Assembly: GCF_021729015.1 (NCBI RefSeq)
Contig: NZ_JAJQQZ010000002.1
Span: forward strand, 186,001-250,000
Source of the DNA: Halobacterium rubrum
Lineage (GTDB): Archaea > Halobacteriota > Halobacteria > Halobacteriales > Halobacteriaceae
Direction: 5' to 3'
Length of the DNA stretch: 64,000 nucleotides
The notes beneath the pieces were generated by a model. The model did not search any database, was not told the origin of the DNA, and worked only from the letters and a program-made list of their open reading frames with translations. Within the stretch, counting starts at the first letter, position 1, and each line of letters begins with the position of its first letter. Position numbers and translations under genes: made by a program. Below, in pieces: positions 1 through 64,000 of this stretch.

Positions 1-409
1 CTTCGTACAGCTCGGCGTCGCGGGCGACCGCGTCATCAGCGTCTCCTTCCCCCGCGAGCGTCCGATAGACGCCGGCACCGACCACGAACTACTGGACCGC
101 GTCGGCGACTACCTCGCCGGCGCCGAAGACGACTTCGCGGACGTCCCCGTCGGGCTGACGCTCCCGACCGACCAGCGCCGCGTCCTCGAGGCCATCCGGA
201 ACGTCCCCTACGGCGAGCGCATCGACGTCGAACTCGCCGCCCGAATGACCCCCGACCTCGACCACGACAGCGAGGACGGCCGGCGAACCGTCCGGGACGC
301 CCTCACCGCCAACCCCGTCCCGCCGTTCGTCCCCGACCACCGCGTCGACGGCGCACCCAGCGGCGCCCCCGACCGCGTCGCACGGGCCTTCAGAGAGCTC
401 GAAGCCTAG
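1..409 (+). CDS. MGMT/ATL-like DNA-binding domain protein, 5' end outside window
   Basis: Partial; the reading frame is open from the first base and stops at 407-409. The last ~80 residues resemble the C-terminal domain of O6-methylguanine-DNA methyltransferases, the part that binds the DNA minor groove and carries the acceptor Cys. The segment that is normally NPxPxxVPCHRV reads [14 protein letters not shown] here, so the alkyl-accepting Cys is Asp (codon 335-337). Family knowledge: MGMT relatives without the Cys, such as the bacterial ATL proteins that carry Trp there, bind alkylated DNA without repairing it. I infer a non-catalytic lesion-binding or unrelated DNA-binding role. The gene ends tail to tail with the transducer gene, overlapping it by 4 bases. 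Confidence 0.7.
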
Positions 410-2007
410 TCGCCCGCGCGCTCGGTCGGCTGCCGCCGGTGTCCCTCCAGATTCGCCGCCTCCACCGCCGATAGCGTGAACGACGACAGCTGGTCGTCGA
501 GAGTCGTCGTCCGGTCCGCGAGCGTCTCGACCCGGTCTGTAACCGTCTCCACGACCTCGCGCTGGCGTCCACCGGCCGACACGGCCGCCGCCGCGACGTC
601 GGTCGTCTCCTCGCTCTCGGCCCGCACCTCGCTGGTGACGGCCGCCACCTGCTCGGCGGTCTGCGCCTGGTCGTCGGCCGCCGACGCGATGGACTGCACG
701 CCCTGCTCGGCGTCCGACACGGCGTCGACGGCGTCCCCGACCGCGTCCACGGTCTCCTCGACGGCGTCCACGCCCGCGTCGACGCGCTCGTCGGTCGCCT
801 CGATGGCGTCCGCGACGGCCTCCGCCTCCGCCTCGACCTCGTCGATGGTCGCCGCGATGTCCTCGACGGCCTCACCGGTCTCCCCCGCGAGGTCCTTGAC
901 CTCGTCGGCGACCACGGCGAACCCGTCGCCGTCCTCGTCGGCACGGGCGGCCTCGATGTTCGCGTTCAGCGCCAGCATGTTCGTCTGCTCGGCGACGTCC
1001 TCGATGAGTTCGACCATCTCCCGGATGCGGTCCATCTCGCCGACCAGCCGGTCGACCGCCTCCCGCGACGTCGACATCTCCGCCTGAATGGCTTCCATCG
1101 CGTCGATGGCCGCCGTCGCCGACTCACCACCCTCACGGCCGAGCTCGGCCGCCCGCGACGCGTCGGCCGCGACCTCGTCGGACTGCGCCGCCACCTCCTC
1201 GACGGTCGCGGACAGCGACTGCACCTCCGACTCCACCTCACCGAGGCGCTCGCGCTGGGCCACGACCGCGTCGTCGATGGCTTCCACCGCCTCCACTGCG
1301 CGCTCGTTCGCGTCCTCGGCGTCGGTCGTGTCCTCGGCGAGCGCTGTCGCCGTCTCGTCGACTGCCGAACCGAACCGCCGCACGTCGCCGAGGGTCGCGT
1401 CGAGGTCGGCCAGCATCTCGTTGCCCGCCTCGGCGATGCGCGCCATCGGCCCGCTGTCGGTGTCCTCGTCAAGCCGCACCGTGAGGTCGCCGTCCGCCGC
1501 CACCGACAGCGTCTCCGCGTACGCGTCGGCCTGCGCCTCCAGCGACTCCAGGAGGGCGCGCGTCTCCTCGCGTGCCGCCTCGGCCTCCTCCCGGGCCGAT
1601 TCGGCGGCCTCCGTCGCGTCCTCCGCCTCGGCCTGTGCGCGTTCCGCTTCCTCGATGCGCGACTCGAGGTTGTCTCGCACGTCGGTCAAGGCTGCGGCGA
1701 GGTCACCGAGTTCGTCCCGCCGGTCGTCGTCGAACGTCGCCGAGAAGTCGCCGTCGGCGAGCCGCTTCGCGTTCGCCGTCATCTCGTTGGACGCCCCGAT
1801 GAGTTCGAAACTGACGACGAGCACCATCGAGACCATCGTCACGAACGCAATCAACCACCCGCCCAGCGCGGGCACGAGTGCCCCGGGGAACACGGCGGCG
1901 ATGACCACCAGTGCCACCAGCGAAGCCACGCCGTAGCTCGCCAGCACCTCGTACAGCATCCGCTCCTGGACACGAGCCGGGAACAGTTCGACAGGATCCA
2001 CGTTCAT
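406..2007 (-). CDS. Htr-type methyl-accepting transducer without an extracytoplasmic sensor domain
   Basis: A 533-residue chemotaxis/phototaxis transducer. Two membrane helices lie at about residues 22-40 and 48-68, separated by only a few residues, so there is no room for an extracellular ligand domain. HAMP regions follow at ~70-125 and ~170-210 ([16 protein letters not shown]), then a long Ala/Glu-rich coiled coil with the MCP hairpin tip ([17 protein letters not shown], then [13 protein letters not shown]) that contacts CheW and CheA. A start at 2007 puts the first helix near the N-terminus; an in-frame extension to 2067 adds a non-membrane leader and is less likely. HtrI, which borrows sensing from a rhodopsin partner, has a similar layout, but no rhodopsin gene is present here. 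The signal is unknown. Confidence 0.88.
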
Positions 2008-2067
2008 GGGCTGCCACTCACCACTAGATAGGCATAATGTTGTGCAATACGTATCATGTATTGACAT

Positions 2068-2727
2068 TTACTGCGCGTGGACGCCGAACTCGACGGCGTT
2101 CACGACGTAGTGCGCGACCACAGCCGCGAGCAGGCTGTCGGTTACGATGAACACGCCCGCCAGCACCAGCCCCAGTAGCGCCGTGACGGTCACCCCAGCG
2201 ACACCCTGCGCGGTGTGGGAGGCGCCGAAAAGGACGCTTGCGGCCACCGCGAGCAGCCACGGCGACACCCCGAGCCCGGTCGCGAGCGCCCCGACGAGCA
2301 CGCCACGGAAGAGCAGTTCCTCGAACCCCGCGACCACCGGCAAGGCGACGAAGAAGAGGAACACCCACCCCCGGGGCGTCTCGGGCGTCAGCGCCGCCCG
2401 GAGTGACTCGTCGTAGCCGGCGCCCGCCGCGTCGAACACTCGTGCGAGCGCGTCGTTTCCGGCGGCGAGCGCGACGCCAGCGCCGGCGCCGACGGCCGCC
2501 GCTTCGACGGACAGTCCCGGCCGGACGGCCGACAGCGGCACCGACGCCAGCCACCCAGCGGCCGCCACGACGACGCCGAGCACGACCTGCGTGCCCGCCG
2601 TGTTCGCCAGCAGCGCGACCGGCGGCAGGTCGACGCGGTCGAGCAGGCGGGCGGACCGCCGCGTCATCGCCACCACGGCGACCGACAGCACCACCGCGAA
2701 CGCCCCGAAGGCGACCCAGTCGGTCAT
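2068..2727 (-). CDS. CPBP-family intramembrane glutamic protease
   Basis: A 219-residue hydrophobic protein with about six membrane spans. The CPBP (Abi/CAAX-type) motifs are intact: EExxxR as FEELLFRG (E136, E137, R141), FxxxH as FGASH (H171) and HxxxN as HYVVN (H206, N210). Family members cleave membrane substrates or prenylated peptides; the archaeal substrate is unknown. I use the ATG at 2727; a GTG nine bases upstream is also possible. It lies downstream of the MFS gene on the same strand with a 72-base gap, so co-transcription is possible. Confidence 0.88.
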   Translation of the reverse strand: MTDWVAFGAFAVVLSVAVVAMTRRSARLLDRVDLPPVALLANTAGTQVVLGVVVAAAGWLASVPLSAVRPGLSVEAAAVGAGAGVALAAGNDALARVFDAAGAGYDESLRAALTPETPRGWVFLFFVALPVVAGFEELLFRGVLVGALATGLGVSPWLLAVAASVLFGASHTAQGVAGVTVTALLGLVLAGVFIVTDSLLAAVVAHYVVNAVEFGVHAQ

Positions 2728-2799
2728 CGACAGCACTGACGGCCCGCCCCCTCAGAAGCGTGACGGTCCCTGGTGCCGAGTGGAAGGACACGCACGCTG

Positions 2800-4074
2800 T
2801 CAGTCTGCCGCAGTCGGCGCCAGACTGTCGTCCTCGTCGCCGTCCTCGCTGCCGTCGCCCGCGCCCGTGGCCCGGACCGGGTCGACGGCTAGCCAGAGCA
2901 CGCCGCCGACGCCGGCGAGCGCGACGCCCGTCGCCGCGAAGAACCACAGCGGCCCGAGGGCGTCGACGAATCTACCGCTGACGAGGGTCGCCGTGCCGGA
3001 CGCCAGCGACAGCGCCATCGACGCGCCCGAGAGCACCGTCGCGCGGCCGACGTCGGCGATGCGGTCGTTGAGGTACTGGTCGCGCAGCGGCCGCACCACG
3101 GTCTGGACGCTGCGGTTCAGGAAGAACACGGGCACGACGAGCGCGGGAACGAACGCCACGCTCGCGTACGCCAGCCCGTACACCGGCACGAGCAGCGCGA
3201 ACACGCGTCGCGTCCCGAGCGCGTCCCGGACCCAGCCGGCGGTGCTGGCGGCGCCGGCCGAGACGAGTTTGAACGCCGCGAACATGCCACCGAGCGCGGC
3301 GACCGGGACGCCGACCTGCTCGGCGACCGGGGACTCGTAGGGACGCGTCACCGCGAACAGGACGTGGAAGACGGCGACGTACGCGACCACCCAGCGGACT
3401 TCGGGGCGGGCGGCCTGCACGCGGAGCATCTCGACGGCCTCGCGCACGGTGAAGGCGTCGTCCCCCGGCCGGTCGTCGTCGTCGCCGGCCGCGTCGTCGA
3501 CGCTCTCGGGGTCCGCGCCGACGGCGGCGGCGGGCAGCGACAGCACGAGCGGGACGCCGACCGCCGACAGCGCGGCGTTCGCGAGCAGCGGCACCGCCCA
3601 GCCGAAGCCGACCAGCCAGCCGGCCGCGACGGCCGTGGCGGCCGACGTCAGGAGGACGACGGTGCTGCCCCGGCCGCTGAGCCGGGTGTACTCGTCGTCG
3701 TCGCCGTCGGCGGCGAGGAACTCGTAGAGCCACGCCTGCTCGGTGCCCGAGCGGAACGCCCAGCCGAACGCCCAGACGGCGTACAGGACGACGTACTGGG
3801 TGGGCGTCTGGAGGAAGACGAAGACGCCGAGCGCGCCGGCGCTGATGGCGTTGCCGGCGGCGAGGCTGGCCCGTCGGCCGATCCGGTCCCCGAGGTAGCC
3901 GGTGGGAATCTCGGCGGCGAGCAGCGCGAACGCGAACACGCCCTGCGTCAGGCCGACGACGCCCCACCCGAACTCCCGCTGGAGGTAGAGCAGGCCGACG
4001 GGGAGGTAGAAGCCGTACGCGGTGGTAGCGAGGTAGGCGTAGTACCGCCAGAGCGTCCGTCGGTCGGCGTCCAT
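2800..4074 (-). CDS. MFS transporter
   Basis: A 424-residue major facilitator superfamily permease with about 12 predicted membrane helices. The loop between helices 2 and 3 carries the family signature GYLGDRIGRR. A very acidic loop sits between the two six-helix halves (around DDAAGDDDDRPGDD), and the C-terminus is an acidic tail, as expected for a haloarchaeal cytoplasmic segment. The substrate cannot be inferred. The promoter lies in the gap to the right; an AT-richer stretch around 4097-4107 is at the right distance for a TATA element. Confidence 0.87.
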   Translation of the reverse strand: MDADRRTLWRYYAYLATTAYGFYLPVGLLYLQREFGWGVVGLTQGVFAFALLAAEIPTGYLGDRIGRRASLAAGNAISAGALGVFVFLQTPTQYVVLYAVWAFGWAFRSGTEQAWLYEFLAADGDDDEYTRLSGRGSTVVLLTSAATAVAAGWLVGFGWAVPLLANAALSAVGVPLVLSLPAAAVGADPESVDDAAGDDDDRPGDDAFTVREAVEMLRVQAARPEVRWVVAYVAVFHVLFAVTRPYESPVAEQVGVPVAALGGMFAAFKLVSAGAASTAGWVRDALGTRRVFALLVPVYGLAYASVAFVPALVVPVFFLNRSVQTVVRPLRDQYLNDRIADVGRATVLSGASMALSLASGTATLVSGRFVDALGPLWFFAATGVALAGVGGVLWLAVDPVRATGAGDGSEDGDEDDSLAPTAAD

Positions 4075-4393
4075 CGAACGGAGACACGGGAGTCACCGCA
4101 AAAGTCGTTCCCGAGAGCCAGTTTTAGTAGAAAATTCGACAAGAAGGTGTGCGCAGCCTGATTCCACAGCCGGCAGACTATAGCAACCTCGAAACCCGGT
4201 GGGCTACGGCAATCTCCACACCCGTGGCTGTCCGAGAATACCCACCGCGAGCGAACGGAGTGAGCGAGCGGGGAGTTTTTGGCGTCCTGCTGAGCGTAGC
4301 GAAGCAGGGCTCGGGAGATCTGTGCTCTCCCGGCGTAGCTTTTTGCGAGAGAGGTCGCCGGAGGCCGCCTCTCGAAGTAAAAAGGTACTACTT
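4075..4393. other. Gene-free gap with several hairpin-forming sequences
   Basis: The only stretch above 300 bases without a gene. The right half, which follows the lon stop, holds consecutive inverted repeats: cctgct/agcagg (4286-4291 with 4303-4308), cgggag/ctcccg (4312-4317 with 4327-4332), and an imperfect one around 4345-4374. A GAGCGA-type repeat lies at 4248-4271. Plus-strand T5 runs occur near 4276 and 4342. The left half holds the MFS promoter region and no convincing open frame with haloarchaeal codon use. I see no tRNA. Confidence 0.6.
4378..4384 (-). terminator. T-run terminator of lon
   Basis: On the minus strand a run of five T follows the lon stop codon by about ten bases. Archaeal RNA polymerase terminates at such T-runs without needing a hairpin. 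The hairpin series further downstream may protect or process the 3' end. Confidence 0.5.
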
Positions 4394-6472
4394 CTACTGC
4401 GGACTCGGGCTGCCGCCAGTCGTCCCGGATTCGGCGCCGCCCTCGAGGGCCTTGCCGGTGATGGACTTGAGGCGGTCGACGAGCGAGTCCTTCTCGGGTT
4501 CGCCGACGAGCGCGACGTCGAGCACTTCCGAGATGTGGGAGACGGGGATGATCTCGATCTGTTCCTCGTACTCGTCCTCGATCATCACGTCGTTCTCGTT
4601 GGCCTTCGGGATGATGACGCGGCTGCAGCCGGCCTTGGCGGCGGCCTCGATCTTGTGGGTGACGCCGCCGACCGGGAGCACGTCGCCGCGGACCGAGAGG
4701 CTGCCGGTCATCGCGAGGTCCTGTGCGACGGGAATCTCCTCCAGCGCGCTGATGACGGCCGTGGCGACCGTGATGGAGGCGGAGTCGCCGTCGACGCCGC
4801 CCTCGCCGGCCTGCACGAACTGGATGTGGGTGTCCTTCTCGGACATGTTCTCGTCGCTGAACTTCTTGATGATGGCGGAGACGTTCTCGACTGCCTCCTC
4901 GGCCATCTCCTGGAGCTGGCCGGTCGCGTAGATGCGGCCCTCCTCCTGGCTCTGTGCGGGCGTGATCTCGGCCATCACGGGCAACATGATGCCGGAGTCG
5001 CCGCCCATGACGGCGAGGCCGTTGACGCGGCCGACCGCGTCGCCGTCCGAGACCTTGAGCTCGTAGTCCTTGCGGCGCTCGATGTAGTTGTCCACGAACT
5101 GCTGTTCGATGGACCGCGAGCGCTTCTTCGCCTCGAGGACGTCGTCGCGGCGCGTGAGCTCGTGGCCCTCGGAGCGCGCGATGTCGCCGGCGACCCGGAC
5201 GAGGCCACCGAGGTCACGCAGCTTCAGCGTGAGGTGGTCCTTCCGGCCCGCACGGCGCTTCGCCTCCAGGATGAGCTCCCGGACAGCCTCCGGGTGGAAG
5301 TGCGGGAGGTTCCCGTCCTTGTCGACCTCCTGGGCGATGAACCGCGCGTACTTCCGGCGCATCTCCGGGGTGTCCTCGATGGTGTCCTCCATGTACACCT
5401 CGTAGCCGTACCCCTTGATGCGGGAGCGCAGCGCCGGGTGCATGTTCTCCATGGCGTCCATGTTCCCGGCGGCGACCATGATGAAGTCACACGGCACCGG
5501 CTCGGTCTGCACCATCGCACCCGAGGAGCGCTCGCTCTGGCCAGTGATGCCGAACTCGCCCTCCTGGATGGCGGTCATCAGCTTCTGCTGGGACCGCACG
5601 TCGAGCGTGTTGATCTCGTCGATGAACAACACGCCCTTGTTGGCTTTCTGGATGGCGCCGGCCTCGACCCGGTCGTGGCTCGGCGTCTCCATGCCGCCGG
5701 ACTGGAACGGGTCGTGGCGGACGTCACCGAGCATCGCGCCGGCGTGGGCGCCCGTGGCGTCCTCGAACGGCGCGACCTGGCGGTCGGCGTTGTTGATGAG
5801 GAGCTTCGGCACCATCGCGTCGCTGCCCCGGTTCGAGTACCGGAACGCGAGGTAGATGACGCCGGCCGCCAGAATGCCCAGAAGGGGCTGGCGGGCCATC
5901 AGCAGCGCGTACCCGACAACCAGCAGGATGATGATCCACATGAGGAACGACCGCATCTGGTTGCGTTTGCGGGCTTCCTCCTGGTGTGCCTCGACGATCT
6001 GTTCGCCCTTCCCCGCCGGGACGGTGCGGACCTTCGGCTCGTTGGAGTCCTCGGGGTTGTGGTAGACGAGGACGTCCTGCAGGCTCTCCTTCGGGAGGAG
6101 GTGGCTCATCGCCTTCGCCAGCAGGGACTTCCCCGTGCCCGGGGACCCGATCATCATCACGTGGCGGTGCTGTTTCGCCGCGCGCATGACGATCTCGCGG
6201 GCCGCCTCCTGCCCGATGACCTGGTCGACGAGTCGGTCGGGGACCTTGATGTCCGACGTGTCGTCGATTTTCAGGCCGCCGAGCAGGTCGTCCTCGGCGT
6301 TTTCTTCGTCAATGGACACGTCGCCTTCGACGCCGACGTCACTCCCGAGGTCCTCCAGGTCCTCGACGTCCTCACGGACGTCGGGCTCGGGACCGCCCTC
6401 TCTGGGGCCGTCGTCCTGACCGTCGGGGGGGTCGTCGCGAAGGGGCGCGTCCTTCGTCGATTCGTTGCTCAT
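4394..6472 (-). CDS. lonB: Archaeal membrane-anchored Lon protease (LonB)
   Basis: A 692-residue ATP-dependent protease. After an acidic ~75-residue N-terminal tail comes the AAA+ module with Walker A GSPGTGKS (109-116) and Walker B GVLFIDEIN. Two membrane helices (about 176-193 and 197-212) are inserted between Walker A and Walker B, the hallmark of archaeal LonB. The C-terminal domain carries the Ser-Lys dyad: S564 in GVDGDSAS and K607 in VTHKIEAA. It acts at the inner face of the membrane; in Haloferax, LonB is essential and controls carotenoid synthesis through phytoene synthase. I chose the ATG at 6472 because the longer frame adds a basic leader unlike the acidic start. It is transcribed divergently from nadM. 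Confidence 0.97.
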   Translation of the reverse strand: MSNESTKDAPLRDDPPDGQDDGPREGGPEPDVREDVEDLEDLGSDVGVEGDVSIDEENAEDDLLGGLKIDDTSDIKVPDRLVDQVIGQEAAREIVMRAAKQHRHVMMIGSPGTGKSLLAKAMSHLLPKESLQDVLVYHNPEDSNEPKVRTVPAGKGEQIVEAHQEEARKRNQMRSFLMWIIILLVVGYALLMARQPLLGILAAGVIYLAFRYSNRGSDAMVPKLLINNADRQVAPFEDATGAHAGAMLGDVRHDPFQSGGMETPSHDRVEAGAIQKANKGVLFIDEINTLDVRSQQKLMTAIQEGEFGITGQSERSSGAMVQTEPVPCDFIMVAAGNMDAMENMHPALRSRIKGYGYEVYMEDTIEDTPEMRRKYARFIAQEVDKDGNLPHFHPEAVRELILEAKRRAGRKDHLTLKLRDLGGLVRVAGDIARSEGHELTRRDDVLEAKKRSRSIEQQFVDNYIERRKDYELKVSDGDAVGRVNGLAVMGGDSGIMLPVMAEITPAQSQEEGRIYATGQLQEMAEEAVENVSAIIKKFSDENMSEKDTHIQFVQAGEGGVDGDSASITVATAVISALEEIPVAQDLAMTGSLSVRGDVLPVGGVTHKIEAAAKAGCSRVIIPKANENDVMIEDEYEEQIEIIPVSHISEVLDVALVGEPEKDSLVDRLKSITGKALEGGAESGTTGGSPSPQ

Positions 6473-6650
6473 AGAAGTTGGTTCGACACCAGAAACCACG
6501 GGTGGGCGACTGATATACTTTCTCCCTCGAAACGTCACCTAATCGGCCGTTTTCGCCGCCTTCGGGCCTCCTACTCCACGTTCGGAGTTTGGGGTGTCGG
6601 GCCGGACTCGCCATTCTTATGGTCGCCGGTCGGGTTCGTCTACGCGAGAG

Positions 6651-7199
6651 ATGACTCGCGGGTTCTACATCGGCCGGTTCCAGCCGTATCACGCCGGCCA
6701 CCACCGCGTCGTCGAACAGATCGCCACAGAGGTCGACGAGCTGGTGGTCGGCATCGGGAGCGCCGGCGACTCCCACTCGGCCCGGAACCCGTTCACGGCC
6801 GGTGAGCGGATCGAGATGATCACGAAGGCGCTCGTGGACTTCGACCTGGTGACGTACGCCGTCCCCATCGAGGACCTCGACCGGAACGCCGTCTGGGTGA
6901 GTCACGTGCAGTCGATGAGCCCGAAGTTCGACGTGGCGTACTCGAACAACCCGCTCGTGATTCGGCTGTTCGACGAGGCCGACGTGGAGGTCCGGCAGTC
7001 CCCGATGTACGACCGGGACGTCCTGGAGGGCGCCGAAATCCGCGACCGGATGGTCGAGGGCGGCGACTGGGAGAGCCTGGTGCCGGACGCCGTCGAGGAG
7101 GTCGTGGCGGAGATCGACGGCGTCGAGCGCATCCAGCACGTGACCGACACGGACGCGAACGGCGAGGACCCGAACAGCGACGACCCGAACCCCGAGTAG
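6651..7199 (+). CDS. nadM: Nicotinamide-nucleotide adenylyltransferase (archaeal NadM type)
   Basis: A 182-residue nucleotidyltransferase that joins NMN and ATP to make NAD+. The N-terminus GFYIGRFQPYHAGHH contains the HxGH nucleotide-binding motif. The late motif, usually ISGTxIR, is LEGAEIRDRM here. The C-terminus is extended by an acidic tail after residue ~165. The ATG at 6651 places the Rossmann strand at the start of the protein; an AT-rich element near 6613-6620 (ttctta) sits about 33 bases upstream, consistent with a leaderless or short-leader mRNA. The three plus-strand genes from here to 8623 are closely spaced. Confidence 0.95.
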   Translation: MTRGFYIGRFQPYHAGHHRVVEQIATEVDELVVGIGSAGDSHSARNPFTAGERIEMITKALVDFDLVTYAVPIEDLDRNAVWVSHVQSMSPKFDVAYSNNPLVIRLFDEADVEVRQSPMYDRDVLEGAEIRDRMVEGGDWESLVPDAVEEVVAEIDGVERIQHVTDTDANGEDPNSDDPNPE

Positions 7200-7247
7200 C
7201 GCGCGGAGGGCGGGGGCTTTTCGGTCGGCGCGTTCCAACGCCAGCAC

Positions 7248-8003
7248 ATGATAACGCTGAGTTCCGACTTCGGGTCGCCGTATCCGGCGGCGATGAAGGG
7301 CGTCGCGCTCCAGTCGACGGACGCCCGGCTGGTGGACGTCGCCCACGACTTCCCCCGGCAGGACGTGCGCGCGGCGGCGTTCTGGCTGCGGGAGGTGCTG
7401 CCGTACTTCCCGCCGGCCGTCCACCTGGTGGTGGTCGACCCGGATGTCGGCACGGATCGTGCGGCCGTCGTGGTGCGGGCGGGCAAGCACGCGTTCGTCG
7501 CGCCGGACAACGGCGTGGCGGTTCCCGCCGCCCGCCGCATCGCCGAGGACGTCGAGGTGTTCGAGCTCGACGTCGACGACCCGGCGAGTTCGACCTTCCA
7601 CGGCCGGGACGTGTTCGCACCGGCGGCAGCTGACGTTCACGAGCGTGGCGTCGACACGTTCCACCAGTACCCCGGGTACGAGCGTACCGACGACTACGAG
7701 GCCGTCTCGTTCCCGGAGCCCGAGCTGGCCAGCGACGAGATCGTCGGCGAGGTGCTGGTCGTCGACGGCTTCGGGAACGCCGTCACGAACGTCCCCGGGC
7801 GCGTGCTCGACGGCCGGTTCGGCGACGAGGTACGGGTAGACGGTGAGCCGGCGCCGGTCGCGCGGTCGTACGCGCACGTCGGCGCCGGCCAGCGGCTCGT
7901 CACGGTCGGCAGCCACGGGAACGTCGAACTCGCCGTGAATCGCGGGCGCGGCGACGACGCGTTCGACGTCGCCGTCGGCGACGAGGTGGCGGTGTCGTGG
8001 TGA
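7248..8003 (+). CDS. SAM hydrolase / S-adenosyl-L-methionine hydroxide adenosyltransferase (DUF62)
   Basis: A 251-residue member of the family that uses water (hydroxide) to split S-adenosylmethionine into adenosine and methionine, related to the bacterial fluorinase and chlorinase. Visible conserved stretches are LSSDFGSPY at the N-terminus, VDPDVGTDR, FVAPDNGV, FHGRDVFAPAAA and, in the C-terminal domain, DGFGNAVTN and GSHGNVELAVN. The Asp in SDFG and the Arg/His around GTDR and FHGRD are the usual substrate and water ligands. It follows nadM by 48 bases and overlaps the TRIC gene by 7, suggesting one transcript. A role in SAM turnover is inferred. Confidence 0.9.
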   Translation: MITLSSDFGSPYPAAMKGVALQSTDARLVDVAHDFPRQDVRAAAFWLREVLPYFPPAVHLVVVDPDVGTDRAAVVVRAGKHAFVAPDNGVAVPAARRIAEDVEVFELDVDDPASSTFHGRDVFAPAAADVHERGVDTFHQYPGYERTDDYEAVSFPEPELASDEIVGEVLVVDGFGNAVTNVPGRVLDGRFGDEVRVDGEPAPVARSYAHVGAGQRLVTVGSHGNVELAVNRGRGDDAFDVAVGDEVAVSW

Positions 8004-8623
8004 CGCCGTTCGACGTGATGAACGCAGTCGGGCTGGTCGCGTTCGCCACCGTCGGCTCCCTGAAGGCCGTCGACGCCGAGTTCGACGTGCTCGGCGTCGC
8101 GGTGCTGGGCGTGCTGACGGCGCTGGGCGGCGGCGCCACCCGGGACGTGCTCGTCGGCCGGATGCCGGCGATGCTGCAGTCCACCACCGACGTCGGGTTC
8201 GCGCTCGGGGGCGTGCTGCTGGCCGTCGTGCTGGCGCGGCGCCTCGGCACCGGCCTGCTCGACCACCCCGCCGTCGTCGTGCCGGACGCCGTCGGGCTGG
8301 CAGCGTTCGCCGCGACGGGTGCGCTCGTCGGCGTCGAAGCCGGCGCGTCACCGTTCGGCGTCGTCGTCCTCGGGACGATTACGGGCGTGGGCGGCGGCCT
8401 CGTCTCGGACGTCCTGCTGCAGCGCGTGCCGTTCGTGCTCGCCGAGGACTTCTACGCCACCTGCGCCGTCACCGGGAGCGCCGCTCTCTGGGCCGTCACG
8501 GCGGCCGGCGGCTCCCCGACCGCCGGCACCGCCGCCTGTGCGGGGCTGACGTTCGCGCTGCGCCTGCTCGCCATCAGGTTCGACTGGCGGCTGCCGACGG
8601 TGCGGCTCAGCGCAGCGACGTAA
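7997..8623 (+). CDS. TRIC-family (UPF0126) cation channel
   Basis: A 208-residue membrane protein with about seven helices made of two repeats, each with the Gly-rich kink and charged residues typical of UPF0126/TRIC proteins: GGGATRDVLVGR in the first half and GVGGGLVSDVLLQR in the second. Prokaryotic TRIC channels form homotrimers that conduct K+ or Na+; some bacterial members were later linked to glycine transport. It starts with GTG inside the end of the SAM hydrolase gene (7-base overlap), so translation is probably coupled. Its 3' end overlaps the convergent APC gene by 17 bases. Confidence 0.88.
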   Translation: MVTPFDVMNAVGLVAFATVGSLKAVDAEFDVLGVAVLGVLTALGGGATRDVLVGRMPAMLQSTTDVGFALGGVLLAVVLARRLGTGLLDHPAVVVPDAVGLAAFAATGALVGVEAGASPFGVVVLGTITGVGGGLVSDVLLQRVPFVLAEDFYATCAVTGSAALWAVTAAGGSPTAGTAACAGLTFALRLLAIRFDWRLPTVRLSAAT

Positions 8624-9953
8624 CCGCGCTCTCCGCCTCGGCCAACTCCTCGGAGAGCGCTTCACGTTCGAAGTACAGCAGTTCGACCGCGACGGCGCCG
8701 ACCCCGAGCACGAGCACCATCCAGAACGTCTCCGGCTCGCGCGTGTAGAGATTCCACAGCATCAGCGGCGCGAAGCCGAGCGCGCCGACGGCGCCGACCG
8801 CGGGCGGCAGGGGGTGGGCATCGGCGCTCTCCCGCTCGTGGAACGCGAGCGCACTCACGGCACCGAACACGACGACGAACGCCAGCGACGCGAACGACGT
8901 GACGGCGCCGAGGCTCCCCCAGGCGGCGAACGCGGCGGTGAGCGTGCCGAGCACGACGACTGTGCGCTCGGGGACGCCATCGGCGTCGGCGTCCCCGAGC
9001 CTGTCGGAGAGCAAGTCGCCGCCGAGGAGCCGCTTCGCGAAGTGCGCCGCCGAGAACAGGGTGGCGTTGATGGCGCTGCCGGTGGAGAACAGCGCGGACG
9101 CGGAGATGACGGCGAACCCGGCGGAGCCGAGGCCGACCTCCGAAAGCATCGTCGAGGCGGCCTGCCCGAGCGCGACGTGAGGGTTGTTCCGCAGCGCCTC
9201 GGGCGCGAGCGAGACGGTGACCACCGCGACGAGGACGTAGACGGCCACGGCGACAGGAATCGAGACGGAGACTGCTCGCCGGATGGTTTCGACGGCGTCG
9301 GCGATGGACTCCTGGTCGTAGAAGAGGAGCTGCCAGCCCTGGAACGCGACGAAGGAGATGGCGGCCGCGACCACCGGGTCCGTGGACCCCAGCCGGCCGG
9401 CGCCGAGCGTCAGTCCGGACTCCGGGACACCGAACGCGTACGCGAGACCGCCGACGCCGAACGCCACGAGGACGCCGACCTTTACCGCGACGAGTCCCTC
9501 CTCGACGGAGCCGGTGGTCCGGGTGCCGGCGAGGTTCAGGGCGACGAACAGGGCGACCGCACCCACTGCGACGGCGGGGCGCAGCGGGACGCCCGCGATG
9601 CTCTCCGGGACGCCCCGGAACGTCAGGGCGAACTCCGCGAACGCCGAGGCGTACATCGCCATCGAGCCGACGTATCCGAACAGCAGCGTCCAGCCGACGA
9701 CGCCCGCCAGCGTGTCGTTGCCGAGGGACCGCTGGACGAACGAGACGGAGCCACCCCCGCTGTCGCCACGGGCGTTCAGGACGTGGTAGGAGTAGGCCGC
9801 ACAGGCCGCGACGACGCCCGCGAGCACGAACCCGACCCACGTCGCTCCACGAGCGATGCCTGCGACGACGCCGAGGACAGCGTAGATGCCGCCACCGATC
9901 ATGCCGCCGAGCGCGATGGCAACGCACCCGGCGAGGCCGAGCTGGTCGCTCAT
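8607..9953 (-). CDS. APC-superfamily amino acid permease
   Basis: A 448-residue transporter with about 12 membrane helices. The N-terminal helix carries the APC substrate-binding signature (ALGGMIGGGIYAVLG), and helix 6 holds FVAFQGWQLLFYDQESIADA. The family moves amino acids or polyamines by symport or exchange; the substrate is not readable from sequence. I start at the ATG 9953, right before this helix. The frame stays open further upstream, but that part is antisense to the amidohydrolase gene. It is divergent from that gene across 114 bases. Confidence 0.9.
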   Translation of the reverse strand: MSDQLGLAGCVAIALGGMIGGGIYAVLGVVAGIARGATWVGFVLAGVVAACAAYSYHVLNARGDSGGGSVSFVQRSLGNDTLAGVVGWTLLFGYVGSMAMYASAFAEFALTFRGVPESIAGVPLRPAVAVGAVALFVALNLAGTRTTGSVEEGLVAVKVGVLVAFGVGGLAYAFGVPESGLTLGAGRLGSTDPVVAAAISFVAFQGWQLLFYDQESIADAVETIRRAVSVSIPVAVAVYVLVAVVTVSLAPEALRNNPHVALGQAASTMLSEVGLGSAGFAVISASALFSTGSAINATLFSAAHFAKRLLGGDLLSDRLGDADADGVPERTVVVLGTLTAAFAAWGSLGAVTSFASLAFVVVFGAVSALAFHERESADAHPLPPAVGAVGALGFAPLMLWNLYTREPETFWMVLVLGVGAVAVELLYFEREALSEELAEAESAVTSLR

Positions 9954-10067
9954 CGTGTCGGCTCCCAGAGCGGTGTCGCGGCTAAAGGTTGTGGCCGGCT
10001 GGCCGCGCGTCGGCTGCGGTGTACCTGCACCGTCAGACCGATATGGCCGGCCGGCGAGCACTTCCGC

Positions 10068-10886
10068 ATGCTGGAACTGGAGCACGGGTTCCGGGTCGTG
10101 GACTGCCACGCGCGACTCCACGCCGGCCCGGGCCGACCCGTGCGCGGCCGGACCATCGGCGGCGAGGACCTCGAGCGCGAGATGCACCAGGCCGGCATCG
10201 TGCGCGCCGTCGTCTTCCCCGGCCCGCAGAAGGGCGAGCAGGGCTACCTCCGGGCGAACAACGCCGTCGCCCGGCAGGCAGTCGAGCGGCCGTTCATCGC
10301 GTTCGCGCGCATCGACGGCCCCCGCGACCCAGGGGACGGCGCGACGTCGACGCTCCGGAACTTCACCTCGTCCCGCGACGAGTGGCAGACCAGCCCGGAG
10401 GACATCGAGCAGTACGCGTACGACGACCGCTTCCACGGCTTCAAGCTGGACCCGACCCAGGACGGGCTGCCGGACGGCGACGTGCTCGACGTGCTCGACG
10501 ACGTCGGGCTACCGGTGCTCGTGCACGGCGGCCGGGAATTCCCGCCGGGCGCCCTCGAGGACGCCCTGCTCGACCGAGAGTTCCCCGTGGTGCTGGCGCA
10601 CTTCGGCGGCCACCCGCTGGACCGCGAGCTGATGCGGGAGGCCATCGAGTTGCTCGACCGCCACGACGACCTCTACCTCGACACGGCCGCCGTCCGGTAC
10701 CGGGAGCTGCTGGAGCGCGCCATCGTCGAGCACCCCGACCGCGTGCTGTTCGGGTCGGGCGCGCCCGCCACCCACCCGAACGTCGCGCTGATGGAGCTGC
10801 TGACACTCGACGTGACGGAGGACGCGATGACGAAAGCGTTCGGCCGGAACCCCAGCCGCGTGATTCCCGGCCTCGACAGCGAGTAG
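10068..10886 (+). CDS. Amidohydrolase-fold (COG2159-like) protein with degenerate metal site
   Basis: A 272-residue TIM-barrel protein of the amidohydrolase type. The first strand reads VVDCHARLH, so the second His of the usual DxHxH is Arg, with another His two residues later. Later strands supply PVLVHGG and VVLAHFGGHP, which are normal ligands. The last-strand motif, usually FGSDxP, is FGSGAP, so the Asp that activates the catalytic water is Gly. The substrate is unknown and the protein may bind a ligand rather than hydrolyse it. The start is the ATG at 10068. Confidence 0.72.
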   Translation: MLELEHGFRVVDCHARLHAGPGRPVRGRTIGGEDLEREMHQAGIVRAVVFPGPQKGEQGYLRANNAVARQAVERPFIAFARIDGPRDPGDGATSTLRNFTSSRDEWQTSPEDIEQYAYDDRFHGFKLDPTQDGLPDGDVLDVLDDVGLPVLVHGGREFPPGALEDALLDREFPVVLAHFGGHPLDRELMREAIELLDRHDDLYLDTAAVRYRELLERAIVEHPDRVLFGSGAPATHPNVALMELLTLDVTEDAMTKAFGRNPSRVIPGLDSE

Positions 10887-10917
10887 CCGGCGGTTTTCCG
10901 CCTGCCAGCCGGACGAG

Positions 10918-11841
10918 TTACTGGCCGTCGTGGCGGGCGTGCACGCGATCCATTCGGGCGGAGACGCCGTTCGGGTTCCTGCGGGGCGTCCGGTCGGCGA
11001 CGCGCGCCGAGAGTCCGTCCTGTCCGCCGCGCCAGAGGTTCGGGAGGACGGCGGCGCCCGCCGCCGCCCACTCGGAGAGCTCGGCGTCGCCGCGAGCGAC
11101 GTCCGCACCGACGGAGACGGCGTCGCCGGACGCGTGCCGGAAGACGCGCGCGGCGATGCGGGGCGTCGCGCCGTAGTTCTTCGCGAGCCGGTAGGCGAGC
11201 GCCCGGTACTTCAGCCCCCACGGCGACTCCTCGGTGTCCTCGGGGAGCCGGTGCTGGATGTCGTCGCGCTCGTCGCGCAGCACGCAGACGTTCGGCGCCC
11301 ACGCTACCTCGCGGCCCATCCCCGCGAGCCGGTGGGCGGCGTCCCGGGCGGCGCCCGTCTGGAGGTACTCGTCGAAGCCGTCCAGTTCCTCGAGCGCGTC
11401 CCGGGTGAGCGCGACGTTTCCGCCGTCGAAGAACGTCACGTCGCGGCCCGAGATTGTGCGTCGCTCGACGGCTTCCGTCGTCACGCCGCCCTCGACGTCC
11501 CGGTGGACGGGGCCGGTGACGGCGTCGGCGCCGCCCGCGACGGCGTCCGCGACGGCGCCCGTCCACGCCTCCCGGACCTGTGTGTCCTGGCCGACGAACG
11601 CCACGACGTTCCCGCTGCTCGCCGCGATGCCGGCGTTCCGGGCGGCGTTGAGGTTCCGCTCGGAGAGTTCCAGGAGCACGTCGACGGCGTCGTGACTCCG
11701 GACTGTCCCGGACGTGCCGTCGACTGACGGCCCGTTCGCGACGACGACCTCGGCGGCTGGCGCGTGGGCCGCGAGCGCGTCGAGCGCCTCGACGAGCGCG
11801 TCCCGCGCGTTCAGCGTCGGTACAACCACCGAGAGGTCCAT
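10918..11841 (-). CDS. Family 2 glycosyltransferase
   Basis: A 307-residue GT-A fold enzyme. The N-terminus LSVVVPTLNARDAL is the classic GT2 nucleotide-sugar binding strand. ERNLNAARNAGIAASSG and FVGQDTQV occupy the place of the DxD region, and DGGNVALTRDALEELDGFDE is the usual acceptor-site segment. The last ~100 residues have no assigned domain; a weak hydrophobic stretch may attach it to the membrane. The gene is alone with its own promoter and is followed on the minus strand by nothing closer than the APC gene. Glycan and sugar donor are unknown. Confidence 0.87.
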   Translation of the reverse strand: MDLSVVVPTLNARDALVEALDALAAHAPAAEVVVANGPSVDGTSGTVRSHDAVDVLLELSERNLNAARNAGIAASSGNVVAFVGQDTQVREAWTGAVADAVAGGADAVTGPVHRDVEGGVTTEAVERRTISGRDVTFFDGGNVALTRDALEELDGFDEYLQTGAARDAAHRLAGMGREVAWAPNVCVLRDERDDIQHRLPEDTEESPWGLKYRALAYRLAKNYGATPRIAARVFRHASGDAVSVGADVARGDAELSEWAAAGAAVLPNLWRGGQDGLSARVADRTPRRNPNGVSARMDRVHARHDGQ

Positions 11842-11888
11842 ACCCCGTCCGTTCGGAGCCGCCGGTAAAAACGTCCCGGCTCGGAGCC

Positions 11889-12593
11889 CTAGACGCGTGC
11901 GTCCCAGTACGACACCGACGCGAGGGCCTCGCCGAACGGCGTCGCGCCGACAGCGGTGTCCGCGCGCCGGAACGGCCGGGCCACCCAGTCCGGGACCTCC
12001 CGGTAGAAGCCGTACGGCGCGACGAAGTCGTGTTCGTCGTTGACGAGCGTCAGCCCGGCCTCACCGACGAGGTCGTGGACCTCCCGGGAGCCGTAGAGCC
12101 GCGACCCCATCGGGAGCAGCCAGTTGTACAGCGACCGCGTGCTGAACCGCTTGAACGTGTCGAAGAACACCTGGTTCTTCGAGACGCGCGCCATCTCCGC
12201 GAGGTACTTCGCCGGCGTGTCCGCGAGGTGGAAGAATCGCATCGCGAACACTGTGTCGAAGTGGTCGTCCGGGAACGGCAGCCGGCCGGCGTCCCCGCGC
12301 ATGAACTCGATTGTGTCGGCAACGCCCGCCTTCTGGGCCTTCCGACGGCCCTCCTGGAGCATCGGCCCGGAGATGTCCAGACCCGTGATGTCCGCGCCGC
12401 GCTCGGCCAGCATGGTGGTGAACCGGCCGGTACCGCAGGCGATTTCGAGGACGCGGTCGCCCTCTACGCGCCCGAGCGCGTCGAGTACTGCCTGCTTCTC
12501 CCGGCGGTCGATGTACCGGCCGCCGCGAGAGAACCGCTTCTCGTCGTACTCTTCGGCGACCTCGGTGGCCTGGTACCACTCCTGTCCCTTCAC
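11889..12593 (-). CDS. Class I SAM-dependent methyltransferase (UbiE-like)
   Basis: A 234-residue Rossmann-fold methyltransferase. Motif I is VLEIACGTGRFT, followed by the acidic strand ITGLDISGPML and motif IV-like FPDDHFDTVFAMRFFH. The family methylates small molecules or lipids such as quinones, but the sequence does not fix the substrate. The C-terminal third (DLVGEAGLTLVNDEHDFVAPYGFY) matches UbiE/Coq5-like proteins of haloarchaea. It is separated by 47 bases from the glycosyltransferase downstream, so the two may share a transcript. Confidence 0.86.
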   Translation of the reverse strand: MKGQEWYQATEVAEEYDEKRFSRGGRYIDRREKQAVLDALGRVEGDRVLEIACGTGRFTTMLAERGADITGLDISGPMLQEGRRKAQKAGVADTIEFMRGDAGRLPFPDDHFDTVFAMRFFHLADTPAKYLAEMARVSKNQVFFDTFKRFSTRSLYNWLLPMGSRLYGSREVHDLVGEAGLTLVNDEHDFVAPYGFYREVPDWVARPFRRADTAVGATPFGEALASVSYWDARV

Positions 12594-12656
12594 GCTTCTA
12601 TCGCCACGTGGTGGGCGGGCCGTTAAAACCGTACTGGAACGCCACGCCGCCGGCCC

Positions 12657-13055
12657 CTATCCGAACACGCGCGTCGGTTCGATGCGGACGAGCACGCGGT
12701 CGCCGTCCTCGTCGCCGTGGTGCGGGTACTCGTCTTCGCCCATGTAGCGCTGCGCGAGTTCGTCGATGTGTTCGACGGCGCCTTCGGTGGTGTGTTCGAC
12801 GACGTCGCCCTGGAAGCCGACGTACCGGTAGGGGTCGTCGGGGTCGAGGATGCAGCCGCCGACGCGGTCGTCGCCGCGGACGTTCTTCTCCTTCCGTCGG
12901 CCCTCGGCCGTGTTGAACAGGACGTGGTCGGCGTCGTGGTCGTAGTCCACCCAGACCGGCGTGACGTGGGGGACGCCGTCCGGGGTGAGTGTGCCGAGAC
13001 TCAGAAACGAGCGGCGCTCGAAGAGGTCGTGGTACTCCTCGGGTATGGCAACCAT
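12657..13055 (-). CDS. PPOX-class F420-dependent oxidoreductase-like protein
   Basis: A 132-residue split-barrel flavin/deazaflavin-binding protein. FLSLGTLTPDGVPHVTPVWVD is the typical first hairpin of the F420-binding PPOX family (Rv1155-like), followed by VLFNTAEGRRKEKNVRGDDRV, in which the Lys/Arg cluster contacts the cofactor phosphate. Proteins of this family reduce or bind small molecules with F420H2, which haloarchaea make. The start codon ATG at 13055 leaves a 118-base divergent promoter region shared with the winged-helix gene. Confidence 0.85.
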   Translation of the reverse strand: MVAIPEEYHDLFERRSFLSLGTLTPDGVPHVTPVWVDYDHDADHVLFNTAEGRRKEKNVRGDDRVGGCILDPDDPYRYVGFQGDVVEHTTEGAVEHIDELAQRYMGEDEYPHHGDEDGDRVLVRIEPTRVFG

Positions 13056-13173
13056 GTCGGGAGGTCACTTCCCACGCTGGTAAATCGACCGGGTGAGCCC
13101 GCCTAATACAATATAAGGAATTAAGTTACACGGGTAGACAACCTTTACCTTCCTCAGTGTGGCAAATGCTGCC

Positions 13174-13443
13174 ATGAGCCTGTCCGCGACGGAGGCCGAG
13201 TCGGCGCCTGCAGACGACGAGGAATTCCGCGACCGCCTGAGCGAACTCCCGCCGAGCGCGAAGCTCGTCGCGAAGGTCCTGGAGATCGACTCCCCGCTCT
13301 CGCAGGGAGAGCTCGCCGAGGAGTCGCTGCTGCCCGACCGCACGGTCCGCTACGCGCTGAACCGCCTCGGCGAGGAAAGCCTCGTCGAGTCCCGGTACAG
13401 CTTCGAGGACGCCCGCAAGCAGGTGTACTACCTCGCCGACTGA
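13174..13443 (+). CDS. Small winged-helix (MarR/TrmB-like) transcriptional regulator
   Basis: An 89-residue protein made almost entirely of one winged helix-turn-helix: SAKLVAKVLEIDSPLSQGEL, then LLPDRTVRYALNRLGEESLV as recognition helix, and a wing ending in KQVYYLAD. There is no ligand domain, so it may sense nothing itself or act as a dimer with another factor. I chose the ATG at 13174 over an upstream in-frame codon because AT-rich elements lie 27-65 bases before it (tttacc near 13144, aatataag near 13110). Its targets are unknown; the divergent F420 gene is one candidate. Confidence 0.82.
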   Translation: MSLSATEAESAPADDEEFRDRLSELPPSAKLVAKVLEIDSPLSQGELAEESLLPDRTVRYALNRLGEESLVESRYSFEDARKQVYYLAD

Positions 13444-13479
13444 CCGGGCTTTTTCTCCCCGCAGGCCCTGCGTAGCGGC

Positions 13480-14280
13480 GTGTTCGAACGCCGGCCGGCC
13501 CCCGTCGACACCCGCGCCCCCCACGGCTCGACGAACGCGTACCTGCTGAGCGACGGCGGCAGCGAGCGCGTGCTCGTCGACCCTGCCGCGCGAACCGACG
13601 CGCTCGACGAGGCCACCGAGTCCGGCGGCGTCGACCACCTCGCAGTCACGCACGCCCACCCGGACCACGTCGGCGCAGCCGCCCACTATGCTGGAAGCAC
13701 TGGCGCGACGGTGTGGGCCCACGCCGGGTTCGCCGACCGCTTCGAGCGCGAGACGGGCGTCGTGCCGGACCGGCTGTTCCGCCCCGGCGACGAGCTCGGC
13801 GCCTCCGGCGTCGTCGTCCTCGACACGCCGGGCCACGCGCCCGACCACGTCGCTTTCCTCGCAGACGGCGAGGCCGCCACCGGGGACCTCGTGTTCGCCG
13901 ACGGCAGCGTCTTCGTCGGCGCCGTCGACGGCGACATGCGCGCCTACCTGAGTTCCCTGCGACGTCTCGCCACCCGCGACCTCGACCGTCTCCACCCCGG
14001 TCACGGCCGTCTCCACCCCGGTCACGGCCCGCCGGTCGAGAACCCACGCGAGCGTCTCCACGCGCTCTACGCGCACCGCCGCGACCGCGAGCGCCGCGTG
14101 CTCGCCGCCGTCGCCGACGGCTGCAGCACCGTCGACGCCATTCTGGACCACGCCTACGACAAGGACCTATCGGGCGTCCGCGACCTCGCCGGGCAGACCG
14201 TGCGAGCGCACCTCGACAAACTGCTGGTCGACGGCCGCGTCGACTGGGACGGCGCGCACGCCTATCCGGTCGAGGACTGA
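13480..14280 (+). CDS. MBL-fold metallohydrolase with an internal 21-bp tandem duplication
   Basis: A 266-residue metallo-beta-lactamase-fold hydrolase. It has the metal motif HxHxDH as VTHAHPDHVGAA, LDTPGHAPDHVAFL and GDLVFADGS. The region that supplies the final metal ligand reads RLHPGHGRLHPGHG because a 21-base unit is exactly repeated (13987-14028); family members normally have one LHPGHG here. The C-terminal ~70 residues form a winged-helix-like tail (VDAILDHAYDKDL, VRAHLDKLLVDGRV) typical of LACTB2-like proteins. It starts with GTG, 36 bases after the regulator gene and beyond a T5 run. Substrate unknown. Confidence 0.88.
   Translation: MFERRPAPVDTRAPHGSTNAYLLSDGGSERVLVDPAARTDALDEATESGGVDHLAVTHAHPDHVGAAAHYAGSTGATVWAHAGFADRFERETGVVPDRLFRPGDELGASGVVVLDTPGHAPDHVAFLADGEAATGDLVFADGSVFVGAVDGDMRAYLSSLRRLATRDLDRLHPGHGRLHPGHGPPVENPRERLHALYAHRRDRERRVLAAVADGCSTVDAILDHAYDKDLSGVRDLAGQTVRAHLDKLLVDGRVDWDGAHAYPVED
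13987..14028 (+). repeat. Two exact tandem copies of a 21-bp unit inside the MBL gene
   Basis: Units 13987-14007 and 14008-14028 are identical and keep frame, so the protein gains one extra copy of the seven residues RLHPGHG. See the MBL gene entry. Confidence 0.97.
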
Positions 14281-14301
14281 GCGTCGCCAGCCGGAGGGCG
14301 T

Positions 14302-16179
14302 TCAGGGGTCGTCGCTGTCGCCGTCGTCGCCAGCAGTGCGCTCCCCGAGCCCGTAGCTCCCGCCGGCGAGCCCGGCAAGGGCACCGAGGACGCCGAACCC
14401 CGGACTGGTCGCGCCGGTCCCCGAATCCGCCTCCGCTCCCTCGTCGGCGTCGCCGTCGCGCCCATCGTCTCCCCCGTCGTCCGTCCCGCCCGAGTCTGTC
14501 GTCGGCTCTGGCACCTCGGTGGTCGCCGACTCGGTGTCCGTCGTCGTCTCGGTCTCGACGTCCTCCGGAATCGACCCGTCCTCGTTCGCGACGACCACCG
14601 TCTCCGTCAGTTCGCTCTCGGTGCCCCGGTCCGAGACGGCCGTCAGGGTGACCGACTGCTCGCCGGCCGAATCGAACGTGTACGTCACCGTCTCGCCGAC
14701 GGCCGTGTCGCCGTTCCTGAAGTCCCAGAGGAAGTACTCGAGGTCGCGGGTCCCGCCGTCGGACCCCGATGCGTCGAGTTCGGCCGGCTCGCCGGCCGTC
14801 GGCGGCTCCGGAGACGCGTCCACCCGCAGCACCGTCTGGATGGTCTCGCCGAACTCGCTGACGTCCTCGCCGGCGATGGTGCGCTCGTGGAACGCCACCA
14901 TGTCCCCGATGGCGGGCGCCGGATTGTGGCCGGTGTCCTCGTAGACCCGGAACTGTGCGTCCACGCCCGCCGCCTCGTAGGCCGCCTGCGAGCGCGGGAA
15001 GCGCTCCTCGATCATGTGGTCCCCGTAGACGTCCAGCGCTGTCTGCCGGAGGCCGTCGTCAGTCCACGCGTCGTCGTAGGGGATGGTGTCGTTGGCGTCC
15101 TCCGCGCCCATGAACAGGAACTGGTTGACGTCGTCGAGCGCGTCGAGGTCGACCGGCTCGCCCGTGAGTGCCTCGACGTCGGCGATGCCGACGTGGTACG
15201 GCAGCCGGTGGCCGTCGGCCTCCTCGAGGGGGAGAATCGGCATCCCGTTCAGGCCGCCGGCGGTCACCGACAGTACCTCGTCGGGGTGGAGCACCGTGAA
15301 CCGGTCGACGAAGTTCCCAGACGCCGAGAACCCCGCGAGCAGCAGGCCGTCCGCCGTCTGGTAGTCCCGGTCGGCGAGCCGGCTCCGGGCGTCTTCGACC
15401 ATGCGCAACACCTGCAGGTCTACTCGCTCCAGCGGCCCGTCCTCGATAGCCAGGGTCGTGTCGTCCAGGGCGTGGACGTAGTGCATGGCGTCGACCGGCT
15501 CGGTGCGCGGCCGCGGCAGCACCGGGACGACGTACGCCGCGCCGACTCCGTCGGCGACGGTGCGGCCCAGTCCGCCCTCGAGCGTGCGCTCGCCGGCTCG
15601 CCGCTGTACCGAGAAGTCGTCGGTCGCCTGCCCGGAGTTCGTCGGCTCCAGCACCACCGGCTTCGGGTCCTCGCTCTCGGCGGTGGCCGGCGCGTACAGG
15701 TAGTAGGGGTACTCGAACCCCGCGTCCGGGTCGGCCTCGACGAACGTCTTCGGGACGCCGTCGGTGCGGTCGCCCGAACCGTCGACTGTCACCTCGGCGA
15801 GCACTCGGGCGATGTTTTCGCCGCTCGACCGGTCGTAGAGGTTCGCCGAGACCTCCTGTGACTGCTCGGGCACGGGCGAGAGGCCGACCTCGTAGTCCGA
15901 GACCGACTCGCCGGCGTCGAACTGGACCGGGGCCGCGACCTCCTCGCTCCCCTCGCCAGTCGTCCGGAGCACGAACCGGGCGTCGACGTCCGTGCTGATC
16001 TCGGCGACGACGACCGTCCCGTCTGTCGCCGTCTGGTCTTCGAACGTGATCGAGGCCTCGGCGGACTGGCCTCGAGTCCGCCGGGGGCCCGTCCCGAGCG
16101 CCACGCCGGCAGAGAGGGCGGCGCCGGTCGTCTTCAGCAGTGTGCGTCGGTCCGTCGTCGTGTCTTCTGTGTGGTCCAT
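14302..16179 (-). CDS. Tat-exported alpha/beta-hydrolase-like protein with PKD domain and PGF-CTERM-like anchor
   Basis: A 625-residue secreted protein. The start at 16179 gives a Tat signal (RRTLLKTTGAALSAGVALG, with twin Arg at residues 11-12). A beta-rich domain (~40-140) precedes an alpha/beta-hydrolase-like core (~150-420) with a nucleophile-elbow-like GFSASG (S285) and a late His in YEDTGHNPAPA. A PKD-like beta domain follows (LDASGSDGGTRDLEYFLWDF), then a Ser/Thr/Glu-rich linker. The C-terminus has SPGFGVLGALAGLAGG, a PGF-CTERM-like sorting signal for archaeosortase, though it is followed by an unusually long acidic tail instead of ending in Arg. I infer a surface-attached esterase or depolymerase-like enzyme; the substrate is unknown. 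Confidence 0.75.
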   Translation of the reverse strand: MDHTEDTTTDRRTLLKTTGAALSAGVALGTGPRRTRGQSAEASITFEDQTATDGTVVVAEISTDVDARFVLRTTGEGSEEVAAPVQFDAGESVSDYEVGLSPVPEQSQEVSANLYDRSSGENIARVLAEVTVDGSGDRTDGVPKTFVEADPDAGFEYPYYLYAPATAESEDPKPVVLEPTNSGQATDDFSVQRRAGERTLEGGLGRTVADGVGAAYVVPVLPRPRTEPVDAMHYVHALDDTTLAIEDGPLERVDLQVLRMVEDARSRLADRDYQTADGLLLAGFSASGNFVDRFTVLHPDEVLSVTAGGLNGMPILPLEEADGHRLPYHVGIADVEALTGEPVDLDALDDVNQFLFMGAEDANDTIPYDDAWTDDGLRQTALDVYGDHMIEERFPRSQAAYEAAGVDAQFRVYEDTGHNPAPAIGDMVAFHERTIAGEDVSEFGETIQTVLRVDASPEPPTAGEPAELDASGSDGGTRDLEYFLWDFRNGDTAVGETVTYTFDSAGEQSVTLTAVSDRGTESELTETVVVANEDGSIPEDVETETTTDTESATTEVPEPTTDSGGTDDGGDDGRDGDADEGAEADSGTGATSPGFGVLGALAGLAGGSYGLGERTAGDDGDSDDP

Positions 16180-16344
16180 AGCGTATCGAGAAAGCGACTG
16201 GAGGCAGTACGGGCGGGCCTCTCTCGGCCAGTTCAATCACTGTTTGGGTCGCCGCAGTTCGACGGCGTCTGTCGGTTCCCTGCGGCCCTCGGCAGCCCGA
16301 CGGCCAGCGCGTGGCTTTTGCGTGTCCAGCGCCTGCCCTCTCGC

Positions 16345-17166
16345 GTGCAGGAACTCGAATCCGAACTCGAGGACGCCCGCGCCCTCGACGTGGCGGAGCT
16401 GGCGGACGCCATCGAGACCATCGGCTTCGAGTGCACGCGCTGCGGGGCGTGCTGCAAGAGCGAGTCGGAACCACGTTCCGACGAACCTGCGACCGGGGAG
16501 CGAAGCGACCCGGGAGCAGAGGAGGACGACCCGCACACGGCGACCGTCTTCCCCGACGAAGTGCGGGAGGTACAGGCCGCCGAGAGTGACGACCGGACGG
16601 AAGAGCGAGACCGCCGAAGCGGCGATGCCGCTTCGAGGTCTCGTTCACAGCGTTCACGAGACTGGCGCGACGTCGCGCGTCCGATGCCGTACGGCCTCGA
16701 CGAGGACGGCGCGGGCGAGACCTTCGAGTGGGCGCTGCAGACCGACTCGTGTGGCGACTGCACGTTCTACGAGGAAGACGAGAATGGAACGGGGTCGTGT
16801 TCCGTGCACGGCAGCCGGCCGCTCATCTGCCAGACGTACCCGTTCAGCGTGGCGCTCGGCGGGACGACCCAGCCGATGGGCGAAGCCGTCGACAGCGTTG
16901 GCCTGGAAGGGCAACGAGAAGCCGGTGAAACCGGCGACGAGGAGGGGATGGTGCGTGCCCACGAGTGCGAGGGGCTCGGCCGCGACATCTCCCGGGAGGA
17001 CGCCGAGTCGCTGGCGAGCGCGCTGAAAGAGCGGGCAGTCAGGGAACTTGAGGAAGCCATCGACGTCCGCGACAACTACGAGCCGGCGAATCCCGAACCC
17101 GGGGAGACGGTCGTCCACGACTCCGAAGGCGCCAAGCGCCCCGACGGGTCGACGTACGGCGAGTGA
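16345..17166 (+). CDS. YkgJ-family Cys-cluster (Zn/Fe-binding) protein
   Basis: A 273-residue protein with the Cys pattern of the YkgJ family, linked to flagellin N-methylase FliB: CTRCGACCKS (C30, C33, C36, C37), then DSCGDCTFYE and SCSVHGSRPLICQTYPF. Between the first cluster and the second lies an insertion of about 75 low-complexity, charged residues whose DNA contains a near-perfect palindrome (16606-16643), not expected in the core fold. The GTG at 16345 gives a compact protein; earlier in-frame starts would add an uncharacteristic leader. The gene is divergent from the exported hydrolase. Function in haloarchaea is unknown. Confidence 0.8.
   Translation: MQELESELEDARALDVAELADAIETIGFECTRCGACCKSESEPRSDEPATGERSDPGAEEDDPHTATVFPDEVREVQAAESDDRTEERDRRSGDAASRSRSQRSRDWRDVARPMPYGLDEDGAGETFEWALQTDSCGDCTFYEEDENGTGSCSVHGSRPLICQTYPFSVALGGTTQPMGEAVDSVGLEGQREAGETGDEEGMVRAHECEGLGRDISREDAESLASALKERAVRELEEAIDVRDNYEPANPEPGETVVHDSEGAKRPDGSTYGE
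16606..16643. repeat. Imperfect palindrome inside the YkgJ-family gene
   Basis: The left arm 16606-16622 (cgagaccgccgaagcgg) pairs with the right arm 16628-16643 over 15 base pairs with a small bulge; the loop is five bases. It lies in the variable charged insertion, resembling the palindromic elements of the gene-free gap at 4.3 kb. Confidence 0.85.
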
Positions 17167-17237
17167 CCCACAGCGAATCCGCGACTCGCCGCCTCCGGTG
17201 TGACAACGACTAAGTTCCGAGGGGGTGACATTCCGGT

Positions 17238-17242
17238 GGAGG
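17238..17242 (+). promoter_or_regulatory. Shine-Dalgarno GGAGG that supports a TTG start
   Basis: GGAGG (17238-17242) sits nine bases before the TTG at 17252, where the TRAM protein begins with the residues MEISDELLCLF. It therefore favours TTG 17252 over the in-frame GTG at 17225. Confidence 0.6.
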
Positions 17243-17251
17243 TATTCGACA

Positions 17252-17686
17252 TTGGAGATATCTGACGAACTGCTCTGTCTGTTCAACGCGGAAGTAACGG
17301 TCAAAGACGACGAGTACGTGGTCGAAGTCCCGAAGAGCGAGATCGAGACCGGCTCGGTCGACCCCGGCGACGTCTACCGGGTGGCGCTCATCGAGCGACA
17401 CGGCGACGCGGGCGGCAGCGACGGCACGTCGTCCTCGACGTCCTCGACGTCGTCGTCCTCGGCGTCCACTGGAGCGTCCTCGGAACCCCAGCCCCCCGTC
17501 GAGGAGGGCGAGATTCGCTACGTCGAGATCGAGGACATCGGCAAGCAGGGCGACGGCATCGCCCGCGTCGAGCGCGGCTACGTCATCATCGTGCCCGACG
17601 CCGAGATCGGCGAGCGCGTCAAAGTCGAAGTCACCGAAGTGAAGTCGAACTTCGCGGTCGGCGAGATTATCGACGAAGAGTACTGA
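17252..17686 (+). CDS. TRAM-domain RNA-binding protein
   Basis: A 144-residue protein. The N-terminal ~45 residues form a small beta-rich segment, followed by a low-complexity Ser/Thr linker (about residues 55-75, including STSSTSSSSAS). A C-terminal TRAM domain follows (YVEIEDIGKQGDGIARVERG, then VIIVPDAEIGERVKVEV), an OB-fold that binds structured RNA. Haloarchaea and methanogens have many small TRAM proteins, proposed to act as RNA chaperones much as cold-shock proteins do in bacteria. The start is discussed under the RBS entry. The linker is encoded by repeated tcgtcc/tcgacg units and is probably variable between strains. Confidence 0.9.
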   Translation: MEISDELLCLFNAEVTVKDDEYVVEVPKSEIETGSVDPGDVYRVALIERHGDAGGSDGTSSSTSSTSSSSASTGASSEPQPPVEEGEIRYVEIEDIGKQGDGIARVERGYVIIVPDAEIGERVKVEVTEVKSNFAVGEIIDEEY

Positions 17687-17755
17687 CGACGGCGGCGGCG
17701 CCACGGCGATCACTGGCGTCGACCTCGACGGCCCGCTCGGGCCGGCGACTCGTTC

Positions 17756-19453
17756 TCAGGGACGCGTGAACTTCCCGAGGTCCACGTCTTCGACGCTCGG
17801 CGAGGAGTCGTGGGGCCGGTCGACGAGGATGTCGCCGGCCGTACTGGACCCGATGCCGGGAATCGCGGTGAGTTCGTCCATCGTGGCGTCGTTGACGTCC
17901 AGCGGGTGGGGGATGCCGGTGACCGACCGGTAGCCGTGGTCGGTGATGGCGACGTCGATAGTCTGGCCGAGTTCGCGCTCGCCCGGGATGCCGACGAGCA
18001 GCGAGTACGTGCCGAGCTGGCGGCCGAACGTCTTGCCGTCCTGGTGGTACTCGAGGGTGACGTCTTTCAGGACCGTGCCCGGCGGGACGACGCGCTGGAG
18101 CATCGCGTTGTCGATGGTCTCCCGGACCTCGGTCTTGTACTGCTTGAACAGTTGCTTGTGGTTCTCGGCGAGGTCGACGCCGGTCTCGGCCATCTCGGTG
18201 CCCTCGAAGGCCATGACCTGCCGGATGTTGATGCGGCGCACCATCAGCCCCTCGTCGAGGAGGCTCTGGAGGAACTGCTTGTTGTGCTCGAAGGTCTCCG
18301 CGCGCTCGCCGGTGAGGCCGTGCACGAGGTTGATGCCCGGCAGGAGTTTCGGCAGCCGGTCGGGGGAACCGTCGCCCCACGACGGCGCGTCCTCGGGGGA
18401 CTCGCCGGGCCGCCAGCCGCCGACCTCGTTCACGACGCGGACGGCTTCGAGGCACTCTTCGGCGCTCACGAGGAGGTTGTTCTCCTCCTGGACGAGCGGG
18501 TCCGCCGACTCGAGGCCGAACGCCGCCGTGTCACCGGGCGTGTTGTGTTCGGCGATGATGCGGATGGCTTCCCGGGACTGCTCGGGGTAGTCCACGATGG
18601 TCACCGGGTTCATGTTGTCGAGGTGCAGCGTCCCGAGGTCGGGCGCGACCTCCCGGATGCCGGCGTACAGGCGCTCGATGGCGTCCGGGTTCGGCGCCTC
18701 GCCGTCGCCGCCGAACGCGAGGATGTCGGCCTGCCGGCCCAGCCGGAAGTGCCGGGCACCGTGGTCGTACAGTTCGCCGACCTCCCTGACGACGGAGTCG
18801 GCCGACCGGAACGAGGGGTCGCCGTACATCGGCTCCGTGCAGAACGAACACCGGTACGCGCAGCCCCGCGAGGTCTCCATCTCGCAGATGAGGTACTCGG
18901 GGTAGTTCGGGTGCTGCTCGACGACGAACGCGCCCTTCGCCGCCCACCGGTCGATCTCCTCGTTGTCCCGGTAACGGTCCTCGAAGCCCTCCAGCCCGCT
19001 GTTCACGAGGTCGTAGGCGGCCGCTTCGATGTCCGCCATCGCGAGGAAGTCGAAGTCGAGGTCGGAGCGCTCCATCTCCTGGGCGCCGGCGTTCTCCTCG
19101 CCGACGCCGAACCGCACGGGCCCGCCCATCACGCTCGTGCCGTCGGCCAGCCACGCCAGTTCCCGGACCTCGTCTGGTTCGGCGGGCGTGCCGCCGACGT
19201 ACTTCCCGGGGACCGTCATCCCGCCGACGTACACGAACAGGTCGGCGTCCGCCACGTCGTTGAACTTCGACTTGTCCTCACGGAGTTCGTCGATGGTGTG
19301 GTAGGTGACGTTCTCGGGGTCGACGCCCGCGTCCACCAGCGCGCCGGCGGTGTACCGGGGGTACGTCGAGATGTACGGCGGCACCCCGAAGTGCGCGGGC
19401 TCGTCGACGTAGCCGTCCACGAGCGTCACGTCCAGCTCCTCGGGGGCAATCAT
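17756..19453 (-). CDS. Archaeal radical SAM protein with C-terminal helix-hairpin-helix
   Basis: A 565-residue protein. Residues 1-150 form a cobalamin-binding-like or Rossmann-type domain (GYVDEPAHFGVPPYIS, LFVYVGGMTVPGKYVGG). The radical SAM core follows with the cluster motif CxxxCxxC as GCAYRCSFC (C198, C202, C205), and later HLDNMNPVTI and LLPGINLVHGL. The C-terminus has a helix-hairpin-helix (NDATMDELTAIPGIG), suggesting nucleic acid contact. It belongs to the conserved archaeal group annotated only as radical SAM protein; no reaction is known. It lies 35 bases downstream of the DUF429 gene, so the GT87, DUF429 and this gene may be one operon. Confidence 0.87.
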   Translation of the reverse strand: MIAPEELDVTLVDGYVDEPAHFGVPPYISTYPRYTAGALVDAGVDPENVTYHTIDELREDKSKFNDVADADLFVYVGGMTVPGKYVGGTPAEPDEVRELAWLADGTSVMGGPVRFGVGEENAGAQEMERSDLDFDFLAMADIEAAAYDLVNSGLEGFEDRYRDNEEIDRWAAKGAFVVEQHPNYPEYLICEMETSRGCAYRCSFCTEPMYGDPSFRSADSVVREVGELYDHGARHFRLGRQADILAFGGDGEAPNPDAIERLYAGIREVAPDLGTLHLDNMNPVTIVDYPEQSREAIRIIAEHNTPGDTAAFGLESADPLVQEENNLLVSAEECLEAVRVVNEVGGWRPGESPEDAPSWGDGSPDRLPKLLPGINLVHGLTGERAETFEHNKQFLQSLLDEGLMVRRINIRQVMAFEGTEMAETGVDLAENHKQLFKQYKTEVRETIDNAMLQRVVPPGTVLKDVTLEYHQDGKTFGRQLGTYSLLVGIPGERELGQTIDVAITDHGYRSVTGIPHPLDVNDATMDELTAIPGIGSSTAGDILVDRPHDSSPSVEDVDLGKFTRP

Positions 19454-19488
19454 ACACTGGCGTTGGGTGTCGACGCGTAAGAACGTGA

Positions 19489-20319
19489 CTACACGTAGAT
19501 GCGGGCCTCCAGCGAGTCCGGCTCGTGGCCCCAGTCACCGTGGTTCCGGAACACTGCGACCGCCGCGAGCAGGCTGTCGAGGGCGTCCCCGTCGGTGTCG
19601 TCGAGGTAGCGCTGGCGAAGCCCCCCGGGAATCGACACGTCCGCGAGCGCCGCGAGGCCGTCGAGGTTCCGGGCGCGACGAGTCTGGTGGGACTCACCCG
19701 TCCCCTTGTAGCCCTCACGGCAGAGTCCGAGCGCGTCCAGCACGCCGGCGGGGTACGTCTCGGCGACGGCCGGCCCGCCGGCCGCAGGCGGGTCGAAGGG
19801 CACGACTTGCGCGTCGTCCGCGACTTCGGCGAGCACGTCGGCGACGCCGTGGTAGGTCTGGTGCTGGACGAAGAAGTGGTACGGCGAGAACGCGCCGTGC
19901 TCGCGGTCCGTATCCCGCTTCAGGTACGTGGTGCCGTCGGCGTTCGCGTTCGTCCACTCTACACAGACCTCGGCGAAGGCGTCGGCGTCTCTGCAGTCCG
20001 CGACGGCGTCGACGACGTCGCGCCACGTCGCTGCGTCGAACGCGCCCTCGGCGACGGCTCGCGGGACGGCGAACGGGAAGTCGAAGCCGAAGGCGGTCGC
20101 GTCGGGCTGGCTCCGGACGAACGCCGCGAGCGCGGCGAGTGTCGGCCCCCTGTCGGTCTTGGGTTCGCCGTCGTAGTAGTCGGCGAGAACGTCGGGGGCG
20201 CGCCCGCAGTCTCGGACGCGAAACGCGCCGTCCTCGACGCTCGCCTCAGTCAGCCAGACGCTCTCGCCGGCGCACTTCGCGCCGCTGAAGTCGACGCCGT
20301 ATATCGTGTCGACGGCCAC
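19489..20319 (-). CDS. DUF429-family RNase H-fold predicted nuclease
   Basis: A 276-residue protein starting with GTG at 20319. DTIYGVDFSGAK at the N-terminus is the first strand of an RNase H-like fold with the expected acidic residue. Further conserved stretches are TAFGFDFPFAVPR and ETYPAGVLDALGL, both typical of DUF429. The family is predicted to be nucleases or sugar-kinase-like ATPases and is not characterised. A frame open further upstream runs antisense-like through the neighbouring gene and is not coding there. It is 11 bases downstream of the GT87 gene, so translation is probably coupled. Confidence 0.8.
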   Translation of the reverse strand: MAVDTIYGVDFSGAKCAGESVWLTEASVEDGAFRVRDCGRAPDVLADYYDGEPKTDRGPTLAALAAFVRSQPDATAFGFDFPFAVPRAVAEGAFDAATWRDVVDAVADCRDADAFAEVCVEWTNANADGTTYLKRDTDREHGAFSPYHFFVQHQTYHGVADVLAEVADDAQVVPFDPPAAGGPAVAETYPAGVLDALGLCREGYKGTGESHQTRRARNLDGLAALADVSIPGGLRQRYLDDTDGDALDSLLAAVAVFRNHGDWGHEPDSLEARIYV

Positions 20320-20330
20320 ACGCGAGTGTC

Positions 20331-21590
20331 TCAGTACTCGGCCGTAGCTCTTGTCCCCACACGGCGGTGTTGCTGGAGCGCGCAGGCGGCCAGCGTGAGG
20401 GCGGCGCCGACGGTCGCCGTCCGGACGTACGTGAAGGCGGTTTCGGCGGCGGCGAGCAGTGCGTCGCCGACGGCCGCGGGGACGGCGGGGGCCTCGGCGA
20501 CGAGTGCGACGTCTGCCACCGAGAGGGGGACGACGGTGAGCAGCGCGCCGGCGAGGAACAGCCGCCTCGCCGTGCCGGCTTCGAGCGCGAACAGTAGCCC
20601 GACGAGCGTCGGGTAGGAGAGCACGGCGTAGAACGGCTCCAGCGGGAACGCCACCAGCATCGCGGTGAGCACGGCGTGGAGGCCGACGAGGCGGTCCGTA
20701 ACGGTCGCAGTGACCCGGTTCGCGGCGGCGACGACTGGCGCGAGGACGGTGAGGCTCGCGGCGAGCAGCTGGCTGCCGGAGAGTCCGGGCGCCACGGCGG
20801 CGAACTGCCGCCGGAGGGTGGCGTACGGCTCCGAGGGGTCGGGGCCGTCGGGGAACGTGGCGACGTTCGTCTCGCCGGTGAGGACAGTGGTGGCGAACGT
20901 CTCGTAGGCGTCGACGCCGAACAGCGGGAGGCCGGCGAGCAGGACGCCCGTGCCGACAGCCGTCGCTGCGGCGACGGCGCGCCACGCGCGCTGGCGGAGC
21001 AGCCACGCGCCCGCCAGCGCCGGGAACAGTTTGACGAGCGCAGCCCCGGCGAACAGCGCGCCGCTGGCCCACTCGCGGTCGGCTTCGAGCGCGAGCGCGC
21101 CGGCGCCGAGTGCGGCGGCGAGGGCGGGGTTGACCTGGCCGTTCACGAGGTTCACGACCGACGGCGGGCTGGCGAGGACGGCAGCGCCGACGAGCCAGCG
21201 GTCGGTGCGGTCGAGGCTGGCGCCCGCACGCTCGGCGAGGCGGACCCCCGTCACGGCGACGGCGGCGAGCGCCAGCACGCCGACGAGCAACTGGTAGGCG
21301 TACGCGAGCGTGGCGTCCCCCAGCAGGGCGTTCGGGAGGAACGCGACGGCGACCGGCGGCGGGTAGAGGAACCCCACGTCGTAGAGGGGCTGGCCGGCGA
21401 GGACAGCGCGGCCGGCGGCGTAGTAGGCGTCGCTGGCGAGCGCGACCTGCCCGGGGTTCGCCGTCGGGAAGGCTGCTGCCGTCGGAATCCCGGCGAGGAC
21501 TGCGGCAGCCAGCACCAGCCGAGATGCGTGCGCGGCGACGAACCGGCGGCCGCGAGCGGGGAGCGAGCGGAGGCGGCGAGTCGCTTGCAC
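20331..21590 (-). CDS. GT87-type (DUF2029) polyprenol-dependent glycosyltransferase
   Basis: A ~419-residue protein with about ten membrane helices. The extracytoplasmic loop after the first helix has PLYDVGFLYPPPVAVAF, the region of the GT87 catalytic acidic residue and the YPP motif. GT87/DUF2029 enzymes transfer mannose or other sugars from polyprenol-phosphate carriers to lipoglycans outside the membrane in Actinobacteria; the haloarchaeal acceptor is unknown. The start is GTG at 21590 or 21605; longer frames would overlap the CxxC microprotein gene on the other strand. Confidence 0.8.
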   Translation of the reverse strand: MQATRRLRSLPARGRRFVAAHASRLVLAAAVLAGIPTAAAFPTANPGQVALASDAYYAAGRAVLAGQPLYDVGFLYPPPVAVAFLPNALLGDATLAYAYQLLVGVLALAAVAVTGVRLAERAGASLDRTDRWLVGAAVLASPPSVVNLVNGQVNPALAAALGAGALALEADREWASGALFAGAALVKLFPALAGAWLLRQRAWRAVAAATAVGTGVLLAGLPLFGVDAYETFATTVLTGETNVATFPDGPDPSEPYATLRRQFAAVAPGLSGSQLLAASLTVLAPVVAAANRVTATVTDRLVGLHAVLTAMLVAFPLEPFYAVLSYPTLVGLLFALEAGTARRLFLAGALLTVVPLSVADVALVAEAPAVPAAVGDALLAAAETAFTYVRTATVGAALTLAACALQQHRRVGTRATAEY

Positions 21591-21689
21591 GGGAGAGCGA
21601 GCCACCGCCGGCCACTTGCCTGTTCCGGCGAGGGGGTCGTTCTCGCCCCGGCCACCCCCTTTTTGGCCGCGGCGCTCCAACAGAAGCGT

Positions 21690-21848
21690 ATGCCAGCTAC
21701 GCTTGAGGTTCGCTGCGACAACGGGGACTGCGAGATGGACATGTTCGAACTCCACTACACCTACGACATGCCCGACGACGTCGGCGTCGCCGACTTCTCG
21801 TGTCCGTACTGCGGGACCACTGACGACCTCGCGGAGATCGAGCTATGA
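21690..21848 (+). CDS. CxxC zinc-ribbon-like microprotein
   Basis: A 52-residue protein with Cys pairs CDNGDC (a CxxxxC pair, residues 9-14) and CPYC (residues 38-41), a likely single zinc site. The rest is acidic, with HYTYDMPDDVGVADF between the pairs. Its ATG at 21690 has a T5 run about 30 bases upstream that could be the TATA-like element. The stop overlaps the Hsp20 start by four bases (ATGA), so the two are translationally coupled, hinting at a shared stress or proteostasis role. Haloarchaeal zinc-finger microproteins of this size affect growth, swarming and biofilm in Haloferax, but this one is not specifically known to me. Confidence 0.82.
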   Translation: MPATLEVRCDNGDCEMDMFELHYTYDMPDDVGVADFSCPYCGTTDDLAEIEL

Positions 21849-22363
21849 AGGGCAAAGACTTCGCGGAGTCCGTCGGCAGCGAGGTCCTGAAGCGCGCGGG
21901 GCGTGCGGCCTCCCGGTTCCAGGAGGAGTCGCCGCTGCCCGTCGACATGCTGGAGGGCGACGACGAGTACCTGCTCGTGTTCGACGCGCCGGGCGCCGAC
22001 GCCAGCGACGTCCAGGTGAGCTACGAGGGCAGCGAGGTCCACGTGCGGGTCGACCGCTTCCGGGGGTTCCGTGAGGGCTTCGAGATGGTGTTCCCGGGTC
22101 GCGGGCTCACACTGGAGGGGAGCGCGACGCTGCCCGAGGACGCCGTCGTGGACGCCGAGTCGGCGCGCGCAGAGCTGAAAGACGACGGCACGCTGTACGT
22201 GTTCCTGCCGAAGCGCGGCGACGACGCGACCACCATCGACGTCACCGCGTCCGCCCCCGAGGAGCACGGAGACGAGCCAGCGCACGGTGACGACCACGAG
22301 AGCGACGACGACCACCACGACGAGGAAAGCGAGGACGCGTCCGGCGACGGCGACGAGGCGTAG
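21845..22363 (+). CDS. Hsp20/alpha-crystallin small heat-shock protein
   Basis: A 172-residue holdase-type chaperone. The alpha-crystallin beta-sandwich spans about residues 30-125: PLPVDMLEGDDEYLLVFDAP at the start, VHVRVDRFRGF, and the C-terminal strand LKDDGTLYVFLPKR. The typical IxI anchoring motif after the domain is not clear; instead the tail is His/Asp/Glu-rich (HGDEPAHGDDHESDDDHH), suggesting metal binding or solubility in high salt. It overlaps the CxxC microprotein gene by ATGA. The sequence is typical of haloarchaeal Hsp20-like proteins with weakly conserved domains. Confidence 0.84.
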   Translation: MKGKDFAESVGSEVLKRAGRAASRFQEESPLPVDMLEGDDEYLLVFDAPGADASDVQVSYEGSEVHVRVDRFRGFREGFEMVFPGRGLTLEGSATLPEDAVVDAESARAELKDDGTLYVFLPKRGDDATTIDVTASAPEEHGDEPAHGDDHESDDDHHDEESEDASGDGDEA

Positions 22364-22369
22364 CGCCGC

Positions 22370-23497
22370 CTACTCGACGGCCATCCCTTCGACGACGTCG
22401 AACGACTTGGTGCCGTCGAATCGCGCCGGGTCGAACGCCGGAATCCCCTCGCCGTCGAGGACCTGTTCTGCGATCACTTCGCCGGTGGCGGGAGCGCGCA
22501 TGAAGCCGTGGCCCTGCCAGCCGGCGGCGACGTAGAGGCCGTCGCGGAGTTCGCCGAGCAGCGGGTCGCGGTCGGGCGTAGCGGTACAGAGGCCGGCCCA
22601 CGCGCGCTCGACGTCGGGGTGGTAGCCCGGGAACCGGTCGCGGAGCCGGTCGTCCATCGCGTCGACGAACCAGTCGTCGCCGTCCCGGTCGTAGCCGTCG
22701 GGGCTGGCCTCGACGGGCTCGGTGCCGTCGCCGGCGAGCAGGCCCTCTGGATGCGGCCGAGCGTAGTAGCCGGCCGTGGCGTCGTACACGGTCGGCAGCC
22801 CCTCACCGGGTGCGTCTGCCGTGAGTGCCTGCACCCGGTAGGGTTTCAGCGGCACCGGGACGCCTGCGTCTGCGAGCACCTGTTTCGTGTGCGCGCCGGC
22901 GGCGACCACCACGTCGTCGTAGCCGGTGCCGTTGACTGCGACCGGGTCGACCGCAACGGTCGCCGGTTCGTGCTCGCGAATCTCGACGCCCTCGTCGCGC
23001 GCGAGGTCGGCGAGGAGGTCGGCGTACGCGCTCGTGTCGACGACGGCGGCGTCCCGGGCGATTGCGGCCTCGACGACGTCGTCCGCGCGGAGCGCCGGGA
23101 ACTCGACGGCGAGGTCGTCGCCGTCGACGCGCTCGACGGCACGGCCGTGGCGCTGCATCGCGGCCACCTGCTTGCGGATAGCGTCGGCTTTCGCGCCCGG
23201 TTCGGTGACGAACCAGACGTACGGCGTCACGGTGAACTCGAAGTCCCCGCGGCCGGAGAATTCGCGGAAGCGCTCGACGGCGCGGGCAGCGACCCGCGCG
23301 TCGACGTCCTCGGCGAACGCGTCGTAGCAGATGCCGGCCGCGCGCCCCGTGCTCGCGGCGGCCACGGTCTCCCGTTCGTACACCGTCACGTCAGCGCCAC
23401 GGGCGGCGAGGTCGTGGGCGGCCGTCAGGCCGACCGCGCCGGCGCCGACCACGGCGACCCGGCGCGCTGGCCCTGCGTCAGCGTCGTCGTCGTCCAT
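22370..23497 (-). CDS. DadA/glycine-oxidase-like FAD-dependent oxidoreductase
   Basis: A 375-residue flavoprotein of the D-amino acid oxidase (DAO) family. The dinucleotide-binding motif is VAVVGAGAVGLTAAHDLA with the acidic end VTVYE, followed by STGRAAGICYDAF. The C-terminal FAD-contact region reads LYVAAGWQGHGFMRAPATGE, as in sarcosine and glycine oxidases. The reaction is probably oxidation of a secondary or primary amine on an amino acid; the substrate is not readable. It ends only six bases after the Hsp20 stop in the opposite orientation. Confidence 0.87.
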   Translation of the reverse strand: MDDDDADAGPARRVAVVGAGAVGLTAAHDLAARGADVTVYERETVAAASTGRAAGICYDAFAEDVDARVAARAVERFREFSGRGDFEFTVTPYVWFVTEPGAKADAIRKQVAAMQRHGRAVERVDGDDLAVEFPALRADDVVEAAIARDAAVVDTSAYADLLADLARDEGVEIREHEPATVAVDPVAVNGTGYDDVVVAAGAHTKQVLADAGVPVPLKPYRVQALTADAPGEGLPTVYDATAGYYARPHPEGLLAGDGTEPVEASPDGYDRDGDDWFVDAMDDRLRDRFPGYHPDVERAWAGLCTATPDRDPLLGELRDGLYVAAGWQGHGFMRAPATGEVIAEQVLDGEGIPAFDPARFDGTKSFDVVEGMAVE

Positions 23498-23619
23498 GCA
23501 GGCTGGTGGGCGCGCGACCCCGATAACTCCCGTGGACGCGCCGAACCGGCGCCCTCGGTCAGTTTCACTTTCACTCCGGACGGGTGGCCTTCAAGCCCGT
23601 TCCGGGTGCACGAAGAGGT

Positions 23620-23784
23620 ATGCCTGTTCAGACGCGCCGCTCGGAGCGACCGTCCACGAGCGACCGCCACCGCGTCGAGGTGTCGGAGATGACCGCCGCC
23701 GGCGTCGCCGCCTACGCGGACACCCACGACGACGCCTACATCGAGCGCCGCGGCGGCCGGACGTTCGTCGTCACGCGCGAGTGA
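23620..23784 (+). CDS. Small haloarchaeal protein, unknown function
   Basis: A 54-residue protein beginning with MPVQTRRSERPSTSD and ending in YIERRGGRTFVVTRE. The C-terminal half looks like a small alpha-beta unit (VEVSEMTAAGVAAYADTHDD, then two beta strands). I recognise no motif. Codon use is like that of neighbouring genes, and an ATG lies at 23620 with a normal spacing to the divergent FAD gene. The 3' end overlaps the convergent luciferase-like gene by 14 bases. I do not know a function. Confidence 0.6.
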   Translation: MPVQTRRSERPSTSDRHRVEVSEMTAAGVAAYADTHDDAYIERRGGRTFVVTRE

Positions 23785-24574
23785 AGGCGTCGAGGCCGCG
23801 AGCGGGGTACGCGACCACGTGGTCGGCGCCTGCCTCCCGGAGCGCCGTCACGCGTTCCCGGACCGTCTCCCGGTCGCCCACGAGCGCGTAGTCCCGCACG
23901 GCCTTCGACAGCACCTCGCGGGCGCGGCCGTCGGCGGCCGCGCCCGTCTCGGCGTCGTCGGGGAGCGCGCGCCGCACGGGCCCCCGGCGGGCGGTGTAGT
24001 CCCCGACCGCGTCCAGAATCTCGTTCTCGTCGTCGGTGAGCACGGTGGGCGCGTAGACGGCGACGTCGCCGTCGAAGCCCGCCGCGCGCAGCCCGTGGAG
24101 GTCGCGCTCGGTGCCTCGCGAGAGCAGTTCGAACTGGGTAGCGCCAGTGGCGAGTGCGGCGCGCTCCACGCCCTCTGTGCCCACCCAGGCGTCGCCGGTC
24201 GCCGCCTCGACGGCGGCGCCGAGCCTGGGGGCGACCGCGCGGCTGGACTCCTCGTCGGTGAGGTAGGCGCCGTGGCCCGCGACCAGCACGCGCCCGAGAC
24301 TTTCGGGGAGGTCGGCGGCCAGCGAGTCGTCCCCGAGGGGGTCGAAGCCGTCCGCTCGTACGGGCGTCGTCAGTCGAATCTCGCGGCTGTCTCCCGCGAG
24401 AGCGGCGAGCCCGTCGAGGTCGGGGAGGTGCTCGCGGCCCTCGTAGTCGACCGTCACGGTGCCGACGGAGTCGGCCAGATGCTCGATGCGCCGCCAGTCG
24501 TGTTCGGCGGGTTTCACTGCGACCGCGTCGATGCCCGCGACCGCGGCGTGGGCGTCGCTACTGGGACTCAGCAC
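23771..24574 (-). CDS. Luciferase-like (LLM)-related barrel protein
   Basis: A 267-residue protein with GTG start at 24574. The C-terminal stretch ALVGDRETVRERVTALREAG, then DHVVAYPARG, is the end of the luciferase-like monooxygenase/F420-dependent reductase barrel. The N-terminal half (AVAVKPAEHDWRRIEHLADS, then VTVDYEG) is short compared with true LLM enzymes (usually 320-350 residues), so F420 or flavin binding may be lost. It is specific to haloarchaea as far as I can tell, and its reaction is unknown. It sits downstream of the FAD amine-oxidase gene across a 114-base gap. Confidence 0.62.
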   Translation of the reverse strand: MLSPSSDAHAAVAGIDAVAVKPAEHDWRRIEHLADSVGTVTVDYEGREHLPDLDGLAALAGDSREIRLTTPVRADGFDPLGDDSLAADLPESLGRVLVAGHGAYLTDEESSRAVAPRLGAAVEAATGDAWVGTEGVERAALATGATQFELLSRGTERDLHGLRAAGFDGDVAVYAPTVLTDDENEILDAVGDYTARRGPVRRALPDDAETGAAADGRAREVLSKAVRDYALVGDRETVRERVTALREAGADHVVAYPARGLDAFTRA

Positions 24575-24688
24575 GACGAACCACCCCGGGTCGCGAGACT
24601 GGTTGTAGTACTAGAACAGTGCCGGAACTCGATCCATCGTCTCTGCGACCATACCCGGGGTACCGTGTCCGAGGGGAAAAGCGTGTCG

Positions 24689-26323
24689 TCAGGGGCGGAG
24701 TCTGCGCGAGAGCTGCCACGCGTCGTGGCCGACCTCGCCGGGGTGTGGCAGCCCGAGCCTGAACCGCAGGCGGTCCTGTCGCTTCAGCGGCTCGAACGCA
24801 CGGGGCTCCTCCAGCCCCCAGACCTCGACGCGGGGCGCGGCGGCGCCGGTGGCGTCGAGGACCGCGTTTGCGGCGCGCCGCCCGGCCTCGCTTGCGGCCT
24901 CCATCGTCGCGAGGTCGGTGTCGACGCGCGCGTAGTCGCCCGCGACAGCGAGGTTCGGCGCCTCGGTGTCCGGGTCCGGGCGGTTCCGGAGGCTGTCGAC
25001 GGTGTTGATGACCAGCGGGGAGTCGTTCCGGAGCCCCTCAGGGGTCTCCGAGAGCTCGGGGTCGAGGAAGTGCGAGACGCGCGCGTCGTCGGGCAGCGTG
25101 TCCTCGCCGAGGTGGGCCTGCACCTGCGCCCAGATCTCCTCGACGGCCTCCTCGCGGGTGCACTCCCGCCCGGGCTTGTCGTACAGGACGCCCGGGGTGT
25201 CCCAGTCGGAGGCGATGACCGACAGCACGCCCTCGACGTCGCCGTCCGACCGCGCTTCGAGGTCGTGGTCGGCCCAGAACTGACGCTGGCTCACCGACGT
25301 GATGGCCCACGGCGAGTCGACGTAGACGGCGTGCCCGCCGACGACCTCGATGTCGCGGTCGAGGTAGAACTGGACGCCGTTCATCCACGCCGTCTCGACG
25401 CGCTCGACGCCACTCAGCGAGCGCGCCGCGCGCCGCAGCTCGGGCGTCAGCAGCTCCGGGAGGACGTCGACGGGGAGCGCGGCGACGTACTGGTCGGCCG
25501 TCACGGTCTCGCCGTCGACCTCGACGCCCGTGACTCGGTGGCCGTCGCTGTGGATGGCGGTCACGGGGCTCTCCAGCCGGACGTCGACGCCCTGCGCGTC
25601 GAGGTACTCGTGCCACGGGTCGAGCCACACCTCGCTGGTCGGGCCGTCCAGCACGCGCTCGGCGGGCGCGTTCGGGTCGAGTTGGCCGAGCAGCAACTGG
25701 AGGTAGATGGTGCCGACGGTGCGCGCGCTGCCCTTCTCCGGGCGGAGCGCGACCAGCGACTGCGTGGACTGCGCGAGGTGTTTGCGGTACGCCGGCGACA
25801 TCTCGTCGGCGTCGATGAACTCCCACCACGACTGCTGCTCGAACTCCTGTTCGCGGCGCTCGTCGCAGCTGGTCAGCAGGACCGCCAGTCGGCTGACGAA
25901 GTGCGCCAGCTCCCGGCGCGGGACCTCGCCGCCGGCAATCTGGGGCTGGAGGGCGTCCAGCCACTCCCGGGGCGTCGACGGGCGTTCCGTGGACGCCACC
26001 GCGCCCTCACCGTCCGTGTTCGCGATGAGCGTCTCCGTGGTGGGCACGAGGTGGTCGGCGACCGACCGCCCGTCGCCGTCCGGGATGCGCTCCATCGTCT
26101 CCACGACGTTCGTGTAGTACGCCGGGAAGAAGCGGAAGCCGTGCTCGCCGAGCAAACCGTCGTCGCCGGCGTCGTCGTCGACGGGCATCGAGCGCGCCTT
26201 CCCGCCGACGCGGTCGTTGGCCTCGTAGACGGTCACGTCGTACCCGCGTTCGGCGAGCTCCATGGCCGCCGTCAGCCCGGCGATTCCTCCCCCCAGTACG
26301 GCCACGCGGCGCGACTCTGGCAT
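24689..26323 (-). CDS. Phytoene desaturase / hydroxysqualene dehydroxylase-like FAD oxidoreductase
   Basis: A 544-residue flavoprotein. [20 protein letters not shown] is the FAD motif, and [11 protein letters not shown] is the second. [15 protein letters not shown] is typical of the HpnE/phytoene-desaturase-like group, and [20 protein letters not shown] is the C-terminal FAD segment. Members remove hydrogens or hydroxyl from isoprenoids; carotenoid or squalene-type lipids are likely substrates here, but the exact one is open. It is shorter by some tens of residues than true CrtI enzymes and lacks their terminal membrane tail. It is downstream of the Nudix gene on the same strand. Confidence 0.82.
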
Positions 26324-26401
26324 GGCCGTCTAGTGGGGCCGACCGGACTTCAGGCTACCCCCCACCGGCGGGCGTCGCCGGGTCTCCGGCGCGCTCGTCT
26401 C

Positions 26402-27067
26402 TCACTCCGGGTAGTCCGGGTCCAGTTCCACGACCTCCGGGTCGCGGTCCGGCGGCGTCCAGCCGGCAGCGAGGTCGAGGAACTGCACGAGGATGCGGGC
26501 CGTCGCCCCCCAGACTGTGTAGCCGTCCACGTGGAAGAAGTGCACCAGAGCCTCGCCGTACTCGGGGTGCGTGCGCTTCTCGAGTTCGTAGTTCGACGAG
26601 TCCGTCAACCCCGAAATCGGGAGCACGGCGACCTCCTCGACCTCGCGCTCGTCGGGGTCGTACTCGCGGCCCGGCACCCGGGCGACGAACGGCGTCACCG
26701 AGTAGTCGGTGATGGTGGCGATGTCGTCGAGCTGGCCGACGAACCGGACCTCCGACCGCCGCAGCCCGATCTCCTCCTCGGCTTCCCGGGCGGCCGTGTC
26801 CCGGAGGTCGACGTCGCTGGGCTCCCGGCCGCCGCCGGGGAAGCTCATCTGGCCGGGATGCTCGCCGAGGTGGTCGGCGCGTTTCGTGAACACGAGCGCT
26901 GGCTCGCCGTACGCGCTGCCGTCACCGTCGGCCCCGCCGCTCGTCGGGCCGCTCCAGCCGCCGTCCCGCTCGCTGTCCTCGTCGACGACCGGCACGAGCA
27001 CGGCGGCGTCCCGGTCCTGGTCGGTGACGCGGACCGGCCGGTGGGCGGCTACCCCGGAGAGGTCCAT
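26402..27067 (-). CDS. CoA-pyrophosphatase-type Nudix hydrolase
   Basis: A 221-residue Nudix enzyme. The stretch FTKRADHLGEHPGQMSFPGG matches the CoA pyrophosphatase signature (LLTxRxxxLxxHxGQxxFPGG), followed by the Nudix box with TAAREAEEEIGL, whose Glu residues bind Mg2+. It should split CoA or acyl-CoA into 3',5'-ADP and phosphopantetheine. An acidic insertion (GGADGDGSAY region) between strands 2 and 3 is not found in bacterial members. It follows a small unknown gene in a minus-strand series that begins with an MFS gene. Confidence 0.88.
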   Translation of the reverse strand: MDLSGVAAHRPVRVTDQDRDAAVLVPVVDEDSERDGGWSGPTSGGADGDGSAYGEPALVFTKRADHLGEHPGQMSFPGGGREPSDVDLRDTAAREAEEEIGLRRSEVRFVGQLDDIATITDYSVTPFVARVPGREYDPDEREVEEVAVLPISGLTDSSNYELEKRTHPEYGEALVHFFHVDGYTVWGATARILVQFLDLAAGWTPPDRDPEVVELDPDYPE

Positions 27068-27121
27068 GTCGGAGGCGACGGGGGCGACGGCCTTAATTCA
27101 CGCGTCTACCGCAGTCCCTGC

Positions 27122-27577
27122 TCAGTCGCCGTCCGCGAGCGCCGCGCGGACGTCCGCGAGGTCGACCGGCGCCCACGCCTCGGCGTCGTACGTGACGTCC
27201 ACGAGGTAGCGCGCGCGGTCGCTGCCCGCCTCGGCGTGGTCGGCGTCCGTCGTCAGCCGGTTCCGCACCGCCGCTGCGAGTTCCTCGCGGGAGATGTCTC
27301 GGCGGTCCACGTTGCCGAGAATGTGCGGGAGGTCCTCGGCGCCGTCCGGCGGCTCCGGAAACGCGACGGGGCCGGGCGCGAACACCTCGGTCGCCTCGTT
27401 GTCGTCGCTCGCTGCGCTCTCGACGCCGACGAGGTAGTAGTCCCGGACCGCCTCGTCGACGTCGGCGTCGATGTCCTCGTCCCGCCGGAACGACAGCTCG
27501 TCGAGGGCGCGGTCGAACTCCTCGCGCGTCAGTCCGCCGAAGAGGTCCGCGATGCCCGCCAGGTGGTCGCCGTCCAT
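27122..27577 (-). CDS. Conserved haloarchaeal protein, unknown function
   Basis: A 151-residue acidic protein beginning MDGDHLAGIADLFGGLTREE and containing alpha-helical stretches (FDRALDELSFRRDEDID, DEAVRDYYLVGVE) and a Pro-rich middle (VFAPGPVAFPEPPDGAEDL). The C-terminal ARYLVDVTYDAEAW and VDLADVRAAL look like a strand-helix pair. No motif known to me. The ATG at 27577 lies 27 bases after the GpgS gene stop, and codon use is normal, so it is a real gene in the GpgS-Nudix cluster. Confidence 0.75.
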   Translation of the reverse strand: MDGDHLAGIADLFGGLTREEFDRALDELSFRRDEDIDADVDEAVRDYYLVGVESAASDDNEATEVFAPGPVAFPEPPDGAEDLPHILGNVDRRDISREELAAAVRNRLTTDADHAEAGSDRARYLVDVTYDAEAWAPVDLADVRAALADGD

Positions 27578-27603
27578 GCCTCCGGGTGGCCGCCGCCCCC
27601 GCT

Positions 27604-28698
27604 TCAATCTGGTGCGTCGTCGGCGTCCTCGCTGGCGGCGGCGGCGACCGCCCCGGGGTCCAGCGGGGCGTCGTCCCACGCCGGCAGCCGGGTGTCCTCG
27701 CCCGGCGGCTGGACGGCCTCGGCGTACGTCCCAGTCTGGTCGCGCTCGCCCTCGGCGTCGTACTCGAAGCCGTTGAACGCGGCGTCGGCGCCGTACGCGC
27801 GGACGAACCGGCCGGCGTGCTCGCGGTAGCGCTCGCGGACTGCGTCGTACTCGACGTCGACGCCGGCGTCCTCGACGGCGCGGAACAGCGCGGCGCCGAC
27901 GCCCTCGCTCATCTCCGAGAGCCCCGTCGGCCCGGAGACGGCGCGGTGGTCGTGCTCGTAGCGCCCGAGGTCGACCTGTGCGGCGCCGTCGAGGCCCGCG
28001 AGCCGGTAGGCCTCCCCGAGTGTCCCGACCTCGAGGCCCCACTCGCGCTGCACGCGCAGGCCGCGAGCGGTCTCGCTGGTCAGCCCGCACTCGCCGGCGA
28101 GCGCGTACCGGAACGACCCCAGGAAGTCCAGCACGTCGTGGTCGTGGGTGTCCTCGAGGGCAGCGACGAGGGGCTCGTAGAACAGCCGGAACAGCCGGCC
28201 GTACAGCCGGTCGTTCTCCACGCGAGCGTAGTACCCCTTCGAGAACTCGAAACCGTCCGCCAGCGGGAACAGCAGCTTGCGGACGTCCCGGGCCTCGTAG
28301 GTGTCCGTGTCGGCGTCGTGCAGTACGACGAAGTCCTGGCGGGCGGCGACGCCGAGCGCCAGCCAGACGTCTCGGCCCTTCCCGCGAGCGCCGTCGAGGT
28401 CGGCGTCGGCGAGCAGTTCCCCCACTCGGGGGCCGTCACACCACAGCAGGGTGAGGTCGAGGTCGAAGCCGGCGAGCCACTCACGGAAGTCCGGGACGCG
28501 CTCGGCGGGCGCTCGCAGCGGCACGACGACCTCCGCGGGGTCGACGCGCTCCAGCTCCGAGAACACGCGCTCGGTCGCGAGGCTGGCGTACTCGCGGTCG
28601 GTCATCGGAACGACGACCGCAGCGCGACCCGCTGGCGCCGGCGGGTCGGCGTCGCCGTAGTCGTGGAGCGTCGCCACGCGCTCCTGCGTGTAGTCCAT
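27604..28698 (-). CDS. Glucosyl-3-phosphoglycerate synthase-like GT81 glycosyltransferase
   Basis: A 364-residue GT-A glycosyltransferase. The metal/nucleotide motif is VVLHDADTDTYEARDV, followed by a substrate loop FSKGYYARVENDRLYGRLFR and FRYALAGECGLT, characteristic of GpgS and mannosyl-3-phosphoglycerate synthase. The reaction is transfer of a sugar from a nucleotide donor to 3-phosphoglycerate, a step to the solutes glucosyl- or mannosylglycerate. The donor is not certain. No phosphatase gene for the second step is adjacent, although a Nudix gene is nearby. A link with osmoprotection is family knowledge and not shown by the sequence. Confidence 0.78.
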   Translation of the reverse strand: MDYTQERVATLHDYGDADPPAPAGRAAVVVPMTDREYASLATERVFSELERVDPAEVVVPLRAPAERVPDFREWLAGFDLDLTLLWCDGPRVGELLADADLDGARGKGRDVWLALGVAARQDFVVLHDADTDTYEARDVRKLLFPLADGFEFSKGYYARVENDRLYGRLFRLFYEPLVAALEDTHDHDVLDFLGSFRYALAGECGLTSETARGLRVQREWGLEVGTLGEAYRLAGLDGAAQVDLGRYEHDHRAVSGPTGLSEMSEGVGAALFRAVEDAGVDVEYDAVRERYREHAGRFVRAYGADAAFNGFEYDAEGERDQTGTYAEAVQPPGEDTRLPAWDDAPLDPGAVAAAASEDADDAPD

Positions 28699-28725
28699 AC
28701 GCTACGGGCAGGGGCGCCGGGGGAA

Positions 28726-29925
28726 TTAGCTTGCGCCCTGCGGCAAGCGCCCCGCCCGCTGGAGTACCACGAGGCCGACGACGAGCACGCCGAGGCCGGC
28801 GGCGGCCGTGCGGAAGATGGCGTCGTAGGCGAACCCGGTACCGAGCAGCGTACCGACGACCACGCTGCCGAACGCCTGCACGATCATCATCGTCGCGCTG
28901 TAGCCGGCGTACGCCGACCCGCGGTCGCTGTCCGGCAGGCTGTCCAGCAGGAAGGTGTCGATGGCGGGGAAGAGGCTGTGGATGACGTACCCCAGGAAGA
29001 GGGAGACGACGGCGACGCCCAGCGTGCCCTCGACGACCGTCATCGCGAGCAGCGTGACGACGAACGACCCGAGGACGGCGAGCATCAGGGGCACGTGCCG
29101 GAAGCGGTCGGCGAGCCGGCCCGTGTACCAGAACGCCGGAACGCCCGCCGCGAACACGACCGTCAGCAGGACGTTCGCGGTGCGCTCGGGGACGCCTTTC
29201 GTCTCGACGAGGTACTTCGGGTAGAAGTTGAAGAAGCCGTTCCAGACGAGCCCGGTGACGCCGACGATGACGACGCCGAGCGCGACGACGCGGTACTGGC
29301 GGCGGATGCCGCCGAGCAGGTCGCGGTCGGCGCCGGCCGCGTCGGGCAGGTCGGCGCGCTTCGCGGTGACGTACAGCACGAGCGTGACGACGGCGGCGGC
29401 CGCCGACAGGAGGTAGAACGGCGCGCGCCACGTGTAGTGGACGAGCAGCACGCGACCGACCAGCAGCGGTGCGAGCGCGGCGGCGAGCTGCGAGGCCGTG
29501 CCGTGGACGCCGATGACGCGCCCGACACGGTCGGGGAACAGCTCGCTCACGAGGGGGTTGGCGGCGACGAAGTAGACGCCCGACGCCAGCCCGACGAGCA
29601 GCGCACCGACCATCACCAGCTCGATGGTGGGCGCGAGCGTCATCAGCGCCGACGCCACCGTGAGCAGGGCGCCCGTGCCGAGCACGACCCGGTGGCGGGC
29701 GACGCGCGTGAGGAGGTAGCCGGTGGGGAGCCGGGGGAGCGCGCTACCCAGCCACGCCAGCGTCGCCACCAGCCCGACGGCGGCGTCGCTCGCGGCGAAG
29801 AACTCCTGGAGCGGCGCCACCAGTGGCGCGAACACGACCCGGCCGAAGTTCACGAGGAAGACGAGCGCGCACAGCGACCCGAAGAGGGGGAGCCGGCGCG
29901 CGTCGCCGTCGCTGGTCGGAGCCAC
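28726..29925 (-). CDS. MFS transporter
   Basis: A 399-residue permease of about 12 helices. The loop 2-3 signature reads TGYLLTRVARHR, and a central charged loop (KRADLPDAAGADRD) separates the halves. The N-terminal helix pattern (FLVNFGRVVFAPLVAPLQEFF) is typical of haloarchaeal MFS proteins of the nitrate/sugar-like group, but the substrate is not predictable. It is the first gene of a minus-strand series with GpgS, a small unknown gene and Nudix; gaps are 27-54 bases. Confidence 0.86.
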   Translation of the reverse strand: MAPTSDGDARRLPLFGSLCALVFLVNFGRVVFAPLVAPLQEFFAASDAAVGLVATLAWLGSALPRLPTGYLLTRVARHRVVLGTGALLTVASALMTLAPTIELVMVGALLVGLASGVYFVAANPLVSELFPDRVGRVIGVHGTASQLAAALAPLLVGRVLLVHYTWRAPFYLLSAAAAVVTLVLYVTAKRADLPDAAGADRDLLGGIRRQYRVVALGVVIVGVTGLVWNGFFNFYPKYLVETKGVPERTANVLLTVVFAAGVPAFWYTGRLADRFRHVPLMLAVLGSFVVTLLAMTVVEGTLGVAVVSLFLGYVIHSLFPAIDTFLLDSLPDSDRGSAYAGYSATMMIVQAFGSVVVGTLLGTGFAYDAIFRTAAAGLGVLVVGLVVLQRAGRLPQGAS

Positions 29926-30033
29926 ACGGCGGCTTCTCGGCGGGCGGGCACAACGCTTCCGGTTCCGGCCACCGACGCGGGTCAGTGGTTAACACGTAAC
30001 TACCGAAGGACCCCGGTGTGGTACGCCGGACGT

Positions 30034-30201
30034 ATGAGCTCCATTAACAAGGCGCTTCGGTCCGGCGCGGTACGCAAAGACACGTACGAGCGGCTCGTCT
30101 GCGTGGACTGCGATACGCGCCTCGTCACGCAGGACCGCGGCGGCGTCGGGTGGCGGCGCGCGTGTCCGAGCTGCGGCCGCGAGTGGAAGCAGATACGGTA
30201 A
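30034..30201 (+). CDS. HVO_0758-like zinc-finger microprotein
   Basis: A 55-residue protein with two CxxC pairs, CVDC (23-26) and CPSC (46-49), forming a treble-clef-like zinc site. The frame INKALRSGAVRKDTYERLVC and the C-terminal GREWKQIR match the haloarchaeal zinc-finger family typified by HVO_0758. The Haloferax HVO_0758 protein folds around zinc and influences biofilm formation and swarming. ATG at 30034 lies about 40 bases after an AT-rich element (29987-29999, ggttaacacg). The gene ends 3 bases before the end of the opposite-strand aldo-keto reductase gene. Confidence 0.88.
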   Translation: MSSINKALRSGAVRKDTYERLVCVDCDTRLVTQDRGGVGWRRACPSCGREWKQIR

Positions 30202-30204
30202 CGG

Positions 30205-31293
30205 CTACTCGAAGACGGCGTCGAAGGCGTCCGCGCCGAGCGGTTCGAACTCGCCGGCGCGGGCGTTCTCCCTGGCGTGCTCGGGGCTGGTCGTCCCCGC
30301 GAGCGAGCTCGTCACGCCGGGCGCGCTCCGCGCGAAGTTCAGGCTGCGCTGGGCGGGCGTGTCCCCGGAGAGCTTCGCGTCGACGTCCTCGGGGACGCCG
30401 GACAGCACCTCGCCCTGCGCCAGACTCGCCGACGTGAACACGCTCAGCCCGGCCTCGTGGGCGTACCAGAGTACGCTCTGGGGGCCGTCGGGGCCTTCCT
30501 GTGACTCGACGGTGAACGCGTCCGCCATGTAGACGTTGAACGGCACCTGGATGGCGCGCAGGTGCGTCGCCGTGTTCCCGACCGTCTTCGCCGCGCTCCG
30601 CGCCCGCGAGATGACTTCCCCGAGGTCGAGGAAGCGCTCGTGGTCCCGCGCCACCCGGAACGCGTCCCACGTCGCCACGCCGTAGTGAACGATGTCTCCA
30701 GCAGCCACGCGCTCCTCCAGCCGCTCGAACGTCGCCTCGAGCTGGTCGTACACCTCGCCTGCGGGCCGTTCGTCGAGCTGGGTCTCGGGGTTGTGGACGT
30801 AGTAGAGGTCGATGGTGTCCAGTCCGAGATTCTCCAGCGACCGGTCGACCATCGCGTCCACGAACCCCGGCGCGATGCTGTGGCTGCCGGCCGCGAGGTC
30901 GTCGGCGTCGACCAGACCGCGGTCGACGAACTCGCGCTGGACGTACTGTGCGGGGTTCTCGGGTCGCTCGCCGTCGAACGGAACGAACCCGCCCTTCGTC
31001 GCGACGAAGGCGGCGTCCCGGTCGACGTCGCTGTCCCGGACCGCGCGCCCGACGACCCGCTCGCTGCGCTGGTGACGGTAGTTCACGGCGGTGTCGAGGA
31101 CGTTCACGCCCGACTCGAGGGCAGCCTGCACGGTCTCGTAGAGCGCGTCGTCGACCGCGTCGGTCGGGTCGCCGAGGTAGGTGCCGAGGCCGACGCTGGA
31201 GACGGCTCGGTCGCCCACGCGCCGGAAGTACGTGCGCGCCGTCTCCTCGCCGAACCGCTCCTTGTAGTCGAAGGTCCCGTCGGCTGTAGCCAT
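30205..31293 (-). CDS. Aldo-keto reductase
   Basis: A 362-residue TIM-barrel NADPH-dependent reductase. Catalytic residues can be placed: Asp and Tyr in VNVLDTAVNYRHQRSE, Lys in FVATKGGF and His in YYVHNPE. The C-terminal SAPGVTSSLAGTTSPEHARE is the cofactor-binding end. It is longer than canonical AKRs because of an insertion of about 45 residues after FVPFDGERPENPAQY. The substrate is unknown. It follows the SDR gene by 20 bases on the same strand, so it may be co-transcribed as the last gene of the series that starts at 41199. Confidence 0.88.
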   Translation of the reverse strand: MATADGTFDYKERFGEETARTYFRRVGDRAVSSVGLGTYLGDPTDAVDDALYETVQAALESGVNVLDTAVNYRHQRSERVVGRAVRDSDVDRDAAFVATKGGFVPFDGERPENPAQYVQREFVDRGLVDADDLAAGSHSIAPGFVDAMVDRSLENLGLDTIDLYYVHNPETQLDERPAGEVYDQLEATFERLEERVAAGDIVHYGVATWDAFRVARDHERFLDLGEVISRARSAAKTVGNTATHLRAIQVPFNVYMADAFTVESQEGPDGPQSVLWYAHEAGLSVFTSASLAQGEVLSGVPEDVDAKLSGDTPAQRSLNFARSAPGVTSSLAGTTSPEHARENARAGEFEPLGADAFDAVFE

Positions 31294-31313
31294 ACCCGTG
31301 GTTCGGCCGGCCG

Positions 31314-32207
31314 CTACTTGTACTCGCCGCGTTCGAACGTCTCGACGGCAGCTCGGTACCCCTCCCTGAACGTCGGGTACGCGAACTCGTAGCCGAGCTC
31401 GCGGAGCCGGTCGTTCGAGCAGCGCTTCCTCGTGCGGAGCCGTCGCTCGGCGGGCGTCGAGAGGTCGCCGGCCTCGATGCGTTCCTCGACGGTCTGCTTC
31501 TCGGGGTGGTCGACGCCGGCCTCGTCGGCGAGCCAGTCGGCGAACGTCCACTTGTCGACCGGCTCGTCGTCCACCGCCAGCAACACGTCCTCGTCGACGG
31601 CCGCGAGCGCGAACCGAACGACGCCGGCGGCGTCGTCACGGTGCACCATGTTCAGGTACCCCTCGGTGACGGGGCCCTCGAGGTACCGGAGCAGCCTGTA
31701 GCGGTCCGGGCCGTAGAGCCCCGCGAATCGCACCACGGTCGGGTCCATCCCGTACACGGGGGCCTCGTCGAGCGCCACGCGCTCCGCGTCGACGAGCACC
31801 TCGGTCTTCTCTGTCGTCGGGTCCAGCGGCGTCGCCTCCTCGACCCAGCCGCCGTCGTGGTCGCCGTACACGCCCGTGCTCGACGTGTAGACGAACTGGT
31901 CGGGGGTGTCCGCACGGGTGCCGAAGTGCTCGACGGCCGTCCGCAGCCCGTCGACGTACACCTCGCGGGCCGCCTCGGCGCCCCGGCCGCCCGAGGACGC
32001 TGCAAACACGACGGCGTCCACGTCCGGCACCGCCGCCAGCGAGTCGGCGTCGGTCACGTCGGCCTGCACGGCCTCGGCGCCCGTCTCGCGGACCGCCGTC
32101 AGGCCGTCCTCGGAGCGCCGGACGCCGACGGCGTCGTGGCCGCCGGCCTCGAGCTGGCGCGCGAGTTCGAGCCCGACGTACCCACACCCGAGGATGGCGA
32201 CGTCCAT
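31314..32207 (-). CDS. Atypical SDR (YeeZ-like) NAD(P)-binding epimerase/reductase-like protein
   Basis: A 297-residue Rossmann protein. VAILGCGYVGLELARQLEAG is the dinucleotide motif (GxGxxG), and VYTSSTGVYGD lies on strand 5. The catalytic YxxxK of classical extended SDRs cannot be found: the matching segment reads PTTEKTEVLVDAERV, without Tyr. It is therefore an atypical SDR of the YeeZ type and may bind NAD(P) without classic chemistry. Its start ATG overlaps the stop of the upstream gene (TGATG), so translation is coupled. Confidence 0.8.
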   Translation of the reverse strand: MDVAILGCGYVGLELARQLEAGGHDAVGVRRSEDGLTAVRETGAEAVQADVTDADSLAAVPDVDAVVFAASSGGRGAEAAREVYVDGLRTAVEHFGTRADTPDQFVYTSSTGVYGDHDGGWVEEATPLDPTTEKTEVLVDAERVALDEAPVYGMDPTVVRFAGLYGPDRYRLLRYLEGPVTEGYLNMVHRDDAAGVVRFALAAVDEDVLLAVDDEPVDKWTFADWLADEAGVDHPEKQTVEERIEAGDLSTPAERRLRTRKRCSNDRLRELGYEFAYPTFREGYRAAVETFERGEYK

Positions 32208-32638
32208 CAGTAGGGGTTCTCCGACGCGATGTACCGGTGGATGCGCGCGTACTCGGCGAGCGTCATCGGCTGCCGGCCCTCCAGCTTCTGCTGGAGCTCC
32301 TTCGCGTCGTAGTCGTCGTCCAGCCCGCTGGCGAGCGCGTCCACGTCCATCACGGCCGAGCTCATCTGGAGCATCAGGTGGTCCTGTACCTCCGCGAGCA
32401 GCGCGTCCGCCGGCGGGTAGTCGTCGCTCGCGGCGAGCACGCCGGCCGCCTCCTCGACGGTGAGCTCGGGCGACTCGCCGTTCGCGAGCGCCTCGAGCAC
32501 GCCTTCCGCCACGCCGGACGCGGCCGTCACGTCGTCCACGCCCGCTTCCTCGACGACGCCCGACAGCGTCGCTTCGTAGTCCGCGCGGACCGCCTCGGCG
32601 GTCGTCTCCTCGGGGTCCCGAAGTTCGTCGGTAAACAC
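32207..32638 (-). CDS. DUF5791-like haloarchaeal protein
   Basis: A 143-residue acidic, mostly helical protein beginning with the GTG at 32638. It includes TTAEAVRADYEATLSGVVEE, a stretch LTVEEAAGVLAASDDYPPAD, and the C-terminal QPMTLAEYARIHRYIASENP. The pattern is that of the DUF5791 family as I remember it; its function is unknown. Its stop overlaps the start of the SDR gene (TGATG), and it lies 23 bases after the long pilus-operon gene, so it might be the tail of that transcript. Confidence 0.68.
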   Translation of the reverse strand: MFTDELRDPEETTAEAVRADYEATLSGVVEEAGVDDVTAASGVAEGVLEALANGESPELTVEEAAGVLAASDDYPPADALLAEVQDHLMLQMSSAVMDVDALASGLDDDYDAKELQQKLEGRQPMTLAEYARIHRYIASENPY

Positions 32639-32661
32639 GCGACACTGTACGCACCCGGGCT

Positions 32662-35631
32662 TCAAGGGGACTGCGCTTGCCAGCCGGGCGACGTCTCCGT
32701 TGCACCCCCGGACGTGTCGCCGACACCCCGTGGACCCGGCGGGACGACGACGCCGACAGTCGCGTTCACGCTGAACGCCACGCGTTCGTTCGCGCCGACC
32801 GGGTCCAGCCGCCCGTCGCCGTTCACGTCGAACGCGACCGACTCGTCCGTCCGGACGTAGGCGGTGCCGTTCCCGCCTCCGACTGGCGACCCGCCCTCGG
32901 CTCGCACCGTGAACGTCTCCCACGAGCCCTGGACGTCGACCGACCACGCGTTCGCCGTCGCGTACCACGACCCGGGCACGGGAGCGAGCGGCAGTCCGGC
33001 CGGCAGGGCGCCCATGTCCGGCACGCCCGCTCGCCGTGCGGCTTCCTCGGCGAGCGCTCCGCTGGTCGCGTCGACGGCCTCCACGGCTGCCGACTCGACG
33101 ACTGCGTGCGCCGCCCGCGACGTCTCCCGGACGAGTGTCGAGTCCACGCGCACCCGTCCCTTCGTGGCCACGCTGTCGGCGTTCGCGCGCAGTCTGGCGT
33201 CCAGCCGGTCCCGCTCGCGGGCGTCGGCGTCCGCGACGGCCGCGGCCTCGGCGGCGACCGCGCGAGCGGCAGAGCCGTTCGCCACGGCGATAGCGCGCCC
33301 CGAAACAGTCGGCCACTGGGCGAGCGCTCGCCGGGTTGCCGCCCGGCGCTCCCGGCTCGAGAGCGAGACTGGCGATTCTGCGAGCACACCGCCGTAGGCG
33401 ACGCGGGCGTCCGCGACGCCGTCTCGGACGGCCTCGCGGAGGTCGTCACGCTGGCGAGCGAGCGTCCCGTTCGCTTCAGCGTCGAGCGCCCGGTTCGTGC
33501 CCGCGAGCGTTTGCCCGGCCCGACTGAGGCCGACGCTATCGGGCGGATCGGGCAGCACCGCCGACACGACCGCTTCGGCGATTGCGCCGTGTGGCGCCGT
33601 GAACCAGTTCTCGTTCCGCGCCGCGAGCGGGTGGTAGGCCGTCGACACGGCTGCCGTCTCCGGCGTCACCTCGCCGAGCGTGAGGTAGGGTGGCGTCCCA
33701 TCGACGGCGGTCACCGGGCCGTCGGCCGCGTCTCCGGCGGTGCTGGCTGGCGGCTGCTGGACCCCGCGGTCGGCCAGTTCGCCGCCGAGCGATGCCACAC
33801 CGCCGCCGCGGTCGCGCTCGCGGAGGTCGGCGACGACCAGTGCGAGGTACGTCTCTCGCGCCGCAGCCGCTGCGCGAGCCTCGACTGTTTCGTACCCGGA
33901 GCCGACGTCGTGCAACTGCCAGACGCGGTCGACGAGCTCGCCTGTCGGGTTGGTGCTGTCCGCCAGGTCACCAGTGGAGAGGTCGACGGTAACGTTCCGG
34001 GCGTCGTCACGCAGGCGAGCGACCCCCCGAGCGGCGCGCTCCCTGACAGACGACGGGACGTCTGGTCGGACGAGCGCGCGCTCCTCGACGTTCGCGTCGC
34101 CGGCGACAGCGCGGCGCGCGACGGCGTCGACACCGCCGGCGTCCCGAAGGAGCCGCCGGGTGGCACAGCGCGCGTACCGCTCGTGGAGCGGCGAGCGAAC
34201 CGTCCGCGCGTCGGCGTCGAGGACGGTGTCACTCTCAGTCGAGACAAGTTCGCGGACCGGCGGGTCGACGCTGTACGCGACGCCGACGGTCACTCTGTCC
34301 GTCGTCCGCGTGGTCTCGGTGACAGTCCGGGTCTCGCTGCCGTTGCTGTACCGGCTCGTTCTGGTCTCGGTCGTGACGACGCGCCGCCCGACTGCGTCGA
34401 CCTGTCGACCAGCGACATCGACACTCCCCGGTGGTGCCGACTCCACGGCCACGTCGGTCGTCTGGCTGGTCCCGACGAGGCGCCAGCCGTCGGGGACCGA
34501 CCCGCTGGTCGTCCGGCGCTCGCGCTCGCGAGTCACCGCCACGGACCGGTCGGCGAGGCCGACGAACGCCGCGTCGAGCGTCGCAGCGAGCGACCGTTCA
34601 GCCGTCCCGTCGACGTACCCCACGAAGGCTCTGTCGGCCGTCGCGTTCACCGAGACCGGGATTGTCTGTTCGCTCACGTCGGCGGCCGCCTTCGCCGCCG
34701 CGAACCCGACGTCGACGGCCGTCGCGCTACCGCCGTGGTCGTCGAGGACGCTCGCCGCCCGGGACTTCGCCGACCGCTTCCCGGCAGCGAGCACGTCCCG
34801 GAGTCCCGTCTCGGCGAACGCGCGAGCGTACGCCTCGCCGCCGGCGTCGTCCTGCCGGCCGAAGGCGGCCGCCTGCTGGTCGAGCAGCGCGCGGTTCGCA
34901 GCCAGCGCCACGTGGCGGTTCGCCAGCACGTTCCCGACCGGCGCGCCGGCGTACTGCAGCGGGCCACGCAGCCAGACGACACGGTGGAGGAGATCTGTGA
35001 GCCGGCGGTCGAGTCCTGGTCCCTCGAAGGCGCCGGTGTCGAGCCGTCGCTCGAACTCCTGGGTCCGGTCGTGGAGCGCGAGCGCGGCGCTCTGCACGCG
35101 AACGGTCGCGGCCCGCTCGCGGCGGTCGAGCGTCCGTCCACCGCGGCGAACAGCCGTCTCGATGCCCGCAACTCGGACTTCGACGGTCGACTCGTCGACC
35201 ACTTCCACGGTCGTCCGGTCGATTGCGCGCTCGGCGTCCCGGGTCGTCTGGACGCGGGGCAGTGACGGCGACGCGGTCACGCCGCCAGCTGTCGCGTCGA
35301 GCGTTCGGAGCGCGCGCTCGACGCGAGCGTAGACTCTGAGCGCCAGCGCGTCGCGGAACGCCGTCTCGTCGCCGAGCGCGTCGCCGTACCGGCTATCGGC
35401 GGGCGAGACGACCGGATTTCTGGCGGCGTTCCGCAGCGCGGTCCGGGCGGCGCTCGCGAGCGCGGCGTCGACGCCGGTCTGCGCCCGGTCGAGTGCGCGG
35501 TCGCCGCGAGTCCGGTCGGGCGCGGTCTCCCGCCCGGCGAGCACGGTTGCGGCAGTCGCGCTCGCCACGAGGAGGACGACACCGACGAGTGCGAACGGGA
35601 CGCGGCCGCGGTCGTCGTCGGCGAGCCTCAC
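32662..35631 (-). CDS. Large TadG-like surface protein of a pilus/secretion-like operon
   Basis: A 989-residue protein with one N-terminal membrane helix (about residues 11-30, preceded by DDRGRVPFALVGVV) and a very long extracytoplasmic part, mostly helical with many Arg/Asp. This RGxxPFALVG start is like the pseudopilin-like TadE/TadG start, with positive charge before the helix. Near the C-terminus a calcium-loop-like DVNGDGRLDP occurs. I see no other domain. The GTG start 35631 overlaps the stop of the upstream gene by four bases (GTGA). In haloarchaeal annotation this position is held by an uncharacterised DUF family (DUF7286, as I recall). I infer a structural or tip subunit of a Tad-like machine. 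Confidence 0.7.
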   Translation of the reverse strand: MRLADDDRGRVPFALVGVVLLVASATAATVLAGRETAPDRTRGDRALDRAQTGVDAALASAARTALRNAARNPVVSPADSRYGDALGDETAFRDALALRVYARVERALRTLDATAGGVTASPSLPRVQTTRDAERAIDRTTVEVVDESTVEVRVAGIETAVRRGGRTLDRRERAATVRVQSAALALHDRTQEFERRLDTGAFEGPGLDRRLTDLLHRVVWLRGPLQYAGAPVGNVLANRHVALAANRALLDQQAAAFGRQDDAGGEAYARAFAETGLRDVLAAGKRSAKSRAASVLDDHGGSATAVDVGFAAAKAAADVSEQTIPVSVNATADRAFVGYVDGTAERSLAATLDAAFVGLADRSVAVTRERERRTTSGSVPDGWRLVGTSQTTDVAVESAPPGSVDVAGRQVDAVGRRVVTTETRTSRYSNGSETRTVTETTRTTDRVTVGVAYSVDPPVRELVSTESDTVLDADARTVRSPLHERYARCATRRLLRDAGGVDAVARRAVAGDANVEERALVRPDVPSSVRERAARGVARLRDDARNVTVDLSTGDLADSTNPTGELVDRVWQLHDVGSGYETVEARAAAAARETYLALVVADLRERDRGGGVASLGGELADRGVQQPPASTAGDAADGPVTAVDGTPPYLTLGEVTPETAAVSTAYHPLAARNENWFTAPHGAIAEAVVSAVLPDPPDSVGLSRAGQTLAGTNRALDAEANGTLARQRDDLREAVRDGVADARVAYGGVLAESPVSLSSRERRAATRRALAQWPTVSGRAIAVANGSAARAVAAEAAAVADADARERDRLDARLRANADSVATKGRVRVDSTLVRETSRAAHAVVESAAVEAVDATSGALAEEAARRAGVPDMGALPAGLPLAPVPGSWYATANAWSVDVQGSWETFTVRAEGGSPVGGGNGTAYVRTDESVAFDVNGDGRLDPVGANERVAFSVNATVGVVVPPGPRGVGDTSGGATETSPGWQAQSP

Positions 35632-36083
35632 GGCGACCACGTCCGGACGGTGACCGAGGCGGTCGTTCCGTTCGCGTCGACGTCGTAGGTCGTCGCAGTC
35701 ACGGCGGCAGCGTCCGGCGGCGGACGGGTGCCGACGCGGAGCGTCGCTGCTCCCGCGGTTGCGACCACTTCGACGCGCCCGCCAGCGTCCCGAACGACGC
35801 CGTCGACTGCTCGCTCGACCGCAGCGACGAAGCCGGGAGTGGTGTCGCGCTCGGCGGCGACGGCGGCGTGCGCGAGCAGTGTCGACACTCTCCCAGACGT
35901 CGTCTCGGACGCAGTCTGACCGTAGTCGACCGTGACCGTGCTCGCGAGCACGGTTCGCGCAGTGGCGTCCGGGTCGGGTGGCTCGGGCTCGCTGCTCGGA
36001 ATCGTGACGAGTGCCACTGCCGCAGCGCTCACAAGCAGTATCGCCAGCGAGACGTCGACGACTGTGCTGATTGCGCGGGTCAC
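35628..36083 (-). CDS. Small single-helix pseudopilin-like protein of the pilus-like operon
   Basis: A 151-residue protein starting with GTG at 36083. The N-terminus MTRAISTVVDVSLAILLVS is one membrane helix with a short positive leader, and the rest is an extracytoplasmic beta-rich domain (GGRVEVVATAGAATLRVG, DANGTTASVTVRTWSP). No prepilin cleavage motif is evident. It overlaps genes on both sides by GTGA, so it is tightly co-translated. I recall this position as DUF7284 in haloarchaea. I infer a minor subunit of the ATPase-driven machine. Confidence 0.72.
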   Translation of the reverse strand: MTRAISTVVDVSLAILLVSAAAVALVTIPSSEPEPPDPDATARTVLASTVTVDYGQTASETTSGRVSTLLAHAAVAAERDTTPGFVAAVERAVDGVVRDAGGRVEVVATAGAATLRVGTRPPPDAAAVTATTYDVDANGTTASVTVRTWSP

Positions 36084-36478
36084 TGCCACACCACCACGGT
36101 GAGCCGGCCCGGCCGAACGGCACTCGACTCGACTCGCACCGGGACGGGACGCGACGCAGTCGACGCCTCGGCCGCCGGCTGAGTGGCGCCAGCGGTCCAG
36201 CTCCGGTCGCCCGCCTCGAGCCTGACGGTCGCCTCGTAGCCGGCCGGAACGGGGCCGACCGACAGCCGGTCCGGCTCCACGACCAGACTCCCGTTCGGGG
36301 TCGCCGCGTCGTCGACGTCGTCGAGGACCTGTGCCGCTGGCGCCGCACCCTCGTCGGCTGGTGGCAGCACGCCCGCCCGGACCGACCCGTAGGCGGCAAT
36401 CGCGAGGCAAAGCGCGAGCACGGCGACCGCGGCCGGCACCGGTTCGACCTGCGCCCTACGCGCCGACGAGCGTGACAT
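36080..36478 (-). CDS. Small TadE-like protein of the pilus-like operon
   Basis: A 132-residue protein. The N-terminus RRAQVEPVPAAVAVLALCLA resembles the TadE start (R-G/A-Q-x-x-E followed by a hydrophobic helix), with the acidic residue just before the helix as in pseudopilins. The C-terminal ~90 residues are a beta-rich extracytoplasmic domain (SLVVEPDRLSVGPVPAGYEA, RLTVVVWQ). It overlaps the preceding gene by 23 bases and the next by 4. I recall this as DUF7285. Its role is inferred from position and the N-terminal motif. Confidence 0.72.
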   Translation of the reverse strand: MSRSSARRAQVEPVPAAVAVLALCLAIAAYGSVRAGVLPPADEGAAPAAQVLDDVDDAATPNGSLVVEPDRLSVGPVPAGYEATVRLEAGDRSWTAGATQPAAEASTASRPVPVRVESSAVRPGRLTVVVWQ

Positions 36479-36926
36479 CGACGCCCCTCCAGGCGACGCG
36501 GCGGACGGTCAGGCGCGACGCGCCGTGGCGCCAGCAGTGCTCCCGGTCGGCCGCGTGCCGGGTCACGGCCCGGAGCGCGGTCGGGCTGTCGAAGACGGCA
36601 TCGGGCGGCGTCCCGTGAAGCACGCGCCAGAGCTGGGTGTCCTCGGTGACGGGGACCACGGGTCCGTAGGTGAACTGCGCGTGGGCGGTGCCGCCGGCGC
36701 TGCGGACGCCGACCTCGTGGGGCGTGAGCCGGACAGCTTCGGCGTCCACCCGCTGGGCCTCGGTGCCGGCGGTGTCGGCGGCAGCAACAGCGTCGACGGT
36801 GCCGGCCAGCGGTGCGGCGCTCGGCGCCGGCGGCGGGGTCGCCGCGAACGCGACGCCGGCGAGGGCGGTACTCACAAGTGACAGCGCGACCAGCAGCGGC
36901 GGTGCGTCGGCGGGCGTGTCGAACAC
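36456..36926 (-). CDS. Small membrane-anchored extracytoplasmic protein of the pilus-like operon
   Basis: A 156-residue protein starting with GTG at 36926. One hydrophobic segment (APPLLVALSLVSTALAGVAF, residues ~9-28) is followed by an Ala/Pro-rich linker (PPPAPSAAPLAG) and a domain with strands such as VRLTPHEVGVRSAGGTAH and LTVRRVAWRGVDVTLVG. No known motif. The gene is 32 bases after the TadC-type gene and overlaps the following one by 23 bases. I recall this position as DUF7283. A lipid or membrane anchor with an exposed domain is the likely topology. Confidence 0.7.
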   Translation of the reverse strand: MFDTPADAPPLLVALSLVSTALAGVAFAATPPPAPSAAPLAGTVDAVAAADTAGTEAQRVDAEAVRLTPHEVGVRSAGGTAHAQFTYGPVVPVTEDTQLWRVLHGTPPDAVFDSPTALRAVTRHAADREHCWRHGASRLTVRRVAWRGVDVTLVGA

Positions 36927-36958
36927 ACCACGGGGTGGTCCCGGTCTCCGATTTAAAT

Positions 36959-38539
36959 CTACAGGAGGATGCCGGCGGCGACGGCCGTCACTGGGTAGAC
37001 GGCGGTCGCACAGAGGACGGCGAGGCCGGCGTGGCGGCCGACGAGCGCGGGGTCCAGGCCGCGGTCGAGGGCGACAGCGAGCCCGGGCAGCAGGACGGCG
37101 AGCCAGACGACGTAGCCGCCGACCGCCAGCGCCAGCGCCGACTGGGGGAGCGCGCTGGCGCCGTCCAGTCCGCGCACCCGGCCCGCGAGCGCGACGGTGA
37201 CGCCGGCGACCAGCGGCGCGTACAGGAGCGCGGTGTGGCGGAGGGTTCGGGTGGTCGCGGCGAACTCCCGGCGGATCTCCCGGTCGAGGTCTGCGAGGTC
37301 GTCGAAGAGGCCGGCGACGTCGACGAGCACGCGACCGCCCGCCGGCCCCCGCTCTGCGGCGCGCACGGCGAGCGCGACGGCGCCCCGGGCTCGCTGGCTG
37401 GGCGTCCGCGAGAGCGGGCCGTGTTCGCCGAGGAACGCCGCTTCGACGTCGACGCGCAGCTGACGCATCCGGCGGGCGGCGTCGGCGAACGCCTCGCCAG
37501 TCGGGCCGTCGAGCGTGTCGCCGACGTCCGCGACGGCGGCCTCGACGGCCTGGCGTTCGCCGAGCCGGTGGCCGAGCAGCGAGAGCGCGTCCGCGAACCC
37601 GGCTTCGAGGTCGCGGGCGCGCTCCCGGAGGTCGCAGGCGGGCCGGAACCAGACGGCCAGCGCCGCGCCCGTCGGCCAGCCGGCGACCAGCAGCGGCGTC
37701 GCCCAGCCCGGCAGCAACGCGGTGGCGGCGGTCGCGGCGAGCAGGGCGGCGCCGGCAGCCAGTGCGGCGTCGCGCCGGCGGCCGTCGAGCGCCGGGTGGT
37801 CGCCGGGAACGGGCGCCGGCGGGAACGCGACCGGGCGCCGCGCGAGCAGCCACGCGGCGACCGCGAGCACCGACAGCGGGAGCACGAGGTCGTAGCCGAG
37901 GACGAACGTGCCGACAGTCAGCGGGACGCCGGCGCTGGCGGCGGCCGGCACGACGCCGACGAGCGCGAGCGGGAGCACCACGCCGAACGCGTAGACGGCC
38001 GTCGTGGGGCCACGGACAGCGTCGGCGTACTCGCTGGTGCGCTCGCGGGTACCGGCGACGACGGCCGCGAGCGCCCGGTCGAGGAGTCGTTCGCGGTCGC
38101 CCGCTGGCGCGTCGACGCTAGCGGCCACGAGTGCGGCTGCTCGCTGGAGGGAGGGCAGCGAGTCCCGCCACTCGTCGGCGAACGCCGCGAACCCGGCGGT
38201 CGGTTCGCCACGGGCGGCCCGGACGTGCGCTGCGAGGCTGTCGGCGAGCCGGCCGGTGCCGGCGTCGGCGGCGAACGCGCTCGCGGACTCGATGGCGGGT
38301 GAGGACCGGAGCCCGAGCACGACGAGCGCGACGAGGTCCGGGGCGGCGCCGAGGCTGCGCGAGCGGCGCGCGACCTCGTGGAGCTGTGGCGCGTACAGCG
38401 CGCCGGCAGCGGTAGCAGCGGCGAGCACGCCGACGGCAGCGCCAGTGTAGGGTGCGAACCGCGAGAGGACCGCAGCGAGCAGCCCGCCGGCCGCTGCTGC
38501 AGTGAGGGCGACGCGCTCGCTGTGGTCGAGGTCGGTCAT
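36959..38539 (-). CDS. TadC/PilC-type membrane platform protein
   Basis: A 526-residue membrane protein with two T2SSF-like halves. Around residue 75-130 the motif region LRSSPAIESASAFAAD resembles the cytosolic helical bundle, and a second occurs in LGERQAVEAAVADVGDTL. About seven to nine hydrophobic helices surround these. The family is the inner-membrane core on which the PilB/TadA ATPase acts to assemble pili, flagella or secretion filaments. Here it lacks the usual archaellum partner genes. The start ATG overlaps the ATPase gene stop by four bases (ATGA). Confidence 0.86.
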   Translation of the reverse strand: MTDLDHSERVALTAAAAGGLLAAVLSRFAPYTGAAVGVLAAATAAGALYAPQLHEVARRSRSLGAAPDLVALVVLGLRSSPAIESASAFAADAGTGRLADSLAAHVRAARGEPTAGFAAFADEWRDSLPSLQRAAALVAASVDAPAGDRERLLDRALAAVVAGTRERTSEYADAVRGPTTAVYAFGVVLPLALVGVVPAAASAGVPLTVGTFVLGYDLVLPLSVLAVAAWLLARRPVAFPPAPVPGDHPALDGRRRDAALAAGAALLAATAATALLPGWATPLLVAGWPTGAALAVWFRPACDLRERARDLEAGFADALSLLGHRLGERQAVEAAVADVGDTLDGPTGEAFADAARRMRQLRVDVEAAFLGEHGPLSRTPSQRARGAVALAVRAAERGPAGGRVLVDVAGLFDDLADLDREIRREFAATTRTLRHTALLYAPLVAGVTVALAGRVRGLDGASALPQSALALAVGGYVVWLAVLLPGLAVALDRGLDPALVGRHAGLAVLCATAVYPVTAVAAGILL

Positions 38540-40332
38540 CGGAACTGGCTCGCCCGGGCGTCGACAGCCGACCGGACGTCGCCGTACGTCTCGCCGGGCC
38601 GAGCGAGCGCGTCGACGGCGTGGCTGTTCCCCCGTGCGATTCGACCCGTCGGTGCTGCGCCGTCGCCGTCCTCGTCGGCGAAGATGGCGGCGTCGCCGTC
38701 GGCGGTGACCTCCTCGATTCGCGTGACGCGCCGGCCCGCTTCGGTCTCGGCGGCGGTGACGACGAGGTCCGTCGCGGCGAACGACGAGCGGTCGACGCCG
38801 AGGTCGGCGACGACGCGCTCGCGGACGCCGGCGGCACCCTCACCGTGGATGGTGCCGAGGACGGTGGCGTCGCTGGCGCCGACACGCATCGCCTCGTAGA
38901 GCACGCTTGCCTCCTCGCCGCGCACCTCGCCGACGGCGACGGCGCCGTCGCCGAGGCGGAGCGCGGTCCGGAGCGCGTCCGCCATCGAGACGTCGGCACC
39001 GGCGGTGTCCTCGCCGGCGTACAGCGCCTGGACGTCGCGGTCGTCGGCGCGGAGCGCGCGAACGGGAAGCTCGGGCGTGTCCTCGATGGTGACGAGTCGC
39101 GTCTCGCGGGCGAGCGCCCACAGCGTCGCGCCGAGCAGGGTCGTCTTCCCGGCGCCCCTCGCGCCGGCGAACAGGACTGCCGCGCCCCGCGAGACGGCTT
39201 CCGCGAGGAACCCGGCGGCGTCGGGGCGGAGTGTGCCGCTGGCGACGAGGTCCGGGAGCTGGAACGGGTCGGCGTCGTGGGCGCGGAACGCGAACCCGGT
39301 CCCGTCGCTCACCGGGTCGGTCACGCCGGCCACGCGCACCCGCCCGGTCCCGCCGAGGCCGTCGACTGTCGCGTCGAGGGTCGGCGACGCGCGGGAGAAC
39401 GGCCGGCCGGTCTCGGCGCGCAGCCGCGACGCCAGCCTGCTCGCGCCCCGCTCGGTGAACCGGACGTTCGTCCGCACCGACTCGCCGTCGACGGTCGCCC
39501 GCAGCGGGCCGTCCGCGACCGGCGCGGACGCGAACACGTCGCTGACGCGCGGGTCGGCGAACAGGTCCTCGAGGACGCCGAACCCCCTCGTGTGCTTCCG
39601 GAGCGCGTCGGCCAGCACCTCGCGGTGCTCGCCGGCGACCTGCCGGACTGCCCGGCCGGGGGCGTCCTCCCCGTCCGGGACGGAGCCGTCGGCGAGCCGC
39701 CTGCGGGCGGCGGCCAGCAGCCGCCACTCGTCGCGGGACAGGTCGTAGGCAGGTGGGAGGACGTGGTAGACCGGGACGCCGTCTGGGACGTCGTACTCGC
39801 GGACGGTCGCGCCCGTCTCGAGGTCGCGGGTGTCGCGGAGTCGGCCGTCCCGCGGCGGCGTCGGGTCGACGCGCGCGTCGGCGAGCGACGGCCCGAGGTG
39901 TGCCAGCAGCGCGTCGTATTCCGGGATGCCGGCCCCGACGGCGCCGAGTCCGGTCTCCGCGGCGAGGTCGGCGACTGGGCCCGCTCGCCCCGTCGCCTCC
40001 CGGGCGGCCGCCAGCGGGTCGCGGCGGGCTCGCTGGGCGAGCCGGTCGTCGCGGTCCCCGGCACGGGCGGCGAACCGGCCCGCGGCGGTGAACAGCGCGG
40101 CCGCCTGCTCGCCGAACGCGCGCTCGAAGCCGCCGGCGTCGACGACGATTCGGGCCGGCTCGTGGCGGCGGGAAGCGGCAGCCAGCGTCTCGCGGCAGGC
40201 CGGCTCGGCCGTGAGTGCACCGCCGCCGGGACAGTCGGCGGCGGCCACCCGGAGGGCGCCGGCGTCCAGCGTCGCCTCACACCGGCAGTCCGAGTCGGGC
40301 GACGCCCGAACGCGGTCCAGGAGTGCACGCAT
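38536..40332 (-). CDS. PilB/TadA-type secretion ATPase with N-terminal Cys cluster
   Basis: A 598-residue motor ATPase. Walker A is FAGARGAGKTTLLGAT. The Walker B/Asp-box region reads GAVAVGEVRGEEASVLYEAM, and the His box is TVLGTIHGEGAAG, all typical of T2SS/T4P/Tad ATPases. The N-terminal ~200 residues are lineage-specific. They hold four Cys (C16, C18, C34 and C46; e.g. CRC and DCPGGG), which may bind a metal. A helical NTD-like region (LLAAARRRLADGS) follows. The start ATG at 40332 overlaps the upstream gene by 56 bases, an unusually long overlap, so a later start cannot be fully excluded. Confidence 0.9.
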   Translation of the reverse strand: MRALLDRVRASPDSDCRCEATLDAGALRVAAADCPGGGALTAEPACRETLAAASRRHEPARIVVDAGGFERAFGEQAAALFTAAGRFAARAGDRDDRLAQRARRDPLAAAREATGRAGPVADLAAETGLGAVGAGIPEYDALLAHLGPSLADARVDPTPPRDGRLRDTRDLETGATVREYDVPDGVPVYHVLPPAYDLSRDEWRLLAAARRRLADGSVPDGEDAPGRAVRQVAGEHREVLADALRKHTRGFGVLEDLFADPRVSDVFASAPVADGPLRATVDGESVRTNVRFTERGASRLASRLRAETGRPFSRASPTLDATVDGLGGTGRVRVAGVTDPVSDGTGFAFRAHDADPFQLPDLVASGTLRPDAAGFLAEAVSRGAAVLFAGARGAGKTTLLGATLWALARETRLVTIEDTPELPVRALRADDRDVQALYAGEDTAGADVSMADALRTALRLGDGAVAVGEVRGEEASVLYEAMRVGASDATVLGTIHGEGAAGVRERVVADLGVDRSSFAATDLVVTAAETEAGRRVTRIEEVTADGDAAIFADEDGDGAAPTGRIARGNSHAVDALARPGETYGDVRSAVDARASQFR

Positions 40333-40768
40333 GGGCCGGTTTGCTCCCGTCCTCGCCGATAAACCCTCGTAGCGCGACGACGACCGGGCTCCCGCGTGTC
40401 TCGACGTACACGAGTGTGACGGCGCCGCGCAGCGACTCACGGTCCCCGCAGACCCGGACGGGCACCGGGAGGCGGCGAGTGGTCGCTGCGCCGTTCGCCG
40501 TGGTCGCGACGAGCCTCGGGGGCCGAGGTTCGACAGTCAGTGTCGCGTCCGGCGGGATGTCGAGACGAATGGTCCGGCGCGGGGCGGTGGCGACCCGGTC
40601 GCCGGGGTCGCCGCGCCGGGTGAGCGCGTCGACGGCGTCGGCAGTGTGGTCGACCGCAGCGTCGACGCTGGCGGCGTCCCGCTGGTCGGTCGCGTGCTCG
40701 ACGGCCGGCAGGCTGACAGCAGTGAGCGCGAGCGCCGCAAGCACGGCCGCGACCACCCGGACGGTCAC
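40277..40768 (-). CDS. Membrane-anchored protein next to the pilus ATPase
   Basis: A 163-residue protein. The N-terminal helix (VRVVAAVLAALALTAVSLPA) anchors it, and the rest is an extracytoplasmic domain with strands (TIRLDIPPDATLTVEPRPPR, GAVTLVYVETRGSPVVVAL). Its start overlaps the coiled-coil gene by four bases, and its last 56 bases overlap the ATPase start, so it is in the same operon. I recall this as DUF7311 in haloarchaea. No function is known; position suggests a regulator or a minor subunit of the machine. Confidence 0.7.
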   Translation of the reverse strand: MTVRVVAAVLAALALTAVSLPAVEHATDQRDAASVDAAVDHTADAVDALTRRGDPGDRVATAPRRTIRLDIPPDATLTVEPRPPRLVATTANGAATTRRLPVPVRVCGDRESLRGAVTLVYVETRGSPVVVALRGFIGEDGSKPAHACTPGPRSGVARLGLPV

Positions 40769-41199
40769 AGCGACGACCGCAGCCGGTCGAGCATGGAGCC
40801 CGCTTCGTCCGTCGTGGCGGTGTCGTCGGCCGGGTCCTCCGCGTCGCCGGCTGCGTCGTCGTGGCTCCCCCGCTCCGCGGGCCGCGTGGACCGAGCGGGC
40901 GGGCGTGCGGTCGGCTGGTCGTCCAGTCGCTCGACGGCAGCACGGGCGGCGTCGGCGCGCCGCTCCACGCGCTCGTTCACGTGCTCGATCTCGCCGACGT
41001 AGCCGTGCAGCGACTGCACGGTCGCCTCCAGCGCGTCGACGCGCTCGGTCAGTATCTCGAGGTCGGCGGCGACGTCGTCGAGCTGTCGCTGTACGGCCGC
41101 CGCCTCCGAGAGGTCGAGTGCCTCGCCGTCAGTCACCGCGCGCTCGACAGCCGCCAGCCGCGCCGCCAGTGAGTCGTCTTCGTCGTCGTTGTCGGTCAC
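40765..41199 (-). CDS. Coiled-coil protein, first gene of the pilus-like operon
   Basis: A 144-residue cytoplasmic protein with GTG start at 41199. It has a long coiled coil (about residues 9-90: LAARLAAVERAVTDGEALDL, then LEILTERVDALEATVQSLHG), an Arg/Pro/Asp-rich linker and a short C-terminal helix AGSMLDRLRSSL. No membrane segment. The stop overlaps the next gene by four bases. I recall the family as DUF7310. Its position as the first gene and its coiled coil suggest an adaptor that docks on the motor ATPase or connects it to the cell skeleton. This is inference. Confidence 0.68.
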   Translation of the reverse strand: MTDNDDEDDSLAARLAAVERAVTDGEALDLSEAAAVQRQLDDVAADLEILTERVDALEATVQSLHGYVGEIEHVNERVERRADAARAAVERLDDQPTARPPARSTRPAERGSHDDAAGDAEDPADDTATTDEAGSMLDRLRSSL

Positions 41200-41278
41200 G
41201 CCACGCGGTGGCCCCGCGTTCGTACTTGAACCTCCGGGTGGCACAACGTTGATACGGGCTGCGTGATAGTCGTGACAC

Positions 41279-42352
41279 ATGAAAGCCGCCCTCATCGGCG
41301 TCGGCCAGGCCGGTGGCAAGGTCACCGAAGCTCTCCTCGCAGAGGACCGCCGCGCTGGCTACGACGCAGTTCGCGGAACGCTGGCAGTCAACACCGCCAA
41401 GACCGACCTCGACGGCCTCGACATCGACACGATGCTCGTCGGTCAGGAGCGCGTGAAAGGCCACGGCGTCGGCGCGGACAACGAACTCGGCGCCGAGGTC
41501 ATGAACAGCGACGTGCGCGAGGTCATGGGCGCCCTCGACGGCGTCGTCGACCCCCACACCGAGGCCATCTTCGTCGTCGCCGGGCTCGGCGGCGGCACCG
41601 GCTCCGGCGGCGCACCGGTGCTCGTGAAGGAACTCCAGCGCGTCTACGAGATTCCGGTGTACGCGCTCGGCATCCTCCCCGGCCGCGACGAGGGCGGCAT
41701 CTACCAGGCGAACGCCGGCCGTTCGCTGAAGACGCTCGTCCGCGAGGCCGACTCGACGCTGCTCGTCGACAACGACGCGTGGCGGAAGACCGGCGAGAGC
41801 GTCACCGAGGCCTTCGACGCCATCAACGAACGCATCGCGCGCCGGGTCGGCATTCTGCTCGCCGCCGGCGAGAACATCGAGGGCGTCGGCGAGAGCGTCG
41901 TCGACTCCAGCGAGGTCATCAACACGCTCCAGTCCGGGGACATGTCCGCCATCGGGTTCGCGTCCGCCGAGGCCGCGCCCGACGCCGGCGAGAACATCAA
42001 CGTCGTCACCTCCACCACGCGGAAAGCGCTCCTGTCGGGGATGAGCGTCCCCGAGACCACCGAAGCCGGCGCTGCGCTCGTCGTCGCCGCCGGCGAGAAC
42101 GACCGCATCCCCCGCAAGGGCGTCGAGAAAGCCCGGTCGTGGGTCGAAGAGGAGACCCGCAGCATGCAGGTCCGGGGCGGCGACTTCCCCCTGGAGTCGG
42201 ACAACATCGCCGTCCTCATTCTGCTCGCCGGTGTCGCGCGCAGCCAGCGCCTCCAGGACTTCATGGACCGCGCCAAAGAGGCCAGCAAGGAAGTCGAAGC
42301 CGAGCAGGAGACCCAGAACTTCCAGACGGACGAGCTCGACGACCTGATGTAA
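41279..42352 (+). CDS. cetZ: CetZ-family tubulin/FtsZ-like GTPase
   Basis: A 357-residue tubulin-superfamily protein. GTP-binding elements are LIGVGQAGGK at the N-terminus, GGGTGSGGAPVLVKELQRVY (the tubulin signature), and LVVAAGENDRI later. The T7 loop region (MSAIGFASAEAAPD) is not the catalytic loop of cell-division FtsZ, consistent with CetZ. Haloferax CetZ1 controls rod shape and motility, and other CetZ proteins have unclear roles. The C-terminal tail is acidic and Gln-rich (EAEQETQNFQTDELDDL). It is divergent from the pilus-like operon with 79 bases between start codons, raising the possibility of linked regulation. Confidence 0.93.
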   Translation: MKAALIGVGQAGGKVTEALLAEDRRAGYDAVRGTLAVNTAKTDLDGLDIDTMLVGQERVKGHGVGADNELGAEVMNSDVREVMGALDGVVDPHTEAIFVVAGLGGGTGSGGAPVLVKELQRVYEIPVYALGILPGRDEGGIYQANAGRSLKTLVREADSTLLVDNDAWRKTGESVTEAFDAINERIARRVGILLAAGENIEGVGESVVDSSEVINTLQSGDMSAIGFASAEAAPDAGENINVVTSTTRKALLSGMSVPETTEAGAALVVAAGENDRIPRKGVEKARSWVEEETRSMQVRGGDFPLESDNIAVLILLAGVARSQRLQDFMDRAKEASKEVEAEQETQNFQTDELDDLM

Positions 42353-42396
42353 CGTACCGCTTCCTGCGTCGTCAGTCCCCCACTCGCGGTCACCAC

Positions 42397-42421
42397 TGCG
42401 CTCGCGGAGTTCGCGAGCGCA
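42397..42421. terminator. Perfect 10-bp inverted repeat between convergent genes
   Basis: The arms 42397-42406 (tgcgctcgcg) and 42412-42421 (cgcgagcgca) are perfectly complementary with a five-base loop. On the minus strand a T5 run (42426-42430) comes before it, close to the 3' end of the phosphatase-like gene. It is likely a bidirectional terminator or 3'-end structure for both cetZ and that gene. Confidence 0.55.
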
Positions 42422-42445
42422 CGCTGAAAAATCGAGTTGCGTCGG

Positions 42446-43804
42446 TCAGTCGTCGGCGGTGACGAGGCTGTCGCCGTCGAACTCGCGGTCGTCGTACTGG
42501 ACGTCCATGAGGTCCAGCAGCGTCGGCGCGATGTCGTAGAGGTTCGTCGTCGCGGGAATCTCCACGTCGGAGTCGTCGACGACCAGCGTGGCGTTCCCGA
42601 AGGAGTGCATGCCGTTGCGGGGGCCGTGGCGGAACACGTCACCGGGCTCCGAGAAGCCGGCCTTGAGGTCGAAGCCGTGGTTCGGGATGGCGACGAGGTC
42701 GGGCGCGATGGCGTCGTGGTCGCCGTCGAACACCTGGTCGCCGTCGACGACGCGGTCGACGACCGGACGGCCGTCCGGGCTCTCGAGGTCGAGGAGCTTC
42801 TCGCGGACGTCCGCGAGCACGTCCTCGGCTTCGTCGTCGCCGACGCTGCCGCGGGGTTCGCGGCCCTCCCGGTTCAGGTAGAACCGGCCCGGGATGAACG
42901 AGTACACCTGGGTGTCGTCGCTGATGTCGTCGAGGTTCTCGGGGTCGTCGCCGTCGAACGACAGGAACCCCTCGTCGGCGAGCCACGAGTTCAGGTGGAC
43001 CTCGTAGTCCTCGCTCGTGAAGCCGTGGTCCGAGGCGACGACGAGCGTGACGTCGTCGGCCAGCGCGTCGCGGAGCTCGCCGATGTAGCGGTCGACCTTC
43101 TCGTAGAACTCGAAGAACTCCTCGCTGTACTCGCCGTCCTCCTCGTAATCCTTGAAGAGGAAGTGGTTGACGCGGTCCGTGGACATGAACACGCCGAAGA
43201 AGAGGTCCCAGTCGTCGGCCTCGGCGTAGTTCAGGAACGCCTCCTGTCGGGCGTCGATGGTCTCGTGGGCGTTCTCCACGAAGTCACGCTTGTCCTCCTT
43301 GTGGCCGAGTTTCGCGTTCGCGTCGATGCGGTAGTCGACGGACTCGAGGTAGTCGGCGACGTCCGCCGGGTGTGCGGCCTTCTCGATCTCCGGGGAGAGG
43401 AACCCGGAGACCATCCGCTGGACGTTCCGCTGGGGCGGGAACGTCACGGGGACGTTCAGGACGGTGGCGTCCCGGCCGGCGTCGGTGACGCGGTCCCAGA
43501 CCCGGGTCGCCTGCACGTCCCGGCCCATCGGCACGTACGTGTCGTAGCTCCCGACCTCCCGGTCCTGGAAGCCGTAGACGCCGGTCTCGCCGGGGTTGAC
43601 GCCGGTGGTGAGCGACGGCCAGCACGCGCTGGACTCGGGTGGCACGATGCTCTCGATGGCGCCGCCCGTCCCCGACTCCATCACGTCGTGGAGGTTCGGG
43701 AACGTCTCGGGGTTGTCGCGGACGAGGCTGAACGGCACGCCGTCGATGCCGACGAACGCGACGCGGCCAGCGTCGCTCCCGCGAAGTCGGTCGAACAGAC
43801 CCAT
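42446..43804 (-). CDS. Alkaline-phosphatase-superfamily phosphodiesterase/nucleotide pyrophosphatase-like protein
   Basis: A 452-residue two-metal hydrolase. Metal and nucleophile motifs can be placed: VAFVGIDGVPFSLVRDN, then the nucleophile region SSACWPSLTTGVNPGETG, STDRVNHFLF, VVASDHGFTSED, and RNGMHSFGN with the last His ligand. The family hydrolyses phosphate or sulfate esters, or pyrophosphates; the haloarchaeal group is annotated as phosphodiesterase/nucleotide pyrophosphatase-like. No signal peptide is visible, so it is probably cytoplasmic. Its substrate is unknown. It is followed by a terminator-like inverted repeat toward cetZ. Confidence 0.87.
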   Translation of the reverse strand: MGLFDRLRGSDAGRVAFVGIDGVPFSLVRDNPETFPNLHDVMESGTGGAIESIVPPESSACWPSLTTGVNPGETGVYGFQDREVGSYDTYVPMGRDVQATRVWDRVTDAGRDATVLNVPVTFPPQRNVQRMVSGFLSPEIEKAAHPADVADYLESVDYRIDANAKLGHKEDKRDFVENAHETIDARQEAFLNYAEADDWDLFFGVFMSTDRVNHFLFKDYEEDGEYSEEFFEFYEKVDRYIGELRDALADDVTLVVASDHGFTSEDYEVHLNSWLADEGFLSFDGDDPENLDDISDDTQVYSFIPGRFYLNREGREPRGSVGDDEAEDVLADVREKLLDLESPDGRPVVDRVVDGDQVFDGDHDAIAPDLVAIPNHGFDLKAGFSEPGDVFRHGPRNGMHSFGNATLVVDDSDVEIPATTNLYDIAPTLLDLMDVQYDDREFDGDSLVTADD

Positions 43805-43861
43805 ACCACCCCCGTCGCCGCTCCAGCACTAAAGCGTTGGTTTACGCGGCCAGACGAGAAC

Positions 43862-44974
43862 TCAGGCCTGTTCGAAGGCGGCGAACAGGGTCTTCCGGGT
43901 GCTGGCGTCGATGAGTTCGTCGAGCGTCGCCTTGCGTTCGGCGCTCACGCGACTGAACAGGCCCAGCGGGACGCGCGCGGTGGCGGCGTCGGCGTCGCCG
44001 CCGAGCGCTTCCGTCTGGTCGAACGCGGACGCGAGAACGTCCATCGCACTCGTGCGCACGTCGTCCGCCCGGCAGGCCGTGACGACGGTGTCCTCGTGGA
44101 CGCCGAAGGCGGCCGCCGAGGAGACGCCGTCGAGCCGGAGCAGCGTGTCCGCCGCCTCCTCGAGGGCGCTGACGGAGGGGACGCTGCCGACGTTCGTGAC
44201 GGCGAAGCTGGCGCGGCGCTCGCGGTTCGCGATGGCTTCCCCGATGACGTCGAACGTCTCGCTGCTCATGCCGGGCGCGCGCAGCGCGTCGATGGTGCCC
44301 TGGTCGGCGAACTCTTGGAGGAAGCTCGCCGCCCGGAAGTCCTCTCTCGACCGCACGCGGCGGAACTCCCGGGTGCCGGCGCGGATGCCGTACTGGAGCG
44401 CGGTCGCGACGTCCTGTTCGGGCGTGTAGCCGGCGCGCTCGAAGAACCGCGCGACGATGGTGGAGGTGGCGCCGGCTTCGCTGCCCGCGACCACCAGCGG
44501 GTGGTCGACGGCGGCGGGCCGGTGGCGGACGACCGCGACCACCGGCGGCCGGTTCGCGAACGACGGGACGGTGCCGCCGCCGCCGATGGCGACCGCACCG
44601 TCGTAGTCGTCGAGGGGGTCGTCGGCGACGTCGAGACTCAGATTGAAGAGGTTACAGAAGGCCTTGGCGTCGTCGCTGGTGACGTCGCCCTCCGCGAACA
44701 CGCGGCCCGTCACGCCCCACTCCTCGCAGAGCTCGCGGAGGCCGATTGCGGCGGCGAGCGCGTCGACGCTGGGGTTCTCCGGGACGACGAGCGCGACCGA
44801 CTCGAGGCCGGCGATGGTGTCCCGGAGCTGTACGTAGTCCTCGCTCTCGTCGACCGTTCGTCTGCGGCGGAGTACCGAACTCACTGCGTACGCGCCCGCG
44901 CCGCCGGCGACGACGGCGGTGCCCGCGAGCGCCGCGAGAACGGGGGTCGAGACTGGACCCACCTCTGGGAGCAT
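43862..44974 (-). CDS. Membrane-anchored DHH-fold protein with degenerate metal motifs
   Basis: A 370-residue protein with one N-terminal membrane helix (~10-34, PVLAALAGTAVVAGGAGAYA), followed by a DHH/DHHA1 phosphoesterase fold. The metal motifs are altered: the NxDxD motif is NPSVD (D to S at residue 69), strand 4 VAIGGGG has no Asp, the DHH motif reads VVRHRP (150-152), and the last Asp site GIxxDT is GIRAGT (Gly at 200). The general fold is clear (ATALQYGIRAGT, LRLDGVSSAAAFGV). I infer a binding protein or pseudoenzyme, perhaps related to GdpP-like nucleotide sensing. It is upstream of the phosphatase-like gene by 57 bases. Confidence 0.82.
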   Translation of the reverse strand: MLPEVGPVSTPVLAALAGTAVVAGGAGAYAVSSVLRRRRTVDESEDYVQLRDTIAGLESVALVVPENPSVDALAAAIGLRELCEEWGVTGRVFAEGDVTSDDAKAFCNLFNLSLDVADDPLDDYDGAVAIGGGGTVPSFANRPPVVAVVRHRPAAVDHPLVVAGSEAGATSTIVARFFERAGYTPEQDVATALQYGIRAGTREFRRVRSREDFRAASFLQEFADQGTIDALRAPGMSSETFDVIGEAIANRERRASFAVTNVGSVPSVSALEEAADTLLRLDGVSSAAAFGVHEDTVVTACRADDVRTSAMDVLASAFDQTEALGGDADAATARVPLGLFSRVSAERKATLDELIDASTRKTLFAAFEQA

Positions 44975-45018
44975 TGGGCCGAGAGTGACCGCGAACCGTT
45001 AAGTAGCTTGTCCCGGGA

Positions 45019-45138
45019 TCAGCGGGTCCGGTCGCGGCGACGGTCGTCGTCTGTGTCGCCGTCGCTGTCCTCGGGCTGGAAGTTCGACGGGACGACCGTC
45101 GGGTGGTCGACGCCGACTGCGGGGCGGTCGGTGCTCAT
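45019..45138 (-). CDS. 39-residue haloarchaeal protein, not in longer annotation lists
   Basis: A short frame with ATG at 45138 and TGA at 45019-45021, giving MSTDRPAVGVDHPTVVPSN, then FQPEDSDGDTDDDRRRDRTR. The composition is haloarchaeal (acidic, high GC in third positions). An AT-rich TATA-like element (taattactt, 45168-45176 on the other strand) lies about 30 bases before the start. The middle DHPTVVPSNFQPE could be conserved. No function known. It lies in the 280-base gap between pyrophosphatase and the DHH gene, on the same strand as both. Confidence 0.58.
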   Translation of the reverse strand: MSTDRPAVGVDHPTVVPSNFQPEDSDGDTDDDRRRDRTR

Positions 45139-45167
45139 CACGGTCGAACGTACGGCTGTCCGCCCCA

Positions 45168-45176
45168 AGTAATTAC
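45168..45176 (-). promoter_or_regulatory. TATA-like element for the 39-residue protein gene
   Basis: AT-rich stretch taattactt lies about 30-38 bases from the ATG at 45138, in a gap that is otherwise GC-rich. The spacing fits a leaderless haloarchaeal promoter. Confidence 0.5.
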
Positions 45177-45254
45177 CCATACGCATAACACATCGGCAGC
45201 CAGCGGCGGATGCCTTCCAGTAATCGGCAGGTGAAAACGGCGTCTACAGGAGCG

Positions 45255-45788
45255 CTACGCGAATTTCTCGTCGTAGAGGTCCTGGGCGTGCTCGATGGCG
45301 TCTTTCGCCGTCTGGGCGTCCTCCCAGCCGAGCACTTCCGTCTCCTTGCCCTCCTCGAGGTTCTTGTACGTCTCGAAGAACTCCGAAATCTCGGCCTTCT
45401 GCTGGTCGCTGAGGTCGTCGACGTCCTCGACGTCGTCGTAGCGGGGGTCCTCGTCCGGCACCGCGATGACCTTGTCGTCTTTCTCGCCGTCGTCGTCCAT
45501 CTCCATCAGGGCGACGGGGCGCGCCTCGACGACGCAGCCCGGGAACGTCTGGTCCTCGACGAGCACGAGCACGTCGAAGGGGTCGCCGTCGTCGTAGTAC
45601 GACTGCGGGATGAAGCCGTAGTCCGACGGGTAGTGGACGTTCGAGTGCAGCACGCGGTCCAGCACCACCCCGGGCACGTCCTTGTCGTACTCGTACTTGT
45701 TCCGCTCGCCTTTGAGACACTCCACGACGGCGTAGATGACGTCGGGCGCGTCGGGGCCGGTCTCGAGGTCTTCCCAGAGGTTCGTCAT
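45255..45788 (-). CDS. ppa: Inorganic pyrophosphatase (family I)
   Basis: A 177-residue soluble pyrophosphatase. The active-site segments are ECLKGERNKYEYDKD (binds PPi by Lys/Tyr), NVHYPSDYGFIPQSYYDDGD (signature), and DPFDVLVLVED with the Mg2+ Asp residues. It hydrolyses PPi, driving biosynthesis forward. Length and motifs match hexameric archaeal PPases. The C-terminus is acidic, as expected for halophiles. Gap to the right holds the PadR promoter. Confidence 0.97.
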   Translation of the reverse strand: MTNLWEDLETGPDAPDVIYAVVECLKGERNKYEYDKDVPGVVLDRVLHSNVHYPSDYGFIPQSYYDDGDPFDVLVLVEDQTFPGCVVEARPVALMEMDDDGEKDDKVIAVPDEDPRYDDVEDVDDLSDQQKAEISEFFETYKNLEEGKETEVLGWEDAQTAKDAIEHAQDLYDEKFA

Positions 45789-45869
45789 GCCTCTGGTGCT
45801 GCGACGCCGGCGGAAAAAGGGTTTTCGTATCTGTCCCCGACGTTCCCGAAACTCCGGACTGTTGAGAAG

Positions 45870-45879
45870 TGTTTAAATG
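45870..45879 (+). promoter_or_regulatory. TATA box for the PadR-family regulator
   Basis: gtttaaatg, centred about 27 bases before the ATG at 45902, fits a leaderless haloarchaeal transcript. Confidence 0.7.
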
Positions 45880-45901
45880 TACGCGGCTACTTCCCCCGCC
45901 T

Positions 45902-46252
45902 ATGTCAGAGGCACAACCCGAAACCCGGAGTGACGCCCGGGACCTGACCGCGTTCCAGAAGAACATCCTGACTGTCCTCGGCGAAGAAGCGCGATACGGT
46001 CTCGCCATCAAGCGCGAGCTCGAGGATTACTACGGGCAGGAAGTCAACCACGGCCGCCTGTACCCGAACCTCGACGACCTCGTCAACAAGGGTCTCGTCG
46101 AGAAGTCGGAACTCGACAAGCGCACCAACGAGTACGCGCTCACCGACGACGGCTTCGACGCCGTCCTCGACGACCTCGAGTGGACGCTCTCGAAGTTCGT
46201 CACCGACGGCGAGCGCCGCGAGCAGGTCGAAGCGATCGTCGCCGACGAGTAA
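45902..46252 (+). CDS. PadR-family transcriptional regulator
   Basis: A 116-residue winged helix-turn-helix protein of PadR type. The HTH core spans about 15-75: LTAFQKNILTVLGEEARYGL, EDYYGQEVNHGRLYPNLDDL and a wing LDKRTNEYALTDDGFD. A C-terminal helix (DLEWTLSKFVTDGERREQVE) is probably the dimer helix. PadR proteins repress or activate in response to stress or small ligands. Its ATG at 45902 fits the TATA box described. The gene is 113 bases divergent from ppa. Confidence 0.92.
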   Translation: MSEAQPETRSDARDLTAFQKNILTVLGEEARYGLAIKRELEDYYGQEVNHGRLYPNLDDLVNKGLVEKSELDKRTNEYALTDDGFDAVLDDLEWTLSKFVTDGERREQVEAIVADE

Positions 46253-46374
46253 GGACTGGGCATCCTCGTTTTCTCGACACTACACCACACAGCGGCCGCG
46301 CTGTCGCACTCCGAGCAGTCGGCTCTCACGCGGGAGCTGTCGGGCGCGAGCAGCCGGCGGGGGCGCCGGCGCAG

Positions 46375-46923
46375 TCAGTTGTCGCCGCGCGCGACCTCGT
46401 CGACGGCGTCCAGCGAGTCCTCGAGGACCGCGCGCTGCTCCTCGGTCGGCCACGCGTTCCGCGGGAAGAAGTCCTCGCGGAACTCCTCGCGCTCGCGGTC
46501 GGTCGCCGTGTCCATCGGCCGGGCGTAGTGGTTGTTCATGAACGCTGCGAACGCCGCGGCGTTCTCGGCGTGCACGCTCTCGTCGCCGTACTCGGCGGCG
46601 ACGCGGTCGACCAGTTCGGCGTTGCGTTCGGCCGCCGCCTCGTAGTCGCCCTGTTCGCCGCCCCCCGCCAGCGACACCTCCACCGCGCGGTCCGGGTCCT
46701 CAACGTCCGTCGGGTGGACGGTGCCGTCGTCGTCGGCCCAGTCGGCGGGGTAACAGACGAGTGTCGCGTCGGCGTCCCGCACGCGGGCGACGCGGTCGTG
46801 GTCGGCGAGCAGGTCGTCCAGCCGGTCGCGGTACGCGTCGGCCGCGGCGTCCTCACTGGCGTCGCGGGCGAGCCGCGCGAGCCGCCGCGCCTCCGAGACG
46901 ACGTCGTCGGGTAGTTCAGGCAT
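46375..46923 (-). CDS. Haloarchaeal protein downstream of RNase HI
   Basis: A 182-residue acidic, helical protein beginning MPELPDDVVSEARRLARLAR. It has DRLDDLLADHDRVARVRDAD, a strand ATLVCYPADW, and a C-terminal TATDREREEFREDFFPRNAW. No known motif. It starts eight bases before the stop of the RNase HI gene, so it is coupled to it; the same pairing is common in haloarchaea (DUF7108, as I recall). A role linked to RNA-DNA hybrid processing is only a guess from position. Confidence 0.75.
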   Translation of the reverse strand: MPELPDDVVSEARRLARLARDASEDAAADAYRDRLDDLLADHDRVARVRDADATLVCYPADWADDDGTVHPTDVEDPDRAVEVSLAGGGEQGDYEAAAERNAELVDRVAAEYGDESVHAENAAAFAAFMNNHYARPMDTATDREREEFREDFFPRNAWPTEEQRAVLEDSLDAVDEVARGDN

Positions 46924-47515
46924 CGTCGAGCGCCTCGTTGGCCAGTTCGTCGGCGCGGTCGTTTACCTCCCGCGGTACGTGAGTGATCGACCAGTCCTCG
47001 AAGCGCTCCAGCAACTCCCGGACCCGCACGCGCTTCTCGCGGAGTTCGGGGTCGTTGGTGTCCCACGCGCCCTTGACCTGCTTCTCGACGAGCTGGGAGT
47101 CGCCCCGAATCTCGATCTCGTCGAACCCGAAGTCGCCGGCGGCCTCGAGGACCGCCAGCAGGGCCTCGTACTCGGCCTGGTTGTTGGTGGCGCGGCCGAT
47201 TGTCTCGCCGTTCTCGGCGACGATGCCGCCGTCGCCCGAGACGAGCACCCAGCCGACCGAGGCGGGGCCGGGGTTGCCGCGGCTCGCACCGTCGAAGTAC
47301 GCGTGGACGCGGCCGCCGCGGTCCGGTTCGACCACGGCGGTGATGTCGGTCGGCGAGGCGCCCTGCACGACGAGTTTGTCCTCGTAGGCGACGGCGTGGG
47401 CGTCCCCGAGGTCGGCGTGCCACAGTTCGTACTCGGAGTTGCCGTCGCTGAACGAGGCGCCGGCGTCGGCCAGTTCCTCCCGGGCCGCCTCGACGTCGCA
47501 CTCGACGACTGGCAT
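46916..47515 (-). CDS. rnhA: Ribonuclease HI with N-terminal extension
   Basis: A 199-residue RNase HI. The N-terminal ~65 residues form a separate small domain (VECDVEAAREELADAGASFS), found in haloarchaeal RNase HI. Catalytic acidic residues are placed in HAYFDGASRGNPGPAS (Asp), NNQAEYEALLAVLE (Glu), IRGDSQLVEKQVKG (Asp) and NDRADELANEAL (Asp). It cuts the RNA strand of RNA-DNA hybrids, such as primers and R-loops. A TATA-like element (cataaac) lies about 30 bases upstream of the ATG at 47515. Confidence 0.94.
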   Translation of the reverse strand: MPVVECDVEAAREELADAGASFSDGNSEYELWHADLGDAHAVAYEDKLVVQGASPTDITAVVEPDRGGRVHAYFDGASRGNPGPASVGWVLVSGDGGIVAENGETIGRATNNQAEYEALLAVLEAAGDFGFDEIEIRGDSQLVEKQVKGAWDTNDPELREKRVRVRELLERFEDWSITHVPREVNDRADELANEALDDA

Positions 47516-47660
47516 TGAAGTCAGGTCACCTCGCTTCCCGTTTATGGGTTACTGTTCGTCCCGGCGGCGTTCCCGGCGGAATCGTCGCGTCCTGCGGTGG
47601 TTCTCGGCGAATCAGCCCCGGGATTGTGTCGGCTCTCCGAGGCGCCAAAACCGGCAACGG

Positions 47661-47669
47661 GTTTAAACG
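47661..47669 (+). promoter_or_regulatory. TATA box for tfb
   Basis: gtttaaacg centred ~32 bases before the ATG at 47697. A second AT-rich element (taatataaaa, 47682-47691) directly precedes the start codon and is probably part of the initiator region. Confidence 0.65.
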
Positions 47670-47696
47670 TGTGCGTGACACTAATATAAAAATGCG

Positions 47697-48662
47697 ATGA
47701 CACGGTCCACTCGCCAGCGGGAGCGAGAAACGGCGGCAGAGCAGGAGGAGGACTCCGAGGAGGGAGTACGGGAGTGCCCGGAGTGCAGCTCGGACAACCT
47801 CGTGAAGAGCTCGGACCGCGCGGAACTGGTCTGTAACGACTGCGGCCTCGTCGTCGAGGAAGAACAGATCGACCCCGGTCCGGAGTGGCGGGCGTTCAAC
47901 CACCAGGAACGACAGGAGAAGTCCCGCGTCGGCGCGCCGACGACCCAGACGATGCACGACAAGGGACTGACGACCACCATCGACTGGAAGGACAAGGACG
48001 CCTACGGCCGCTCTATCTCCTCGAAGAAACGCTCACAGATGCATCGACTGCGGAAGTGGCAGGAACGAATCCGAACCAAGGACGCCGGCGAGCGCAACCT
48101 CCAGTTCGCGCTCTCCGAGATCGACCGGATGGCGTCCGCCCTCGGCGTCCCACGGTCGGTACGCGAGGTCGCCTCGGTCATCTACCGGCGCGCGCTCAAG
48201 GAGGACCTCATCCGCGGCCGGTCCATCGAGGGCGTCGCCACCAGTGCGCTGTACGCGGCGTGCCGGAAGGAAGGTATCCCACGCAGTCTCGAAGAGATTT
48301 CGGAGGTCTCCCGGGTCGAGCGCAAGGAGATCGGCCGCACCTATCGGTACATCTCCCAGGAGCTCGGCCTCGAGATGAAGCCGGTCGACCCGAAGAAGTA
48401 CGTCCCCCGGTTCTGCTCCGAACTCGAACTCTCCGAGGAAGTACAGTCGAAAGCCAACGAGATCATCGAGACGACCGCCGAGGAGGGGCTGCTCTCCGGG
48501 AAGTCCCCCACCGGCTACGCGGCCGCGGCCATCTACGCCGCGAGCCTCCTCTGCAACGAGAAGAAGACCCAGCGCGAGGTCGCCGACGTCGCGCAGGTGA
48601 CGGAAGTCACCATCCGGAACCGCTACCAGGAGCAGATCGAAGCGATGGGCATCCACGGCTAG
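47697..48662 (+). CDS. tfb: Transcription initiation factor IIB (TFB)
   Basis: A 321-residue general transcription factor. The N-terminal zinc ribbon has CPEC (27-30) and CNDC (46-49). The B-finger/linker region [19 protein letters not shown] follows. Two cyclin folds follow (first: [20 protein letters not shown]; second: [20 protein letters not shown]), and the C-terminus ends with the BRE-recognition HTH ([20 protein letters not shown]). It recruits RNA polymerase to TBP-bound promoters. Haloarchaea have several TFB paralogues; I cannot say which this is. Confidence 0.97.
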
Positions 48663-48838
48663 GTCGGCTCTCGCTCGCTGCTCTGCCGTCGGAGAGTGCC
48701 CACAGGGGCGTTCTGCCGGCCGTTCTTCTGCCGTATCTCGAGCCGCCGATCAGCGGCAGCACCAGCCGGACTGCCGGTTCACAGCGCCGACAGCGTGCAT
48801 CGAAGGGGTTTTGCGGGCGCCAGCGAAATCCGCCAGGT

Positions 48839-49546
48839 ATGACTGCGCCGTGGGCGGACTGGGACCACGTCCTCAAGATCGACCCCGACAAGTCGCTCGT
48901 GGACGGCGAGACGTTCGACGACGTCGCACAGACGGGCACAGACGCCATCGAGATCGGGGGGACACTGGACGTGACCACCGAGAAGATGCAGCGGGTCATC
49001 GACGCGTGCCGGAAACACGACGTGCCGCTGTACCAGGAGCCGTCGAACCCCGCCGTCGTCGTCGAGGACGACGCGCTCGACGGCTACCTCGTGCCGGTCG
49101 TGTTGAACGCCGGCGACCCGTTCTGGATCACGGGCGCGCACAAGGAGTGGGTGCGCATCTCGAATCTCGACTGGGAGCGCACCACGACGGAGGCGTACAT
49201 CGTGATGAACCCGGAGGCGAGCGTCGCGGACTACACCGACGCCGACTGCGGGCTGGACGCCGACGAGGTGGGCGCGTACGCGACCGTCGCCGAGCGCTTG
49301 CTCGGCCAGGACATCGTCTACGTGGAGTACTCGGGGACACTCGGCGACCCCGAGGTCGTCGCCGCGGCGGCCGACGGCGTCGACGACGCGACGCTGTTCT
49401 ACGGCGGCGGTGTCGGCGGCTACGACGCCGCTTACCAGATGGGGCAGTACGCCGACACGGTGGTCGTCGGCGACCTGCTGCACGACGCGGGCGTCGACGC
49501 CGTCCGGGAGACCGTGCAGGGCGTACAGGACGCCCACGCCGAGTGA
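48839..49546 (+). CDS. Geranylgeranylglyceryl phosphate synthase
   Basis: A 235-residue TIM-barrel enzyme that joins glycerol-1-phosphate and geranylgeranyl diphosphate in the first step of archaeal ether lipid synthesis. The N-terminus [19 protein letters not shown] and the segments [47 protein letters not shown] and [16 protein letters not shown] match the family, with the late GGG as phosphate clamp. The ATG at 48839 is 176 bases after tfb; an AT-rich gttttgcgg about 30 bases before it may be the promoter. Confidence 0.95.
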
Positions 49547-49561
49547 CCGCGGGCTGACCGC

Positions 49562-50572
49562 TCAGTCGTCTGTTCTGGGGTCGAGGTAGGCGTAGAGGAG
49601 GTCCTGGAGGAGGCTCCCGCCGACGCCGACGACCCCGAAGACGAACGTCGTGCCGACGACCAGCTGGTAGTCACGCGTGAACACGCCGACCATCGTGTAC
49701 GCCGCCAGTCCGGGGATGCGGAAGACCGACTCGACGACGAACGTACCGAGCGCGAGGACGGACAGCAGTTCCGCGAGCGACACCGACAGCAGCGGGAGCG
49801 CGGCGTTCCGGACGGCGTGCCGTGCGCTGGCGACCGGCGACGCGCCCTTCGCGGTGAGGGTCTTCGCGGCGTCCGACTGGCAGTAGCTCAGGGCGGCGCT
49901 GCGGGTGTGGCGGAGCAGGCCGGCGACGAGGCCGACGGCGAGCACCGCGGCCGGCCAGACGTACTTCGGGGAGACGGCACGCCACGGCTCGGTACCGAAG
50001 AACGACGCGCCGCCCAGGCGGCTCACGAACGGCGCGTTCTCCCAGATGGGGCCGGCGGCGGCGCCGCCGACGTCGACCGGACCGTAGGTGACGAGCGCGA
50101 TGCCGACGACGACGCTGGTGACGCCGAGGCCGGCGTAGGCGGCGATGCGGACGCCCCAGTCGACGTTGCGTCCGGCGTACGCGCTCGCCAGGCCGCCAGC
50201 GACGCCGACAGCGTACGCGACGACGACGGCGGGGACGGTGTACGCGAGCGTCCGCGGGACGGCTTCGGCGAGCACGTCGCCGACGGGGCGGCCCAGTTCC
50301 GCCGAGAGCCCGAAGTCGAGGGTGAGCGCGCCGGCGACAAAGCGAAGGTACTGGTCGGCGAGCGACCCGGTGAGGCCGCGCTGGGCGCGGTACTGGTCGA
50401 CGGCGGCCTCGATCTCCGCCTCGGTGGCGCCGTTGCGCTGGAGCGTCGCGACCAGCGCGTTCAGGTCGGTGTTGGGTGCGGCCTTCACCACGAGGAACGT
50501 CAAGGTCACGACGGCGACCAGGGAGAGGGCGGCGAACGCGAGTCGTCGGGCGGCGTACGTCAGCCAGGTCAC
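49562..50572 (-). CDS. DppB/OppB-type ABC permease (copy 1)
   Basis: A 336-residue permease with about six membrane helices and the coupling-helix motif in RHAVRNAALPLLSVSLAELL. The first helix is RRLAFAALSLVAVVTLTFLV, and the C-terminus is DLLYAYLDPRTDD. B-type permeases form the channel with a C-type partner for peptide, nickel or related substrates. The large loop after helix 1 is typical (~65 residues). It is 125 bases downstream of copy 2 and on the same strand; its C-type partner is not obvious, as the cluster has three B-types and two C-types. Confidence 0.9.
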   Translation of the reverse strand: MTWLTYAARRLAFAALSLVAVVTLTFLVVKAAPNTDLNALVATLQRNGATEAEIEAAVDQYRAQRGLTGSLADQYLRFVAGALTLDFGLSAELGRPVGDVLAEAVPRTLAYTVPAVVVAYAVGVAGGLASAYAGRNVDWGVRIAAYAGLGVTSVVVGIALVTYGPVDVGGAAAGPIWENAPFVSRLGGASFFGTEPWRAVSPKYVWPAAVLAVGLVAGLLRHTRSAALSYCQSDAAKTLTAKGASPVASARHAVRNAALPLLSVSLAELLSVLALGTFVVESVFRIPGLAAYTMVGVFTRDYQLVVGTTFVFGVVGVGGSLLQDLLYAYLDPRTDD

Positions 50573-50697
50573 AGTCCTCCCTCAGGGGCGGCTGGCTGTC
50601 CGTGGGTAGTCGGCTGGCGGGTCGAGGACCTGGGCGAAGTGGCTGACATGGGCGGCGTTCGTCTCGGGGATGCGAGGACCGCGACGTAAAGCTTCTG

Positions 50698-51687
50698 TCA
50701 GTCCTGGGCGATGGTCGGGTCGAGGTAGCCGTACAGGACGTCCTGCAGGAAGTTCCCGCCGATGCCGACGAACACCAGTACCATCGTCGTGCCGACGATG
50801 AGCGGCGTGTCCTGGTTCTCGATGGCGTAGAGGCTGATCATCCCGAGGCCGGGGATGTTGAACACGGCCTCGAGGATGTAGACGTTCAGCATCAGAACGC
50901 CGAGAATTTCGACGAACGACAGCGTGAGGATGGGGATGGCGGCGTTCCGGAGGACGTGGCGGGCGACCCGCAGCCGGCTGGAGCCCTTGGCCTCCAGGAG
51001 TTTCACGAACGGCTTGCCCTCGTACTCGAGGGACTCCGCCCGCGAGTGCTGGAGCAGGCCGGCGACCAGCCCCAGCGACAGCACGAACGCCGGGACGGCG
51101 TACCGAAGCGGGTGCGCGAACGACCAGACTTCGCTGACGCGCGGCGTGGCGCTGATGGCCGCGCGCGTCGGCCGCAGCCACGGCATCGTGGACGGGAACT
51201 CGGTGCTGAGGTAGTGGACGAGCCAGAACGACGGCAGCCCCATCGCGAGGTAGGCGCCGAGGCGGGGAATCCCGTCGAAGACCGAGTTCCGGCGGAACGC
51301 GCCGAGCACGCCGAGGAGCGCGCCGGCGAGGAACGCCGTGACGACGCCGGGGACGACGTACGCGAGCGTGTACGGCAGGCGGTCGGCGACGACGTCCGTC
51401 ACCGGCCGTTCGAGCGCGTACGACTCGCCCCAGTCGAGGGCGACGAACCCGGTCACGAAGTTCACGTAGCGGTCGACGTGGCTGCTACCGCCGCGTTCGG
51501 CCCAGAACTCGTCGCGGAGCTCCTGGATGTCGGCCGGGCTGGCGCCCGCCCGCTGTGCGGCAGAGATCTGGCCGCCGAGGTTGTTCTGCTGGACGAGCGC
51601 CGACGCGACGAACGTCAGCGAGACGACGAGGTACGCCGCGAGCACCGCGAACGCGGCGCGCCGTGCGACGAACGACGCGTAGCTCAC
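50698..51687 (-). CDS. DppB/OppB-type ABC permease (copy 2)
   Basis: A 329-residue permease. The N-terminus FVARRAAFAVLAAYLVVSLT is helix 1, and the EAA-like motif is RHVLRNAAIPILTLSFVEIL, followed by VFNIPGLGMISLYAIENQDT, a substrate-channel loop typical for the B-type. It is divergent from the C-type permease at 51787 across 99 bases, an arrangement repeated by copy 3 and its partner. The pair probably forms one heterodimeric channel. Substrate unknown. Confidence 0.9.
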   Translation of the reverse strand: MSYASFVARRAAFAVLAAYLVVSLTFVASALVQQNNLGGQISAAQRAGASPADIQELRDEFWAERGGSSHVDRYVNFVTGFVALDWGESYALERPVTDVVADRLPYTLAYVVPGVVTAFLAGALLGVLGAFRRNSVFDGIPRLGAYLAMGLPSFWLVHYLSTEFPSTMPWLRPTRAAISATPRVSEVWSFAHPLRYAVPAFVLSLGLVAGLLQHSRAESLEYEGKPFVKLLEAKGSSRLRVARHVLRNAAIPILTLSFVEILGVLMLNVYILEAVFNIPGLGMISLYAIENQDTPLIVGTTMVLVFVGIGGNFLQDVLYGYLDPTIAQD

Positions 51688-51755
51688 GGAGAACCACCGC
51701 TGCTGGAGGGCTGGCGGAGGGACATCAGACGGGAGTGACGTGCGTCAACACAAGG

Positions 51756-51760
51756 TATAA
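51756..51760 (+). promoter_or_regulatory. TATA box for permease C copy 1
   Basis: tataa in caaggtataagcg, about 27-31 bases before the ATG at 51787; fits a leaderless transcript. Confidence 0.7.
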
Positions 51761-51786
51761 GCGTTTCGTGTCTCACAGCAACGACG

Positions 51787-52962
51787 ATGCCCTCCAGCAG
51801 ACTCGACGGAGCCGACTTCACCAGTGTCGACTGGGCCTCAGTCGACGACCGCCGCCGGGTGCGACTCCGGACGGTCGGCCTCGTCCTCGCCGTCGCAGCG
51901 CTCGCGGCTGCGTTCGTGTACGACAACTGGCTGCACAGCGGCCCACTGTGGGGGAGGTACTACCCCCAGCGCATCGACTGGCTGTTCTGGTTCGGCGCAA
52001 TCGTGTTCGCGAGGTTCGTCCTCGTGCCTGCGGCCGTCGACCGGGAGCGAACTGCCCGGTACTGGCGGCGCGTGCGCGGCGACCCGCTGGCAGTCGGGTC
52101 AGTCGCCTACCTCGTGGTGTTCGTCCTGCTGGCGCTGTTCGCGCCAGAGTTCAGGGGAATCGGGAGAGCCAGTTTGAGCCAGCAGCTGCAGCCGCCGTGG
52201 CTGTTCGGGGTGCCGGCCGACGCCATCTCGGAGTGCGTCGGGCCGGTCGTCGGCGGGCAGTGCCGGGGCACCCTCGCACACCCGTTCGGGACGAGCGGGC
52301 TCGGCATCGACGTGTTCTCGTGGGTCGTCTACGGGATGCGCGAGATCCTGATGGTGGCGCTGTCGGCAGCGGCCCTGATGGGCATCATCGCCACCGCCGT
52401 CGGTGCGGTCGCGGGCTACTACGGCGGCTGGGTCGACGACGTCCTGATGCGGTACGTCGACGTCCAGCAGACCGTGCCGACCGTCGTCGTCTACGTGCTG
52501 GTCGCGACGCTCGTGCTGCGGGACAAGGGGCTGGTCGTGCTCGCGCTGTTCTTCGGCCTCCTCGACTGGGGCGGCATCGCCCGCCTCGTGCGCAGCAACG
52601 TCATCAAGCAGCGCAGCGAGGGATACGTGCGGGCCGCGCGGACCGCGGGCGCCAGCGACCGGCACGTGCTCCGGAAGCACCTCGTGCCGAACGCGTCGCC
52701 CGCCATCGCGACCAGCCTCTCTCGCCGCGTGCCGATGCTGGTTCTGACGCAGGTCGGGCTGGCGTTCCTGCTGTTGAGCGAGTCGAACATGCGTTCTATC
52801 GGCGAGCTGCTGCGGCGGGGGCTGGCCGCCCGGTACATCTCGGGCGGCTGGATGGCGAAGTGGTGGGTGACCGTCTCGGCCGTGGTGGTCGTCGCGCTGA
52901 CCGTCGCGTCCCTGAACGTCGCCGGGGACGCCGCCCGAGACGCCCTCGACCCCCGGGACTAG
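51787..52962 (+). CDS. DppC/OppC-type ABC permease (copy 1)
   Basis: A 391-residue permease, about 90 residues longer than usual DppC, due to an N-terminal region with extra hydrophobic segments (VGLVLAVAALAAAFVY, RIDWLFWFGAIVFARFVLVP). The usual HPLGTDxLGRDV motif appears as HPFGTSGLGIDV, preceded by a Cys pair (ECVGPVVGGQCRG). The EAA-like helix is KHLVPNASPAIATS. The coupling region WGGIARLVRSNVIKQR is conserved with copy 2. The stop overlaps the convergent copy-3 B gene by four bases. Confidence 0.88.
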   Translation: MPSSRLDGADFTSVDWASVDDRRRVRLRTVGLVLAVAALAAAFVYDNWLHSGPLWGRYYPQRIDWLFWFGAIVFARFVLVPAAVDRERTARYWRRVRGDPLAVGSVAYLVVFVLLALFAPEFRGIGRASLSQQLQPPWLFGVPADAISECVGPVVGGQCRGTLAHPFGTSGLGIDVFSWVVYGMREILMVALSAAALMGIIATAVGAVAGYYGGWVDDVLMRYVDVQQTVPTVVVYVLVATLVLRDKGLVVLALFFGLLDWGGIARLVRSNVIKQRSEGYVRAARTAGASDRHVLRKHLVPNASPAIATSLSRRVPMLVLTQVGLAFLLLSESNMRSIGELLRRGLAARYISGGWMAKWWVTVSAVVVVALTVASLNVAGDAARDALDPRD

Positions 52963-53939
52963 GTCTCGGGGTCGAGGTAGCCGTAGAGGAGGTCCTGGAC
53001 GAGCCCGAGGCCGACGCCGACGAGCGCGAGAACGACGGTCGTCCCGACGAGCAGCGGGAGGTCGCGGAGCCGCACCGCGATCTGGGCGTACGCCGCGACG
53101 CCGGGGATGTGGAACAGCGCCTCGACGACGAACGCCCACAGCGCGATGACGGACACGAGTTCCGCGAACGACACCTCCAGCAGCGGGAGCGCGGCGTTCC
53201 GGACGGCGTGGCGGGCTTCCTGGAGCCGGCCGCCGCCGGTCGCTCGCAGCATCTTCGCGGCCATCGAGTAGCTGTACGTGAGCGCCTGATTGCGGACGTG
53301 GCGGAACAGGCCGGTGGCGAGGCCGACCGAGAGCACGGCCGCCGGCAGCAGATATCGGAGGCTCAGCGACCGCCAGGGGGCGGTGTTCGGCCAGCCGTAC
53401 TGGCCGTCCGGCCCCCAGGCGACCGGCTGCAGGAAGGGGAAGCCGCGGCGCACGAACGGCGGCCAGCACGACGGGCGCCCGGGTCCGGGAGTGTTCGTGC
53501 ACCACAGCGGGTGAGAGAGCCACTGGAACGTATCGGTGAGCTGGAAGATGACCATGGACCCGAGCACCATCACGGGGACGCCGAGCAGCACGTACGCGAA
53601 CACGCGCATCGAGAGGTCTCTCCCCGGCGTCGCGTACGCCGCAGTGAGCCCGCCTGCGATGGCGAGGGCGTACGTGAACACGATGGCGGGCAGCACGTAC
53701 GCGAGCGTCCGCGGGATGGCGGCGAGGAGCACGTCGCCGACGGGACGACCGAGCGACTCCGAGTACCCCCACTCGAAGACGAGCACGTCGCCGACGTACG
53801 TGACGTACTGGTCGAGCAGCGGCGGCGTCGACGGGTCGTAGAGGTTCGCCGCGACGACGAGGAACGTCAGCGACACGACGAGGAACGCGGCGACGGCGGC
53901 GAGCGCGGTCCGGCGGACGACGTACGCCGGCCAGCTCAT
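52959..53939 (-). CDS. DppB/OppB-type ABC permease (copy 3)
   Basis: A 326-residue permease. Helix 1 is RRTALAAVAAFLVVSLTFLV, and the EAA-like motif is RHAVRNAALPLLEVSFAELV. The periplasmic loop is longer and carries Cys residues in WCTNTPGPGRPSCWPPF, unlike copies 1 and 2. The C-terminus is DLLYGYLDPET. I chose the ATG at 53939, next to helix 1; the upstream open frame has no membrane character. It is divergent from C copy 2 across 181 bases. Confidence 0.89.
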   Translation of the reverse strand: MSWPAYVVRRTALAAVAAFLVVSLTFLVVAANLYDPSTPPLLDQYVTYVGDVLVFEWGYSESLGRPVGDVLLAAIPRTLAYVLPAIVFTYALAIAGGLTAAYATPGRDLSMRVFAYVLLGVPVMVLGSMVIFQLTDTFQWLSHPLWCTNTPGPGRPSCWPPFVRRGFPFLQPVAWGPDGQYGWPNTAPWRSLSLRYLLPAAVLSVGLATGLFRHVRNQALTYSYSMAAKMLRATGGGRLQEARHAVRNAALPLLEVSFAELVSVIALWAFVVEALFHIPGVAAYAQIAVRLRDLPLLVGTTVVLALVGVGLGLVQDLLYGYLDPET

Positions 53940-54082
53940 CCGCGTCCCCCGGTGCTCGGACGGCGCCACCCGGAGGCCGGCTGGCGAGCACCCCGGGAGT
54001 GGGCGGTTGGCGAACTGCACGGATAGCTGACCACGGTGGAGGGCGTGGGCGGCATGCGTTCCCGCGACACTTGTCCACAAAG

Positions 54083-54092
54083 TTTTATAATT
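54083..54092 (+). promoter_or_regulatory. TATA box for permease C copy 2
   Basis: ttttataatt lies about 30 bases before the ATG at 54121; strong AT-rich element in a GC-rich gap, likely promoter for the C-D-F operon. Confidence 0.75.
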
Positions 54093-54120
54093 GTTGCCCG
54101 GGCTTCCCACGTACGTCACG

Positions 54121-55311
54121 ATGCCCTCCACCGAGCTCGAATCAGCGCGGTTCACCAGTATCGACTGGGCCACGGAGTCCGGGGGGTGGCGGTCGGTCCG
54201 CCTCCGGACCGCCGGCCTCGTCGCCGCCCTGCTGGTGGTCGCCGCGCTGTTCACCTACGACTACGTGGTGGCACCCCGGGAGCTGTTCGAGTTCCTGGAC
54301 TGGGACGTCACCCGCATCGACTGGCTGTTCCTGGTCTCGACGGTGCTGTTCGTCAGGTACGCCGTCGTCCCGCTGGCCGCGAACCGCGACCGCGCGGCGT
54401 CGTACGCCGCCGAGTTCGCGCGGCGGCCGGCGGGCGTGCTCAGCCTCGGCTACATCCTCGCGTTCGGCGTGCTCGGCGTCGTCGGCCCGGAGTGGTTCGG
54501 GCTGGCGCGCGTCGACTTCGGGACGAAACTCCAGCCGCCGGTGTTCGCGACCTTCGACGCAGCCGACGTCTGGCCCTACACCTGCGTCGGGAACTCCGTC
54601 GGGGACGTCTGCCACGGCACCTGGCAGTACCCGCTGGGGACCACGCGCGTCGGCGAAGACATGGTGAAGCTCATCGTCTACGCCATCCGGATCGGCCTCC
54701 AGCTCGCGCTGTCGGCGGCGATGATCATGGTCGTCGTCGCCACCGCCGTGGGCACCGCAGCCGGCTACTTCGGCGGCTGGGTCGACGACGTGCTGATGCG
54801 GTACGTCGACGTCCAGCAGACGATTCCCGCCGTCGTCGTCTACATCGTTCTCGCGACCATGTACCTCGGACAGGGACTGTTCGCGCTCGCACTCATCTTC
54901 GGCCTCCTCGACTGGGGCGGCATCGCCCGCCTCGTCCGGTCGGAGGCGATGCAGCGTCGCACCGACGGTTTCGTCCGCGCCGCCCGCAGCGCCGGCGCCA
55001 GCGACTTCCACGTCGTCCGCAAACACGTGATTCCGAACTCCACTGCTACCATCGTCACGGCCCTGACTCGCCAGATTCCCCTGCTCATTCTCGCGCAGGT
55101 GGCACTCGCCTACCTCAAGCTGAACAACGTCGCCTACCGCTCGCTGGGCGAGGTGCTGCTGCGGGGGCTGTCCGGGAACCCCGTGCCGTGGCACCAGAAG
55201 TGGTGGATTGCGGGGTTCATCACGCTGTTCCTCGTGCTCACGGTCGTGTCCTTCAACGTCTTCGGGGACGTGGTCCGGGACGTGCTCGACCCGCAATCGG
55301 AGGTGGCCTAG
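54121..55311 (+). CDS. DppC/OppC-type ABC permease (copy 2)
   Basis: A 396-residue permease with the same layout as copy 1: similar N-terminus (FTSIDWAT versus FTSVDWAS), extra hydrophobic segments, the Cys pair in TCVGNSVGDVCHG, and a Gly-Thr motif in YPLGTTRVGEDMVK. The EAA-like helix is KHVIPNSTATIVTALTRQ. The two copies arose by duplication. The stop directly abuts the next gene's ATG (55312), so it is co-translated with the ATPase genes. Confidence 0.89.
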   Translation: MPSTELESARFTSIDWATESGGWRSVRLRTAGLVAALLVVAALFTYDYVVAPRELFEFLDWDVTRIDWLFLVSTVLFVRYAVVPLAANRDRAASYAAEFARRPAGVLSLGYILAFGVLGVVGPEWFGLARVDFGTKLQPPVFATFDAADVWPYTCVGNSVGDVCHGTWQYPLGTTRVGEDMVKLIVYAIRIGLQLALSAAMIMVVVATAVGTAAGYFGGWVDDVLMRYVDVQQTIPAVVVYIVLATMYLGQGLFALALIFGLLDWGGIARLVRSEAMQRRTDGFVRAARSAGASDFHVVRKHVIPNSTATIVTALTRQIPLLILAQVALAYLKLNNVAYRSLGEVLLRGLSGNPVPWHQKWWIAGFITLFLVLTVVSFNVFGDVVRDVLDPQSEVA

Positions 55312-56322
55312 ATGACTGAACCGCTGCTGTCCGTGCGCGACCTCCACACGCAGTTCGACACCGACGACGGGACCGTGCGGGCCGTCGACGGCGTGAGCTT
55401 CGACGTCGAGGCCGGCGAGACCGTCTGTCTCGTCGGCGAGTCCGGCTCCGGGAAGACCGTCGCCTGCGAGTCCATCACGAAGCTCGTGCCACAGCCGCCC
55501 GGGAAGATCACCGGCGGCGAGGTGGTCTTCGACGGCGAAGACCTCACCGGGCTCTCCGGGAAGGCGCTGCGGGAGTACCGGGGCGGCCGCATCGGGCACG
55601 TCTTCCAGAACCCGCAGGGCGCGCTCGACCCCGTCTACACGGTCGGCGACCAGCTCGTGGAGGCCATCCGGCTGCACCGCGACGTGCCGAAGTCGCGGGC
55701 CCGCGAGCGCGCCGTCGAGTTGCTCGACCGGGTCGGCATCGGGGACGTCGAGGAGCGCATCGACGACTACCCCCACCAGTTCTCCGGCGGCATGAAACAG
55801 CGCGTCGTGGTCGCGATGGCGCTGGCCTGCGACCCCGACCTGCTCATCGCCGACGAGCCGACGACGGCGCTGGACGTCACCATCCAGGCGCAGGTGCTGC
55901 GGCTGCTCGACGAACTGCAGGACGAGCGTGGGATGGCGATGCTGTTCGTCACCCACGACCTCGGCGTCGTCGCCGAGATCGCGGACCGCGTCGTCGTGAT
56001 GTACGCGGGCAAGGTGATGGAGACCGGCGACGTCTACCAGATATTCGAGGACCCATCGCACCCGTACACGCGCGCGCTGCTGGAGTGTCTGCCCGGCAGG
56101 GGCCGCGCGCTGGAGACCATCGGCGGGTCGCTGCCCGACCCGACGGACCCGCCGGACGGCTGCCGGTTCCACCCGCGGTGTCCCCACGCAGTCCCGAAGT
56201 GCGAGACCGGCAGCCAGCCGGACTTCGAGGACGTCGGCGGCGACCACGAGGTGTCCTGCGTGCTGCACGGCGACGAGCACAGACTGCCGGACGCGATGCT
56301 GGAGGTGGCCGACGATGACTGA
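55312..56322 (+). CDS. DppD/OppD-type ABC ATPase
   Basis: A 336-residue ATPase. Walker A is GESGSGKT, the ABC signature is FSGGMKQR, Walker B is [12 protein letters not shown], and the switch His is in FVTHDLG. The C-terminal domain typical of D/F subunits contains the Cys pattern C284, C290, C297 and C316 ([14 protein letters not shown], then SCVLHG), which in some bacterial DppD proteins binds an Fe-S cluster. It forms a heterodimer with the next gene product to power the permease pair. The stop overlaps the next gene by eight bases. Confidence 0.93.
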
Positions 56323-57589
56323 CGAGTCCGAGGCGGACGCCATCCTCTCGGTGCGGAACCTGGAGAAACACTACCCCGTCCGGTCGGGGCTGCTGCGCCG
56401 GGTGACGGGCCACGTGAAGGCCGTCGACGGCGTGAGCTTCGACGTCCACGAGGGCGAGACCGTCGGGCTCGTCGGCGAGTCCGGCTGCGGGAAGTCCACG
56501 ACGGCGACCAGCCTGCTCCGGCTGGAAGAACCGACCGGCGGCGAGGTGTACTTCGAGGGCGAGGACATCACCGAGTACGGCAGCGACGACGAGCAGGCGT
56601 TCCGGCGGCGCGCCCAGATGGTGTTTCAGGACCCGAACTCGGCGTTCGACCCCCGGATGACCGTCGGGGAGTCCGTCGCCGAGCCGCTGGGCATCCACGG
56701 GCTGCGCGACGGGGACCGTCAGCGCCGCATCGTCGAGGACCTCCTCGAGCGCGTCGGGCTGTCGGCGGACGACGCCGACCAGTACCCCCACGAGTTCTCC
56801 GGCGGGCAGAAGCAACGCATCGCGCTCGCTCGCGCGCTCATCCTGAACCCCGACCTGCTCGTGGCCGACGAGCCGGTGAGCGCACTGGACGTCTCCGTGC
56901 AGGCGGAGATTCTCTCCCTGCTCGACGACCTCCAGTCCGAGCTCGGGCTGTCGATGCTGCTCATCAGCCACGACCTCGGCGTCGTCCGGCAGGTCTGTGA
57001 CCGCGTCGGCGTGATGTACCTCGGCGAGCTCGTGGAGATGGCGCCCACCGAGGAGCTGTTCGCGAACCCCCAGCACCCGTACACCGAGGCGCTGCTGGCG
57101 TCCATCCCGGACCCCGACCCCCGGAACCGCGGCGACGCCGTGGAGCTCACGGGCGACGTCCCGGACCCCTCGGACCCGCCGAGTGGCTGCTCGTTCCACC
57201 CGCGCTGTCCCCGCGTCGTCCCGCCGGCGGACTACGACTTCCCCGAGGACTCGTTCCGCGAGGTGCTGGACTTCCGGCTGTCCGTCGAGAACGGCGACGT
57301 GGACGGCGACGAGTTCGCGTCACCAGCGGACGTCCGCGACGAGTTCGACCTGCCGCCGGAGCTCCCCGACGGGGACGCCGACGCCGTCATCTCGGCGGCC
57401 ATCGAGGACGTGCTCGCCGGGGACACCGGAGCTGCCGCCGACCGGCTCGGCGACGCCTTCGAGACGGTCTGCGAGCGGGAGGCGCCGGAGCTCGTGGAGA
57501 CCGACGCCGGCCACCCCGCCGCGTGCCACCTCCACGGCGCCGCCAGCGAACACGCACCGCCAGAGCTCTCGGCCAGCGACGACGACTGA
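56315..57589 (+). CDS. DppF/OppF-type ABC ATPase with enlarged C-terminal domain
   Basis: A 424-residue ATPase, about 90 residues longer than usual. Walker A is GESGCGKST, the signature is FSGGQKQR, Walker B is [12 protein letters not shown], and the switch His is in LISHDLG. The C-terminal Cys domain begins with [13 protein letters not shown] and ends with [12 protein letters not shown] and AACHLHG, but between them lies an acidic insertion of about 80 residues (e.g. [20 protein letters not shown]). The meaning of the insertion is unknown. It ends the transporter operon before the pantoate kinase gene. Confidence 0.92.
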
Positions 57590-57689
57590 CCGGCGGCGAC
57601 TCGCCACCAGGCGGGGGCGGCAGTGGGCCGGTGAGAGCCGCGCGCCGAGACTGCAACGCTTACGGTCGCCCGCCGTCGAAGGCGATGCA

Positions 57690-58535
57690 ATGACCAGCGA
57701 CGGCGAGGCGGTGACCGCGTTCGCGCCGGGGCACGTGACCGGCTTCTTCAGCGTGAGCGCGTCGGACGCCGAGGAGTCGGCGCGGACCGGCTCCCGGGGA
57801 GCGGGTGTGACGCTCTCGGAGGGCGTGACGGTCGCGGTGGCGCCCGGCGGCGGCGGCCGCGATGTCGTGCTGAACGGCGACCCGACGGACGTGGAAAGCG
57901 CGTTCGGCGTGCTCGACGCGCTCGGCGTGGACGCGAGGGTGTACGCCGAGACCGAACTGCCGCTGGGCGCGGGGTTCGGCGTGTCCGGCGCGACGGCGCT
58001 GGCGACGGCGCTGGCGGCCAACGAGGCCTTCGACTGTGGGCGGTCGGAGAACGACCTCGTGCGGGTCGCGCACGCCGCCGAGGTCGAGGCCGGCACCGGG
58101 CTCGGGGACGTGGTCGCACAGGCGCGCGGCGGCGTCCCGGTCCGACTGGAGGCGGGCGCACCGCCGTACGGCAGCCTCGACGGCGTGCCGGCGAGCGGGC
58201 ACGTCGAGTACGTCTCCTTCGGCGGGCTGTCCACCAGCGAAGTCATCGGCGGCGACACGAGCGAGCTGTCGGCGGCCGGCGAGGACGCACTGGACGGCCT
58301 CCGGGCGGACCCAACGCTCCCCGAGTTCTTCGCGGCCTCGCGGCGGTTCGCGCGCGCCGCCGGCCTGCTCGACGGCGAGGTCGAGGACGCCATCGCGGCC
58401 GTCCGGGCCGAGGGCGGGGAGGCGGCGATGGCGATGCTCGGCCGGACGGTGTTCGCGCTCGGCACGGGGCTCAGCGACGCCGGCTACGACGCCGAGCGCT
58501 GCGAGATTCACCGGGCGGGCGCGTCGCTGCGGTAG
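57690..58535 (+). CDS. Pantoate kinase (archaeal CoA pathway)
   Basis: A 281-residue GHMP-superfamily kinase. The N-terminus AFAPGHVTGFFSV and the ATP-binding motif PLGAGFGVSGATALATALAA (the PxxxGxGxS loop) identify it, with GTGLGDVVAQARGGVPVR in the middle. Pantoate kinase phosphorylates pantoate, and the product is joined to beta-alanine by the enzyme encoded next. This two-enzyme path replaces the bacterial pantothenate synthetase and kinase. It is 100 bases after the transporter operon and 55 bases before its partner. Confidence 0.93.
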   Translation: MTSDGEAVTAFAPGHVTGFFSVSASDAEESARTGSRGAGVTLSEGVTVAVAPGGGGRDVVLNGDPTDVESAFGVLDALGVDARVYAETELPLGAGFGVSGATALATALAANEAFDCGRSENDLVRVAHAAEVEAGTGLGDVVAQARGGVPVRLEAGAPPYGSLDGVPASGHVEYVSFGGLSTSEVIGGDTSELSAAGEDALDGLRADPTLPEFFAASRRFARAAGLLDGEVEDAIAAVRAEGGEAAMAMLGRTVFALGTGLSDAGYDAERCEIHRAGASLR

Positions 58536-58590
58536 CCGGCCGCTGCGCCGAGAGCGGGCGATTTTTGCACGAGAGGAGCGACCCTGTGGT

Positions 58591-59340
58591 ATGACCGAGA
58601 TTCCCGAGGACCACCCGCGCCACGACTCGCTGGTGACCCGCCACCGCATCGAGGACGGCGTCGACCGGGGCGTGACGAGCCGGCAGGGACTCATCGCGCA
58701 GGGCCGCGGGGAGGCCTACGACTACCTGCTGGGCGAGCAGACGATTCCGAGCGCCGACGACGCCGAGCGGGCGGCGGCCGCCCACCTGCTGCTCGCCGAC
58801 CACCCCGTGCTGTCGGTGAACGGGAACGTCGCCGCGCTCGTCCCGGGCGAGCTCGTCGAGCTGGCCGAGGTGACTGGCGCCGATCTCGAAGTGAACCTCT
58901 TCAACAGGACCGAACAGCGCGTCGAGCGCATCGCCGAGTACCTCCGCGAGCACGGCGCCGACGAGGTGAAGGGGACGAAGGCGGACGCCCGGATTCCGGG
59001 GCTGGACCACGAGCGCGCGAAGGTCGACAGCGACGGCATCTTCGACGCCGACGTGGTGCTGGTGCCGCTGGAGGACGGTGACCGAGCGGAGGCGCTCGCC
59101 GACATGGGGAAGACGGAGCTCGTCGTGGACCTGAACCCGCTCTCGCGGTCGGCCCAGACTGCTTCGGTGCCCATCGTGGACAACGCGGTGCGCGCCATCC
59201 CGAACATCACGGCCCACGCTCGCGACCTGCGGGGCGCGAGCCGGGCGGAGCTGGAAGCGGTCGTCGAAGAGTTCGACGCCGGGGCGGCGCTGGCCGCCGC
59301 GGAGGAGAGGATTCGGACGGGAGCGAGCGAGGAGGAGTGA
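58591..59340 (+). CDS. 4-phosphopantoate--beta-alanine ligase (phosphopantothenate synthetase)
   Basis: A 249-residue archaeal enzyme that joins 4-phosphopantoate and beta-alanine using ATP. Conserved stretches: HPRHDSLVTRHRIEDGVDRG at the N-terminus, [40 protein letters not shown] and VVDLNPLSRSAQTASVPIVD. It completes the CoA pathway step begun by the preceding pantoate kinase. An AT-rich atttttgc lies about 28 bases before the ATG at 58591. Confidence 0.94.
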   Translation: MTEIPEDHPRHDSLVTRHRIEDGVDRGVTSRQGLIAQGRGEAYDYLLGEQTIPSADDAERAAAAHLLLADHPVLSVNGNVAALVPGELVELAEVTGADLEVNLFNRTEQRVERIAEYLREHGADEVKGTKADARIPGLDHERAKVDSDGIFDADVVLVPLEDGDRAEALADMGKTELVVDLNPLSRSAQTASVPIVDNAVRAIPNITAHARDLRGASRAELEAVVEEFDAGAALAAAEERIRTGASEEE

Positions 59341-59400
59341 GTGGCAGAGCACGATGCGGGAACACCCCGTCACTGGCAGGAACCGAACGCCTTTTGATTG

Positions 59401-59416
59401 TTTAGGTTGGCCTAAA
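59401..59416. promoter_or_regulatory. DtxR/SirR-like palindromic operator
   Basis: tttaggttggcctaaa is a perfect 6-4-6 palindrome. It matches the iron-regulator DtxR box core TTAGGTTAGCCTAA in 13 of 14 bases. It lies in an AT-rich promoter region before the gene at 59542 (and before a possible short gene at 59421). Haloarchaea have DtxR-family metal regulators (SirR, Idr), so metal control of the downstream gene is likely. Confidence 0.68.
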
Positions 59417-59420
59417 TTAC

Positions 59421-59540
59421 GTGACCCAGATCGAGTGTCGCGCGCCCCCGGCTCGTGGGCGCAGCGAGCAAGCGTCGTGCAGCGGCCACAGCGGAACGCT
59501 CGCCGGCTACTGTCGGCGCGCGGACGACGAGAACGCCTGA
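59421..59540 (+). CDS. Possible 39-residue Cys-containing peptide, doubtful
   Basis: A short frame from GTG 59421 to TGA 59538-59540, with Cys in IECRAPP, ASCSGH and GYCRRADDENA. It begins five bases after the DtxR-like palindrome and ends one base before the ATG of the next gene, so it could be a leaderless coupled leader peptide. Nothing else supports it and it may be chance. Confidence 0.25.
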   Translation: MTQIECRAPPARGRSEQASCSGHSGTLAGYCRRADDENA

Positions 59541-59541
59541 G

Positions 59542-60309
59542 ATGGTCGGCACCGACCTCGCGACCATCCGCGGCCGCCTTGAGGCGCTGGCCGACCCCGA
59601 CGGCGGGTTCGTCGTCGCGTGCGGCCGCACCGGCGAGCGACCGTTCCCAGTGGCCGGCCTGCGCTTCCCGGACCGGGAGACGGCTGCCGACGCGCTCTCG
59701 CTTGCGACCGCGTACCGGGAGACGCTCGCGCGCTACGACCCCTGGACGCCACGGTACGACCTCGTGGTCCACGGCACGCCCGTGCCGCCGGCGGCGGCCG
59801 AGGCGCCGGACTGCTCGGACGTCTGCCACGACGTCGTCGGCGCCGTCTTCGAGGCGCTGTCGGCCAGCGGCAACGAGGCCGCCGAGCGCGCCGTGCTCGA
59901 CGACTACCTCGCCGCCGCCGAGGCGACCACTGACGTCGACGACCTCTCGGTTGTGTTGCTGGCGTCGACGGCCGACGCCCTCGACAGCCACCTCGCGCCC
60001 GGGGAGCGGGCGTCGGTGCTCCGGGACGCCGCCGGCCGCGTCGACGTCGTCGGCGCCGACGCGACGCCGGGCGGTGCGCTGGGTACCGTCGCCGCTGCGG
60101 GCCTCGCCGACACGGTCACGCGGACGACCGACGGCTGGCGATTCGCGGCTGCAGCGACCGGCGCGCGTGGGCCGGTGACCCTTCCGGTGGCGGTGGCGCT
60201 GCTGGCGACGGAGTCAGTGCAGGCGCCGGCGTTCACACCGGTGGCCGACCGCGTCGAAGTCAGGCCGACGGGCGGCCCCCGCGGGCTGGCGACCGCCGGC
60301 TCAGAGTAG
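59542..60309 (+). CDS. Haloarchaeal protein of unknown function behind a DtxR-like site
   Basis: A 255-residue acidic protein. The N-terminal ~75 residues (TIRGRLEALADPDGGFVVAC, RPFPVAGLRFPDRETAADA, ARYDPWTPRYDLVVHGTP) look like a small alpha-beta domain, and the rest (CSDVCHDVVGAVFEALSASG, VVLLASTADALDSHLAPGER, GPVTLPVAVALLATES) a second helical domain with a CxxxC motif. I recall haloarchaeal families named DUF7552/DUF7551 with these parts, but no function. I use the ATG at 59542; the in-frame upstream GTG at 59455 adds an Arg/Ala leader unlike a real N-terminus. It ends overlapping ThiR by nine bases. Confidence 0.72.
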   Translation: MVGTDLATIRGRLEALADPDGGFVVACGRTGERPFPVAGLRFPDRETAADALSLATAYRETLARYDPWTPRYDLVVHGTPVPPAAAEAPDCSDVCHDVVGAVFEALSASGNEAAERAVLDDYLAAAEATTDVDDLSVVLLASTADALDSHLAPGERASVLRDAAGRVDVVGADATPGGALGTVAAAGLADTVTRTTDGWRFAAAATGARGPVTLPVAVALLATESVQAPAFTPVADRVEVRPTGGPRGLATAGSE

Positions 60310-61209
60310 CTCGCGAGCCATCCGCACGGCTTCGGGGGCGTCCTCGGCGAGCAGGTAGACGATGGGTTCGACGCCGTAGCCGCCCGTCTGGTAGAGAACG
60401 TCGACGGCCTCGGCGTCGGCGACCGCGTCCCGGACGTAGCTGTCGTCGCCGCTGGACTCACCCTCGGGGTCGAACTCCACGACGTCGTAGCCGGCGTCGG
60501 CCAGCGCCTCGACGGTGTCCTCGCTGTACGTCACGTTCAGCGCTGCCTGCGCGTCGGCGCCGGCGTCCCGGGCGGCCAGCAGGACGGTGGCGACGTACGC
60601 GCTCACGCCGAACTCCGGCTCGGCGGGAATCTCCGTACGTCCCATCACGTCCAGAATCCGGCCGGGGACCCCGGCCACGTCCTCGACGGCCTCGGCGTCC
60701 GGCGTGCACTCCACGAGGTTCGCGCCGACCGCCGGAATCAGCGTCGCGAACCCACTGGTGTGTTCGAGCATCCGGACGCCGCGCCGCACCGAGGACAGCA
60801 CCCGCTCGCGGACCCGCACCTCGCTGTCGGTGTCGTGGACCGTGAAGTCGCCGTCGTACTCCGAAAGCGCCGGGTTCGCGTCCTCGTGGCGCTCCGCCAG
60901 CAGGTCGCCGCTGGCCGAGAGCCGCCGGATGAGGACCTCGGCCTCGACGAGCGCCTGCACCTGTGAGACGTCGCCGCTGGCCAGCCCCTCGCCGACGCGC
61001 TCGACCGTCTCGCGCACCCGGTCGTCGCTCTCGATGTCGGCGTCGGTCGCGACGTCGCCGTGGGCGTACTTCGAAACCGCCGACTGGCTGACGCCCAGCA
61101 GCTCGGCGACCTCGTGCTGGGTGAGCCCGCGCTCCCGCAGGTCGGCTGCCAGCAGCGACCGGAACGTCGGCAGGAACTCCTCGACGACGACCTCCTCGAT
61201 GAACTTCAT
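60301..61209 (-). CDS. thiR: ThiR-type transcriptional regulator (HTH + ThiN domain)
   Basis: A 302-residue protein. An N-terminal Xre-like HTH ([20 protein letters not shown], about 26-50) is followed by a ThiN domain (~130-302; [20 protein letters not shown], then [20 protein letters not shown]). ThiN normally makes thiamine phosphate as part of ThiDN; fused to an HTH it is the archaeal regulator ThiR, which senses thiamine phosphates and represses thiamine genes. No thi gene lies in this window, so its targets are elsewhere. It overlaps dcd by four bases (ATGA), suggesting co-translation. Confidence 0.9.
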
Positions 61210-61793
61210 TGCTCGCCCCCGAACTCGCGGTCGCCCCGGATGCGAGAAGCCTGCGGGCCGTCCTGGTCCTGGTACTTCGAGCCGCGCTCCTCGCCGTACG
61301 GCCGGTCGGCGCGCGAGGACAGCTCCGTGAACACGAGCTGGCTGATACGCATCTCCGGCGTCAGCGCCACCGGGACCTTCCCCAGATTCGACAGTTCGAG
61401 CGTGACCCGCCCCTCGAACCCGGGGTCGATGAAGCCCGCTGTGGCATGCACTACCACGGCCAGCCGGCCGAGCGAGGAGCGGCCCTCGACCTGCGCGACG
61501 AGGTCCGGCGGCACCTCGACGCGTTCTTTCGTCGTGCCGAGCACGAAGTCCCCGGGGTGGAGGATGAACTCGTCGCCGTCGTCGACGACGGTCTCGGTGA
61601 CGTAGTCCTCGACTTCCGCCTCGCGGTTCGGGTGGATGCAGGGGACGTTCGCGCGCTCGAACTCCAGGAAGCGCCGGCCCAGTCGGACGTCGACGCTCGC
61701 CGGCTGCACCTGGAGGTCGACGTCCTCCAGGGGCTCGATGGCGAGGTCGCCGTCCGCCAGGCGCGCGAGGATGTCCCGGTCGGAGAGTATCAT
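61206..61793 (-). CDS. dcd: dCTP deaminase
   Basis: A 195-residue trimeric deaminase of the dUTPase fold. Active-site segments: [60 protein letters not shown] and [14 protein letters not shown] with the catalytic Glu. It converts dCTP to dUTP; some archaeal members also hydrolyse dUTP to dUMP, and I cannot tell which from sequence. The C-terminal tail ([19 protein letters not shown]) closes over the active site in the family. The start ATG at 61793 follows a 33-base gap from the Yip1 gene. Confidence 0.95.
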
Positions 61794-61826
61794 ACACCAA
61801 CAGTTGAGCGGGGTCGCCTAAAGGTT

Positions 61827-62444
61827 TCAGAAGAGGGTCAGCAGCCAGCCGCCGTACGCCACCAGCCCGCCGACGAGGAACGGCCCCGAGGAGCGCGCGT
61901 CGAACGCCACCGAGAGGCCGTGGCCGTAGAGGTACGTCTCCCAGCCGGCGACGACGAAGCCGACGGCGTGGGTGAGCACCGACGAGCGCCGGACGTTCGC
62001 CTGGAACTGGTCGGCGAACATCCGGGGCGTCGTCGTCGACGCGTCGCCGAGCGCGACGGCGAGCACCCCGAACGCCACGAACGACGTGAGGACGGTCGGC
62101 AGCGTCCCCCAGCCCGCGACGACGAGTGTCTCGCCGAAGTCGCCGTCGTGGCCGACCACGGCGCGCGCGAGCAGGTGAAGGACGCCGGCGACGACGACCC
62201 ACCCGATGGCGATCGCGAGCACGACACCGACGAGGTAGCCCGCGAGCGCACTCCAGACGGCGCCGCTCACGTCGCCACCGCCGCCGGCTGTCTCGAAGCG
62301 GCGGACGACGAGGACGCCGAAGCCGACGAGGGCGACGACCAGCGAGAGCGCGGCGAGCGTGACGGCGGTGGCGGCAGGCCGCAGTTCGAAGCCGTTGCGT
62401 TCGAAGTACTCGTGGGGGGCGACGACTGGCGTGCGGGGAGCCAT
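61827..62444 (-). CDS. Yip1-family membrane protein
   Basis: A 205-residue protein with about five hydrophobic helices: [40 protein letters not shown] and [20 protein letters not shown] among them. The pattern of a short N-terminal segment ([12 protein letters not shown]) before the helices is typical of archaeal Yip1 proteins. Function is unknown; eukaryotic Yip1 proteins act in vesicle traffic, which does not transfer to haloarchaea. It is divergent from pth2 across 56 bases. Confidence 0.8.
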
Positions 62445-62500
62445 GCGGCGTGCTGCGTCCGGCTCCGGCTTCCCGTTTTCGGCCGCGAGTAGCCAACGCT

Positions 62501-62866
62501 ATGCCGGACCCACTCGTTGCCCCGGGCATGAAACAGGTCATCGCCGCCCGCACCGACATCGGGATGGGGAAAGGGAAACTCGCCGCGCAGGTCGCCCACG
62601 CCGCCCTGAACGCCTACGAGTTCGCCGACGACCGCGCGGTCCGGCAGTGGAAAGACGAGGGCCAGACGAAGGTCGTCGTGAAGGTCGGCAGCGAGCGCGA
62701 GCTCTACGAGCTCTCCGAGGAAGCCAAGCGCAAGGGGCTGCCTACCGGTCTCATCTCGGACGCCGGCCGCACCCAGCTGGAGCCGGGGACGCCGACGGCG
62801 CTCGCCATCGGTCCCGCTCCCGACGCCGACGTCGACCAGATTACGGGCGACCTCTCGCTGTTCTGA
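62501..62866 (+). CDS. pth2: Peptidyl-tRNA hydrolase (Pth2)
   Basis: A 121-residue archaeal/eukaryotic-type hydrolase that frees peptides from stalled peptidyl-tRNA. [20 protein letters not shown] has the catalytic start, followed by [20 protein letters not shown] and [20 protein letters not shown]. Two ATG are possible: 62501, which gives a nine-residue leader, or 62528 (MKQV), where most homologues begin. A T4 run in tcccgttttc about 25 bases before 62501 could be the promoter element. The 3' end overlaps the convergent gene by 26 bases. Confidence 0.95.
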
Positions 62867-64000
62867 GCGCGGCGTCCGGGTAGAACTGGCCGTGGAAGTC
62901 GAACGGGAGCACGTGGGGGAGCCACGCCCTCGCACGCTCTGCGAACGTCTCGCCGTCAAGCACGAGCAGGAACGACTGCTCCCGCTCGGGGTCGAGGACC
63001 ACCGACAGCACCACGCCGTCGCCCTCGCCGCCGCCCGGGCGGGGGACGAACACGGGCTCGCCGCAGAACGTCCCCGGCTCTCGCCAGACGGCGGTCTCTC
63101 GCCGCCAGCAGTCCACGCGAGCGGGATGGTTCGGCGCAGCCTCGGCGTCTCCCGTCCGCGTCGCGTAGACGTACCGTGAGGGGCGGCCGCGCCGCCGCTC
63201 GTCGAACCGGGGCAGCGAGAGTCCGCCGGTGGCGAGCGTCTGGAACGTCGCCCGGCCCGGACTCGCGGTGTCGCCGTCCAGAGGAACCCGGTACCGCCGG
63301 AGGTCGCCAGCGAGCGTCGTCACGGAGCCCGCGCGGAGCGCCGACAGCGAGAGGTCGCCGAGGACGCTCGCGTCCTCGAACGCGACGAGGTCGACGACGA
63401 GGCTGTCGCCGCGCCGGAACGCGTTGGCGTGGTGGAACGTGAAGAACGCGGGCGCCGTCGGCGCCGCCACGACCTCGCCGGTGTCCCGGGAGACCACGAC
63501 GAATCGCGCCGGGCGGTCGGGCCGCCAGTCGAGCGCGTCGAGGAAGGAACTCGGGCCGCCCGGGCGAAGCAGCCCCCAGACGTCGACGTAGAGGGGGCAG
63601 GCCGCGACGACGACGTGCTCGGGCGTCAGCGCGAAACTGTGGACGTAGACGGCGTCCGAGAACCGGACGCGAGCGACGACCTCGCGGGCGGTCTCGCCGG
63701 CGGCGCGCTTCGTGACGACGTACGTCGGCCGCCGCCCGAAGCGCACGTGGAGATTGAACGTCGCGCCCGAGTCCGGGTCGACGACCGGGTGCGCGCAGGC
63801 GAGGTGGCCCGAGCGCTCGTCGTCGAACGCCCAGCTCCCCTGGGTCTCCAGCGTCTCCGGGTCGAAAGCGACTCGCTCGGGCGCCTCGGTCAGCGCGAGA
63901 AAGGAGTCGCCCGCCAGCGTGACGTTCACGTTCGTGTTGTCGGTCGCCTCCGGGAGCAGTGTCGCCCGGAGCCGCTCCAGCAGGGAGCCGGCCGCACCCG
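62841..64000 (-). CDS. Carotenoid oxygenase (RPE65/CCD family), N-terminus outside window
   Basis: Partial protein of at least 385 residues, open to the window edge on the N-terminal side. The four His ligands of the non-haem iron are recognisable: [33 protein letters not shown] and [10 protein letters not shown]. The start of the visible part, [20 protein letters not shown], matches the first blade of the beta-propeller fold. Such enzymes cleave carotenoids; retinal production for rhodopsins is one possible role in a haloarchaeon, but so is apocarotenoid formation. The C-terminus ends by overlapping pth2. Confidence 0.84.

Follow-up and report, generated by a model that had tools for sequence, protein, structure and literature searches.

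The window, a stretch of 64,000 nucleotides (C2:186001-250000 of a 3.07-Mb haloarchaeal genome), carries an eight-gene operon on its minus strand that we read, with a probability of roughly two in three, as coding for the motor and the minor subunits of an archaeal type IV pilus of Tad-like kind, with DUF7382, encoded in trans, as its major pilin. This reading builds on the homology of the motor and platform, the conserved gene order, the co-occurrence of the ATPase, the module of single-helix proteins and DUF7382, the neighbourhood of DUF7382, and prepilin-like N-termini. In the mechanism that we propose, a hexameric ATPase would act through a diverged TadC-type platform to assemble the filament, with DUF7382, after cleavage by the single PibD peptidase, as its major subunit. 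DUF7311, DUF7283, DUF7285, DUF7284, and DUF7286 would act as minor pilins or pseudopilins in priming assembly and capping the filament, the very large DUF7286 would be an exposed tip or adhesin-like subunit, and the coiled-coil protein DUF7310 and a four-cysteine domain of the ATPase may regulate the motor. Processing, filament formation, tip position, and an adhesion-type function are what we infer; the function is most likely that of a surface filament, with adhesion, DNA, or sensing as possible roles.

Operon layout and conservation of gene order

A frame check confirmed that all eight minus-strand frames between 41199 and 32662 are open, and Pfam named seven of the eight products well above cut-off, the platform being the exception. 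The first gene in the conserved order, DUF7310 (40765-41199, 144 aa; PF23991, E=3e-25), encodes a cytoplasmic coiled-coil protein and is followed by DUF7311 (40277-40768, 163 aa; PF23993, E=3e-17), a candidate prepilin-like minor subunit with one N-terminal membrane helix. The PilB/TadA(CpaF)-type secretion ATPase (38536-40332, 598 aa from the ATG at 40332; T2SSE, E=3e-21) and the diverged TadC/PilC-type membrane platform (36959-38539, 526 aa; T2SSF, E=0.013, below cut-off) come next. The remaining genes encode DUF7283 (36456-36926, 156 aa; PF23954, E=2.5e-42), a candidate minor subunit with one N-terminal membrane helix; DUF7285 (36080-36478, 132 aa; PF23956, E=1e-27), with a prepilin-like RRA/QVEP ahead of its helix; DUF7284 (35628-36083, 151 aa; PF23955, E=7e-12), with a prepilin-like TRA/ISTVVD in the same place; and DUF7286 (32662-35631; PF23957, E=5e-253), a tip or adhesin candidate with one N-terminal helix (RGRVPFALVGV) and, as had been noted at the outset, a length of 989 aa. 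The single-helix proteins thus number five rather than the four first counted, because DUF7311, ahead of the ATPase, is one too. Most junctions had also been said to overlap by 4 bases, which holds exactly for four of the seven internal junctions (first/second, third/fourth, sixth/seventh, and seventh/eighth genes); the other three are a 56-base overlap between DUF7311 and the ATPase, if the ATG at 40332 is the start of the latter, a 32-base gap between the platform and DUF7283, and a 23-base overlap between DUF7283 and DUF7285.

We compared two independently fetched sets, 54 neighbourhoods from Halobacteria genomes and 80 named haloarchaeal loci, the latter including H. mucosum, H. larsenii, H. 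prahovense, H. gibbonsii, and H. marisrubri and not Haloferax volcanii. The order DUF7310-DUF7311-ATPase-platform-DUF7283-DUF7285-DUF7284-DUF7286 is near-invariant in both sets, which excludes a chance arrangement and bears out the eight-gene operon and the conserved gene order that the first-pass annotation had put up for checking. Most of the few exceptions read as contig ends or spurious reading frames, and one locus has the motor behind the module. The small proteins, whose conservation beside the ATPase and platform had been in question, are kept across the 54 and 80 loci; DUF7283 is present in 54/54 and 80/80.

The coupling extends to whole genomes. DUF7286 was found in 224 of 292 Halobacteria genomes and the ATPase clade, scored by profile A2 at E<=1e-60, in 215; all 215 ATPase-positive genomes are also DUF7286-positive and all 68 DUF7286-negative genomes lack the ATPase (phi 0.92; the counts are of species sharing ancestry, for which Fisher values overstate independence). 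Nine genomes are DUF7286-positive and ATPase-negative, and three of them belong to the window's own genus. The system is usually single-copy; it occurs in 57 genera and in about three quarters of the haloarchaeal species sampled. In four genomes (G180, G032, G115, and G068), the DUF7283-7286 module lies apart from the ATPase, yet both are retained, which argues for a single machine. As a separate observation, the three ATPase-negative genomes of the window's genus have only the C-terminal part of DUF7286 and other remnants left.

Methanogen relatives with DUF7286 carry an orthologous ATPase that matches at E 1e-113 to 1e-125, where their other ATPases reach about 1e-39 at best, and three methanogen-relative genomes without DUF7286 carry other ATPases only, with no orthologous system ATPase. 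We label these relatives Methanocella-type or Methanosarcina-type, as suggested by their gene content. At Methanosarcina-type loci, DUF7286 homologs adjoin arrays of secreted proteins of ~205 residues with a C-terminal helix, and no motor lies nearby.

The motor and its single-helix proteins

Both first-pass assignments for the motor pair held up. The ATPase has Walker motifs (Walker A, GARGAGKTT), and its nearest solved structures are GspE2 (2oap), CpaF, and FlaI, in line with a PilB/Tad-type enzyme. In a tree whose reference set was this genome's own ATPases, the system ATPases form one clade with support of 100/100 on a long branch, apart from the genome's five other T2SSE ATPases, one of which is the archaellum ATPase. 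The N-terminal part of the protein is a separate domain in which C16, C18, C34, and C46 are invariant in 24 haloarchaeal sequences, and at least four cysteines are found in this part in all nine methanogen orthologs. Given that the four cysteines sit in a cytoplasmic protein, the domain is probably a metal site; for the N-terminal cysteines, the account of the ATPase of pilus subclade 4F by Makarova et al. (2016, PMC4858521) suggests disulfides. The platform is TadC-type and diverged: T2SSF matched 19 of 28 orthologs (best E=5.9e-6), and in an hhalign profile comparison 204 columns of the family aligned with TadC proteins encoded in the window's genome (E=7e-5). Because the standard Pfam model misses the diverged protein in this genome, surveys may under-count the system.

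The small proteins had been described as starting like pseudopilins. A simplified class III motif, which we take to follow the FlaFind rule, was found in 66 of 80 DUF7285 orthologs and 43 of 80 DUF7284 orthologs. Among the same 80 loci it was not found in DUF7283 or in most DUF7311 proteins, and DUF7286 (RG/RVPFALVGV) fails it with an Arg at +1. The RAIS of DUF7284 resembles RAVS, the known PibD site of H. volcanii PilA4-6, and the RAQV of DUF7285 resembles RAQI, the known site of EpdA (PMC4371748). Read by eye, each of the five module proteins at the methanogen loci L130 and L131 has a Gly or Ala immediately ahead of the helix and in a charged context, with the DUF7311 and DUF7283 counterparts assigned partly by gene position and with profile support for DUF7311 and none for DUF7283; at L134, at least three module proteins have class III-like N-termini. 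The profile match of the Methanocella-like DUF7311 counterpart has a probability of 63 and E=7e-5 (hhalign), and its N-terminus reads DEKG/ADFL. These N-termini support a common prepilin-like origin of the module proteins, which would have eroded in haloarchaea. Homology among the small proteins was considered and rejected, since profile-profile comparison of DUF7310, DUF7311, DUF7283, DUF7285, DUF7284, and DUF7286 detected none, with all probabilities under 6%.

Structure prediction was applied to DUF7284 and DUF7286. The window's DUF7284 (151 aa) ends earlier at the C-terminus than most of its orthologs, which have about 290 aa, and the confident AlphaFold2 (AF2) model of a 290-aa ortholog (pLDDT 90.8, pTM 0.82) has a helix at residues 5-27, a low-confidence or disordered linker, and then a mixed alpha/beta domain, the C-terminal part of which is missing from the window's protein. 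The model had no fold match at E<=0.001 in the PDB or among viral models, and a resemblance to ribosomal protein S3 (best VIA Z 6.7) was set aside as within noise; DUF7284 is not predicted to be a canonical pilin lollipop. The AF2 model of DUF7286 (pLDDT 78.8, pTM 0.49) combines helical and beta regions with a highly conserved C-terminal beta region. It had no significant fold match, and a sequence search of solved structures was also empty; the similarity of residues 360-512 to SecB (Foldseek E 0.09, VIA Z 6.1, rmsd 3.1 over 97 residues) was not significant. What stays unusual is the 989-residue DUF7286 and the confidently predicted DUF7284 fold without a significant PDB match. There is a minor but real chance that DUF7311, DUF7283, DUF7285, DUF7284, and DUF7286 instead form a new motor-driven envelope complex of non-pilin folds around this subunit of around 1000 residues, for secretion or surface sensing.

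A candidate major pilin in trans

The first-pass annotation had also taken the missing pilin and prepilin peptidase as a distinctive trait. The genome has one peptidase of PibD type (Peptidase_A24), encoded at C1:224139-224528 on a contig other than that of the operon, and in archaea one peptidase usually processes all prepilins (PMC4371748). In three Methanocella-type genomes, the ATPase and platform genes are directly followed by the gene of a small protein that has (G)VEGLPVRLIVVLV as its N-terminal motif, with a HerA-like ATPase near the motor. The window's genome has one homolog of this Methanocella-type pilin (43% identity, E=1e-10) at C2:536218-536574, whose product is the PilA-like Pfam family DUF7382 and which is unlinked to the operon though on the same contig. 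DUF7382 adjoins a HerA-like ATPase in 11 of 11 haloarchaeal loci, and this is the same HerA-like ATPase as that near the Methanocella-type motor. At E<=1e-6, a threshold chosen post hoc, 208 of the 215 genomes with the ATPase have DUF7382, as do 9 of the 77 without it among the 292 (phi 0.86, with Fisher p-values inflated by shared ancestry). A strong match is absent from seven ATPase-positive genomes, and DUF7382 and the ATPase were lost together in several families (e.g., G018, G043/G072, G065, and G067). Because PibD is unlinked in haloarchaea and a candidate major pilin is encoded in trans, the lack of a local pilin and peptidase does not set the operon apart. Nor do the ATPase and platform always stand beside a pilin and a peptidase; a pilin is next door only in the methanogen relatives.

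No pilin gene was found inside the operon at any of the 54 and 80 haloarchaeal loci, which would also suit a type II secretion-like system or endopilus, in which the motor moves a short five-protein pseudopilus and secretes or exposes surface proteins, no long filament is made, and DUF7382 serves another system. Several small single-helix proteins with one large one resemble a pseudopilin set, and the predicted domain of DUF7284 is not pilin-like. We nevertheless regard this as rather unlikely, as the three Methanocella-type genomes have a DUF7382-type pilin right behind the platform, such a pilin accompanies the system across Halobacteria, no conserved substrate gene was seen, and we know of no outer membrane or secretin in archaea for such a device to push through.

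Distinctly improbable, in our estimate, is a membrane-anchored surface complex that is not a pilus, with motor-dependent assembly and DUF7286 as an S-layer- or envelope-associated protein, in parallel to the assembly proposed for the Sulfolobus bindosome. The great size and strong conservation of DUF7286 are in its favor, as are the Methanosarcina-type homologs beside secreted-protein arrays and away from a motor, but it has to contend with the link to the DUF7382 pilin and with the finding that, in two Methanocella-type genomes, every one of the five module proteins starts like a prepilin.

The genes for DUF5791, an SDR, and an AKR had been suggested as possible parts of the transcript. DUF5791 and the SDR do follow close behind the operon, nearly always in synteny and usually with the SDR overlapping DUF5791, but DUF5791 persists in 28 of the 29 genomes tested, among them 19 of the 20 that lack DUF7286, and where the DUF7283-7286 module is displaced, DUF5791 does not go with it; the three are neighbours and not components. 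It is accordingly hardly credible that they belong to a surface-modification or glycosylation-linked secretion unit, although they are tightly spaced in the window and often syntenic.

Relation to described systems and significance

The operon is most likely a member of archaeal pilus subclade 4F, an assignment that follows the description of features by Makarova et al. (2016, PMC4858521) and not the tree or arCOG tables of that paper. In that description, the 4F ATPase has a variable cysteine-rich N-terminal domain, the major pilin is of the PilA family (arCOG02981), mostly encoded alone and beside the motor in Methanocella arvoryzae, an S-layer-like protein is frequent, and a cytoplasmic coiled-coil protein (arCOG07564) is found in halobacteria only. 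We file the operon here because each described feature has a counterpart: a VirB11/PilB-family ATPase with a cysteine-rich N-terminus and an adjoining TadC-like platform, a coiled-coil protein (DUF7310), a large S-layer-like protein, a stand-alone PilA-family pilin (DUF7382), and occurrence in Halobacteria and in Methanocella and Methanosarcina relatives. DUF7310 is the probable counterpart of arCOG07564, and we infer that DUF7382 is arCOG02981. The suggestion of a distinct system therefore does not stand as far as class is concerned, since these features match a subclade recognised computationally in 2016. Relative to the subclade description in that paper, the present work adds the strict coupling of module and motor, the distribution as a single copy across 57 genera, and the neighbourhood of DUF7382 and the HerA-like ATPase.

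The operon shares with the PilB3-C3/PilA adhesion pili of Haloferax volcanii a PilB/PilC motor pair with pilins and PibD in trans (PMC4371748, PMC6491452). It differs from that system, whose PilB3 is reported as clade 2, in that the ATPases described here stand as a clade of their own, strongly diverged when set beside this genome's other ATPases, and in that the motor genes are accompanied by those of five conserved single-helix proteins. The pil-2 locus of Halobacterium salinarum, or pilB2 locus of H. volcanii, likewise combines an ATPase, a platform, and several prepilin-like genes; it is reported as subclade 4C, adjoins cetZ2, and is co-transcribed as a 6.9-kb unit of seven reading frames with three FlaFind-positive prepilins (PMC4292770, PMC9856176). 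It is unlike the present operon in that such a unit leaves scant room for the 3-kb DUF7286. The bacterial Tad/Flp pilus (CpaF/TadA, TadB/TadC, TadE/F/G) is similar in having a TadC-type platform and minor pilin-like proteins of which one is large, and GspE2 and CpaF are the solved structures nearest to the operon's ATPase. Membership in the bacterial Tad family was rejected, as no TadE/F/G, Flp, TadZ, or secretin Pfam family was found among the operon's proteins and the ATPase scored 134 bits with the TIGR03819 TadA model against a cut-off of 373.

Among the papers searched, we found none naming DUF7283-7286, DUF7310, DUF7311, or DUF7382, and no filament, expression, or phenotype data or other experiment on these gene families, in agreement with the first-pass view that the non-motor products have no known function. 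The class is ordinary, a predicted archaeal pilus type; striking are its spread, how large DUF7286 is, and the fact that we could find no experiment on a machine retained in about three quarters of the haloarchaeal species sampled and in several lineages of methanogens. The operon, DUF7382, the HerA-like ATPase, and one peptidase make up a small gene set, deletable in Haloferax or Haloarcula, through which the purpose of this class, predicted in 2016, is directly testable.

Proteins of the module and their relatives

The product of the DUF7286 gene (32662-35631) is predicted to fold, at residues about 360-512, into a four-stranded sheet with a helix. In Foldseek searches this region gave weak and consistent matches to the chaperone SecB, which were not significant (E about 0.1, probability at most 0.97). 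The neighbouring DUF7284 protein (35628-36083) has 151 residues and is C-terminally truncated, compared with approximately 290 residues in most haloarchaea.

A diverged DUF7283-7285-7284-7286 module was found at seven loci (L117, L118, L121, L122, L123, L125, and L129), with no recognisable ATPase or platform gene within the 20 kb read. The module is present twice per genome in G140, G115, and G076. In two Methanosarcina-type genomes, a DUF7286-like protein of approximately 1350 residues is encoded (L132:7956-18422 and L133:7240-11900), and its gene is followed by at least one gene for a secreted protein of approximately 205 residues with a C-terminal helix, which resembles the sarcinarray family. 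At L132, two additional short ORFs repeat the C-terminal part of DUF7286, each followed by a gene for such a secreted protein, and no motor genes were found near this array.

Detection of the platform and partial loss of the operon

The platform encoded in the window (36959-38539) is not detected in the Halobacterium rubrum genome by the Pfam T2SSF model. In other genomes, a PilB of the same ATPase clade could therefore be recorded as having no PilC partner and be taken for an orphan. An orphan PilB of H. volcanii is mentioned in a review (PMC4371748).

Three genomes of sister species in the genus (G012, G066, and G234; loci L241, L242, and L243) retain DUF5791, the SDR, and the AKR, upstream of which DUF7286 is reduced to its C-terminal part. 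DUF7310 is also retained at two of the three loci, while the ATPase, the platform, and most of the module are absent; the operon in these genomes has decayed or undergone an internal deletion.

A HerA-like ATPase beside the candidate pilin

Near 536 kb on the contig holding the window (C2), a plus-strand gene for a HerA-like ATPase (L250:1433-3025) adjoins the gene for DUF7382, the PilA-like candidate major pilin. The two genes are adjacent and divergently oriented in all 11 haloarchaeal loci read, and a homolog of the HerA-like ATPase lies near the ATPase and platform genes in three Methanocella-type genomes. The HerA-like ATPase may be an additional component of the system.
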